DNA from: Gemmatimonadaceae bacterium
Lineage (GTDB): Bacteria > Gemmatimonadota > Gemmatimonadetes > Gemmatimonadales > Gemmatimonadaceae
DNA length: 41,626 bases
Direction of reading: 5' to 3'
Assembly: GCA_013697785.1 (NCBI GenBank)
Contig: JACCWE010000058.1
Coordinates: forward strand, 1-41,626
Shown here: positions 1 through 41,626 of the stretch, in pieces
How positions within the stretch are numbered: position 1 is the first letter of the stretch
Layout of the letters: each line of letters begins with the position of its first letter
Made by a program: the position numbers and the translations under genes
The notes under the pieces: model-generated
The model's database searches: none
Told to the model about the DNA's origin: nothing
The model's input: the letters and a program-made list of their open reading frames with translations, nothing else

Positions 1-49
1 CCATGCGCGGCCCCGCTTCGCATCCCTCACGACGCCCCCGTTCCTCGCT

Positions 50-55
50 TAGATT
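50..55 (+). promoter_or_regulatory. Possible -10 element of the HemX/CcsA operon
   Basis: The hexamer TAGATT lies 9 bases before the ATG at 65 and would place transcription start within a few bases of the start codon. No convincing -35 hexamer is seen about 17 bases upstream. The same spacing of a -10-like hexamer to the ATG recurs before alaS. This is a weak call from hexamer resemblance only. Confidence 0.3.
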
Positions 56-64
56 TGCGGCTGC

Positions 65-871
65 ATGCTCGTCATCGCCCACGCCATCGCCATCAGCTGT
101 TACATAGCGGCCGCCGGACTCGCGGCAGCACCATTCGCTCGCCCGATAGCGGCGCCGGTGCGCGGTGTGGTATCGCTGCTCACGATCGGCGTCGTGACGC
201 ATCTGGTCGCGCTCCTCGCGTATACGTGGCAGTTCGGCGCGCCACCGCTCACAGGCCTCGGACCCGCGCTCTCGACGGCCGCCTTCCTCGTCGCGGTCAC
301 GCTGCTCGCCGTCGAAGCGCTCGCGCGCGAGGTGAGTCTCACCCTCGTCACCGCGCCACTCGCAGCGCTCGTGACGATCGGCGCGATCGCGTCGCCGATG
401 GCGCCCGGACCCACGGCGCGCGCCGCGGGCACCGTGTGGCTCGTGCTCCACGTCGCTCTCAGCCTCCTCGGCTTCGCAGCGTTCGCGGCCGCCGCGGCCT
501 CCGGCGTGATGTATCTGCTCGAGCGACGCGAGCTCAAGTCGCGCCGCTTCGGCGCCATCTTCCGTTTTTTTCCACCGCTCGAAACACTTGACAGAGTCAA
601 CCATCTCGCGATCGTCTGTGGATGGATTGCACTCACGCTCGGCGTCGCCCTCGCGCTCGGATATTCGATCGTCTATCGCGACGCCGATCATCTCAAGGTG
701 ATCTGGGGGATCGCTGCGTGGACGGCGGTGACAGCGCTCACCGTGGGCCGCGTGGTCGCGGGATGGCAGGCAGCGCGCGCAGCTGCCTGGACGAGCGCGC
801 TTTTTCTCGCGGTCGTCGTGCTCTACGTCGCCTTCCGAACGGTCGGCCCGCGCGCGGGTGAATTTCTGTGA
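65..871 (+). CDS. HemX/CcsA-like cytochrome c assembly family membrane protein
   Basis: A 268-residue, almost wholly hydrophobic protein with about eight predicted membrane segments. It resembles the HemX branch of the CcsA/CcmC cytochrome c assembly family. I do not see the tryptophan-rich WWD haem-handling motif of true CcsA/CcmC, which favours HemX. HemX proteins are known to lie beside hemA and to affect glutamyl-tRNA reductase level or haem traffic, and that is the context here: two genes upstream of hemA. Its stop overlaps the next start by four bases (GTGA at 868-871), so it is translated together with the siroheme and hemA genes. The ATG at 65 starts directly with a hydrophobic segment. 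A cytochrome c maturation role remains an alternative. Confidence 0.75.
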   Translation: MLVIAHAIAISCYIAAAGLAAAPFARPIAAPVRGVVSLLTIGVVTHLVALLAYTWQFGAPPLTGLGPALSTAAFLVAVTLLAVEALAREVSLTLVTAPLAALVTIGAIASPMAPGPTARAAGTVWLVLHVALSLLGFAAFAAAAASGVMYLLERRELKSRRFGAIFRFFPPLETLDRVNHLAIVCGWIALTLGVALALGYSIVYRDADHLKVIWGIAAWTAVTALTVGRVVAGWQAARAAAWTSALFLAVVVLYVAFRTVGPRAGEFL

Positions 872-1479
872 TCGAGCTCCCGCTGATGCTGCACGGCGAC
901 TCGATCGAGGCGCTGATCGTCGGCGGCGGCGCGGTTGCGGCGCGCAAGGCTCGGGCACTTCTCGTCGCGGGTGCGCACGTGCGTCTCGTGGCGACGGAGA
1001 TCGGCGCCGACGTACGCGCGCTTGCGGCGACGCACGAGCTGCTGCATCTCGAGGAGCGGCCGTACGCGAGCGGCGATGTCGGAAGCGCGCAGCTCGTGAT
1101 CGCCGCAACCGGCGATCGCGCAGTGAACCGCCACGTCGCCGACGATGGCCACGCATCGCATCGCCTCGTCAATGTCGCCGACGATCCTGCGCGCGGAAAC
1201 TGCCGAACCACCGCGACGCACCGCGTCGGCGATCTGGTCATCGGCATCTCCGCCGGCGGCGTTCCGAACGCTGCCGCGCGCATTCGCGACTCGCTGGCTG
1301 AGCGGTTCGATGCGCGCTACGGCGCCGCCGTCTCCGCGCTCGCGACGCTCCGCCGCCGTCTGATCGACTCCGGCGACGTCGACGGCTGGCATCGCGCCGC
1401 CGCCGTGCTCATCGATGACTCCTTCTGCGACCGTGTCGAGAACGACCTGCTCGTACGCGAGGCCGAGCAATGGCGCTGA
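868..1479 (+). CDS. Precorrin-2 dehydrogenase / sirohydrochlorin ferrochelatase (Met8-like, CysG N-terminal type)
   Basis: A 203-residue protein matching the N-terminal NAD-binding half of CysG (stand-alone Met8/SirC type). Residues 16-27 carry a Rossmann GGGAVAARKA motif, followed by the usual acidic and ISAGGVPNAAARIRD-type stretch near residues 127-142 that contacts the porphyrin. The family oxidises precorrin-2 to sirohydrochlorin with NAD+, and many members also insert Fe2+, giving siroheme for sulfite and nitrite reductases. No methyltransferase domain is fused, so uroporphyrinogen methylation must be encoded elsewhere. The GTG start overlaps the upstream stop by four bases, and the 3' end overlaps hemA by ten bases. 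Whether it has ferrochelatase activity cannot be read from sequence. Confidence 0.85.
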   Translation: MIELPLMLHGDSIEALIVGGGAVAARKARALLVAGAHVRLVATEIGADVRALAATHELLHLEERPYASGDVGSAQLVIAATGDRAVNRHVADDGHASHRLVNVADDPARGNCRTTATHRVGDLVIGISAGGVPNAAARIRDSLAERFDARYGAAVSALATLRRRLIDSGDVDGWHRAAAVLIDDSFCDRVENDLLVREAEQWR

Positions 1480-2774
1480 TCGTCGCCGGAGTGAGCCACC
1501 ACACGGCGCCGCTCGCCCTGCGCGAGCGGCTCGTCGTGAACGCGGGCGAGACGATTGTTGCCGCGGAGCGCATCCGCGAGGCCGCGGGAGCAAGAGAAGT
1601 GGTGCTCCTCTCCACGTGCAATCGCACCGAGCTCTACGCCGTCGAGGGCGACGCCGACGCGGTCCCCGCGATCTGGAGCGACTTCTCCGCGCTGCTCGGC
1701 GAAGACGTCTCGCACTTCGGCTACGTGCGCCGCGATCGCGATGCAGTGGCGCATCTCTACCGCGTCACCGCTGGAATGGACTCGATGATCCTCGGCGAAG
1801 CACAGATCCACGGCCAGGTGCGCGACGCGTGGGAGCGCAGCCGAGCCGCATCGGGCGCCGTGCTCACGCGACTCTTTCAGTCCGCGCTGATGGTCGGCGG
1901 CCGCGTGCGCAGCGAGACGACGATCGGACACGGCGCCGCGTCCACGAGCTCCGCGGCCGTGCAGCTCGCATCCAAGATCTTCGGCTCGCTGAGCGGACGC
2001 CACGCGATGGTCCTGGGCGCCGGCGAGATGGCGGAGCTCGCGCTCGAGTGTCTCGCGAGCGAAGGCGTGCGCACGGCGATCGTTGCGAATCGCACGCACG
2101 AGCGCGCCGAGGAGCTCGCGGAACGCTACAAGGCGCAGGCGCTCCACTACGACGAATGCTGGGCGCGCCTCGCCGACGTCGACCTCCTCATTTGCTCGAC
2201 GGCGGCACCGCACGCAATCGTCGGCGTCGAACAGATATCGGTATCGCTCAAGGCGCGCGGCGATCGTCCCCTCTGCATCCTCGACATCGCTGTTCCTCGC
2301 GATGTCGACCCTGCGGTCGGGGAGCTCGGCAACGTCTTTCTCTACGACATCGATGATCTTCGCTCGGTTGCTACGGCGAACGTCGAGCGGAGGAAGGACG
2401 AGCTTCCGGCGGCGGAGTCGGTGATCGCACCGGAGGTCGAGAAGTACTGGGAATGGCTCGCAGGGCTGGCGGCGGTCCCGGTCTTGCGCACCTTTCGCAC
2501 GGAGATGGACAGAATGCGCGAAGCCGAGTTGGCCGAGGCGCTGCGCAAGCTGGAGCACCTGTCTCCGCGAGATCGCGAGGCGGTAGAACATTTTTCGAGG
2601 GCTTTGATGAACAAGTTTCTGCACGAGCCGAGTGTGCGCCTGCGCGCGGCCGCGGCGAATGGCCGCGGGCTCGGCGTCGTCGATGCGCTCCGCTATCTCT
2701 TCGATCTCCGCTCCGCGGGCGACGCAGGAGTCGACACCGCCGGTGAGGCGCCACCAGCGCGGCGCACAGAATGA
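1470..2774 (+). CDS. hemA: Glutamyl-tRNA reductase
   Basis: A 434-residue protein of normal length for GluTR, the NADPH-dependent enzyme that converts glutamyl-tRNA(Glu) to glutamate-1-semialdehyde, the first committed step of C5-pathway tetrapyrrole synthesis. Clear signatures are the N-terminal GVSHHTAPLALRE, the catalytic cysteine C50 in LLSTCNRTE, and the YRVTAGMDSMILGEAQIHGQV region that follows. An NADPH-binding Rossmann domain spans about residues 165-310 (VLGAGEMAE), and a helical dimerisation domain follows. The ATG at 1470 lies inside the preceding gene. The C-terminus ends in a short Ala/Pro/Arg tail. Use of the C5 pathway is established for this family, and the siroheme enzyme beside it shares the same tetrapyrrole precursors. 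Confidence 0.96.
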   Translation: MALIVAGVSHHTAPLALRERLVVNAGETIVAAERIREAAGAREVVLLSTCNRTELYAVEGDADAVPAIWSDFSALLGEDVSHFGYVRRDRDAVAHLYRVTAGMDSMILGEAQIHGQVRDAWERSRAASGAVLTRLFQSALMVGGRVRSETTIGHGAASTSSAAVQLASKIFGSLSGRHAMVLGAGEMAELALECLASEGVRTAIVANRTHERAEELAERYKAQALHYDECWARLADVDLLICSTAAPHAIVGVEQISVSLKARGDRPLCILDIAVPRDVDPAVGELGNVFLYDIDDLRSVATANVERRKDELPAAESVIAPEVEKYWEWLAGLAAVPVLRTFRTEMDRMREAELAEALRKLEHLSPRDREAVEHFSRALMNKFLHEPSVRLRAAAANGRGLGVVDALRYLFDLRSAGDAGVDTAGEAPPARRTE

Positions 2775-3736
2775 CGCGTCGCGCACTCGTGAGCGGCGGC
2801 GCCGGCTTCATCGGCTCGCACGTGACCGACATTCTGCTCGCGAACGACTACGCGGTGACCGTGATCGACAACCTCTCGAGCGGCAAGCGCGAGCAGGTGC
2901 CGTCGCGGGCGAGCTTCAAGGAGCTCGACGTCTGCTCGCCTGACGCAGCTGCGCTGGTGCGCGATGGGAAGTTCGATGTCATCTGCCACCTGGCGGCGCA
3001 GATCGACGTCCGGAAGAGCGTCACCGATCCGGCGGCGGATGCGAACCTGAACATCGGCGGCTCGCTCAACCTGCTCCAGGCCGTGAACCAGTCCGGCTAC
3101 AAGACTCGCTTCGTCTTCTCCAGCACCGGCGGCGCGGTGTACGGCGATCTCGTCGAGGCGCCGACGTCGGAGGATGCACCGAAGGATCCGCAGTCCCCAT
3201 ACGGCACCGCGAAGTTCAGCGTCGAGCTGTACATGGGCTACTTCGCGCGCGTGCATGGACTCGATTGCGTCGCGCTCCGCTATGCGAACGTGTACGGACC
3301 GCGTCAGGATCCGCACGGTGAGGCAGGCGTCGTCGCGATCTTCTGCGACAGGCTGATCGACGGCACGCCGCTCACGGTGTTCGGTGATGGTGGCCAGACG
3401 CGCGACTATGTTTTCGTCGGTGACGTGGCGCGCGCGAATCTCGCGGCCGCAACGGTGGCGCTTCCGCCTGCGACCGGCGTCGACAGCCGCGCCTTCAACA
3501 TCGGCACGAGCGTCGAGACCGACGTCGTGACGCTCGCGAAGGTGTTGAAGGAAGTCTCGGGTGGAAGCTCCGAGGTCGTACACGCGGCCGCGCGCGCGGG
3601 TGAGCAGCGCCGCTCCGCCATTCGCAACGACAAGGCAGGGAAGCTCCTCGGCTGGAAACCGAAGGTGAACATCCATGATGGGCTTCGCGACACCTACGGA
3701 TGGTTCGCGGCGCGCCGCACGGGAGAGAAGGCATGA
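2771..3736 (+). CDS. NAD-dependent nucleotide-sugar epimerase/dehydratase (GalE-like extended SDR)
   Basis: A 321-residue extended short-chain dehydrogenase. The NAD-binding GGAGFIG motif is at residues 9-15, the adenine-ribose loop VIDNLSSGK at about 31-39, the catalytic serine/threonine in FSSTGGAVYGD at 116-125, and the catalytic YGTAK at 144-148. The C-terminal half has the substrate-binding RYANVYGPRQDP and DGGQTRDYVFVGDVA motifs typical of UDP-glucose 4-epimerase-like enzymes. It probably interconverts UDP-sugars for surface polysaccharide, but the exact substrate cannot be set. It overlaps hemA upstream and the TolQ gene downstream by four bases each, so it bridges the tetrapyrrole and envelope blocks. 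Confidence 0.88.
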   Translation: MTRRALVSGGAGFIGSHVTDILLANDYAVTVIDNLSSGKREQVPSRASFKELDVCSPDAAALVRDGKFDVICHLAAQIDVRKSVTDPAADANLNIGGSLNLLQAVNQSGYKTRFVFSSTGGAVYGDLVEAPTSEDAPKDPQSPYGTAKFSVELYMGYFARVHGLDCVALRYANVYGPRQDPHGEAGVVAIFCDRLIDGTPLTVFGDGGQTRDYVFVGDVARANLAAATVALPPATGVDSRAFNIGTSVETDVVTLAKVLKEVSGGSSEVVHAAARAGEQRRSAIRNDKAGKLLGWKPKVNIHDGLRDTYGWFAARRTGEKA

Positions 3737-4452
3737 TGCACGGGCTCGCTCTACTGCAGGTCGGCGGCGCGGTGCCGACGTCGGCGTTCGATCTCATTCG
3801 CTCGGCGTCGCCGGTCACGCGAGGTGTGCTCATTTTCCTGCTCGTGCTCTCGCTCGTGAGCTGGGCGATCATGCTCGCGAAGTGGATCGAGTTTCATCGC
3901 GTGACGAAGCGCGGACGCGAGTTCGTGTACGAGTTCGAGCGCACGCCATCGCTCGATGCGGCGGCGAACCTCACGCGGCGCGCGAAGTCGAATCCATTCA
4001 CACGCGTCTTCACGCGGGCCGTGAACTTCTTCGCCGAGCTGAAGCCGGGTGCGCTCAAGGACACGGCGGCGGCGCCGCTCCGCGGATCGCAGGTCGAGGC
4101 GCTCCGGCTCGTGCTCGAGTCCGAGAGCTCCACGCAGCGCGATCAGCTCTCGTCCTACATCCCGTGGCTCGCCACGATCGGCTCCGTCAGCCCGCTGGTC
4201 GGTCTGCTCGGCACCGTGCTCGGCGTCATCCACGCGTTCATCGGAATCGCAGTGAGCGGCTCCGGAAATCTGAGCGCGGTCGCGCCGGGTGTGGCCGAGG
4301 CGCTGACGGCGACGGCGGCGGCACTCGCGGTCGCCATCCCGGCCGTCTTCGGCTACAACATCTTCGCGGCGCGCCTCAATCGCCTGGAGAGTGAGCTCGA
4401 GGGCTTCGGCACCGAGATCCTCGCGATGATGGTTCGCGAGGGACGGATCTAG
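3733..4452 (+). CDS. tolQ: TolQ/ExbB-family proton channel subunit
   Basis: A 239-residue MotA/TolQ/ExbB protein with a membrane segment near residues 27-48, then a cytoplasmic helical loop, and two further membrane segments in the C-terminal half (IPWLATIGSVSPLVGLLGTV and a following Ala-rich helix, ALTATAAALAVAIPAV). TolQ pentamers with TolR form the proton-driven motor that energises TolA and the Tol-Pal system during outer-membrane constriction. I chose the ATG at 3733 because it overlaps the epimerase stop (ATGA); an upstream in-frame ATG at 3700 would add an implausible polar leader. The downstream tolR, tolB and pal genes support TolQ over ExbB. Confidence 0.9.
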   Translation: MMHGLALLQVGGAVPTSAFDLIRSASPVTRGVLIFLLVLSLVSWAIMLAKWIEFHRVTKRGREFVYEFERTPSLDAAANLTRRAKSNPFTRVFTRAVNFFAELKPGALKDTAAAPLRGSQVEALRLVLESESSTQRDQLSSYIPWLATIGSVSPLVGLLGTVLGVIHAFIGIAVSGSGNLSAVAPGVAEALTATAAALAVAIPAVFGYNIFAARLNRLESELEGFGTEILAMMVREGRI

Positions 4453-4869
4453 ATGAGCCGGCGCGCGCGGGCGGGGCGGCTGCCCCTCAACGCCGACATC
4501 AACGTCGTGAGTCTCATCGACGTGATGATGCTCCTCATGGTGATCTTCATGATCACCGCGCCGATGATGCAGGGCGGCGTCGACATCCAGCTGCCGCAGG
4601 CGCAGGCGCGCCCGCTCGAGTCGAAGAACGGGCTCGTGGTCACGATCGATCGCGGCGGAAACATTCTCGTGGATGAGAACAAGCTGCGCTACGACGAGTT
4701 TCGCGCGAGCTTCAAGGCGCTCGCTGCGCAGCGCGGCCACGGCGGCATCTATCTGCGGGCCGACAAGGGAGTCCCGTACGGCACGGTCGTGCAGGTGCTC
4801 GCGATCATGCGTGCGGCTGGGGTCGGCGATGTCGGGCTCGTGGCGGAGCCGGAGGCGATCAGACGGTGA
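4453..4869 (+). CDS. tolR: TolR/ExbD-family proton channel subunit
   Basis: A 138-residue protein with one N-terminal membrane helix (about residues 18-38) and a periplasmic ExbD/TolR domain. Aspartate D23 in SLIDVMMLLMVIF corresponds to the membrane aspartate used for proton passage in the family. The short N-terminus before the helix is basic, fitting an inside-to-outside orientation. The ATG follows the tolQ stop with no gap, and the 3' end overlaps the TonB-like gene by four bases. It is the partner of the preceding TolQ. Confidence 0.92.
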   Translation: MSRRARAGRLPLNADINVVSLIDVMMLLMVIFMITAPMMQGGVDIQLPQAQARPLESKNGLVVTIDRGGNILVDENKLRYDEFRASFKALAAQRGHGGIYLRADKGVPYGTVVQVLAIMRAAGVGDVGLVAEPEAIRR

Positions 4870-5576
4870 GCGACGCGCGCGCCGACGATCGCTCCCGGCT
4901 CGCACTCCCTCTCACCTTCTCGGCGATCGGGCACGTGGCAGTTTTTGCGGCGCTGATGTTCATCCGCCCGGCGCCGCCGAAGCAACTGCCTCCCATGTAT
5001 CGGGTCAACATAGTAGCGGCGCCACCGGGTCCCCGCGCCGAAGGCGTCGTGGTGCCGCCGGCGCCGACTCCGCCGCCGGCTCCGGAGAAGGTGCCGCCGC
5101 GCGCGCAGACGCCGCCCAAGGCAATGCCGATGCCGACGACGGTGCCGGTCGCGAAGCCCGTCGCGCAGGCGACACCGACTCCGACGCCGGTCGCCGTTCC
5201 TCCGAAGGCGGCGCCCCATCCCGCGGGCGGCGGCCCGACCGGCGATCGCGGCACGGATGTCGCCACCGTTCGCACAGAGGGCGTCGACTTTCCCTTTCCC
5301 GGCTACCTCGAGAACATCGTGCGCCAGATCGCGAAGAACTTCGGCGAGCACCGGAACGCGAACGTGAGGGCCGAAGTGCAGTTTCTGATCAGGCGCGACG
5401 GCACCGTCAGCGCAATCCAGTTCGTGACGCGCTCCGGCAACTATTCCTTCGACCTGGACGCCCAGGGCGCGGTGGAGGCGGCGGCGAAGAACAACGGCTT
5501 CGGCCCGCTCCCCAACGGTTTTTCCGACGATGTGCTCCCCGTCATCTTCAGCTTCGACCCATCGGTGGTTCATTGA
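4866..5576 (+). CDS. TonB/TolA-like energy-transducing protein of the Tol cluster
   Basis: A 236-residue protein with a single N-terminal membrane anchor (about residues 14-33), a long Pro/Ala/Val-rich periplasmic spacer (about 36-130), and a compact C-terminal domain (about 140-236). The C-terminal domain contains PGYLENIVRQIAKNF and VQFLIRRDGTVSAIQFV, typical of TonB/TolA C-terminal domains. The anchor carries S19-x3-H23, the serine/histidine pair by which TonB and TolA couple to ExbB/D or TolQ/R. It occupies the tolA position between tolR and tolB, so it is probably the functional TolA. Its spacer is Pro-rich, as in TonB, rather than the Ala/Lys-rich helix of enterobacterial TolA. GTG start with a four-base overlap to tolR. 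Confidence 0.85.
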   Translation: MSDARADDRSRLALPLTFSAIGHVAVFAALMFIRPAPPKQLPPMYRVNIVAAPPGPRAEGVVVPPAPTPPPAPEKVPPRAQTPPKAMPMPTTVPVAKPVAQATPTPTPVAVPPKAAPHPAGGGPTGDRGTDVATVRTEGVDFPFPGYLENIVRQIAKNFGEHRNANVRAEVQFLIRRDGTVSAIQFVTRSGNYSFDLDAQGAVEAAAKNNGFGPLPNGFSDDVLPVIFSFDPSVVH

Positions 5577-6922
5577 TAATTGTACCTGAGCGCATCACGC
5601 GCGCATCACACGGCTCCACGCGCGCGCTCGTCGCGTTCGCGATCGCACTGCTCCTCGCGCCGCTCATCACGCGTGACGCGCGCGGCCAGGACACCACACA
5701 TGCCGTTCGCATCGGCCTCACCTATCAACCCGGAACCAAGCCCGGGGTGATCGTGCTCGCGATTCGCGGCGCGTGGGGCGACAGCCTGCAGGCGATCATC
5801 GCGCGCGATCTCGACTACGGCGATCGCGTCGAAGTGATCGGGCTTCCTGGTACGCCGGCGGCCAGCTCGCTCGCCGGAATCGGACCCGGGGTGAGCTATC
5901 CGCTGTGGAAGTCGCTCAACGCGGCGGCGGCTGTGCAGACGACCGTCACCCCCAGCGGCTTGCATGTCGCAGTACATGATGTGACAGGTCGTAAGATCGT
6001 GCAGGTAGCGGACTTCCCGCTCCCACTTGCGGGCGGTTCTGGGGAGTGGCGCCTTGCCGTGCATGGCATCTCCGACGAGATCGAGCAGTGGATCACGGGC
6101 ACGCGCGGAGTCGCGCAGACGCGGATTCTCTTCGTGCGCGGGGGCCGCGTGTACGTGGTCGACACGGACGGATTCGGTGAGCGGCTCGTGAGCGATGCGG
6201 GGCTGTCGCTCTCTCCCGCGTGGGCGCCCGATGGCCTGACGATCTCGTACAGCGTACTCGGCTCGCGCGGCTGGAGCATCGTGACCAGGAGTGTCGCAGG
6301 AGGCGCGGGACGCACGCTTCCGTCGACCACGAGCGGCCTCAATACCACGCCGGCATTTTCGCCCAATGGGCTGACGCTCGCCTATTCGCACGGCGATGAA
6401 GCAGGCACCGATCTGATGCTCGTCGACCTCGCTGGCGGCGGTCCGCGCCGCATCACGGTTGGTCATGGCTCCGACAATACGTCACCCGAGTTTAGCCCCG
6501 ATGGAAGAAAAATCGCATTCACCTCGGGGCGCGCAGGCCATCCAGAGGTATACATTATGGATGTCGACGGCTCGAACGTGGAGCTCCTGACTCCGTTTAA
6601 CTTTGGCGATCGGAACTACCGCTCGAATCCCGATTGGGCGCCCGATGCGCAGCACGTCGCCTTTCAGTCGCAGATCGGAGGGGCGTTTCAGATCATGGTG
6701 ATCTCGCTCCGCGACCGCTCGGTAAAGCAGATCACGAGCGAGGGCGTGAACGAGGATCCAGCGTGGGCGCCCGATGCTCGGCATGTGGTGTTCACGTCGT
6801 CACGAACGGGAGTCAGGCAGCTGTTCATACTCGATTCCGAATCAGGGCGCGCTCGTCAGCTCACGCATGCGGGCGGGGCTCGTCTGGCGGCTTGGTCGCA
6901 CTCGCTTGGTCACGCTCGCTGA
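5573..6922 (+). CDS. tolB: Tol-Pal system protein TolB
   Basis: About 449 residues: an N-terminal secretion signal (hydrophobic ALVAFAIALLLAPLI), a TolB N-terminal domain, and a C-terminal six-bladed beta-propeller. The propeller is shown by repeated DPK/DPD40-like units such as LSPAWAPDGLTISYS, TPAFSPNGLTLAYS, SPEFSPDGRKIAFTS and NPDWAPDAQHVAFQS. TolB binds Pal and is part of the periplasmic Tol-Pal relay. The frame is open far upstream, but that part overlaps tolR and the TonB-like gene. The most likely start is TTG at 5573, which overlaps the preceding stop (TTGA) and is followed by a basic N-terminus and signal. No ATG or GTG occurs in a suitable position. Confidence 0.9.
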   Translation: MIIVPERITRASHGSTRALVAFAIALLLAPLITRDARGQDTTHAVRIGLTYQPGTKPGVIVLAIRGAWGDSLQAIIARDLDYGDRVEVIGLPGTPAASSLAGIGPGVSYPLWKSLNAAAAVQTTVTPSGLHVAVHDVTGRKIVQVADFPLPLAGGSGEWRLAVHGISDEIEQWITGTRGVAQTRILFVRGGRVYVVDTDGFGERLVSDAGLSLSPAWAPDGLTISYSVLGSRGWSIVTRSVAGGAGRTLPSTTSGLNTTPAFSPNGLTLAYSHGDEAGTDLMLVDLAGGGPRRITVGHGSDNTSPEFSPDGRKIAFTSGRAGHPEVYIMDVDGSNVELLTPFNFGDRNYRSNPDWAPDAQHVAFQSQIGGAFQIMVISLRDRSVKQITSEGVNEDPAWAPDARHVVFTSSRTGVRQLFILDSESGRARQLTHAGGARLAAWSHSLGHAR

Positions 6923-6934
6923 GTTGTAGAACGT

Positions 6935-6950
6935 ACGCGCCCAGGCGCGT
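6935..6950 (+). other. Short GC-rich stem-loop between tolB and pal
   Basis: ACGCGC (6935-6940) and GCGCGT (6945-6950) form a 6-bp stem with a four-base loop, followed by a pyrimidine-rich stretch with TTTCTTTTT. It could be a weak terminator or an mRNA-stabilising element that lets pal be expressed differently from tolB. The run of T is not directly adjacent, so strong termination is unlikely. Confidence 0.35.
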
Positions 6951-7002
6951 TGATACCGGTTTCTTTTTCGCGGCACCGTGTTCCTTCTCTGGAGAGACCC
7001 AT

Positions 7003-7563
7003 ATGAACGCACGCTCGCTCTTCGCTGTCTCCTCGCTCGCCGTGCTCGCGCTCGGCGCGTGCCACAAGAAGGTTGCGCCTGCGCCGGCACCGGCTCCAGA
7101 GCCGCCGGCCGCTGCTCCGGCCCCACCGCCGCCACCGCCGGCCCCTGCGCCTACCAACTCCGGCGCAGACATGGCCAGTGCGCGTGACGCCGCTCGTGCA
7201 TCGCTCACCGCGCCGATCTACTTCGACCTCGACAGCGACGCGCTGTCCGATGCCGATCGTGCGGCGCTCGATGCGAAGGTCGGGATTCTGAATGCGAGCG
7301 CGGGCGTCAAGATCCGTGTCGCCGGACACACCGACGAGCGTGGCTCCGACGAGTATAACCTCGCCCTCGGCCAGCGCCGCGCGGCGGCAGCGAAGCGCTA
7401 TCTCACACAGCACGGCGTTCCCGATGCGTCGATCGACATCATCAGCTATGGCGAAGAGCATCCGGCCATGGACGGTCACGATGAAGGGTCGTGGTCGAAG
7501 AATCGTCGCGATGAGTTCGAGATCACCGCGGGCGCTGACGCACTCAAGCCCGCTGCCCAGTGA
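7003..7563 (+). CDS. pal: Peptidoglycan-associated lipoprotein Pal
   Basis: A 186-residue lipoprotein. A signal peptide ends in the lipobox LALGAC with C20 as the acylated residue, followed by an unusually Pro/Ala-rich linker (about residues 24-50) and an OmpA-like peptidoglycan-binding domain (about 68-175). The domain has the family core IYFDLDSDALSDADRAAL, IRVAGHTDERGSDEYNLALGQRRA and a conserved NRRDEFEI. Pal binds meso-DAP peptidoglycan and TolB, linking the outer membrane to the wall. ATG 7003 follows a good ribosome-binding site (GGAGAG at 6991-6996). An in-frame upstream extension is rejected because it would bury the signal peptide. Confidence 0.95.
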   Translation: MNARSLFAVSSLAVLALGACHKKVAPAPAPAPEPPAAAPAPPPPPPAPAPTNSGADMASARDAARASLTAPIYFDLDSDALSDADRAALDAKVGILNASAGVKIRVAGHTDERGSDEYNLALGQRRAAAAKRYLTQHGVPDASIDIISYGEEHPAMDGHDEGSWSKNRRDEFEITAGADALKPAAQ

Positions 7564-8414
7564 TTCGCGGCGTGCGGTGCCTCCTGCCGGTCGTGCTCCT
7601 CGCGACGGGCGCGTGCTTCGCCACACGGGAAGATGTGCAGGCATTGCACGCTGATGTGCAGACGTTGCGCGCGGACAACGCGCGCAGCGACTCTGCCCGG
7701 CGCGCGTCGCTCGATCGCGTGGTCGCGTCGCTGAACATCGTGCGCGACTCGCTCGGCTTGTTGAGCAATCGCGTCGTGAAGATGCAGGGCGATGTGCGGG
7801 GCGACCTGTACAACGTCGGCCAGCAGCTTCTTCAGATTCAGGAGCTGACCGGCCAGAGCCAGCAGCGCGTGCAGGAGCTTCGCGCGTCGCTCGAGGCGAA
7901 GCAGTCCGACATCGCTTCCACCTCGGTGAGTGCGTCGCCGGCCGGCATGAGTGCGCCGACGGGCAGCGCGTCGTCGCCATCCGGTTCGCCTCGCGCGGGT
8001 GCCGCGACGCCGGCTCCATCGGCGGGTGCGGGAGCGACACCGGGGCCGAACCAGCTCTTTCAGATCTCACTCGAGCAGCTGCGCCGGGGATCGCCCGGGG
8101 CGGCGCGCACGGGGCTGCAGACGCTGCTCGCTCAGTATCCGACATCGGATCTGGTGCCCGACGCGCAATTTTATCTTGGTGAGGCGTACAAGCAGGAAGG
8201 GAACGCAGCAGGCGCGGACTCCGCCTACGCGGCCGTAGTTTCCGGATATCCGACATCGCCTCGCGCGCCGACGGCACTTTACAAGCGTGCGCTGGGTATG
8301 GAGGAGAAGGGAAACGTCACCGGTGCTCGCGGACTGCTGAATGATCTCGTGCAGCGCTATCCTCGCTCCGATGAGGCTTCGCTCGCGAAGGAACGGCTCC
8401 GCACGCTCAAGTAG
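7560..8414 (+). CDS. cpoB: CpoB/YbgF-like Tol-Pal accessory lipoprotein
   Basis: A 284-residue protein with a lipobox LLATGAC (C19), an N-terminal coiled coil (about residues 25-120, heptad-like LHADVQTLRADNARSD and onward), a Ser/Ala/Pro-rich linker, and C-terminal TPR repeats (about 165-284). This is the CpoB (YbgF) architecture, and the gene follows pal as in many diderms. In Escherichia coli CpoB couples outer-membrane constriction to peptidoglycan synthesis. E. coli CpoB is a soluble periplasmic protein; the lipobox here implies membrane anchoring. The GTG start overlaps the pal stop by four bases. Confidence 0.85.
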   Translation: MIRGVRCLLPVVLLATGACFATREDVQALHADVQTLRADNARSDSARRASLDRVVASLNIVRDSLGLLSNRVVKMQGDVRGDLYNVGQQLLQIQELTGQSQQRVQELRASLEAKQSDIASTSVSASPAGMSAPTGSASSPSGSPRAGAATPAPSAGAGATPGPNQLFQISLEQLRRGSPGAARTGLQTLLAQYPTSDLVPDAQFYLGEAYKQEGNAAGADSAYAAVVSGYPTSPRAPTALYKRALGMEEKGNVTGARGLLNDLVQRYPRSDEASLAKERLRTLK

Positions 8415-8434
8415 CAGCCAAGAGCTGGACATAC

Positions 8435-9217
8435 ATGCAGGAACAGCAAAAGACCGCCGGCGAAGAGATGCCGTTCCTCGATCATCTCGAGGAATTGCGA
8501 TGGCGCATCATCTGGTCGCTGGCGACGTTGATGGTTTCGGTCGGCATCGCCTTCTGGGTGATGCTGCAATTCGACGTGATCGGCTTTCTCGAAAAGCCCA
8601 TCATCAAGGAGCTGCACGGACATAAGCTCGTGTACACGCACCCGGGCGACCCGTTCTCGATCGTGCTCAATGCGTCGATCGCGCTCGGGACCGCGCTCGC
8701 GCTGCCCGTCGTCTTCTACCAGCTTTGGTCGTTCATATCGCCGGCGCTCCATCGGCATGAAAAAAAGCTGGTGATGCCGATGCTCGCCTTCGCGATGCTT
8801 CTGTTTCTGAGCGGCGTCAGCCTTTCGTGGTTCGTCGTGCTGCCGCTCGCCGTGGAATGGCTGATGAACTTCGGCACGGCGTCGCTCGAGCCGATGATCA
8901 CCGCGTCGGAATATTTCGGCTTCGCCATCAGCATGACGCTGGCGTTCGGATTGTGCTTCGAGCTTCCGATCGTGATCGTTTCGCTCGCGCTGCTCGGCAT
9001 CGTCACCCCGAAGCTTCTCAACAAGTTTCGGCGCCATGCCATCGTCGTCTGTACGATCATAGGCGCGTTTCTGACACCTGGTGATCTCGTCTGGACCACA
9101 ATCGCGATGGCGGTTCCGCTTTACTTTCTGTACGAGCTGAGCGTGCTGCTGACGATCATCATCTATCGCAAGCGATTGCGGCGCGAAGCAGCACTCGAGG
9201 CTCAGGCCGCGGCGTGA
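8435..9217 (+). CDS. tatC: Sec-independent protein translocase TatC
   Basis: A 260-residue six-helix membrane protein. The N-terminus MPFLDHLEELRWRIIWSL is the hallmark TatC motif that, with the first cytoplasmic loop, recognises twin-arginine signals. The second hallmark, around FELPIVIVSLALLGIVTPKLL, and the late FLTPGDLVWTTIAMAVPLYFLYELS segment are also present. It exports folded, often cofactor-containing proteins with TatA. The likely partner gene tatA lies about 14 kb away at 23098, so the Tat genes are split here. It starts 20 bases after cpoB, and its stop overlaps lptD by four bases. Confidence 0.96.
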   Translation: MQEQQKTAGEEMPFLDHLEELRWRIIWSLATLMVSVGIAFWVMLQFDVIGFLEKPIIKELHGHKLVYTHPGDPFSIVLNASIALGTALALPVVFYQLWSFISPALHRHEKKLVMPMLAFAMLLFLSGVSLSWFVVLPLAVEWLMNFGTASLEPMITASEYFGFAISMTLAFGLCFELPIVIVSLALLGIVTPKLLNKFRRHAIVVCTIIGAFLTPGDLVWTTIAMAVPLYFLYELSVLLTIIIYRKRLRREAALEAQAAA

Positions 9218-12189
9218 CCGCTCGGTGGATCGTGTGCGCGCTCGCGCTGGCATCGCTGCCTGCGCTCGCACAGCAGCCGATTCAGCTTCCTAACCAGTAT
9301 CCGCAGACCGGCGGGCAGTTCGACACGAACAGCGTGCGTGGCCGCCGCCTGCAGCCGTCGCGGAACCCGGCGGATTCCGCGCGCGCCGACTCCCTGCACG
9401 CGCCTCGCGTGCTCGTCGTCTGGCCCGATCCCGATTCGACGATGGCGCAGCTGATGCAGCGCACCGGCTACACGATCACGCGCTATCAGAGCAAGGACGC
9501 GCAGCTGAACTCGGGACGGCACGAGCTCAGGCTCTCGGGGAAGGCGGTCGTCGAGCGTGTGCAGACGACGCTCGTCGCCGACACGATCCTCTACAACGAC
9601 TCGCTCCGGATCATGCGCGCGACCGCACCGATGGAGGACACCATCTATCTCCGCGATCCGTCGCAGGGCACTGCCGATCTGCTCGCGCAGGGACGTCTCG
9701 AGTACGATCTTCGCCGCCACTTCGGGCTCGTCAATCGGCTGAGCACATCGTCGGCGCAGAACGGACAGACGTGGTACATCTACGGCCACGCGGCCGCGGT
9801 GAAGGGCGACACGACGGGAAAGGGACACAGCATCTCGTACGCCGAGGATGCGTCGATCACGAGCTGCGATCTGCCTGAGCCGCACTACCACTTCCAGTCG
9901 TCGGAGGTGAAGATCATCAGCAAGTCGCTTCTCGTCGCGCGCCCGGCGGTGCTCTACGTCGCGGACATCCCGGTCCTCTGGCTCCCGTTCATCTTCCAGG
10001 ACATGCGCTCCGGCCGGCGGAGCGGGATCATCCCGCCGCGCTTCGGGATCACGGACATCGTGCGCACCTCGCCCGACTACGTGCGATCTGTTGAGAACCT
10101 CGGCTATTACTTCAACATCAATGATTACATGGATGCGCTGGTCTCCTACGACTGGCGCAGCGGTACGAGCGACCGGGCTGGGGACTTCGGCTATAACAAG
10201 TTCAATGGCGAGTACCGCTACCGGTGGCTCAACCGCTTCGTGAGTGGTGGCATACGCGCGAGCTACTGGACGTACAGCAACGGGGATCGCACGATCGGAT
10301 TCAACTGGGCGCACTCGCAGCAGTTCTCGCAGTCGAGTAGCCTGAACATGAATCTGAACTACACGAGCAACACCACCGTCTATCAGCAGGACGCGCTCAC
10401 GGTCGCGCAGGCACTCGCCGCGATCTCCTCGCAGCTCAACCTCACGCAGAAGCTCGGGCCATTCAACGTGACTGCGGGCGGCTCGCGCTCGCAGTACGCG
10501 GGCCGCGATCTCGTTAATCAGGACTTCCCGAACTTCTCGGTCACGACGCAACCGATCAACCTGGCCTCGTGGCTCGCGTGGACGCCCACGCTCTCGATCG
10601 ACAACAACCAGGCGTTTAACCTCGACAACAGCTCGGTCTTCCGCTACAGCACCTTGCCGGGTGGTGGTCTCGACAGCACCAAGGTCAAGGCCAACACACG
10701 CACCACGACGGCGAACTTTCAGACGCCGCTCCGCATCGGCCGCTTCGTGCTGAGCAACTCGTTTCGCTACAGCGATCAGCTCAACGATCTTCCGACCACG
10801 GTCACGCAGTTCGACTTCCTCACCGGCGTTCAGACCGGCTCGCGCACCTACGCGAACTTCCGGAAGACGCAGCTCGACTGGGACACGCAGTTCTCGCTGC
10901 CGGGAATCCTGCAGGGGACCTGGAACGTCGCGCCCTTCGTCTCGCTCACCAACGCCGACGGCAGCTACGCGTATCTCGTGCGCACCACGCTCACGAACGG
11001 CGCTTGGGTCTCGCAGTCGAAGCGCGTCCAGACCGGGATCTCCGCGTCGCCGACCTTCTTCGCGTTCTTCCCCGGCTTCGGGCCGTTCTCGCGGCTCCGT
11101 CAATCGATTCAGCCGCGCATGTCGTTCGCCTACGCGCCGTCGGCGGATGTGAGCGACGAGTTCCTCACCGCGACCGGCCGCACGCGCTCCGGCTACCTCG
11201 GCGGGCTCCGACAGGAGACGCTGCAGTTCCAGTTCAACCAGACGCTCGAGGCGAAGCTGCATTCGAAGACGGACACGACGCCGGAGGCGGGCGACAAGAT
11301 CCGGCTGCTCACGATCAACTCGTCGCCCATCGACTACGACTTCGTCGTCGCCGCGCGCACGCATCGCTTCGGCGTCACGAGTAATGCGTTCAGCTACAAC
11401 CTCCAGTCGGATCTGCTGCCCGGCTTCGATTTCTCTTCGAACTACTCGCTCTTCCAGGGCGATCCGCTCAGCGACACCGCGCAATTCAAGCCATTCCGCA
11501 CCGGAGTCACGGCGACGTTCACGATCGGCAAGAACAGCAATCCCTTCAAGACGCTCCAGCGCATTTTCGGCGGCGCCGCGCCGCGCGACACGTCGCCGGT
11601 GGGCGCGAATCTCACGGGCAACGCGCAGACGAGCAACGATGGCCAGGGGATCAACGCGCTCCCCGCCACCGCGGGCTCGGTGGGATCGCGCTATCCTTAC
11701 GCGATCAACTCCAATGCCGGGTGGAATCTTTCGGTGAGCTTCACACAGTCGCAGTCGCGCCCGATCACCGGCACGAACGTGAAGGTGCTCGACGTGAAGG
11801 CACTCTGTCAGCCGTACCTCATCGATCCGATCACCTATCAGCGGTGCATCCAGAATCCGCCGGCGACGGATACCGTGAGCCAGATCGTCGGCGGCGCGAC
11901 GCAGTACGTGAGACCCGAGCAGAGCACGCTCCGTGGCAATTTGTCGTTCCACATCACGCCGCGCTGGTCGATGCAGTGGACCACCGGGTACGACTTCGTG
12001 CTGCACCAATTCTCCGATCACGTCGTGAGCCTGCAGCGCGACATGCACGACTGGCGCGCGATTTTCGCGTTCACGCAGGCGCCGAACGGGAACTTCGCCT
12101 TCAACTTCTTCATCTCGCTGATCGCCGAGCCGAATCTGAAGTTCAACTACGACAGGCGAACGTACCGGCCGACGGCCGTGACGCCGTGA
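9214..12189 (+). CDS. LptD-like LPS-assembly outer-membrane protein (OstA family)
   Basis: A 991-residue protein with a cleavable signal (cleavage after about residue 20, ALA|QQ). An OstA/LptA-like N-terminal jellyroll follows, whose repeats read LSGKAVVERVQTTLVADTILYN. A large C-terminal beta-barrel follows with alternating aromatic strands. The segment ITSCDLPEPHYHFQSSEVKI is the conserved N-terminal cysteine region of LptD, and VLYVADIPVLWLPF matches the family. Two further cysteines sit near residues 866 and 877, so disulfides are possible. LptD inserts lipopolysaccharide into the outer leaflet. The C-terminal GNFAFNFFISLIAEPNLKF resembles the LptD-like proteins of Bacteroidota more than that of E. 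coli. GTG start overlapping tatC; followed by a terminator. Confidence 0.82.
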   Translation: MTARWIVCALALASLPALAQQPIQLPNQYPQTGGQFDTNSVRGRRLQPSRNPADSARADSLHAPRVLVVWPDPDSTMAQLMQRTGYTITRYQSKDAQLNSGRHELRLSGKAVVERVQTTLVADTILYNDSLRIMRATAPMEDTIYLRDPSQGTADLLAQGRLEYDLRRHFGLVNRLSTSSAQNGQTWYIYGHAAAVKGDTTGKGHSISYAEDASITSCDLPEPHYHFQSSEVKIISKSLLVARPAVLYVADIPVLWLPFIFQDMRSGRRSGIIPPRFGITDIVRTSPDYVRSVENLGYYFNINDYMDALVSYDWRSGTSDRAGDFGYNKFNGEYRYRWLNRFVSGGIRASYWTYSNGDRTIGFNWAHSQQFSQSSSLNMNLNYTSNTTVYQQDALTVAQALAAISSQLNLTQKLGPFNVTAGGSRSQYAGRDLVNQDFPNFSVTTQPINLASWLAWTPTLSIDNNQAFNLDNSSVFRYSTLPGGGLDSTKVKANTRTTTANFQTPLRIGRFVLSNSFRYSDQLNDLPTTVTQFDFLTGVQTGSRTYANFRKTQLDWDTQFSLPGILQGTWNVAPFVSLTNADGSYAYLVRTTLTNGAWVSQSKRVQTGISASPTFFAFFPGFGPFSRLRQSIQPRMSFAYAPSADVSDEFLTATGRTRSGYLGGLRQETLQFQFNQTLEAKLHSKTDTTPEAGDKIRLLTINSSPIDYDFVVAARTHRFGVTSNAFSYNLQSDLLPGFDFSSNYSLFQGDPLSDTAQFKPFRTGVTATFTIGKNSNPFKTLQRIFGGAAPRDTSPVGANLTGNAQTSNDGQGINALPATAGSVGSRYPYAINSNAGWNLSVSFTQSQSRPITGTNVKVLDVKALCQPYLIDPITYQRCIQNPPATDTVSQIVGGATQYVRPEQSTLRGNLSFHITPRWSMQWTTGYDFVLHQFSDHVVSLQRDMHDWRAIFAFTQAPNGNFAFNFFISLIAEPNLKFNYDRRTYRPTAVTP

Positions 12190-12228
12190 ACGCTCGAGAG
12201 CCGAGCGAGTGTTTCCTTGTGCGGTCGC

Positions 12229-12257
12229 AAAAGTGTCCCCTCAGTGGGACACTTTTT
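12229..12257 (+). terminator. Intrinsic terminator after lptD
   Basis: Perfect 11-bp inverted repeat AAAAGTGTCCC (12229-12239) and GGGACACTTTT (12246-12256) with a six-base loop, ending in five T residues. It lies 40 bases past the lptD stop. It probably ends the long Tol/Tat/LptD transcript. Confidence 0.88.
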
Positions 12258-12362
12258 GCTGGCAGCCCCGTGTAAGTCCATATCCGACAATGGGCTACGC
12301 GGCGCAGACGTCGTGGCGTGCCACGTGCAATTGATCCGCGCATCATTCCTTCGGAGCCTTCG

Positions 12363-13202
12363 ATGCGTCGCACGATCGTAATTCCCGCCGTGATCATGGC
12401 GCTGGCCGCCTGCTCTCGTGACTCAAATACCGGACCTGTCGACACCACCCTGCAAACGCCCACCAATCTCGTGTCGGTGTCGCTCAATACCGCGATCCAG
12501 CTCTCCTGGGATCCGAACTCGCGGCTCGATCGCCCCGATGCGTTCGACCACTACGATATCTATTCGACGTCGTACAATCTCGATACCGGCGTCTGTAATA
12601 ACGCAGGCTGGGGACTCGAGGGCACGTCGGTGTCCGAAGACTTCGTCGTCTCCGGACTCACCAACGGAGTATCGCTCTGCTTCGGCGTGACTGCCGTCAG
12701 CACGAGCGGACGCGAGAGCGCGGTAACGGCCTCACACTACGACACACCACGCTACGACTCGCGCAACGTTCTCATCGACGCGTTTCAGTCGCATCTCTCC
12801 TCGAGCGGCTTCCGCTTCGACTTCGGCACCGGCGCGCTTGGCCAGGTGCTCTCGGGCGATCGCGGCGATCTCGATTTCGTGGTGGACCGCCACAACGACA
12901 ACTCGATCTGGATAACCACCGTGCGTACGGGCACGAGCGTCGTGCTCTACAGCAATAATCCGGTCAACGATCTGACCTCCATCGACGTCGCACCGGTCAG
13001 TGGCTACTTCACGGGCTCGATCCAGGCTGTGACGGGATATGCGTACGTGTTCGAAACCAATCTGAGCGACGGGCTGCACTACGGCGCCGTTCGAGTGACG
13101 CACGTGGGCGCAGACTACATCATCATCGACTGGGCGTATCAGACCGACTACGGCAATCCGGAGCTCCGGCGCGTGGTAGCCGGAGGGGGGCCACGCCCGT
13201 AG
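12363..13202 (+). CDS. Putative lipoprotein with fibronectin type III-like domain, unknown function
   Basis: A 279-residue protein whose signal peptide ends in the lipobox ALAAC (C17). Residues about 30-120 read as a fibronectin-III fold (PTNLVSVSLNTAIQLSWDPN, YDIYST, VSGLTNGVSLCFGVTAVSTSGRES). The remaining C-terminal part is beta-rich with a repeated ITTVRTGTSVVLYSN / YVFETNLSDGLHYGAVRVTHVG character and no family I recognise. The ATG at 12363 is preferred over an in-frame ATG at 12318 because it begins the signal peptide and has GGAG upstream. It sits alone between the lptD terminator and hutH, with hutH starting only nine bases after its stop. It could therefore share a transcript with the hut genes. 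Lipid-anchored surface or periplasmic location is inferred. Confidence 0.7.
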   Translation: MRRTIVIPAVIMALAACSRDSNTGPVDTTLQTPTNLVSVSLNTAIQLSWDPNSRLDRPDAFDHYDIYSTSYNLDTGVCNNAGWGLEGTSVSEDFVVSGLTNGVSLCFGVTAVSTSGRESAVTASHYDTPRYDSRNVLIDAFQSHLSSSGFRFDFGTGALGQVLSGDRGDLDFVVDRHNDNSIWITTVRTGTSVVLYSNNPVNDLTSIDVAPVSGYFTGSIQAVTGYAYVFETNLSDGLHYGAVRVTHVGADYIIIDWAYQTDYGNPELRRVVAGGGPRP

Positions 13203-13211
13203 CTTTGCTGG

Positions 13212-14765
13212 ATGACGCAGCGCATCCAGATCGACGGCAACTCGCTCACGCTGCGTGACGTCTGGCTCGTCGCGCAGGGCAATGGAGAGGTAGAACTGGC
13301 GTCGTCTGCGCGAGAGAAGGTCGCGCAGCGGCGCCATTTCGTTGACGAGATCGTGCGACGAGGCGATGTGGTATACGGCGTCACGACGGGATTCGGAAAG
13401 CTCTCCGAGATGTCGATCCCGCTCGACCGCCTCAATGAGCTGCAGATCAATCTCGTTCGCAGTCACGCCGCCGGCGTCGGCGCGCTCCTTCCCGAGCGCG
13501 AGGTGCGCGCGATGATGCTGCTGCGCGCGAACGTGATCGCCAAGGGATTCTCGGGCGCTCGCGCGGAGCTCATCGACCTGCTCGCAGCGATGCTCAACGC
13601 GGGGCTCTACCCCGAGGTCCCGGAGCAGGGGAGCGTCGGCGCGAGCGGAGATCTCGCGCCGCTCGCGCATCTCGCGCTCACGCTGATCGGCGAGGGCGTG
13701 CTGCATCGCGGCGACAACGCCGGGCCGGCGAACGAGATGCTGGCGAGCGCCGCGCTCTCGCCCGTCGTGCTGCAGCCGAAGGAAGGGATCACGCTCATCA
13801 ACGGCACGCAGGCGCACACGGCTGTTGCTGCCGTCGCACTCATGGATATTCAGCGGCTCTGGCGAATCGCGCATGCCGCCGGCGCGATGACGCTCGAGGG
13901 GTTGCTGGGCACCCCCGACGCCTTCGACGAGCGCATCCAGCTCGCTCGCGGCCAGGTGGGTCAGCAGCGCTCCGCCGCGCTCCTCCGCGCGCTTCTCGCA
14001 GACAGCGAGATCCGCGAATCGCATCGCGCCGGCGATCCACGTGTGCAGGACGCCTATGCGCTTCGCTGCATGCCGCAGGTGCACGGTCCCGTGCTCGACG
14101 CGATGCAGTTCGCCGAGGGGCTGGTGTCGCGCGAGCTGAACGCGGCGACGGACAATCCGCTCGTGTTCGACGACGGCACGCTCATGAGCGGCGGCAACTT
14201 CCACGGCCAGGCGGTCGCGATGGCGCTGGACGTGCTCGCGATCGCGATGACGAATCTCGCGACGATCTCCGAGCGCCGAACCGATCGTCTCGTGCATCCG
14301 GATTTCAATCAGGGTCTTCCGCCCTTCCTGAGCCCCGAGGCCGGCGTCAATTCGGGCTTCATGATGGCGCAGGTGACGGCCGCGTCGCTCACGAGCGAGT
14401 GCAAGGTGCTCTCGCATCCGGCGAGCGTCGACACGATTCCGACGGATGGCAACAAGGAAGATGTCGTGCCGATGGCGATGGGTGCCGCGTGGAAGCTGCG
14501 GCGCATCGTCAACAACGTCGCGCACATTCTCGCCATCGAATTAATGTGCGGGGCGCAGGCGATCGACTATCGCGCGCCGCTGCGCCCGGCGCTTCGCGTC
14601 GCGCGCCTGCACGCGCACGTGCGCGAGCTCGTCCCTCGCCTCGAGCGCGACCGTGTGCTCAGCGACGACATCGCCGCGCTCCGGAGAGCGATCGGCGACG
14701 GCACCTTCGACGATGTGACGCACTTCGACGGCGAGCTCGCTCCCTCAACCTCGATGTTCGCATGA
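13212..14765 (+). CDS. hutH: Histidine ammonia-lyase
   Basis: A 517-residue member of the aromatic amino acid lyase family that removes ammonia from L-histidine to give trans-urocanate. The self-forming MIO cofactor triad A144-S145-G146 is within [17 protein letters not shown], and the catalytic tyrosine is Y55 in [12 protein letters not shown]. Conserved [11 protein letters not shown] and NQGLPPFL regions are also present. N-terminal IDGNSLTL is typical of HutH rather than of phenylalanine or tyrosine lyases, and the adjacent hutU and hutI confirm histidine as substrate. First gene of the hut cluster; its stop overlaps hutU by four bases. No strong Shine-Dalgarno sequence precedes the ATG. 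Confidence 0.96.
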
Positions 14766-16450
14766 CCGCTTCGCTCGTCGACGCACCCGCCGGCCCGCGT
14801 CCCGTGCGCGCGCCGCGCGGCCCCGCGCTCTCCTGCAAGGGATGGCAGCAGGAGGCCGCGCTCCGCATGCTCATGAACAATCTCGACCCCGAGGTCGCCG
14901 AGCGTCCCGATGATCTCGTCGTGTACGGCGGGACTGGAAAGGCGGCGCGCAATTGGGAGTCGTTCGATGCGATCGTGCGCTCGCTGCGCGCGCTCGAGAA
15001 CGATGAGACGCTGCTCGTGCAGAGCGGCAAGCCGGTCGCGGTCTTCCGCACGCATGCATCCGCGCCGCGCGTGCTCATAGCGAACAGCAACCTCGTTGGC
15101 CGCTGGGCGACGTGGGACGTGTTCCGTGAGCTCGAGAAGAAGGGGCTCATGATGTACGGACAGATGACCGCGGGATCGTGGATCTACATCGGGTCGCAGG
15201 GAATTCTGCAGGGGACCTTCGAGACGTTCGGCGCGGTCGCGCGCGAACACTTCGATGGCACGCTCGCGGGAAAGTTCGTGTTGAGTGCTGGTCTCGGGGG
15301 GATGGGCGGCGCACAGCCGCTCGCCGCCACGATGCAGGGCGCCGCCTTTCTCGGCGTCGATGTCGATGAGACGCGGATAGCCAAGCGCGTGGCGAGCGGA
15401 TACTGCGATCGAGTCACGCACAGCCTCGATCGGGCGCTCGAATGGATCGCCGCGGCACAACGCGCGCGCGAGCCGCTGTCGGTCGGCCTCGTCGGCAACG
15501 CGGCCGAGGTGCTCCCCGCGCTCGTGACGCGCGGCATCACGCCCGACGTGCTCACCGACCAGACGAGCGCGCACGATATGCTGAACGGCTACGTCCCGCA
15601 CGGGATGTCGCTGAGCGAGGCCGCGAAGCTGCGTGCCGCAGACCCGAAGCTCTACGTCACGCGCGCGACCGCGAGCCTCGTCAGGCACGTGCAGGCGATG
15701 CTCGACATGCGCGAGCGCGGCGCGATCACCTTCGACTACGGCAACAACATTCGCACGGTGGCGTTCGATGCGGGGCTCGTGCACGCCTTCGACTTCCCCG
15801 GCTTCGTCCCCGCGTACGTGCGCCCGCTGTTCTGCGAGGGGAAGGGCCCCTTCCGCTGGGTCGCCCTCTCCGGCGATCCCAAGGATATCTACCGCACCGA
15901 CCAGCTCATTCTCGAGCTCTTCCCGCACGACGAGCAGCTCGCGCGATGGATCAAGCTCGCCCAGGAGAAAGTCCACTTCCAGGGACTCCCCGCCCGCATC
16001 TGCTGGCTCGGCCAAGGCAATCGAGCCAGCTTCGGTGTCGCGCTCAACGATCTCGTCGCGAGCGGCGAGCTCTCCGCGCCGATCGTGATCGGACGCGATC
16101 ATCTCGATACGGGCTCCGTGGCCTCGCCCTTTCGGGAGACGGAGTCGATGAAGGATGGCAGCGATGCGATCGCCGACTGGGCGATCCTCAATGCGATGCT
16201 CAACGTCGCGAGCGGCTCGACGTGGGTGTCGTTCCATCACGGCGGTGGCGTAGGTATCGGGAACTCGCTTCACGCGGGGCAGGTGATCGTCGCCGACGGA
16301 ACGCCGGAGATGCGCGTGCGCCTCGAGCGCGTCCTCACCAACGATCCCGGTATCGGCGTCGCGCGCCACGCCGATGCGGGTTATGAGATCGCGATCGAGA
16401 CCGCGGCGGTTAACGGGATCAATATCCCGATGCTCGGTGCGCGCGATTAG
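14762..16450 (+). CDS. hutU: Urocanate hydratase
   Basis: A 562-residue urocanase, the normal length for the bacterial enzyme. It hydrates urocanate to imidazolone propionate using tightly bound NAD+. The family signature [10 protein letters not shown] ends at residues 407-415 with the catalytic cysteine C414. The NAD-binding region includes [11 protein letters not shown] and [15 protein letters not shown] (about 175-189). The ATG at 14762 overlaps the hutH stop (ATGA). The same frame is open further upstream, but that part lies inside hutH and is not coding. It is the second step of the pathway and is cotranscribed with hutH. Confidence 0.97.
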
Positions 16451-16459
16451 CGGCTGGCG

Positions 16460-17440
16460 ATGCTGAGCGCGCGTTTCAAGCCGTGGCACGTGCCGCTCTT
16501 CGCGGCGAAGTACGCGTGGCTGCATCTGAAGCGCTTTCCGGTGCTCGTGCACTTCGAGGTCACGATGCGCTGCAACGCGCGCTGCGACTTCTGCGACTAC
16601 TGGAAGAACGGTGCGGACGCGACGCGCAGCGACGCGGCGAGCTACGCCGAGGCGGCTCGCTACTTCAATCCGGTGATGATCACCTTCACCGGTGGCGAGC
16701 CGCTTCTCCGGCGCGACCTCGAGGACCTGATCGCAGCGGTGGCGAAAGCGATCCGCGTGCGCTACCTCGCGATGATCACGCACGGCGGAATGCTCAGCGT
16801 CGAGCGCGCGCGCTCGCTTTGGGAAGCCGGGCTCAATCAGTTCAACATCTCGCTCGACTTCCTCGACGAGCGTCACGATGTCGCGCGTGGCATCCCGGGG
16901 CTCGCCGCCAGGATTCTCGACACCGTGCCTCGCATGCGCGCGATCGGTATCGACGGAATTCGCTTCAACACCGTGATCAAGCGGTCGAATCTCGATGCGC
17001 TGCTCCCGATCGTGAGATGCGCCGAGGAGCTGGGGGTGGGCGTCTCGTTCAGCACGTACACCGATGCGAAGAACGGCAATGCGGCGCATCTCGTCACGCG
17101 CGACGAGCAGCAGCATCTCGAGGAGGTCATGCGGGAATTGCTCGAATTCAAGAGAAAAAAGCGCGGTGTGATCGTGAGCTCCGACTATTATCTCGAACAG
17201 GTGCCGCGCTTCTTCAGCGGCGAGATGAACGACTCGTGCAACTCCGGCGTGCGCACGATCCACATCGATCCGGCGGGGCAGGTACGTCGCTGTCCGGACT
17301 ACCCCGCGGATTTCCACTGGCGCGACTTCGAGCGCTACACGCCGATCAACTGCAACGCGTGCTACTACGCGTGCCGGGGCGAGGCGCAGGCGCCGCTGAC
17401 CATCACCCGCGTTCGCGACGTGATGGCGACCGCGCAGTGA
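16460..17440 (+). CDS. Radical SAM enzyme with twitch/SPASM-like auxiliary cluster motif
   Basis: A 326-residue radical SAM protein. The AdoMet-binding [4Fe-4S] motif is C38-x3-C42-x2-C45 in TMRCNARCDFCDYW, with GGEP at 78-81 for AdoMet binding. Near the C-terminus C260-x12-G273-x4-C278, then C298-x2-C301-x3-C305, match most of a SPASM/twitch pattern, so a second iron-sulfur cluster is likely. Such enzymes modify peptides, proteins or small molecules by radical chemistry. The target is unknown: no precursor peptide is seen next to it. The gene starts nine bases after hutU and ends 34 bases before hutI, so it is embedded in the histidine degradation operon. I know of no established role for such an enzyme in that pathway. 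Confidence 0.82.
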   Translation: MLSARFKPWHVPLFAAKYAWLHLKRFPVLVHFEVTMRCNARCDFCDYWKNGADATRSDAASYAEAARYFNPVMITFTGGEPLLRRDLEDLIAAVAKAIRVRYLAMITHGGMLSVERARSLWEAGLNQFNISLDFLDERHDVARGIPGLAARILDTVPRMRAIGIDGIRFNTVIKRSNLDALLPIVRCAEELGVGVSFSTYTDAKNGNAAHLVTRDEQQHLEEVMRELLEFKRKKRGVIVSSDYYLEQVPRFFSGEMNDSCNSGVRTIHIDPAGQVRRCPDYPADFHWRDFERYTPINCNACYYACRGEAQAPLTITRVRDVMATAQ

Positions 17441-17474
17441 GCCGCATCCCGATTCACACCATTTTAGTCGCACG

Positions 17475-18743
17475 ATGACTCTTCTCTTCGTCAACGCGAG
17501 GCAGCTCGTCACCTGCGCCGGCGCTCCGCGCGCGCGTGTGGGCGGCGAGATGCGCGACTGCGGCATCGTCGTCGATGCGGCGGTGGCCGTCGTCAACGAG
17601 CGGATCGCCGCCGTCGGCACGCGCGCGCTGCTCGAGGCGGAGTACGCGAGTGCAACCGTCATCGACTGCGGAGGGGGCGTCCTCACGCCGGGACTTGTCG
17701 ACTCGCACACGCACGCGATCTTCGGAAAGCCGCGCTACGAGGAGCAGGAGCGTCGGGCGGCCGGCGCCGACTACATGGAGATCGCTCGCCGGGGCGGCGG
17801 CATTCACGCCTCCGTCCGCGACGTGCGCTCGCGCGACGTCGCCGATCTCCTCGCGCTCGCGCGCCCGCGTCTCGAGCGCCTCGCGTCCTACGGCACCACC
17901 ACGGTGGAGGTGAAGTCGGGCTACGGGCTGTCGATCGAGGATGAGCTCAAGATCCTGCGCGTGATCAAGCAGCTCGCCTCCGAGCTCACGATGCGCATTG
18001 TCCCGACCTGGCTCGGAGCGCACGAGATTCCGCGTGAGGCGCGCGCGACCTCGGAGACGCGAGCCAGTTATGTCAAAATGCTTCGCGAGGAAATGCTCCC
18101 GCTCGTCGTCTCCGAGCACCTCGCAGCCTTCGCCGACGTCTTCTGCGAGCCCGGGGTCTTCACGATCGAAGAAACGCGCGATCTCCTCCTCGCCGCCAGA
18201 ATCTCCGGCCTCGGCATCAAGCTCCACGCCGACGAGCTCTCCCCGTCCGGCGGTGCCGAGCTCGCGGCAGAGTTGCGCGCGATCTCGGCCGATCACCTCG
18301 CGGCGATTTCCGCCGGTGGCATCCAGGCGCTCGCGAAATCCGGTACCGTCGCAACGCTTCTTCCGGGAACCATGCTTTTCCTCGGGAAGGGGACTCGCCC
18401 GCCCGCGCGCGCGCTGCTCGACGCCGGCGCCGCCGTCGCGCTCGCAACGGACTTCAATCCCGGTACATCGCCCACGCCCAACCTTCCGTTCATTCTCACG
18501 CTCGCGGTCAGCGAGCTTCATATGAGCGTCGCCGAAGCGATGCTGGCGGCGACGGTCAATGGCGCCGCTGCACTGGGGCTCGCGGACGAAATCGGCCAGC
18601 TGGCACCCGGCTTCTCCGCCGATCTCGCGCTCTTCGAGATCGAGGATATTCGTGAGTTGCCGTATTGGTATGCTGACCGTCGATGCAAGAGGACTTGGGT
18701 GCGTGGCAAAGCTTGTCACTCTAGTGACTTACCCATAACTTGA
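17475..18743 (+). CDS. hutI: Imidazolonepropionase
   Basis: A 422-residue amidohydrolase that opens the ring of imidazolone propionate to give N-formimino-L-glutamate, the third step of histidine degradation. The metal-binding HxH is H78-x-H80 in PGLVDSHTH. Further family signatures are GGGIHASV, the TTVEVKSGYGL strand, and the metal-ligand-containing IVPTWLGAHEIP and IKLHADELSPSGGAELA. ATDFNPGTSPTPNL carries the conserved aspartate. No hutG, hutF or glutamate formiminotransferase follows, so the last step is encoded elsewhere. The start lacks a clear ribosome-binding site, but the N-terminus MTLLFVNARQLVT fits the family. Confidence 0.95.
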   Translation: MTLLFVNARQLVTCAGAPRARVGGEMRDCGIVVDAAVAVVNERIAAVGTRALLEAEYASATVIDCGGGVLTPGLVDSHTHAIFGKPRYEEQERRAAGADYMEIARRGGGIHASVRDVRSRDVADLLALARPRLERLASYGTTTVEVKSGYGLSIEDELKILRVIKQLASELTMRIVPTWLGAHEIPREARATSETRASYVKMLREEMLPLVVSEHLAAFADVFCEPGVFTIEETRDLLLAARISGLGIKLHADELSPSGGAELAAELRAISADHLAAISAGGIQALAKSGTVATLLPGTMLFLGKGTRPPARALLDAGAAVALATDFNPGTSPTPNLPFILTLAVSELHMSVAEAMLAATVNGAAALGLADEIGQLAPGFSADLALFEIEDIRELPYWYADRRCKRTWVRGKACHSSDLPIT

Positions 18744-18803
18744 TTAGGCTGCCCCGCTCGCCGCGCGGAGTGGTCGCCCTGCCTTGGAGCTCTCCCCGCG
18801 CTG

Positions 18804-21800
18804 ATGCCTGACGTCGCCAAGCTCAAGAAGCGAGCGCTCGAATACGAGCAAAAGAAACAGTTCGACAAGGCGCTCGACACTTACACGCTGGTCCTGGCGG
18901 AGCTGGATGAGCACGTCGACGAAGCCGACGTTGCCCTCTACAATCGCGTTGGGGATCTGTTGTTGCGGCGTGGCGACGTCTCCGAGGCCGTCGACCACTA
19001 CGAAAAGGCCGTAGACCTTTATACCGACGGCGGGTTCTTCAACAACGCCATCGCCCTCTGCAACAAGATCCTCCGCAACGCGCCCGGCCGGAACTCGGTC
19101 TATTACAAGCTCGGCAAGATCAGCGCGCGAAAGGGCTTCATCAACGACGCCAAGCAGAACTTTCTCGAATACGCCGACCGGATGCAGAAGTCCGGGCAGC
19201 TCGAGGAGGCCTTTCGGGCGCTCAAGGAATTCGCCGATCTCTGCCCAGATCAGGACGACATCCGCCTGATGCTCGCCGATCAGCTCGTGCGCAAGGACCG
19301 AAAGTCCGAGGCGATCGAGCAGCTCCACGCTCTCTACGACAAGTTCTCCGCCGAAGGCAGAAGCGCGGAGGCCCGCGCGACCGTCGACCGAATGAAGGCG
19401 CTCGATCCGGCGCTCGAGCCGAAAGAAATCCCGCGCGCAGTTCCGGCGAAGGGCGATCTCGTCTTCCTCGAAGTCAATTATGACGAGCCATCGAGGCCGA
19501 TCACTTCGGGCCCCCCGGCGGTTGCGCCTGGCGCGCCAGCGGCGAAGTCCTCGACGGCGTGGACGGTCATCCACCCGAGCACTCCCTCGGCAACCCCCGT
19601 CGTTCCGATCGAGATGCCGGCGATCGATTCCGATCGCGACATCGAGATCGATCTCGAGGCGCCGACGCCTGCCGCAGCTGAGCTCCCGGGACTTTCGCAC
19701 GGTGCAGCGCTCCCCGAGGCCGGCCCCGCCTCATCGGCGGATATCGTCAGTCACGTCGACATGGGGTTGATCACCGGCTTCGAGAACAGCGCGATCGCCG
19801 GCGACCAGTCACACTCGAACATCGCGCCGCTCGCGGAGCTGGAGACGCACTCGCATCTCGAGCCGGAAGAGGAGAACGATGCCGCGTCGCTCGGCAGCGG
19901 CGCATCCGCGACGCTCGACGATCTCGTGCTCGAGGACATGCCGTCGCTGGAGCTCCCCTCGCTCGAGGTCGACGAAGACATCGAGAGCGCCGGTGAGCTG
20001 CCGATGCTCGACACATCGATGGACGACGACGACGACGGCGCGACGCTCGGCGGCTCGCTCACCTTCCTCTCGCTCGATGAGCCCGCGAAAGCGCCCGCCG
20101 CATCGTCGATGGCGCCTCCGGGAGCGATTTCGTTTTCCGATCCGGAGCCGTTCACCATCGAGATGCCGGAGCCGGAAGCCGAGAACGAGATGCCGCCCGC
20201 GCGCACGCCGGAGCCGGTCGCCTCGTCGCCGCGCGTCTCCGCGCCGGTCTCACCCTTCGACGATTTCGGCGACATCGGTGACATCGACCTCGAGGTTGAG
20301 CGCTCACCGACGCTCGAGATGGACGTGATCGTCCCGGATGGCGGCCCGCCGCTCCCGATGCTCGAGATGGACGAGGTGCACTCGCCCTTCGATCGCGAGA
20401 ACGCGCTGTCCGGGCTTCCGATGCTCGATCCCGATCAATTCGCGCCGATGCCGGCCGCCGATGAAGAGGACGACGCCGTCGAGCTGGTGTGGCAGAGCGA
20501 GCCCGCGGACGAGCCGCAGCCGATCGTCCCGCTCCCGCCGCGCGTCTCATCGCCGACACCGATCCCGTCGCCGATCAGCCGCGTCGATCAGCTTCGCATC
20601 GACATCGGCGCGCGACCGCAAGCGTGGGATCTGCACCGGCAGCTCGCCGAGGCGCTTCTCGAGCACGGCGATCGCGCGGGCGGAATCACGGAGCTCGAGG
20701 CAACGATGTTCGGCTACGAGCGCGAGGGAAATCTCGCCGACGCGAGCCGGAGCGCCGATGAGCTGATCCGCGTCGAGCCCAACTCCGTGCGCTATCATCA
20801 GAAGCGCGTGGAGTACGCCGTTCGCGCGAACGACAAGCCGCAGCTCGTCGACGCGTATCTCGCGCTCGCCGAGTCGCTCTTCCGAAGCGGTCAGCTCGAC
20901 AAGTCGCGCGCGGTGTATGGGCGCGTCGTTGAGCTCTCGCCGTCGGACGCGCGCGCCGCCGACGCGCTGCGCGAGCTCGGAGTCGAGGTCGCGATCGCCC
21001 CGCCGAGCGAGGCCCCGGCGCCGCCCGCGCCCGTCGCGACTCCGGCACCGGAGCCTGTCGTGGCGAGACGTGTGACGGCGCCGACACCTGCCGTCGTCGA
21101 GGCCATACCTGAGCCGGAGCCCGAGCCGATTCCGCTCGCGCTCGAGGTCGAGCGCACGACGTCGACGCTTCCGATCGACGACGAGCTCTTCGCGGCACTC
21201 GAGACGGCGCTTCCGGAGCCGAATCGCGCGCCGATCGCGCCGCCCGCGCGTCCGCCGATCGCGGCTTCGAGCGACGACTCCTTCGTCAATCTCTCCGAGT
21301 GGCTGCGCGATGAGGAGCCGCCGAAGAGCACGCGCATGGTCGCCGAAGGACAAGAGGAGCCGCAGGAGCAGCAGGACTTCGCGGACATGCTCACGAAGTT
21401 CAAGCAGGGCGTCACCTCGAACGTCGACGACACGGATCACGAGAGCCACTACGACCTCGGCGTCGCCTACAAGGAGATGGGGCTGCTCGACGAGGCGATC
21501 AGCGAGTTCCAGAAGGCGCTGCGTGGAACCGAGCAGCGTGTGCGCACGTACGAGGCGCTGGGGCAGTGCTTCGTCGAGAAGCGGCAGTATCAGATCGCAA
21601 TGACGATCCTGCTGCGCGCACTCAACGATGCGAGCGCCAGCGATGACACGCTCGTCGGCGTACTGTATTTGCTCGGCTATGCTTCGGAATCGCTGCAGAA
21701 GTGGGCAGATGCGGTGGGCTACTACGAACGGGTATTCACGGTGGACATTCAGTTCAGGGATGTCGGCGAGCGGTTGTCGGAAGTCGAGCGCAAGGCGGCG

Positions 21801-21806
21801 AAGTGA
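18804..21806 (+). CDS. Large TPR scaffold protein with long acidic low-complexity linkers
   Basis: A 1000-residue protein without a signal peptide. N-terminal TPR repeats cover about residues 1-210 (ALEYEQKKQFDKALDTYTLV and onward). An acidic, Pro/Ser/Leu-rich, probably disordered region spans about 220-590 and contains repeated short motifs such as LPMLDTSMDD, LPMLEMDE and LPMLDPDQFAP. A second TPR block follows at about 595-720, then a Pro/Ala-rich linker, and a C-terminal TPR block (about 850-1000) beginning DFADMLTKFKQGVTSNVDDTDHESHYDLG. The last block resembles TPR proteins of myxobacteria and Geobacter, as I recall. Function unknown; a cytoplasmic multi-partner scaffold is inferred. Its stop overlaps the polyprenyl synthase start by four bases. 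Confidence 0.8.
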   Translation: MPDVAKLKKRALEYEQKKQFDKALDTYTLVLAELDEHVDEADVALYNRVGDLLLRRGDVSEAVDHYEKAVDLYTDGGFFNNAIALCNKILRNAPGRNSVYYKLGKISARKGFINDAKQNFLEYADRMQKSGQLEEAFRALKEFADLCPDQDDIRLMLADQLVRKDRKSEAIEQLHALYDKFSAEGRSAEARATVDRMKALDPALEPKEIPRAVPAKGDLVFLEVNYDEPSRPITSGPPAVAPGAPAAKSSTAWTVIHPSTPSATPVVPIEMPAIDSDRDIEIDLEAPTPAAAELPGLSHGAALPEAGPASSADIVSHVDMGLITGFENSAIAGDQSHSNIAPLAELETHSHLEPEEENDAASLGSGASATLDDLVLEDMPSLELPSLEVDEDIESAGELPMLDTSMDDDDDGATLGGSLTFLSLDEPAKAPAASSMAPPGAISFSDPEPFTIEMPEPEAENEMPPARTPEPVASSPRVSAPVSPFDDFGDIGDIDLEVERSPTLEMDVIVPDGGPPLPMLEMDEVHSPFDRENALSGLPMLDPDQFAPMPAADEEDDAVELVWQSEPADEPQPIVPLPPRVSSPTPIPSPISRVDQLRIDIGARPQAWDLHRQLAEALLEHGDRAGGITELEATMFGYEREGNLADASRSADELIRVEPNSVRYHQKRVEYAVRANDKPQLVDAYLALAESLFRSGQLDKSRAVYGRVVELSPSDARAADALRELGVEVAIAPPSEAPAPPAPVATPAPEPVVARRVTAPTPAVVEAIPEPEPEPIPLALEVERTTSTLPIDDELFAALETALPEPNRAPIAPPARPPIAASSDDSFVNLSEWLRDEEPPKSTRMVAEGQEEPQEQQDFADMLTKFKQGVTSNVDDTDHESHYDLGVAYKEMGLLDEAISEFQKALRGTEQRVRTYEALGQCFVEKRQYQIAMTILLRALNDASASDDTLVGVLYLLGYASESLQKWADAVGYYERVFTVDIQFRDVGERLSEVERKAAK

Positions 21807-22807
21807 GCACGTCCGTTCGTGCACGCGCGCCGCACACGCCCACGCTCGCAGACATCCAGATCCCCGTACGCTCCCGCCTCGATCGCGTCTCCGAAGATCT
21901 GCGCCGCATCATCCTCGCACAGCTTCCGCTGATCGACGAAGTCAACAGCCACCTGCTGTTGATGAAGGGAAAAATGTTTCGCCCGACGCTCGTGCTGCTC
22001 GCGAGCGCAGTGGATGGAAAGGAGGAGCCGCGCGCGACGACGCTCGCCGCAATCCTCGAGCTCGTCCATCTCGCGACGCTCGTGCACGACGACTCCGTCG
22101 ATCACTCCGCGCTTCGCCGAGGGATGCCGACGGTGAATTCGCTCTTCAGTCACCAGGTCTCGGTGATCATGGGTGACTTCCTGTACTCGCGCGCCGTGGT
22201 CGAGCTCGTGCGGGCGAACGACATGGAAGTGTTGCGCGTGCTCTCCGATGCGACGAACGCGATGACGGTCGGCGAGATGCGGCAGCTTACGGCACTCGAC
22301 GCGCTCGGCTTCACCGAGGATGACTACGAAGCGCTGATCCGCTCGAAGACGGCCTCGCTCCTTTCCGCGGCGTGCGAGATCGGTGCGCTGGCGGGTGCAC
22401 GATCGCGCCGCGTGGCGCTCGCGCACTACGGCGAGCGGCTCGGGATGGCTTTTCAGGTTGCGGACGATCTTCTCGACTACACTTCGGATGAGCGTGTCAC
22501 CGGCAAGCCGTGCGGGCTCGATCTGCGCGAGCACAAGGTGACGCTGCCGCTGATCGCTGCGCTCCGCACGATGTCTCCCGCGGAGCGAGCCTATGTCGAT
22601 GCGCTCTTCGACACGCCGGAGCCAACGGATGAGCAGATCGCGCGCGTGGTGGAGATCGTGAGTGATCGCGGGGGACTCGACTACGCTCGTCGCCGCGGTG
22701 ATGAGTACGCTCACGAGGCGGAGCATGCGCTCGCGGGGCTTCCCGATACTCCGGCGCGCGGCGCGCTCCACGACGCGATTGCCTACGCCCTCGACCGAAG
22801 CCAGTAA
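21803..22807 (+). CDS. Polyprenyl diphosphate synthase (trans, long-chain)
   Basis: A 334-residue all-helical prenyltransferase. The two aspartate-rich Mg2+-binding motifs are D96-D97-S-V-D100 in LVHDDSVDHS and D221-D222-L-L-D225 in QVADDLLDYT. The family GKMFRP motif (about 56-61) for isopentenyl diphosphate binding and the GKPCGLDLREHKVTLPLI stretch are present. The residues before the first DDxxD are small, consistent with a long product, so a role in menaquinone side-chain synthesis (heptaprenyl or octaprenyl) is likely. Undecaprenyl synthesis would need a cis enzyme. The GTG at 21803 overlaps the TPR gene stop and excludes an in-frame extension upstream. Confidence 0.88.
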   Translation: MSTSVRARAPHTPTLADIQIPVRSRLDRVSEDLRRIILAQLPLIDEVNSHLLLMKGKMFRPTLVLLASAVDGKEEPRATTLAAILELVHLATLVHDDSVDHSALRRGMPTVNSLFSHQVSVIMGDFLYSRAVVELVRANDMEVLRVLSDATNAMTVGEMRQLTALDALGFTEDDYEALIRSKTASLLSAACEIGALAGARSRRVALAHYGERLGMAFQVADDLLDYTSDERVTGKPCGLDLREHKVTLPLIAALRTMSPAERAYVDALFDTPEPTDEQIARVVEIVSDRGGLDYARRRGDEYAHEAEHALAGLPDTPARGALHDAIAYALDRSQ

Positions 22808-23088
22808 TGCCGCCACGTGGATCTTCCAAGCACCGGCCAGGGTTTCATGCAGTCGTGCTGGCGATCGGCTTCATTGTCGGCGGCCTGATGACATCGGTAG
22901 CTCGACACTTTCTTCCGGCGGGCGCCGTGAAGGAGTTTCTCACCTCGGGAGTGACGCCGGGCTTCGGCGCGCTCTCGGTTGATCTCATCATCATAAAGTT
23001 TGCCTTAGGGCCTGTGGCGCTGGACGTTTCACTCCTCAGCTTTCTGGGAGTGCTCGTGGCCTACCTCATTGCGCGTTCGCTTTTCTAG
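22807..23088 (+). CDS. Small membrane protein, DUF4321-like
   Basis: A 93-residue protein with a basic N-terminus, a membrane segment near residues 14-33 and another near 68-91 (LDVSLLSFLGVLVAYLIARSL). The GLMTSVARHFLP, GVTPGFGALSVDLIIIKFALG layout is like DUF4321 proteins that I recall from Firmicutes. No function is known. Its ATG overlaps the preceding stop by one base (TAATG), and tatA begins nine bases after its stop, so it is cotranscribed with both. Confidence 0.65.
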   Translation: MPPRGSSKHRPGFHAVVLAIGFIVGGLMTSVARHFLPAGAVKEFLTSGVTPGFGALSVDLIIIKFALGPVALDVSLLSFLGVLVAYLIARSLF

Positions 23089-23097
23089 GGGGTTCGT

Positions 23098-23349
23098 ATG
23101 TTCGGTCAGCTGGGCTTCGGCGAAATTCTCATGATCATGGTCGTCATCCTCCTTCTCTTCGGCGCGAAGAGGATTCCAGAGGTGGCGGCATCGTTCGGGA
23201 AGGGAATCAAGGAGTTCAAGAAGAACATCAACGACGTGACACACGAAGTCACGACTCCCCCACGCACCGACTCGCTCCAGCCGCCCCGCGCCGTCGACAG
23301 CGCAGCGGTAGCCGACGAAGCACACCCGGAACCGCGACGCCTGATCTAG
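23098..23349 (+). CDS. tatA: Sec-independent protein translocase TatA
   Basis: An 83-residue TatA: a short N-terminal membrane helix (about residues 7-20), the [22 protein letters not shown] hinge and amphipathic helix, and a polar Pro/Asp-rich tail. TatA oligomerises to form the protein-conducting element with TatC. A good ribosome-binding site, AGGGGG, precedes the ATG. It is last in the operon with the polyprenyl synthase and DUF4321-like gene, and remote from tatC (8435). I see no tatB; TatA may serve both roles. Confidence 0.93.
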
Positions 23350-23418
23350 TTGAGTGGGTAGAACGGCCGCGCTGGAACACAAGCGTTAACAATTTGAAAA
23401 CCGAGTAGCGGACCGGAG

Positions 23419-23457
23419 GCACGGATACCACAAATTCGTCATCCGTTTTTTCCGTGC
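23419..23457 (+). terminator. Probable terminator after tatA
   Basis: ACGGAT (23421-23426) pairs with ATCCGT (23441-23446), followed by six T residues (23446-23451). An alternative outer stem, GCACGGA (23419-23425) with TCCGTGC (23451-23457), overlaps it. It is moderate in strength; the loop is long and the stem short. It lies 70 bases beyond tatA and would end the plus-strand transcript. Confidence 0.5.
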
Positions 23458-23507
23458 TGGTAATCCGTTAAGTCGTTTTCCCATTTGTTACTGCCGGAAT
23501 CGCGAAC

Positions 23508-23548
23508 AAAAAGCGGGGCGTCGCCGAGATTCCGGCGACGCCCCGCTT
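23508..23548 (-). terminator. Strong intrinsic terminator of the ppiD-like gene
   Basis: A perfect 16-bp stem with six-base loop: AAGCGGGGCGTCGCCG (23511-23526) and its complement (23533-23548). Read on the minus strand it is followed by TTTTT (five A at 23508-23512 on plus). It lies about 20 bases beyond the minus-strand stop at 23569 and serves that gene. Confidence 0.92.
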
Positions 23549-23568
23549 ACGTCGTTGCTTCGTCGAAA

Positions 23569-25401
23569 TCAGCTCGACGCCTGGCGCGCGTTCTGTTTTA
23601 CGATGCGGCGATTGTCGTCGATTTTCGCGGCGTCGCGCAGGGCGGCGATGTACTGCTGCACGCGTTGCTGGCGGACGCGCTGGAGCATCTGCTGGCGCTG
23701 TTCGACCTTCTGCTTCTCGAACACCGCGCGGTCGGCCGAGATGCGACGGTCGACACGGAGCACGATCACGTTGTTCTGTCCCTTCGCGGCCGTCGCGGCC
23801 TGACCGACCGGAGCCCCGAAGGCGGCGCCGATCGCTTCCGTCGTCTGACCGATCGTAGGCACCTGCGTCGTGCGAGCGAATGGCGTCGATTTCTCGACCT
23901 TCATTCCCGCCGCTCCTGCCGCCGCCTCGAGCGATTGACCGCCGTGAACCGCGGTGACGAGCGCCTGCGCTTTCGGCATCAGCATGTCGAGCTTCTTGGT
24001 CCGAACGATCTCACGGCGAATATCATCCTTCGCCGCATCGAACGTCGGCTTGCCGCCTTCGCGCAACGAGTCGAGGCGAACCAGATAGTACGCGTTGTCG
24101 GCGTCGATCAGCTCACTCGTCTCGCCGACCTTCGCGCCGCCGAACGCCCACGCGGCGCCGCCTGGAACGTAGGCGCCGTTCCACTCGAGCGGATCGGACT
24201 CCATCGCCGTGACCTGTCCGATCTTGAGGCCGAGTGCCCTCGCGACGGAGTCGAACTCCGCGGGCTTGTCGACATTCGCGACCTTCGAGAGCGAGTCGGC
24301 GCGGCGATCAGTGCGTGCTGCCGACGAATCGCTCTGGGTGATGCGAACGAGAATGTGGTGGACGGCGATCGAGTCGCCCTTCTTCTCGTCCAGACGAATG
24401 ATGTGAAATCCGAACGGGCTCGCGACCGGCTGGGAGATCTCCCCCGGCTTGAGCGCGCGTGCGGCGTCCTCGAACTGCTTCACGTACGAGCCCTTGGCGG
24501 CCAATGCGAGCGCGCCGCCCTTCTCGGCGGAGCCGGAGTCGGCGGACTCGCGCTTGGCGACATCGTCGAACTTCGCGCCGCCGGTGATCTCGGTGCGCAG
24601 CGCCTCGGCTTTGGCGCGGGCGGCCGCGGTGTCGGCGGCAGTCACGGTGCGGGGGATCGTCACGAGCGACACGATCGCGCGGCCCGGACGGTCGAGCATT
24701 TCCTTCTTGTGACTGTCGAAATACGCGTGGAGCTCGCCATCGGAGACATGCACCGATGAGTCGGGGATCGTCGCGGGATCGAAGGCGACGAAGGAAACCT
24801 GGGCAGTGTCGTGCGAGTCCTGCCAAGCGCGCCAGAGCTGCGCATCGGTGACGAAGACGGGGCCGGCGATCTGCTCGAAGAGCTTGCGCTTCGGCAGCTC
24901 GTCGCGGTAGTAGCCCTCGAGCTGCAGGAGCACGCCCTGCTGCTTTGCGACTGGGCTCGTCAGGAAGCGGCGGTACTTCTCGAAGTCGAACTGCCCCTCG
25001 GTCTGGAACTCGGGGCTCTGAAGGAGCTGCTGCGGGGGGCTCGCGAGCGCCGCCTGCTGAATCTCGTTGTCCGAGATCGTGATCCCGCGCTTCTTGTACT
25101 CCTGCTGAAGAAGGACGCTGGTGACCATCTCGTTGTACGTGTCATCCTCGATACGGCGCTCCTGGTCGAGCGTCAAAGTCTTGCCGCCCGAGCCCTCCTG
25201 CTCCTGCCGTATGCGATTCTGCGCCGCGCGCTCGAAGTCGACGTAGTTGATGTCGGTGCCGTTGACCGTCGCTATTGGCGTTCCGGCGGTCACTTTCTTG
25301 TCGTCCAGCCCCGACTGCTGATAAAACACGAAGCCAATCAGGAAGAGGGCTGCGATGACAATCCAGATGTACCTGGCGGCGCTCCGCATGCTTTGAAGCA
25401 C
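23569..25401 (-). CDS. PpiD/SurA-type periplasmic peptidyl-prolyl isomerase chaperone
   Basis: About 610 residues. A single N-terminal membrane anchor (about residues 10-27, ARYIWIVIAALFLIGFVFY) is followed by a SurA_N-like chaperone domain. A parvulin-type domain (about 240-345) holds the conserved GGALALAAKGSYVKQFEDAA and SPFGFHIIRLDEKKG segments. A further parvulin-like region beginning IAVHHILVRI follows, then a C-terminal chaperone part. PpiD proteins assist folding of secreted and outer-membrane proteins near the Sec translocon. I prefer the GTG at 25401 because AGGAG lies eight bases upstream; a TTG 18 bases earlier would include that site in coding sequence. It is the only minus-strand gene in the window, with its own terminator, and is divergent from the TPR gene at 25580. 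Confidence 0.85.
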   Translation of the reverse strand: MLQSMRSAARYIWIVIAALFLIGFVFYQQSGLDDKKVTAGTPIATVNGTDINYVDFERAAQNRIRQEQEGSGGKTLTLDQERRIEDDTYNEMVTSVLLQQEYKKRGITISDNEIQQAALASPPQQLLQSPEFQTEGQFDFEKYRRFLTSPVAKQQGVLLQLEGYYRDELPKRKLFEQIAGPVFVTDAQLWRAWQDSHDTAQVSFVAFDPATIPDSSVHVSDGELHAYFDSHKKEMLDRPGRAIVSLVTIPRTVTAADTAAARAKAEALRTEITGGAKFDDVAKRESADSGSAEKGGALALAAKGSYVKQFEDAARALKPGEISQPVASPFGFHIIRLDEKKGDSIAVHHILVRITQSDSSAARTDRRADSLSKVANVDKPAEFDSVARALGLKIGQVTAMESDPLEWNGAYVPGGAAWAFGGAKVGETSELIDADNAYYLVRLDSLREGGKPTFDAAKDDIRREIVRTKKLDMLMPKAQALVTAVHGGQSLEAAAGAAGMKVEKSTPFARTTQVPTIGQTTEAIGAAFGAPVGQAATAAKGQNNVIVLRVDRRISADRAVFEKQKVEQRQQMLQRVRQQRVQQYIAALRDAAKIDDNRRIVKQNARQASS

Positions 25402-25452
25402 GATCCTGACTCCTTGCAACCACGTGAGAGAAACGGGCGGGCTGAGCCAGCA

Positions 25453-25482
25453 AAGTTATTGGATCGGGAGGCGTAAAATCAA
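25453..25482 (-). promoter_or_regulatory. Possible promoter of the ppiD-like gene
   Basis: On the minus strand, TTGATT (25482-25477) and TAACTT (25458-25453) are separated by 18 bases and lie about 50 bases before the GTG at 25401. Both are imperfect sigma-70 hexamers in a divergent intergenic region that needs a promoter on each side. Confidence 0.45.
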
Positions 25483-25501
25483 GGCAGCGTATGACTTCCG
25501 A

Positions 25502-25531
25502 TTGACTTCGATCGTCAGATTCATGTATCTT
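25502..25531 (+). promoter_or_regulatory. Probable promoter of the TPR gene at 25580
   Basis: TTGACT (25502-25507) and TATCTT (25526-25531) are spaced by 18 bases, 48 bases before the ATG at 25580, in the 178-base divergent region between this gene and the ppiD-like gene. This fits a sigma-70-type promoter that would drive the run from the TPR gene to aroQ and beyond. Confidence 0.55.
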
Positions 25532-25579
25532 CACCGACTTCCAGCCGCCGCTTGCCGTGCGGCCTCCCCGAGGGCTTGA

Positions 25580-27682
25580 ATGGCCAACTCCGCCCTGATC
25601 GAAGACCTCCGCAAACAATTCGCAGAAAATCCGCGCCGGGTCTTCGCGCGTCTCGCGAATGAATATCGAAAGTCGGGGGATCTCGACGTCGCGATAGAGA
25701 TCTGTCGCGCGCACGTGCCGCTGCAGCCGACGTACATCAGCGGCTACATCGTGCTCGGCCAGGCACTCTTCGAGCGTGGGCAGCCTGAGGAGGCTCGTTC
25801 CACCTTCGAGACCGCGCTCTCCCTCGACCCCGAAAATCTGATTGCACTGCGCCAGCTCGGTGACATCGCGCGTGCGAGCGGAGATCTGGAAGCGGCGCGC
25901 GGCTGGTACCACAAGCTGCTCGAGGTCGATCCGCAGAACGATGACATCGCGGCGCAGCTCGAAGCGTTGAACGTGCCGTCGCAAGCCGCTGCCGCTCCTA
26001 CGACTGCGGGGGCGACGCGCTCCCCAACACCGGCCGAGGCATCGCCGGTGAGCTGGAGCGACATTCACCCCGACAGCGAAGTCACTCCGCTGTCCAAGCA
26101 GGCGACGCAGCCCACGCGCCCGCGCTTTACGATCGGTGTGATTCCGGAAAATCTCACGGTCGGCACGGAGTCCGCTCCGCGCGAGACGCCGGCGCCCGCC
26201 GCGGCTGCGATCGAAGAGTCCCCGGCAGTAGAGGCGCTCGTCGACCAGCACTCCGTGTCATCGGTGCTTCCCGAATATGTCGGTGGATTCGATCGCCACT
26301 CGCCGACGCCGCCAGCCGCGTCGCCGATCGTCCCGGAGCCCGTGGCGCAGGATGCGCCTGAGGCGGAAGCCGCGGCGCCGGCGGAGATGGTGAACATTGA
26401 GGAGCTCGCGCCCTCGGAGACCGAAGAGCTGCACGCCGACCTTCCGCCACTTCGCACGACGTCCGAGCACACGGTGGCTCCGGCGACGGCCGCGGAGCTC
26501 GCGGCGCTGTTCGCGGAGCCGGATCTCGAGCCGACATCGCTCGCCGAGAGCGTCGGGTCGAAGGACGACGCGCCCACCAAGGCGACGGACGATCATGGTC
26601 CGACGTTCGACGAGGAGCCGTATGATCCGACGATCGGCCGCATGCTGGAGCTGACCCGCCGCACGTCGACGGATGCGCTGCTCCCCGATCTCATGATGAC
26701 GGAGTCGGGCGCGGAGCTGCTGCGCGAGCAGGGGCACATCGACCAGGCGATCTACGTCTATCGCCATCTCGCCGCCAAGAATCCCGAGGACACGTCGTAC
26801 GCCGAGCGGATCGCTGCGCTGGAGCGTGGCGCGCACTCGAGCATCCCGCTCATCGCCGACATCTCGCAGGACATCATCATCGCCGCGAAAAACCGTTCGT
26901 ACTCGACGCAGTCGATCCGGACGTTCTTTACGTCGTTCGCGACGCGTCGTCCGCCCGAGGGGGTCAGCGAGGAGAGTCCCGAGTCGAGCGATGCGCCGGC
27001 GGCGCCGAAAGCCGTCGTTCTCGAGGCTGCTGTGCCCGAGGCTGCTGTGCCCGAGGCTGTTGTGCCCGAAGCAGCTTCGAGCGGAGTCACCGCAGCGGTA
27101 ACCGAAGCGCCCGTCGCCCACGAGCCCCGCGCTTCCGCATCGTGGCACACGCCCGAAGCCGCCTCCGCGCCCGCGGCGTCGATGGAGCCGTGGTCCGCAG
27201 CATCGCTCGAGCACACGACGTCCTTCGCCGTGCCGCCTGAAGCACTGCCGATGCGCGCCGCCGAACCCACGCCCGCGGCGCCGGACAGCGTGAGCGATGC
27301 CGACCGCTCCGCGCTCGAGACGTTGTTCTCCGGAAGCTCGAAGGCCGTCGCGCCGAACGACGAGCGCGCCGCCAACTCGCTTGCGAGTGCGTTCTCCGAG
27401 GAGTTTTCGACGGAGAGCACCGCGCCCGCCGGCCAGCCCACGCGCGCGGCATCGGACGCGCTCTCGCTCGATGCCGTCTTTCAGAATTCGCGCACGCGCG
27501 CTGATGGCGAGCAGCGCGCGAGTCAGCCAACCGTTTCCTTCGATCAGTTCTTCAACAGTCGCGACAACGGAATCAACGCGGACGGAAAGAGCGCCGCCGC
27601 CGTCGAGACCGCGTCGCTCTCCGACGACTCCCAATCCGATCTCGAGCTGTTCCACGAATGGCTGGACGGGCTGAAAAAATAG
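25580..27682 (+). CDS. TPR protein with long disordered Ala/Pro/Glu-rich region
   Basis: A 700-residue protein without a signal peptide. Two or three TPR units fill the N-terminus (about residues 1-135: LANEYRKSGDLDVAIEICRAHV, YIVLGQALFERGQPEEARSTF, LRQLGDIARASGDLEAARGWY). Residues about 135-350 and 440-690 are low complexity. A short TPR-like island near 370-415 (SGAELLREQGHIDQAIYVYRHLA) separates them. The C-terminus contains two similar short motifs, LDAVFQN and FDQFFNS, and ends DLELFHEWLDGLKK, which look like docking motifs. Function unknown; with the TPR gene at 18804 it suggests a scaffold class in this organism. aroQ starts at its stop codon (TAGTG). Confidence 0.78.
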   Translation: MANSALIEDLRKQFAENPRRVFARLANEYRKSGDLDVAIEICRAHVPLQPTYISGYIVLGQALFERGQPEEARSTFETALSLDPENLIALRQLGDIARASGDLEAARGWYHKLLEVDPQNDDIAAQLEALNVPSQAAAAPTTAGATRSPTPAEASPVSWSDIHPDSEVTPLSKQATQPTRPRFTIGVIPENLTVGTESAPRETPAPAAAAIEESPAVEALVDQHSVSSVLPEYVGGFDRHSPTPPAASPIVPEPVAQDAPEAEAAAPAEMVNIEELAPSETEELHADLPPLRTTSEHTVAPATAAELAALFAEPDLEPTSLAESVGSKDDAPTKATDDHGPTFDEEPYDPTIGRMLELTRRTSTDALLPDLMMTESGAELLREQGHIDQAIYVYRHLAAKNPEDTSYAERIAALERGAHSSIPLIADISQDIIIAAKNRSYSTQSIRTFFTSFATRRPPEGVSEESPESSDAPAAPKAVVLEAAVPEAAVPEAVVPEAASSGVTAAVTEAPVAHEPRASASWHTPEAASAPAASMEPWSAASLEHTTSFAVPPEALPMRAAEPTPAAPDSVSDADRSALETLFSGSSKAVAPNDERAANSLASAFSEEFSTESTAPAGQPTRAASDALSLDAVFQNSRTRADGEQRASQPTVSFDQFFNSRDNGINADGKSAAAVETASLSDDSQSDLELFHEWLDGLKK
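27011..27070 (+). repeat. 15-bp in-frame tandem repeat in the TPR gene
   Basis: Four consecutive 15-base units encode A-V-V-L-E, A-A-V-P-E, A-A-V-P-E and A-V-V-P-E; the two middle units (27026-27040 and 27041-27055) are identical GCTGCTGTGCCCGAG. It is in the disordered region, so unit number could vary between strains by slippage without a frameshift. Confidence 0.85.
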
Positions 27683-28122
27683 TGCATATCGCAGTGCTGA
27701 ACGGACCAAGCCTCAATCTCCTCGGCACACGCGAGCCAGCGATCTACGGCACCGAGACACTCGCGGACATCGAGGCGCGTCTCCGGAAGGTCGGCACGGA
27801 GCTCGGAGTGGAGCTCGAGTTCGCGCAGAAGAGTGGGGAGGGCGAGCTCGTCGACGTCATTCTCGCACTTCGCGGGAGGGCGCAGGGCGCGCTGATCAAC
27901 GCCGGCGCGTACTCGCACTCGAGCCTCGCGATCCGCGACGCTTTCGCTGCGGCCGAGGTTCCGTTCGTGGAGCTCCACCTCTCCAACATCTTCGCCCGCG
28001 AGCCCGAGCGCCGGCACACGGTGCTCGCGAGCAGCGCCGTTGGCATGCTGTGCGGCTTCGGACCGATCGGATACGAGCTGGCGCTTCGCGGCCTCGTCGC
28101 GCGGCTCGCGCCCCGTGGCTGA
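27682..28122 (+). CDS. aroQ: 3-dehydroquinate dehydratase, type II
   Basis: A 146-residue type II dehydroquinase, catalysing the third step of the shikimate pathway by trans elimination. Family features: N-terminal LNGPSLNLLGTREPAIYG with the catalytic tyrosine Y22, the GEGELVDVI loop, N73 and H79 in LINAGAYSHSS, and the VELHLSNIFAREPERRH substrate-binding stretch. I set the start at GTG 27682, which overlaps the previous stop by one base and gives the standard M-x-I-x-V-LNGP beginning; an ATG at 27658 lies inside the TPR gene. Length is normal. Confidence 0.95.
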   Translation: MHIAVLNGPSLNLLGTREPAIYGTETLADIEARLRKVGTELGVELEFAQKSGEGELVDVILALRGRAQGALINAGAYSHSSLAIRDAFAAAEVPFVELHLSNIFAREPERRHTVLASSAVGMLCGFGPIGYELALRGLVARLAPRG

Positions 28123-29203
28123 CCGCCGCAGCGAACGTCGCACCGCGCTTCGCGAAGCACTCGTCGCCGCGCACCTCGACGCCGTGCTCCTGACCAGCCT
28201 CGCCAACATCCGCTACATCACCGGCTTCTCGGGCTCGAGCGCGCTCGTGCTCGTGACCGCGCGCGAGACACTGTTCATCACCGACTTCCGCTACGCGACG
28301 CAGGTGCGCGAGGAAGTCGGCGACTTCGCGCGTGTGGCGATCGAGCCGCAGAGCCTGTGGACCGGACTGTGGCAGCTGCTGCCCGAGATGGTGGGCGTGA
28401 AACTCATCGGCTTCGAATCCGCGCAGCTGATCCACAGGGACTTCGAGCGACTGCTGAGCGCCGGCGCGCGATGGCAGTGGCGCCCGACCAACGATCTCGT
28501 CGAGACGCTGCGCGAACGGAAGGATCCGCAGGAGATCGCGCGCATTCAGCTCGCCGCAGACGTCGCGAAGCGCGCGCTCGAGCGTACCGTGCCGCAGCTG
28601 CGCGCGGGGATGACGGAGCTCGCGATCGCTGGTGTGCTCGAGCAGTCGCTGCGCGCGGAAGGGAGCGAGGGCTTTCCGTTCGAGACGATCGTGGCATCGG
28701 GACCTCGCTCGGCGCTTCCACACGCGCGGGCGGCCGACCGCGAAGTCGGCGCGGGAGACTTCCTTCTCGTCGATTATGGTGCGATCGTCGAGGGGTACTG
28801 TTCCGACGTGACGCGCACCTTCGTGATCGGGCGCGCATCGGATGAGCAGAAAGACGTCTATGAGATCGTGCGCGGCGCGAATGCCCACGCATCCGCGAAC
28901 GTACGGGCCGGGATGACGGGGCGGGATGCCGACGCGCTGGCCAGGCAGTACATTGAACAGCGCGGCCAGGGGGAAGGGTTCGGACACAGCCTGGGGCACG
29001 GTATCGGATTGGAAGTGCACGAGGCACCACGGTTGTCGAAGACCGCGGAGAGTCCGCTGCCGGCTCAGGCGGTCGTCACGATCGAGCCAGGGATCTATCG
29101 CGCCGGCTGGGGCGGCGTACGCATCGAGGACGATGTGGTGCTCGATCCCGCAGGACCGCGTATACTGACGTCGTTTCCCCGCGAGCTGATGGAAATCGCG
29201 TGA
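28115..29203 (+). CDS. Xaa-Pro aminopeptidase/prolidase (M24B family)
   Basis: A 362-residue M24 metallopeptidase with an N-terminal creatinase-like domain ([11 protein letters not shown] near residue 28) and a C-terminal pita-bread catalytic domain. The five metal ligands can be followed: D in LLVDYGAI, D in [10 protein letters not shown] in [11 protein letters not shown] in VTIEPGIY and E in VRIEDDVV. It cleaves N-terminal residues before proline or Xaa-Pro dipeptides. The GTG at 28115 lies eight bases inside aroQ and gives the usual short basic N-terminus. The aroQ-pepP-accB order also occurs in Firmicutes, where efp separates pepP from the accessory genes; no efp is present here. Confidence 0.92.
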
Positions 29204-29234
29204 CGAGCACGCGAGCGATCACCCGAATCGGATT

Positions 29235-29741
29235 ATGATCGACTTACGCTACGTAAAAAAGATCGTCGAGCTGCTGGACGGTTCATCGGTCGACTCGATC
29301 GAGATATCGACGGATAAGGGAATGAAGCTGCGAATATCCAAGACGCCGCAGCAGCGCGGCGGGATGGTGACGCCAGCCCTTTCCGTCCCGGCGATTATCC
29401 CCCAGGCCGTTACGTCCAGCCGACTTACACCGTCGGAAGGGGTACCTCTTACCGCCGAAGACGACGGGCAAGCCAGGGCCGAGGCGCCGAAAACGAAGCT
29501 GCTCGAGGTGAAGTCGCCCATGGTGGGCACTTTCTATCGCTCGCCTGAGCCGGGAATCCCGCCGTACGTCGTCGAGGGGACACGCGTCGAGAAAGGGCAG
29601 ATACTCTGCATCATCGAGGCGATGAAGATCATGAACGAGATCGAGTCCGAATACTCGGGCGTGGTGCGCGAGACGCTGGTGAGTGACGCGCATCCAGTCG
29701 AGTACGGGCAAGTCCTCTTCCGCGTCGACCCGAATGGCTAA
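29235..29741 (+). CDS. accB: Biotin carboxyl carrier protein of acetyl-CoA carboxylase
   Basis: A 168-residue BCCP. It has an N-terminal helix ([19 protein letters not shown]) and a variable linker (about residues 45-85). The C-terminal biotinyl domain contains [14 protein letters not shown] and the biotin attachment motif E128-A-M-K131. K131 is biotinylated and shuttles the carboxyl group between AccC and the carboxyltransferase for fatty acid synthesis. It follows the peptidase gene by 31 bases. The usual accC partner is not adjacent: pilT intervenes, overlapping the 3' end of accB by eight bases. Confidence 0.96.
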
Positions 29742-30948
29742 CCCGACGATCATTCCGCTGCCCACCGATCAGCCGTCCGCGCCGCGAGTGCCGGCGCAGG
29801 TCGACATTCCAATTCCCGCGTCTCCCGCCTCGTTCAATTTCAAGGCGGTGTTGCAGCGGATGATTCAGCAGAATGCGTCGGATGTGCATCTCAAGGTCGG
29901 ACGTCCACCGGTGCTGCGCGTCAACGGCGATCTGATGACGCTCGATCTGCCGCCGCTCAAGCCCGAAGATCTGAAGGCGCTGGCCGAGCAGATCATGACG
30001 CCGAAGCAGGTGAAGGAGTTCGCGGAGGCGAAGGAAGCCGACTTCGCGATCGGCGTTCCGGGCATCGGTCGCTTTCGCGTGAACGTCTACCAGCAGCGCG
30101 GCACGATCGCCTACGCGATGCGCGCCGTGCCGTATCAGGTGAAGACGAGCACGGAGCTCAACCTGCCGAAGATCGTCGAGGACATCGCGCTTCGTCCACG
30201 CGGACTGGTGCTGGTTACCGGCGTGACCGGATCGGGAAAGTCGACGGCGCTGGCGGCAATGCTCCAGCACATCAACGAGAAGCGGCATGCGAACGTAATC
30301 ACGATCGAGGATCCGATCGAGTTCCTGCACAGGGACATCAACTCGAGCATCAATCAGCGCGAGGTTGGCGCGGACACCGGCAGCTTCGGCGTGGCGCTTC
30401 GACGCGTGCTGCGACAGGACCCCGACGTCATTCTGATCGGTGAGATTCGAGACACGGAAACGCTCGAGGTCGCGCTCAAGGCCGCCGACACGGGACACCT
30501 CGTGTTCTCGACGCTGCACACGACGGACGCGACGCAGACGATCAATCGCGTACTTTCCTTCTACGCGCCTCACCAGCAGAACGAAGTGCGATTCACGCTC
30601 GCGAGCGCGCTCTCGGCTGTGATCTCGCTGCGCCTCGTGCCGCGCTCGGACAAGCCCGGCCGTATCCCCGCCGTGGAGATTCTGATCAACACCGCCGCCG
30701 TGCGCGATCAGATCCGTGACATGACGAAGTCGCTCGACATCCCGGACCTCATCAAGGAAGGAACCGTGCAGTACGGGATGCAGAGCTTCGACCAGTCGCT
30801 CATGCAGTGGTATACCCGTGGTGTCATTACCTACGAGAACGCGTTATTCTTCGCCACCAACCCGAGCGAGCTTGCTTTGCGCGCGCAAGGTGTCGAGGGT
30901 TCCAGCGACACGAGCTGGGACGACTTTCAACGCGATGGCGATGGCTGA
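29734..30948 (+). CDS. pilT: Type IV pilus retraction ATPase PilT
   Basis: A 404-residue secretion-superfamily ATPase. After a Pro-rich N-terminal extension (about residues 1-30), the PilT N-domain reads [28 protein letters not shown]. Walker [10 protein letters not shown] is at about 163-171, Asp-box [11 protein letters not shown] follows, Walker B is LIGEIRD at about 233-239, and the family [10 protein letters not shown] and the C-terminal AIRE-like region come after. PilT depolymerises pili for twitching and DNA uptake. The start at 29734 overlaps accB by eight bases; an in-frame upstream ATG would lie inside accB. No other pilus gene is nearby, and it is placed between accB and accC. Confidence 0.93.
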
Positions 30949-30993
30949 CAGCACGGCTGGCCATTCGCGCCGCCACGCCGGGTACACCAACTG

Positions 30994-32346
30994 ATGTTCA
31001 AGAAAGTCCTGATCGCCAATCGCGGCGAGATCGCGCTTCGGATCATACGCGCCTGCCGCGAGCTCGACATTCAGACGGTTGCAGTCTATTCGGAGGCCGA
31101 TCGCGAGTCGCTTCACGTCCGCTTCGCCGACGATGACGTCTGCATCGGACCGGCGCCTGCGCGTGAGTCGTATCTCAAGATTCCGCGCCTGATCGCGGCC
31201 GCCGAGATCACCGGCGCCGACGCCATCCATCCGGGCTACGGCTTTTTGGCCGAGAACGCCGAATTCGCCGAGACGTGCGCGGCCTCCAACATCACCTTCA
31301 TCGGACCCACGGCCTCGCAGATTCGGCTCATGGGCGACAAGGCCACCGCGCGCAAGACGATGGCCGGCGTCGGCGTGCCGATCGTGCCAGGCACACCGGG
31401 CCCGGTCGAAGATGTCGATGAGGCGCTCGGCTTCGCGCGCGACATCGGCTTTCCGGTCATCATCAAGGCGGCGGCCGGCGGCGGCGGGAAGGGGATGCGT
31501 GTCGCCAACGATCCCGAGGACTTCGCGCGCGCCTTCCAGCTCGCGCGCTCCGAAGCGCTCTCCGCCTTCGGCAGCGACGAGGTGTACGTCGAGAAGTATC
31601 TCGCGCGGCCACGCCACATAGAGTTCCAGATCCTCGGCGACTCGCACGGCAACGTGATCCATCTCGGCGAGCGCGACTGCTCGGTGCAGCGCCGCCACCA
31701 GAAGCTCATCGAGGAATCGCCGAGCCCCGCGATGACGCCGGATCTCCGCCAGCGCATGGGCGACGACGCCGTGCGCGGCGCGAAGGCGATCGACTACGTC
31801 GGTGCGGGGACGATCGAGATGCTTCTCGACACCGACGGCTCGTACTACTTCATGGAGATGAACACGCGCATCCAGGTGGAGCATCCCGTCACGGAGATGA
31901 TCACCGGCGTCGATCTCGTGAAAGAGCAGATCCGCGTTGCCGCGGGCGAGAAGCTGAGCGTGACGTCGATGCCGCCGCTGCGCGGGCACGTCATCGAGGT
32001 GCGCGTGAACGCGGAGGATCCCGCGCGCAATTTCCAGCCGTCGCCGGGCCGCATCGAGGTCTTCAATCCGCCCGGCGGCCCCGGCGTACGCGTCGATACG
32101 CACATCTATACTGGCTACACGGTGCCTCCGTATTACGATTCTCTTCTGGCGAAGCTCATCTGCCAGGGGGGCACGCGCATGGAAGCGATCAAGCGGATGC
32201 AGATCGCCCTCGATTTCTTCATCGTCGAGGGCGTCACGACGACGGTCCCCTTCCTCGGCCGCGTGATGCAGAATGCGCGCTTCCAGGCCGGCGAGGTCGA
32301 CACGAAGTTTCTGGAGCGCGAGAGCGATCTGCTGCGGGAGCCGTAA
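30994..32346 (+). CDS. accC: Biotin carboxylase subunit of acetyl-CoA carboxylase
   Basis: A 450-residue ATP-grasp enzyme of standard length. The N-terminus [25 protein letters not shown], glycine-rich ATP loop [10 protein letters not shown] (about residues 160-170), [30 protein letters not shown] segment, and [23 protein letters not shown] catalytic region are all intact. It carboxylates biotin on AccB using bicarbonate and ATP. The ATG has no evident Shine-Dalgarno sequence. Its stop overlaps comB by one base (TAATG). Carboxyltransferase genes accA/accD are not in this window. Confidence 0.97.
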
Positions 32347-33092
32347 TGCGCATTGATGTGGTTTTTGGTCCCCCCACCGCCATGCCCGCGCTGATCGCCG
32401 GGCGCGTCATCGCCGTCATCGACGTGCTCCGTGCCTCGACGAGTATCGCGTTCGCGCTCGGCAACGGCGCGCGCAACATCGTGCCGCTCGAGAGCGCGGA
32501 CGAGGTCATCACGCGGGCGAAGCAGTTCGACAAGGGCGAGGTGCGTCTCGCGGGCGAGCGAAAGATGCTCATTGTCCCCGGCTTCGATCTCGGCAACTCG
32601 CCGGGGGAGTTCACGCGCGAGGCCGTGGAAGGGAAGACCGTGCTGCTGACGACGACGAACGGCACTGCGGCGATGTTCGGGCTGCAGGCGGCGCGCGATG
32701 TCGTCGTCGCATCGTACGTGAATTTGGAGGCGGTATCGGTGCTCATGCGCACGGCCGCACGCGCGGGGACGGATATCACGCTGATCTGCGCGGGGCGCGA
32801 CAAGCTCTTCTCGCTCGAGGACGCAGCGTGCGCGGGGCGCTACGTGCGCGCGATTGCGAAGCGGCTCACCAAGGTGGAAATCGGCGACGGCGCCTTTGCG
32901 TGCACCGTGATCGATCGCAAATACGGCGATCGGCTCGATCAGCTCTTCGCGGATTCGGAGGCGGGGCAGGCGCTCGTCGAGGCGGGCTTCGCGAACGATC
33001 TCGAGACGTGCGCCGCCGTCGACTCGTGCCCCGTAATCCCCATCTTTCAGGATCGGCAGATCACGCTGCTCGGCCCAGACCGGGAGCGCTAG
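32346..33092 (+). CDS. ComB-family 2-phosphosulfolactate phosphatase-like protein
   Basis: A 248-residue ComB-family protein. Typical motifs are the N-terminal VIDVLRASTSIAFALGNGA, the GERKMLIVPGFDLGNSPGEF stretch, LLTTTNGTAAM and the acidic FSLEDAACAGRYV. In methanogens ComB is a Mg2+-dependent phosphatase making sulfolactate for coenzyme M. Bacterial homologues occur without that pathway, so the physiological substrate here is open. No ComA-like synthase is adjacent. The gene overlaps accC by one base and sits two bases before ftsK, so it is cotranscribed. Confidence 0.85.
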   Translation: MRIDVVFGPPTAMPALIAGRVIAVIDVLRASTSIAFALGNGARNIVPLESADEVITRAKQFDKGEVRLAGERKMLIVPGFDLGNSPGEFTREAVEGKTVLLTTTNGTAAMFGLQAARDVVVASYVNLEAVSVLMRTAARAGTDITLICAGRDKLFSLEDAACAGRYVRAIAKRLTKVEIGDGAFACTVIDRKYGDRLDQLFADSEAGQALVEAGFANDLETCAAVDSCPVIPIFQDRQITLLGPDRER

Positions 33093-33094
33093 CG

Positions 33095-35434
33095 ATGGAA
33101 GGACGGCTCAGACGCGAGCTCACTGGCGTGGTGCTGCTGGTGTTCGCGGTGTTCCTCGCAGCCACGATTCTCGTCGGCGCGGGGACGTCGGTGACCAGCT
33201 CGTGCGTCGAGGCGCGCGGGCTGATGGGTCCCGTTGGCTCATGCCTCCGCTACGGACTGTTCGCGCTCCTCGGTGTTCCGGCGACGCTGCTGCTGCCGCT
33301 GGTGCCGGCCGTCCACGCGCTGCGCATGTTCGGCCGTATGCGCTCGGACACCGATCGCTCGTGGATGCTCTTCCTCGCGGGGTTGGTGGTGCTGGTGCCG
33401 ATCGCCTGCGGGCTCGGCATGGAGCGCGGCGAACGTGTCGTCTCCACCGCGGACGGTGTGTGGGGATCGTTCGTCGCCTACTATCTGTACGCGTTCTTCG
33501 GGCCGGTGGGCGCGTGGCTCGTCATCTCGATGCTCCTCTGCGCGCTCACGGTGCTTACGCTCGCGTGGAATCCGATTCGCGTGCTGATCGGCGTGCGCGT
33601 ACAGCGCCCCGAGGTGTTCGAGGCGGTCGCAGCGGAGCCGGCGCGCGGCCGCAAGAAGAAGGAGGAGCTCGACCCACTCGTCGTCCCCGCTGCGCTGCTC
33701 GAGCCGCCGCCGGAGGAGATGCCGCAGATCGACGCGACGCGCATGTCGCAGAGTGCGGGCGATATCCTCGAGGACAGCGCACGCGGAAAGAAAAAAAGGA
33801 AGTCGCGCGCGGATCTGGGCGCCGAGCAGGACGAGCGCATCGCGGCAGCGATCGATGCGACTGATGAGGCATCGCTCGCGGACGAGGAGCTTCCGCCGCC
33901 CGAGCTGCTCACGCCTGCGGCGCCGCGCAATCCGGATTTCGGGAAGAAAGAGCTCGACGCGATGGGCGTGAAGCTCACCGATGCGCTCCGAACCTTTCGC
34001 GTCGAGGCGGAGATCGTCGGGCGCACGACGGGGCCGGTGGTGACGCAGTTCGAGGTCGAGCCCGCTCCTGGAGTGAAGGTGCGTCAGATCGCGAATCTCG
34101 CGAACGATCTCGCGCTCGCGATGCGCGCGGCGAGCATCCGAATCGTCGCGCCGATTCCGGGGCGTGGCGCCGTTGGCGTCGAGGTGCCAAATCCGACGTC
34201 GGAGATCGTCGCCTTCCGCGAGCTGCTCGAGAGCCCCGAGTTCAAGAACGCGCGCGCCGCGCTCCCGATCGCGCTGGGCAAGGATCTCGAGGGAAAGCCG
34301 GTGATCGCCGATCTCGCGAAGATGCCGCACCTGCTGATTGCCGGCGCGACGGGCTCGGGAAAGTCCGTGTGCGTGAACACGGTGATCACGAGTCTCGTCT
34401 ACAAGCACACGCCGAAGACCCTGCGCTTCCTGATGGTCGACCCGAAGATGGTCGAGCTGTCCGTCTACAACACGCTCCCGCATCTGCGCCACAAGGTGAT
34501 CACCGACAGCCGCGACGCGGCGTCCGTGCTCAAGTGGGCGGAGATGGAGATGCAGGAGCGCTACGAGCTCCTCGCGGCGAACGGCTGCCGCAACATCCAG
34601 GATTTCAATCGCCGCCTCAAGAACGGCGACAAGCTCAAGGTCCCGACGCGCAAGGACGTCGCCTTCGAGAACACCGAGTATACGGGGAAGCATCTCCCGT
34701 ACATCGTCGTCGTCATCGACGAGCTCGCGGATCTGATGATGACGGTGCAGGGCGAGGTCGAGCCGCCGCTCGCGCGGCTCGCGCAGAAGGCGCGCGCGAT
34801 CGGCATCCATCTGCTCCTCGCGACGCAGCGGCCGAGCGTCAACGTCATCACTGGGTTGATCAAGGCAAACTTTCCGAGCCGCATCGCCTTTCGCGTGGCG
34901 TCGCAGGTCGACAGTCGCACGATCATCGACGGCATGGGCGCGGAGTCGCTGCTCGGCAACGGCGACATGCTCTTCATTCCGCCGGGGAAGTCGGAAGCTG
35001 CACGCCTCCAGGGCGCCTATATTTCCTCGGAGGACACCGAAGCGCTAATGGGCTGGTACGAGGGGAAGAAGCTCGAGCGGCGCCGCGCGCTGGAATCCGA
35101 GGGGCTCATTATGGAGGAGCCGGTGTCTCATGAGCCGGACATCCTCGAGGAAATGCGGAAGCGCGAGGCTGTCTCGACCGGTGAGGCGGCCGACGTCGAG
35201 ATCGCCGGCGAGCGCGACAGGCTTTTTCGCGAAGCGGCAGAGGTCGTCGTGCAGAATCAGCTGGGCTCGACGTCGCTGCTACAGCGGCGGCTCAAGGTTG
35301 GGTACGGGCGCGCCGCTCGGATCATCGATCAGCTGCAGGAGGCCGGCATTCTGGGCCCCGCCGATGGATCGAAGGCGCGCGAGGTGCTGGTAGGTCTCGA
35401 TGACATCGATCGCATCTGCGGGCCCGCGGCGTAA
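33095..35434 (+). CDS. ftsK: DNA translocase FtsK
   Basis: A 779-residue FtsK/SpoIIIE. Four membrane helices lie in the first 160 residues, and a short charged linker runs from about 170 to 290. The motor domain has Walker A GATGSGKS at 417-424, FLMVDPKMVELSVYN, the Walker B IVVVIDELADLMM, and the RIAFRVASQVDSRTIIDGMGAESLLG stretch. A C-terminal winged-helix gamma domain (about 705-779, VVVQNQLGSTSLLQRRLKVGYGRAARIIDQL) reads KOPS-like sites. It moves chromosome DNA through the division septum and acts with XerCD. The ATG at 33095 has GGGAG upstream; longer in-frame translation upstream would run inside comB. The linker is short compared with E. coli FtsK. Confidence 0.96.
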   Translation: MEGRLRRELTGVVLLVFAVFLAATILVGAGTSVTSSCVEARGLMGPVGSCLRYGLFALLGVPATLLLPLVPAVHALRMFGRMRSDTDRSWMLFLAGLVVLVPIACGLGMERGERVVSTADGVWGSFVAYYLYAFFGPVGAWLVISMLLCALTVLTLAWNPIRVLIGVRVQRPEVFEAVAAEPARGRKKKEELDPLVVPAALLEPPPEEMPQIDATRMSQSAGDILEDSARGKKKRKSRADLGAEQDERIAAAIDATDEASLADEELPPPELLTPAAPRNPDFGKKELDAMGVKLTDALRTFRVEAEIVGRTTGPVVTQFEVEPAPGVKVRQIANLANDLALAMRAASIRIVAPIPGRGAVGVEVPNPTSEIVAFRELLESPEFKNARAALPIALGKDLEGKPVIADLAKMPHLLIAGATGSGKSVCVNTVITSLVYKHTPKTLRFLMVDPKMVELSVYNTLPHLRHKVITDSRDAASVLKWAEMEMQERYELLAANGCRNIQDFNRRLKNGDKLKVPTRKDVAFENTEYTGKHLPYIVVVIDELADLMMTVQGEVEPPLARLAQKARAIGIHLLLATQRPSVNVITGLIKANFPSRIAFRVASQVDSRTIIDGMGAESLLGNGDMLFIPPGKSEAARLQGAYISSEDTEALMGWYEGKKLERRRALESEGLIMEEPVSHEPDILEEMRKREAVSTGEAADVEIAGERDRLFREAAEVVVQNQLGSTSLLQRRLKVGYGRAARIIDQLQEAGILGPADGSKAREVLVGLDDIDRICGPAA

Positions 35435-35470
35435 CACACGCGGGCCGGGATTGCCACTTATGGAGGACAC

Positions 35471-36325
35471 GTGAAGGCTCGAAAGACTGCTCTGGCTATG
35501 ATGACGATGTGTGCCGGCGCCATGCTGGTGATGGCGTGCTCGCATGGCGCGAAGTCCTCGGCGGATGTCGCGCCGGCCACTTCGCTTCCTGCTGCGAACA
35601 CCGCGGAACCGGTCGCGCCCGCACCGACGCCCGCCTCCGCGAACCCTGCGCTCGTCGCGCCGGCGTCCACGACGATCAAGCCATCGAAGCTCACCTACGT
35701 TGCGCGCCTCTTCTCCGAGGGACAGGCGCACAAGCTCGGCTGGCGCACGCTCGAGGTCTCGGACGCGACGTACGAGGGGAAGCCCGCGTGGCTGCTCTCG
35801 GAGTCGCGGAAGATCAACACGATCACGCTGACGGATTCCCTCTACGTGGCGAAGGTCACGCTCGATCCCGTGCATCGTGTGGTGCACACCGCCGACCAGG
35901 ACATCACCACGCACTACACGCGCGACAGCATCCTCACGAGGTTCGAGGGTGACAGTGGCGGCGGCGTCAAAGTGTCGATGAAGAACGAGCCGAATCTCGT
36001 CGGCAACATCTACTGGATCGAGCCGCTCTTCGCGTCCGTTCCGTTCGCGCCGGGCTGGAAGGGACGCGCGACGACTGTGTTCATTGGCCCGCGCGATCAG
36101 GCGCACGTCGTGATGAATCTCTGGGTGACTGGGCAGGATAGCCTGGAGGTCCCCGACGGCAAATTCGACTGCTGGAGAGTGACGCTCCAGGTCGGCGAGA
36201 CCGAAGAGCATCTCTGGGTGCGAAAGAGCGACCGTGTGATGCTCAAGATGGACACGCCGGTCGCGGGGATTGCGGCTGCGAAGGTCGAGCTGCTGCTCGC
36301 GGCCGGGCAGACGCCGAAGTCGTGA
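35471..36325 (+). CDS. Putative lipoprotein with DUF3108-like domain
   Basis: A 284-residue protein with a signal peptide ending in the lipobox LVMAC (C23), followed by an Ala/Pro-rich spacer to about residue 72 and a beta-rich domain to the end. The C-terminal segment SLEVPDGKFDCWRVTLQVGETEEHLWVRKSDRVMLKM resembles DUF3108 or LolA/LolB-fold proteins, in which a lipid-cavity barrel is followed by a value-recovery motif. A role in envelope lipid or lipoprotein handling is an inference. GTG 35471 has the strong ribosome-binding site GGAGG at 35462-35466. It starts 36 bases after ftsK and is followed by two stable stem-loops. Confidence 0.72.
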   Translation: MKARKTALAMMTMCAGAMLVMACSHGAKSSADVAPATSLPAANTAEPVAPAPTPASANPALVAPASTTIKPSKLTYVARLFSEGQAHKLGWRTLEVSDATYEGKPAWLLSESRKINTITLTDSLYVAKVTLDPVHRVVHTADQDITTHYTRDSILTRFEGDSGGGVKVSMKNEPNLVGNIYWIEPLFASVPFAPGWKGRATTVFIGPRDQAHVVMNLWVTGQDSLEVPDGKFDCWRVTLQVGETEEHLWVRKSDRVMLKMDTPVAGIAAAKVELLLAAGQTPKS

Positions 36326-36339
36326 AGTAGTGGTGGACG

Positions 36340-36365
36340 CCCTCCTCGCTTCTGCGCGGGGAGGG
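36340..36365 (+). terminator. Stable stem-loop after the DUF3108-like lipoprotein
   Basis: A 10-bp stem with one G-T wobble: CCCTCCTCGC (36340-36349) with GCGGGGAGGG (36356-36365) and a six-base loop. Only two T residues follow, so termination strength is uncertain. It lies 15 bases past the lipoprotein stop. Confidence 0.5.
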
Positions 36366-36383
36366 TTGGAAACGAGTTGCTTC

Positions 36384-36416
36384 GATGCGGGCGTCCAGGC
36401 GGGCGCCCGCATCTTT
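36384..36416 (+). terminator. Second stem-loop just before yraN
   Basis: GATGCGGGCG (36384-36393) and CGCCCGCATC (36404-36413) form a perfect 10-bp stem with a ten-base loop, followed by TTTGCGTT. It ends about ten bases before the yraN start and could act as a terminator or hide the yraN ribosome-binding region. Confidence 0.6.
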
Positions 36417-36422
36417 GCGTTC

Positions 36423-36797
36423 ATGACGGCGGCGTCTCAGGTGCTAGGAGCGGAGGGCGAGCGAATCGCAGCGGAGTGGCTGGTCGAGCGAGGGTGGCGG
36501 ATCCTGGAGCGGCGCTTCCGGAACGGGCACCGGGATCTGGACCTCGTAGCCGAGCGAAGCGGTGTTGTGGCCTTCGTTGAGGTCAAAACTCGTAGAGGTA
36601 GTGACTTTGGACACCCTGTCGAGGCCGTAAACTGGCGGAAGCAGCGGGAATTGACGCGCTCGGCGTCGGTGTGGATCGCGAGGCATGGAGGTGGGGAACA
36701 GCTGTTCCGATTCGACGTGGTCGGGGTGCTGATCGAAGGCAGTGGCGCTCGAGTTCGCCACATCGAGAACGCCTTTTCGGTCAGATCGGGCTGTTGA
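36423..36797 (+). CDS. yraN: YraN/UPF0102-family nuclease-like protein
   Basis: A 124-residue UPF0102 protein with a restriction-endonuclease-like fold. N-terminal [21 protein letters not shown] is followed by the motif [23 protein letters not shown]40, E53 and K55 are the probable catalytic D-ExK residues. The canonical Glu in GEIDL is replaced by Arg (RDLDL). The function of the family is unclear, with Holliday-junction or general nuclease roles proposed. The ATG at 36423 is preferred; longer in-frame translation would run through the stem-loops and the upstream lipoprotein gene. Its stop codon overlaps the -35 box of the recA promoter. Confidence 0.85.
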
Positions 36798-36822
36798 CAG
36801 CAGGACAGGGGTTTCGTATTTT
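36794..36822 (+). promoter_or_regulatory. Strong sigma-70-type promoter of recA
   Basis: A perfect -35 TTGACA (36794-36799) and -10 TATTTT (36817-36822) are spaced by exactly 17 bases. The -35 shares bases with the yraN stop codon TGA (36795-36797). It would start transcription near 36829, giving a leader of about 87 bases before the recA ATG at 36916. I see no clear LexA box of the CTGT-N8-ACAG or GAAC-N4-GTTC kind. Confidence 0.85.
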
Positions 36823-36851
36823 GTTCGGGTAGTGGTAATAGGGAGTCCCGA

Positions 36852-36868
36852 CGATAGATTTTCTATCG
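36852..36868 (+). other. Inverted repeat in the recA leader
   Basis: CGATAGA (36852-36858) and TCTATCG (36862-36868) form a perfect 7-bp palindrome with a TTT centre, about 24-40 bases downstream of the predicted recA transcription start. It could be an operator (for example for an unusual LexA or another repressor) or a leader hairpin. Function is not shown by sequence. Confidence 0.55.
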
Positions 36869-36915
36869 CCAGGCCAGATTCGGCAGTCTCACGATTTCAC
36901 GGGTTGGGTGACCGC

Positions 36916-37962
36916 ATGGCTGTCTCCACAGGACAGGAAGAAAAGAAGAAAGCGCTGAATCTGGCGATCGCGCAAATCGAGAAGAGCTGCGGCAAGGGAT
37001 CCATCATGAAGATGGGTGCCGACTCGAAAGTCCGGATCGATGTAATTCCCACAGGGGCCATCAATCTCGACGCGGCGATCGGTGTCGGCGGAATTCCGCG
37101 CGGTCGCGTCACCGAGATCTACGGTCCCGAGTCCAGCGGAAAGACCACGCTCTGCTTGCACGTCGTTGCGAATGCACAGCGCGCCGGTGGCGTCGCCGCG
37201 TATATCGACGCCGAGCATGCGCTCGATACGGATTATGCACAGAAGCTGGGCGTCGATATCGAGAACCTCCTCGTCTCGCAGCCGGACACCGGCGAGCAGG
37301 CGCTCGAGATCTGCGAGATCCTCGTTCGTTCGGGCGCCGTCGATATCGTCGTCATCGACTCCGTCGCAGCGCTCGTGCCGAAAGCCGAAATCGAAGGCGA
37401 GATGGGCGATTCACACGTCGGTCTGCAGGCGCGCCTCATGAGTCAGGCGCTCCGCAAGCTCACCGGCGCCATCGCACGCTCGAAGACCTCCGTAGTGTTC
37501 ATCAATCAGCTCCGCGAGAAGATCGGCGTCATGTTCGGCAATCCCGAGACGACCACCGGCGGCAAGGCGCTCAAGTTCTACGCGTCGGTTCGCCTCGACA
37601 TTCGCCGCATCGGGCCGGTCAAGGAGAAGGAAGAGGTCATCGGCTCGCACGTTCGCGTGAAGGTCGTGAAGAACAAGGTTGCGCCTCCGTTCAAGCAGGC
37701 CGAGTTCGACATCATGTACGCGGAAGGGATCAGTCACACGTCGCTTCTGGTCGACATTGGGTCGGAGTCGGGAATCATCGAGAAGTCCGGCGCCTGGTAC
37801 AGCTACAACGGCCAGCGCATCGGTCAGGGGCGCGAGAATGCCAAGATGTTCCTGAAGGACAATCACAGCATGATGCTGGAGATCGAGGAGAAGGTGAAAG
37901 TCGTGCTCGGGATCAACAAGGATCCCGGCGCGGTCGTCGAAGAGGTCGAAGCGGACGATTAG
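36916..37962 (+). CDS. recA: Recombinase RecA
   Basis: A 348-residue RecA of normal length. Walker A GPESSGKT is at residues 70-77, with [13 protein letters not shown], the Walker [13 protein letters not shown], the L1/L2 loops around [22 protein letters not shown] and [22 protein letters not shown], and KHN-like C-terminal domain with an acidic tail (EEVEADD). It forms filaments on single-stranded DNA for homologous recombination and triggers LexA self-cleavage. The start at 36916 gives [23 protein letters not shown], typical of the family; the frame is open upstream, but that part overlaps yraN and the promoter. recX follows after a structured gap. Confidence 0.98.
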
Positions 37963-37985
37963 CACCAACGCACGCCGGCGAAATC

Positions 37986-38063
37986 GTGCCGAAGGGCGAG
38001 GTGGAGTGGCGAAGGCACCCGGAAACTGTCTTCGTCGCACCCTTCCCCTTCGGCACTTCGTGC
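37986..38063 (+). other. Nested inverted-repeat structure between recA and recX
   Basis: A perfect 11-bp outer stem GTGCCGAAGGG (37986-37996) pairs with CCCTTCGGCAC (38046-38056). Inside it GGTG (38000-38003) can pair with CACC (38038-38041), and CGAAG (38010-38014) with CTTCG (38030-38034). A small hairpin GCAC-TTC-GTGC (38053-38063) competes with the foot of the outer stem. A run of T is lacking. It may modulate read-through or translation of recX, like the recA-recX hairpin of E. coli. Confidence 0.6.
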
Positions 38064-38076
38064 ATCCGGGAGCTAC

Positions 38077-38808
38077 GTGACTGAGTTTTCCTCTCCATCG
38101 CTCGCCCTCGGCGGCGGGAACGACGGTCCCGAGTCGCTCGCGAGCCCCGCGCGCATCTCGGCGATCTCGGCCAGTGCGCGTCACCCCGGGCGCTTCGAGA
38201 TTCTCGTGGACGGCTCCACCGTCGCGACGCTTTCCCTCGATGGTATCGAGCGACTCGGCGTGCGCCTTGGTGTGGCTTACACGGAGTCGCTCGCGAACCG
38301 CGTCGTCGTCGAGTCCGCAGCGCTTCACACCTTCGATCGCGCGCTCGCGATGCTCGCCGCCCGCCCCCGCGCGGCGCGCGATCTCGAGCGCATGCTCGTG
38401 CGCAAAGGGGAGCCCGCGGAGCACGTCGCTGCGGCCGTCGAGCGGCTCATCACCCTCGGCGCGCTCGACGATGCCCAGTACGCGCGGCAGTTCATCCGCG
38501 CCAAGATCTCCGGCGCGGGGCTCTCTCGCCGTCGCCTCCAGTCGGAGCTCTGGCGCAAGGGCGTCGCGCGCGACGTCATCGATGCCGCGCTCACCGAAGT
38601 GCTCGAGGTGGACGAGGTCGACGAAGACGCGCAGATCGCCCAGGTCGCAGCGAAGAAGCTGCGCACCCTTCGCTCTACCGACCCCGCGACGACGCGCCGG
38701 CGATTGTACGCGTTCCTCGCGCGGCGCGGCTACGACGGCTCGGCGATTCGGCGCGTGATGGATGCGCTTCCGGCGGGCGCCGACAGTGAGGCGGACACCC
38801 TCGAATAG
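38077..38808 (+). CDS. recX: Regulatory protein RecX
   Basis: A 243-residue RecX of three-helix repeats. The region RDLERMLVRKGEPAEHVAAAVERLITLGALDDAQYARQFIRAKI, then LSRRRLQSELWRKGVARDVIDAAL and a third repeat, match the family. RecX binds the RecA filament and limits its extension. It is longer than E. coli RecX because of an N-terminal extension of about 85 residues. That extension has a beta-rich core (GRFEILVDGSTVATLSLDGIERLGVRLGVAYTE), as in several GC-rich lineages. The GTG at 38077 has GGGAG upstream. It is downstream of recA, as usual. Confidence 0.9.
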   Translation: MTEFSSPSLALGGGNDGPESLASPARISAISASARHPGRFEILVDGSTVATLSLDGIERLGVRLGVAYTESLANRVVVESAALHTFDRALAMLAARPRAARDLERMLVRKGEPAEHVAAAVERLITLGALDDAQYARQFIRAKISGAGLSRRRLQSELWRKGVARDVIDAALTEVLEVDEVDEDAQIAQVAAKKLRTLRSTDPATTRRRLYAFLARRGYDGSAIRRVMDALPAGADSEADTLE

Positions 38809-38834
38809 CCCGTGCCCCGGGGTCCCGGGTGCGG

Positions 38835-38840
38835 TATATT
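38835..38840 (+). promoter_or_regulatory. Possible -10 element before alaS
   Basis: TATATT lies nine bases before the alaS ATG, the same distance as the -10-like hexamer before the gene at 65. A transcription start 6-9 bases downstream would give a leaderless or nearly leaderless mRNA. No -35 is recognisable in the GC-rich stretch upstream. Confidence 0.35.
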
Positions 38841-38849
38841 TTGAGGCTT

Positions 38850-41626
38850 ATGCGCGCATCCGAGATTCGCCAGCGTTTTCTCTCGTACTTCGAGCGCAAC
38901 GCGCACGCGGTTCGCCCCAGCTCGTCGCTCGTCCCTGCGGACGATCCGACGCTTCTCTTCACGAACGCCGGGATGGTGCAGTTCAAGCGCATCTTCCTCG
39001 GCCAGGAACGCGCGTCGTTCGGCGTACGCGCCACTACCGCGCAGAAGTGTGTGCGCGCGGGGGGCAAGCACAACGATCTTGAGCAGGTGGGGCACACCGC
39101 CCGCCATCACACCTTCTTCGAGATGCTCGGCAATTTCTCCTTCGGGGATTACTTCAAGCGCGACGCGATTCGTTTCGCCTGGGAGTTCGTCACGGTCGAG
39201 ATGGGAATTCCGAAGGAGCATCTGCGCGTCACCGTCTTCGAATCGGATGACGAGGCGCGCGCGTTGTGGAAGGAGATCACTGGCATCGCCGACAGCCGCA
39301 TCTACGGTCTCGGTGAGCGCGACAACTTCTGGCAGATGGCGGACACCGGTCCCTGTGGCCCGTGCACCGAGATCTACGTCGATCTCGCGCATATCGCGGG
39401 CGACTGGGCCTTTCCGAAAGGCGCCACCGGCGAGTGGACGGATACCGAGCGCACCGAGTTCTCGCGCGATGCATTCGTGGAGGGCGCGGAGGCGGGGCGA
39501 TTCCTCGAGATATGGAATCTCGTTTTCATGCAGTTCGACCGTCAGCCTGACGGCGTACTCAGGCCGCTTCCCAAGCCGTCGGTCGACACCGGCGCGGGAC
39601 TCGAGCGCATCGCAGCGGTGCTTCAGGGTGTTACGAACAACTACCACACCGATCTCTTCGTCCCGCTGATAGCGAAGGCCGAGGAAGTGCTGGGGATGTC
39701 GTACGACGATCGGCCGGCTGCGGGTGTGGGCAGTGCGGTGTGGCCCGCGGTTCCCGAGGCGGGTAACCGACCGGTGACCTACGACGCGGTGTCCTTCCGC
39801 GTCCTCGCCGATCACGCACGCGCAATCGCCTTTCTCATCGCGGACGGCGTCTTTCCTTCGAACGATGGGCGTGGCTACGTGCTCCGCCGAATCCTTCGGC
39901 GCGGCGTGCGTCACGCATGGCTCCTCGGCAGGCGCGAGCCCACACTCGACAAGCTCGTGAGCGTCGTCGTCGATCAGATGAAGGACGTCTATCCCGATCT
40001 CGCAACACGCCGCTCGCTCATCGTCGACACGACGCGCGCGGAGGAAGAGCGCTTTCTCGCGACGATCGAAGAGGGAATGCAGCGCTTCGACCAGCTCGCG
40101 CCGGTCGGATCGACGCAGGGATCGACCGCGAGTCGCGGGACGATCAGCGGTGGCGACGCGTTCAGGCTCTACGACACCTTCGGTTTTCCGATCGATCTCA
40201 CGGAGCTGATGGCGCAGGAACGCGGCTACACGGTGGACATCGTCGCCTTCGAGGAGGCGCTGCAGGCTCAGCGCTCGCAGTCTCGCGAGGAGCGCAAGGG
40301 TCGCGACCTCGGCGTCGCCGACGAAGGGCTCTCCGACATCGCGACGTGGGAACGGAAGCCGGGAACGAATGCCCCGAAGGAGTCTTCGAACTTCGTCGGT
40401 TACAGCGGAACGAGTGCCGACACCGAGGTCATCGCGATTCGACGGCTGCCGGGCAAGCGCATCGCGCTCGTGCTGCAGGAAACTCCGTTCTACGCGGAGT
40501 CCGGAGGCCAGGTCTCTGATGCGGGCGAGATCTCGGGAGAGGGATGGAGCGTCGCGGTCGACGAGGTCAAGAAGGTCGATGGGCGACATGTCGCGATCGG
40601 CGAGCTGACTGGTGAATTCCATTTCGGACGCGCGCGGGCGAGCGTGCCGGCCGAGCGCCGCCGCGACACGGAGCGCAACCACACAGCGACGCATCTGCTC
40701 CATGCCGCGCTGCGCGAGGTGCTGGGCGAGCACGTGACGCAGGCCGGCTCGCTCGTCGCGCCGGATCGCTTTCGCTTCGACTTTCATCATCACGGCCCGA
40801 TCAAGCCCGAGCAGCTCTCGGAGATCGAGGAGCTGGTCAATCGCGGGATCTGGGCGAACGTGGACGTGAGCACCGTCGAGCGTCCATATCGAGACGCGGT
40901 CGCATCGGGTGCGATGGCGCTCTTCGGTGAGAAGTATGGCGACGTGGTGCGGGTCGTCAGTATCCCGGGGTTTTCGGTAGAGCTGTGCGGCGGCACGCAC
41001 GCGCGCAGCACGGGCCAGATCGCGCTCTTCAAGATCGTGAGCGAGACGGGGGTGTCGGCCGGCGTGCGACGCATCGAGGCGGTGACGGGTCCGCGCGCAT
41101 ACGAGCTGATTCGTGGCGAAGAGCGCAAGCTGCAGACTCTCGGTGAGCTGCTGCGCGCGCCGGCGGACGGCGTGGTGAAGCGCGTCGAGACGCTGCTCGA
41201 GGAGCGGCGCAAGCTCGAGAAGCGGCTCGAGGAGAGTTTGCGCGGCGGCGGAGATCAGCTGCAGCAGCTGCTCGCCGGAGCGGAGACGATCGGCGCGTCG
41301 CGACTGGTGTCGTCGAACGTGACGGCGGGCGACGTGAAGGAGCTCCAGCAGCTCGGTGACGCACTGCGCGAGCAGCTCGGCAGTGGAGTCGGCGTGCTCG
41401 CGACATCGTTCGGCGAGGGGAAGAGCACGCTGCTGGTGGTCGTCACCGATGATCTGCGCGACAGGGGAGTGCGTGCAGACCAGCTCATCAAGCCGATCGC
41501 CGAGGCGGCGGGCGGGCGCGGGGGCGGGAAGGCGCACATGGCGCAGGCGGGCATACCCGACGCGTCGCGCATCGCCGAAGCGATCGCGCACGCGCCGTCG
41601 GTGGTGCGCGCAGCTCTGGCTGCTGC
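38850..41626 (+). CDS. alaS: Alanyl-tRNA synthetase (truncated by window end)
   Basis: A class II synthetase, open from the ATG at 38850 to the window end (about 925 codons, no stop reached), so the C-terminal tail is missing. The catalytic part has MRASEIRQRFLSYFERNAHAVRPSSSLVP and motif 2 GKHNDLEQVGHTARHHTFFEMLGNFSFGDYF. The editing domain carries the HTATHLLH zinc motif near 40680 and the CGGTH cysteine motif near 40986, which clear mischarged Ser and Gly. A DHHA1-like C-terminal region follows. A stretch near 39715-39790 looks like an extra insertion just before the conserved VSFRVLADHARAIAFLIADG. It charges tRNA(Ala) and is essential. GAGG at 38843-38846 is only three bases from the ATG. 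Confidence 0.95.
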   Translation, partial: MRASEIRQRFLSYFERNAHAVRPSSSLVPADDPTLLFTNAGMVQFKRIFLGQERASFGVRATTAQKCVRAGGKHNDLEQVGHTARHHTFFEMLGNFSFGDYFKRDAIRFAWEFVTVEMGIPKEHLRVTVFESDDEARALWKEITGIADSRIYGLGERDNFWQMADTGPCGPCTEIYVDLAHIAGDWAFPKGATGEWTDTERTEFSRDAFVEGAEAGRFLEIWNLVFMQFDRQPDGVLRPLPKPSVDTGAGLERIAAVLQGVTNNYHTDLFVPLIAKAEEVLGMSYDDRPAAGVGSAVWPAVPEAGNRPVTYDAVSFRVLADHARAIAFLIADGVFPSNDGRGYVLRRILRRGVRHAWLLGRREPTLDKLVSVVVDQMKDVYPDLATRRSLIVDTTRAEEERFLATIEEGMQRFDQLAPVGSTQGSTASRGTISGGDAFRLYDTFGFPIDLTELMAQERGYTVDIVAFEEALQAQRSQSREERKGRDLGVADEGLSDIATWERKPGTNAPKESSNFVGYSGTSADTEVIAIRRLPGKRIALVLQETPFYAESGGQVSDAGEISGEGWSVAVDEVKKVDGRHVAIGELTGEFHFGRARASVPAERRRDTERNHTATHLLHAALREVLGEHVTQAGSLVAPDRFRFDFHHHGPIKPEQLSEIEELVNRGIWANVDVSTVERPYRDAVASGAMALFGEKYGDVVRVVSIPGFSVELCGGTHARSTGQIALFKIVSETGVSAGVRRIEAVTGPRAYELIRGEERKLQTLGELLRAPADGVVKRVETLLEERRKLEKRLEESLRGGGDQLQQLLAGAETIGASRLVSSNVTAGDVKELQQLGDALREQLGSGVGVLATSFGEGKSTLLVVVTDDLRDRGVRADQLIKPIAEAAGGRGGGKAHMAQAGIPDASRIAEAIAHAPSVVRAALAA

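Follow-up and report, generated by a model that had tools for sequence, protein, structure and literature searches.

The gap between recA and recX in the analysed window (the whole 41,626-nt stretch of DNA, from a member of Gemmatimonadaceae, the family containing Gemmatimonas) encodes a real, selected RNA element that is absent from Rfam and from the literature as far as both were searched. Judged by sequence comparison among relatives, its function is probably that of a recA 3'-end transcription attenuator trimming read-through into recX. The two genes are co-directional and leave a gap of 114 nt (37963-38076), in and around which the following features were placed:

36916-37962, + strand, recA (Pfam RecA, 1.4e-140)
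37979-38066, + strand, 88-nt conserved element, identical in three congeneric genomes (G001, G003 and G004)
37986-37996, + strand, 5' arm of the basal 11-bp helix, GTGCCGAAGGG
38018-38023, + strand, apical loop CCCGGA, its letters conserved family-wide
38046-38056, + strand, 3' arm of the basal 11-bp helix, CCCTTCGGCAC, followed here by TTCGTG
38053-38063, + strand, alternative hairpin GCAC-TTC-GTGC, its letters present, not competitive
38068-38072, + strand, Shine-Dalgarno-like GGGAG of recX, partly paired in the predicted fold
38077-38808, + strand, recX, GTG start (Pfam RecX_HTH1, 2 and 3, and open reading frame)

An alaS-like open frame (38829-41624, from a reading of its translation) follows recX, giving the order recA-recX-alaS, an arrangement also known from E. 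coli.

Results

A long unbranched hairpin downstream of recA

The predicted minimum free energy of the gap RNA is -57.9 kcal/mol; 200 dinucleotide shuffles average -40.62 (sd 3.68), and 0 of them reached the native value (z = -4.70). With flanks included (241 nt), the z-score weakens to -2.90 and 2 of 200 shuffles fold as well. The 11-bp outer stem enclosing further helices that had been described in a sequence-only reading of this DNA is present, the enclosed helices stacking on the basal one into a single long hairpin without branches, whose loop is CCCGGAAAC (38018-38026) and whose predicted stem comprises about 31 pairs divided among several helices. At least 25 of the 5540 scanned 90-nt segments of this GC-rich window fold better than the hairpin, those looked at lying mostly inside long open reading frames, and a tally of unbranched hairpins also failed to single out the recA-recX hairpin from GC-rich DNA. 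Raw energy is thus not distinctive, and it is the shuffle z-score, the conservation and the covariation that carry the case. Elsewhere in the window, a perfect 16-bp GC-rich hairpin preceded by an A run (23511-23548) resembles an ordinary terminator.

Conservation, covariation and strand bias

An 81-nt core is identical at 81/81 positions in four congeneric genomes, the own genome included, and at 77/81 in G002, whose copy is 95% identical over 82 nt of the 88-nt element; recA fourfold sites in the same congener pairs are 57-76% identical, and 58-73% identical among the four genomes that share the core unchanged. The stem in G002 carries paired changes, GAAGGCA/TGTCTTC having become GAGGGCA/TGTCCTC.

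Across the family, RNAalifold predicted 19 pairs from 38 aligned hairpins, 16 of them with double changes. In 61 CM-aligned rows (from 62 loci given), an alignment fitted to the structure, which favours covariation figures, 92.8% of cells pair versus 72.2% in shuffled controls, covariation is 0.640 (0.248 shuffled, 0.102-0.223 slid) and double-change cells number 236 (78.6 shuffled). Compensating changes in relatives, named at the outset as the check on these stems, are therefore strongly in evidence: 17 of the 19 pairs are doubly changed, far above the shuffled and slid controls.

Among aligned pairs, G-U outnumbers A-C by 173 to 17, and 61 of 64 cores and 59 of 61 CM rows fold more stably in the sense than in the antisense orientation, by about 11 kcal/mol. 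The G-U excess and the better sense fold argue that the element acts as RNA and not as a DNA palindrome, a bias that could partly follow from the hairpins having been chosen by sense fold and alignment A2 fitted to the sense structure.

A near-invariant loop on a jointed stem

CCCGG never varies among the 38 aligned rows; these, however, had been chosen for having CCCGG, and the loop letters in alignments A1 and A2 and in the 64 cores come from the same preselection. When the hairpin was located without the motif, as the longest unbranched hairpin within 170 nt after recA, a CCCGG(A/T) loop was found in 69 of 76 distinct family loci, part of which had been fetched by covariance model R1, itself built from CCCGG hairpins. 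Of the seven exceptions (L093, L103, L115, L117, L144, L198 and L236), three (L115, L144, L198) nevertheless have a CCCGG hairpin, which the longest-hairpin measure passed over or opened differently. A CsrA-binding hairpin was considered and rejected, there being no PF02599 match in the own genome and the loop reading CCCGGT, without GGA, in 9 of 64 cores.

Pairing is weak at about 5-6, 9-11 and 21-22 nt from the loop and near complete at 24-31 nt. Since the weak points stand at set distances from the loop, the stem is better described as jointed than as a uniform helix. Conserved loop and jointed stem together exceed the needs of a bare terminator, which suggests recognition by a protein, an RNA or some other factor.

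A kept distance from recA and a T-tract in most family cores

Measured over 50 distinct loci, the median distance from the recA stop to the loop is 64 nt (IQR 59-70, range 45-142), and that from the loop to RecX residue 86 has an IQR of 244-390 and a range of 71-1910 nt; the window's own value is 314 nt, near the median. Across the family, the distance from the recA stop is thus kept and that to recX is not. These loci are 54 rows minus the repeat rows L119-L122, with the outlier L222 kept, and the 54-row result is much alike. Extra DNA of about 1.7 kb in G027 (L222) and about 1.2 kb in G187 (L229, L244) separates hairpin and recX, the hairpin staying beside recA. In G105 (G105:C33; L242, L243), recA and recX are 18 kb apart with a hairpin at each end, the two 81% identical over 86 nt; the second, upstream of recX, keeps the structure, so the element is not strictly bound to recA. 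Translations of the genes in between read as polysaccharide-type, and the arrangement may be an insertion, a duplication or a chimeric contig.

Of the 64 distinct family cores, 44 have a T-tract (5 or more T among 8 letters) after the stem and 20 miss this threshold; the background yields such a tract in 4 of 300 segments. The window copy has at best 3 T of 8 after its stem, the intrinsic-terminator pattern (a GC-rich stem-loop, then a T-run) was found 0 times in the window, and no T-run is visible in its congeners in the genus alignment. With no T-tract in the window or its congeners, intrinsic termination is not predicted for the window copy. The initial observation that a T-run is missing is accordingly borne out here; the preference attached to it, for switching at translation or by Rho over intrinsic termination, runs against the T-tracts of most family cores, which point to intrinsic termination as the usual mode. 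By these sequence features, the family looks terminator-like, the window's genus having apparently lost or altered the T-tract part.

Distribution in the genome, the family and databases

A covariance model gave one strong match in the own genome and two more at E 0.9 and 2.1, and a further search gave one full match, the remainder being pieces of 14-22 nt; with a single strong copy, a dispersed repeat (REP or MITE) was rejected. At E <= 0.1, R1 had matches in 125 of the 179 family genomes, spread over 28 of 35 genera, and none in the other 54; the count of 125 is a lower bound because stricter filters were applied and some hairpins (e.g., L144) score low. On 395 phylum genomes, R1 matched 116, of which 106 belong to the family and 10 lie outside it at E no better than 0.001, so that no strong match fell outside the family in this set; three of the marginal outside matches were inspected and rejected, having no recA/recX match in the 1.7-2.1 kb around them. 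A second model, R2, gave strong matches in 6 of 10 chosen family genomes, none in G006, G008 and G010 and a match at E 4.1 in G035. In G006, G008 and G035, recA and recX are separated by a short gap that lacks the hairpin. G010 (L237) has a long gap in which a different, branched GC-rich structure replaces the CCCGG hairpin.

In relatives, recX usually comes directly after recA. Of 37 loci from the order's other two families, 36 have their recX match starting no farther than about 50 nt from the recA stop, the exception being L176 at 139 nt, and such short gaps usually leave no room for the element.

The apical motif GGGGCCCGGAATCCCC, allowing at most one mismatch, occurs at 16 places in 14 of 60 genomes versus 1 for a reversed-pattern control. 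The exact matches (G016, G027) and those in G017 and G034:C25 are the recA-recX element itself. The other 12 places (L250-L261) were set aside: none has a recA/recX match in the 1.1-1.4 kb around it and most fold otherwise. Three of them form 23-27 pairs flanking the loop, but over 73-82 nt their folding energy never falls below -45.0 kcal/mol, and no convincing second element emerged.

Rfam returned no gathering-level match in the window, only microRNA-precursor noise for the recA-recX gap (E 0.35-0.67) and no match in 10 relatives at E up to 0.1, and no likeness of the element to its families was found. The literature searched yielded no mention of the element, and the strings recA, recX and Gemmatimona have zero occurrences in the main text of PMC11109978, PMC8632094 and PMC6429828. 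Public RNA-seq sets for G. phototrophica AP64 (GSE253349-GSE253351) are listed in PMC11406998.

Promoter and SOS context of recA and recX

Two further features lie upstream of recA:

36794-36822, + strand, sigma-70-like promoter site of recA, TTGACA-N17-TATTTT, 10/12 consensus
36813-36829, + strand, family-conserved, SOS-box-like motif TTCGTATTTTGTTCGGG (TTC-N8-TTC), overlapping the recA -10 region

Of 37 loci examined, 29 have the motif TTCGTATTTTnTTCGGG ahead of recA, and 36 of 37 recA upstream regions score at least 13 bits for the conserved motif. Its TTC-N8-TTC form presumably resembles the alphaproteobacterial SOS box. We infer that it is a candidate SOS box bound by LexA, which would make recA SOS-driven. 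Three LexA DNA-binding-domain matches over cut-off occur in the own genome (contigs C11, C134 and C124), two strong and one marginal. A perfect palindrome, CGATAGATTTTCTATCG (36852-36868), also lies upstream of recA, and its core TAGATTTTCTA recurs in 5/5 genus genomes examined.

Between hairpin and recX, no comparable recA-type motif was found: 28 of 36 loci were long enough for scoring, and their best value was 6.2 bits. No promoter-like site was found within 37800-38300, and a weak one (9/12 consensus) lies inside recA at 37751-37778. It is thus probable that recX depends on read-through from recA; another kind of promoter, or one inside recA, is possible.

Discussion

The gap encodes a recA 3'-end RNA element, a jointed stem of about 31 pairs capped by a near-invariant CCCGG(A/T) loop, at which recA transcripts, probably SOS-driven, would mostly end or be cut. 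A minor share would read through into recX and keep RecX low relative to RecA. In the window's genus, where the T-tract is missing, ending may rely on Rho, RNase III or pausing, and the conserved loop may be recognised by a protein or another RNA. Attenuation of this kind is favoured by the covariation, the sense bias, the kept distance from recA, the family T-tract, the absence of a recA-type motif before recX and the E. coli precedent; against it stand the lack of a T-tract in the window and its congeners, the second copy in G105 and the family genomes without the hairpin.

The original work on the E. coli recA-recX termination site is reportedly that of Pages et al. 2003. According to PMC6662834, transcription in E. 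coli terminates at a site between the two genes, which keeps recX low, with read-through amounting to 5-10% of recA mRNA. The present element occupies the same place between co-directional genes, a comparison by position and not by sequence; unlike the E. coli terminator, it has a multi-helix stem of about 31 pairs and a family-conserved loop, and the window copy lacks a T-tract. Likewise, it has the GC-rich basal helix of intrinsic (Rho-independent) terminators and, in 44 of 64 cores, the T-tract behind it, but differs from them in its long jointed stem, its conserved apical loop and the missing T-tract of the window's genus. In mycobacteria, according to PMC3062782, recX also lies downstream of recA and is cotranscribed with it, but the two genes overlap there and recX gains extra expression from a promoter within recA, whereas here a gap with an RNA element separates them. 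Of the mechanisms considered, an attenuator inside the operon, akin to the E. coli recA-recX site, has the best support.

A more specific proposal, possible but less likely than not, is that the element represents a hitherto undescribed class of RNA confined to the family, in which a factor (a protein, an RNA or RecA itself) binds the jointed stem and the CCCGG(A/T) loop and so sets recA/recX termination.

The chief rival to the attenuator is RNase III processing or 3'-end protection, by which the lifetimes of the recA and recX parts of the mRNA would be separated with no role in termination. The roughly 31 pairs, the kept distance from recA and a genus without a T-tract would suit it; T-tract enrichment in relatives suggests termination instead, and a bare double-stranded substrate would presumably need no conserved loop. 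On balance, we regard this reading as unlikely. It is quite unlikely that the recA 3' end gives rise to a stable small RNA acting in trans via its CCCGGA loop, an idea encouraged by loop letters that stay conserved while the stem drifts and by the one strong copy in the own genome, yet for which no target was found. A partly complementary 6-mer, TTCGGG, upstream of recA (35/37 regions) coincides with the promoter/SOS-like motif, so the match may be incidental.

Very unlikely, in our judgement, is a translational switch in which the RNA sequesters the recX ribosome-binding site until a rival hairpin releases it. Its basis in the window is a basal helix that ends 20 nt before the recX start, with GGGAG mostly paired in the predicted fold, and a GCAC/GTGC hairpin whose letters three of the four congeners retain. 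That hairpin had been thought to compete with the foot of the outer stem. The letters do exist (38053-38056 with 38060-38063), but the competition does not hold: the main fold beats the alternative by 8.0 kcal/mol, the pair probability of the alternative is about 3e-6 and its GTGC arm is lost in G002, so that two competing conserved folds were not found for this alternative. Moreover, recX starts aligning with that of the window lie 114, 141, 146 and 190 nt after the recA stop across congeners, and the loop-to-RecX spacing of 71-1910 nt in the family fits such a switch poorly. With GGGAG largely paired in the model, a local translational effect on recX in this window would be a weak but not dead possibility. 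What stands of the original proposal of an attenuator or translational switch is a selected attenuator-like RNA, supported by covariation; the switch with alternative folds lacks support. Finally, a DNA-level palindrome (a protein site or cruciform) is scarcely credible, as inverted repeats covary under either reading but the G-U to A-C ratio and the sense fold, in an alignment fitted to the sense structure, speak for RNA.

The RecA:RecX ratio sets the lifetime of the recombination filament, RecX being a brake on RecA. A fixed-loop RNA between recA and recX in one family is thus a testable case of RNA-level control of this ratio. Should the family-specific, factor-binding RNA class prove true, the DNA-damage response would contain an RNA sensor, placed between an SOS-driven recA and the gene of its inhibitor, recX; recognition of the loop by a factor would give SOS regulation a further layer at the RNA level. 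As a plain attenuator, too, the element would define an RNA family that annotation could carry.
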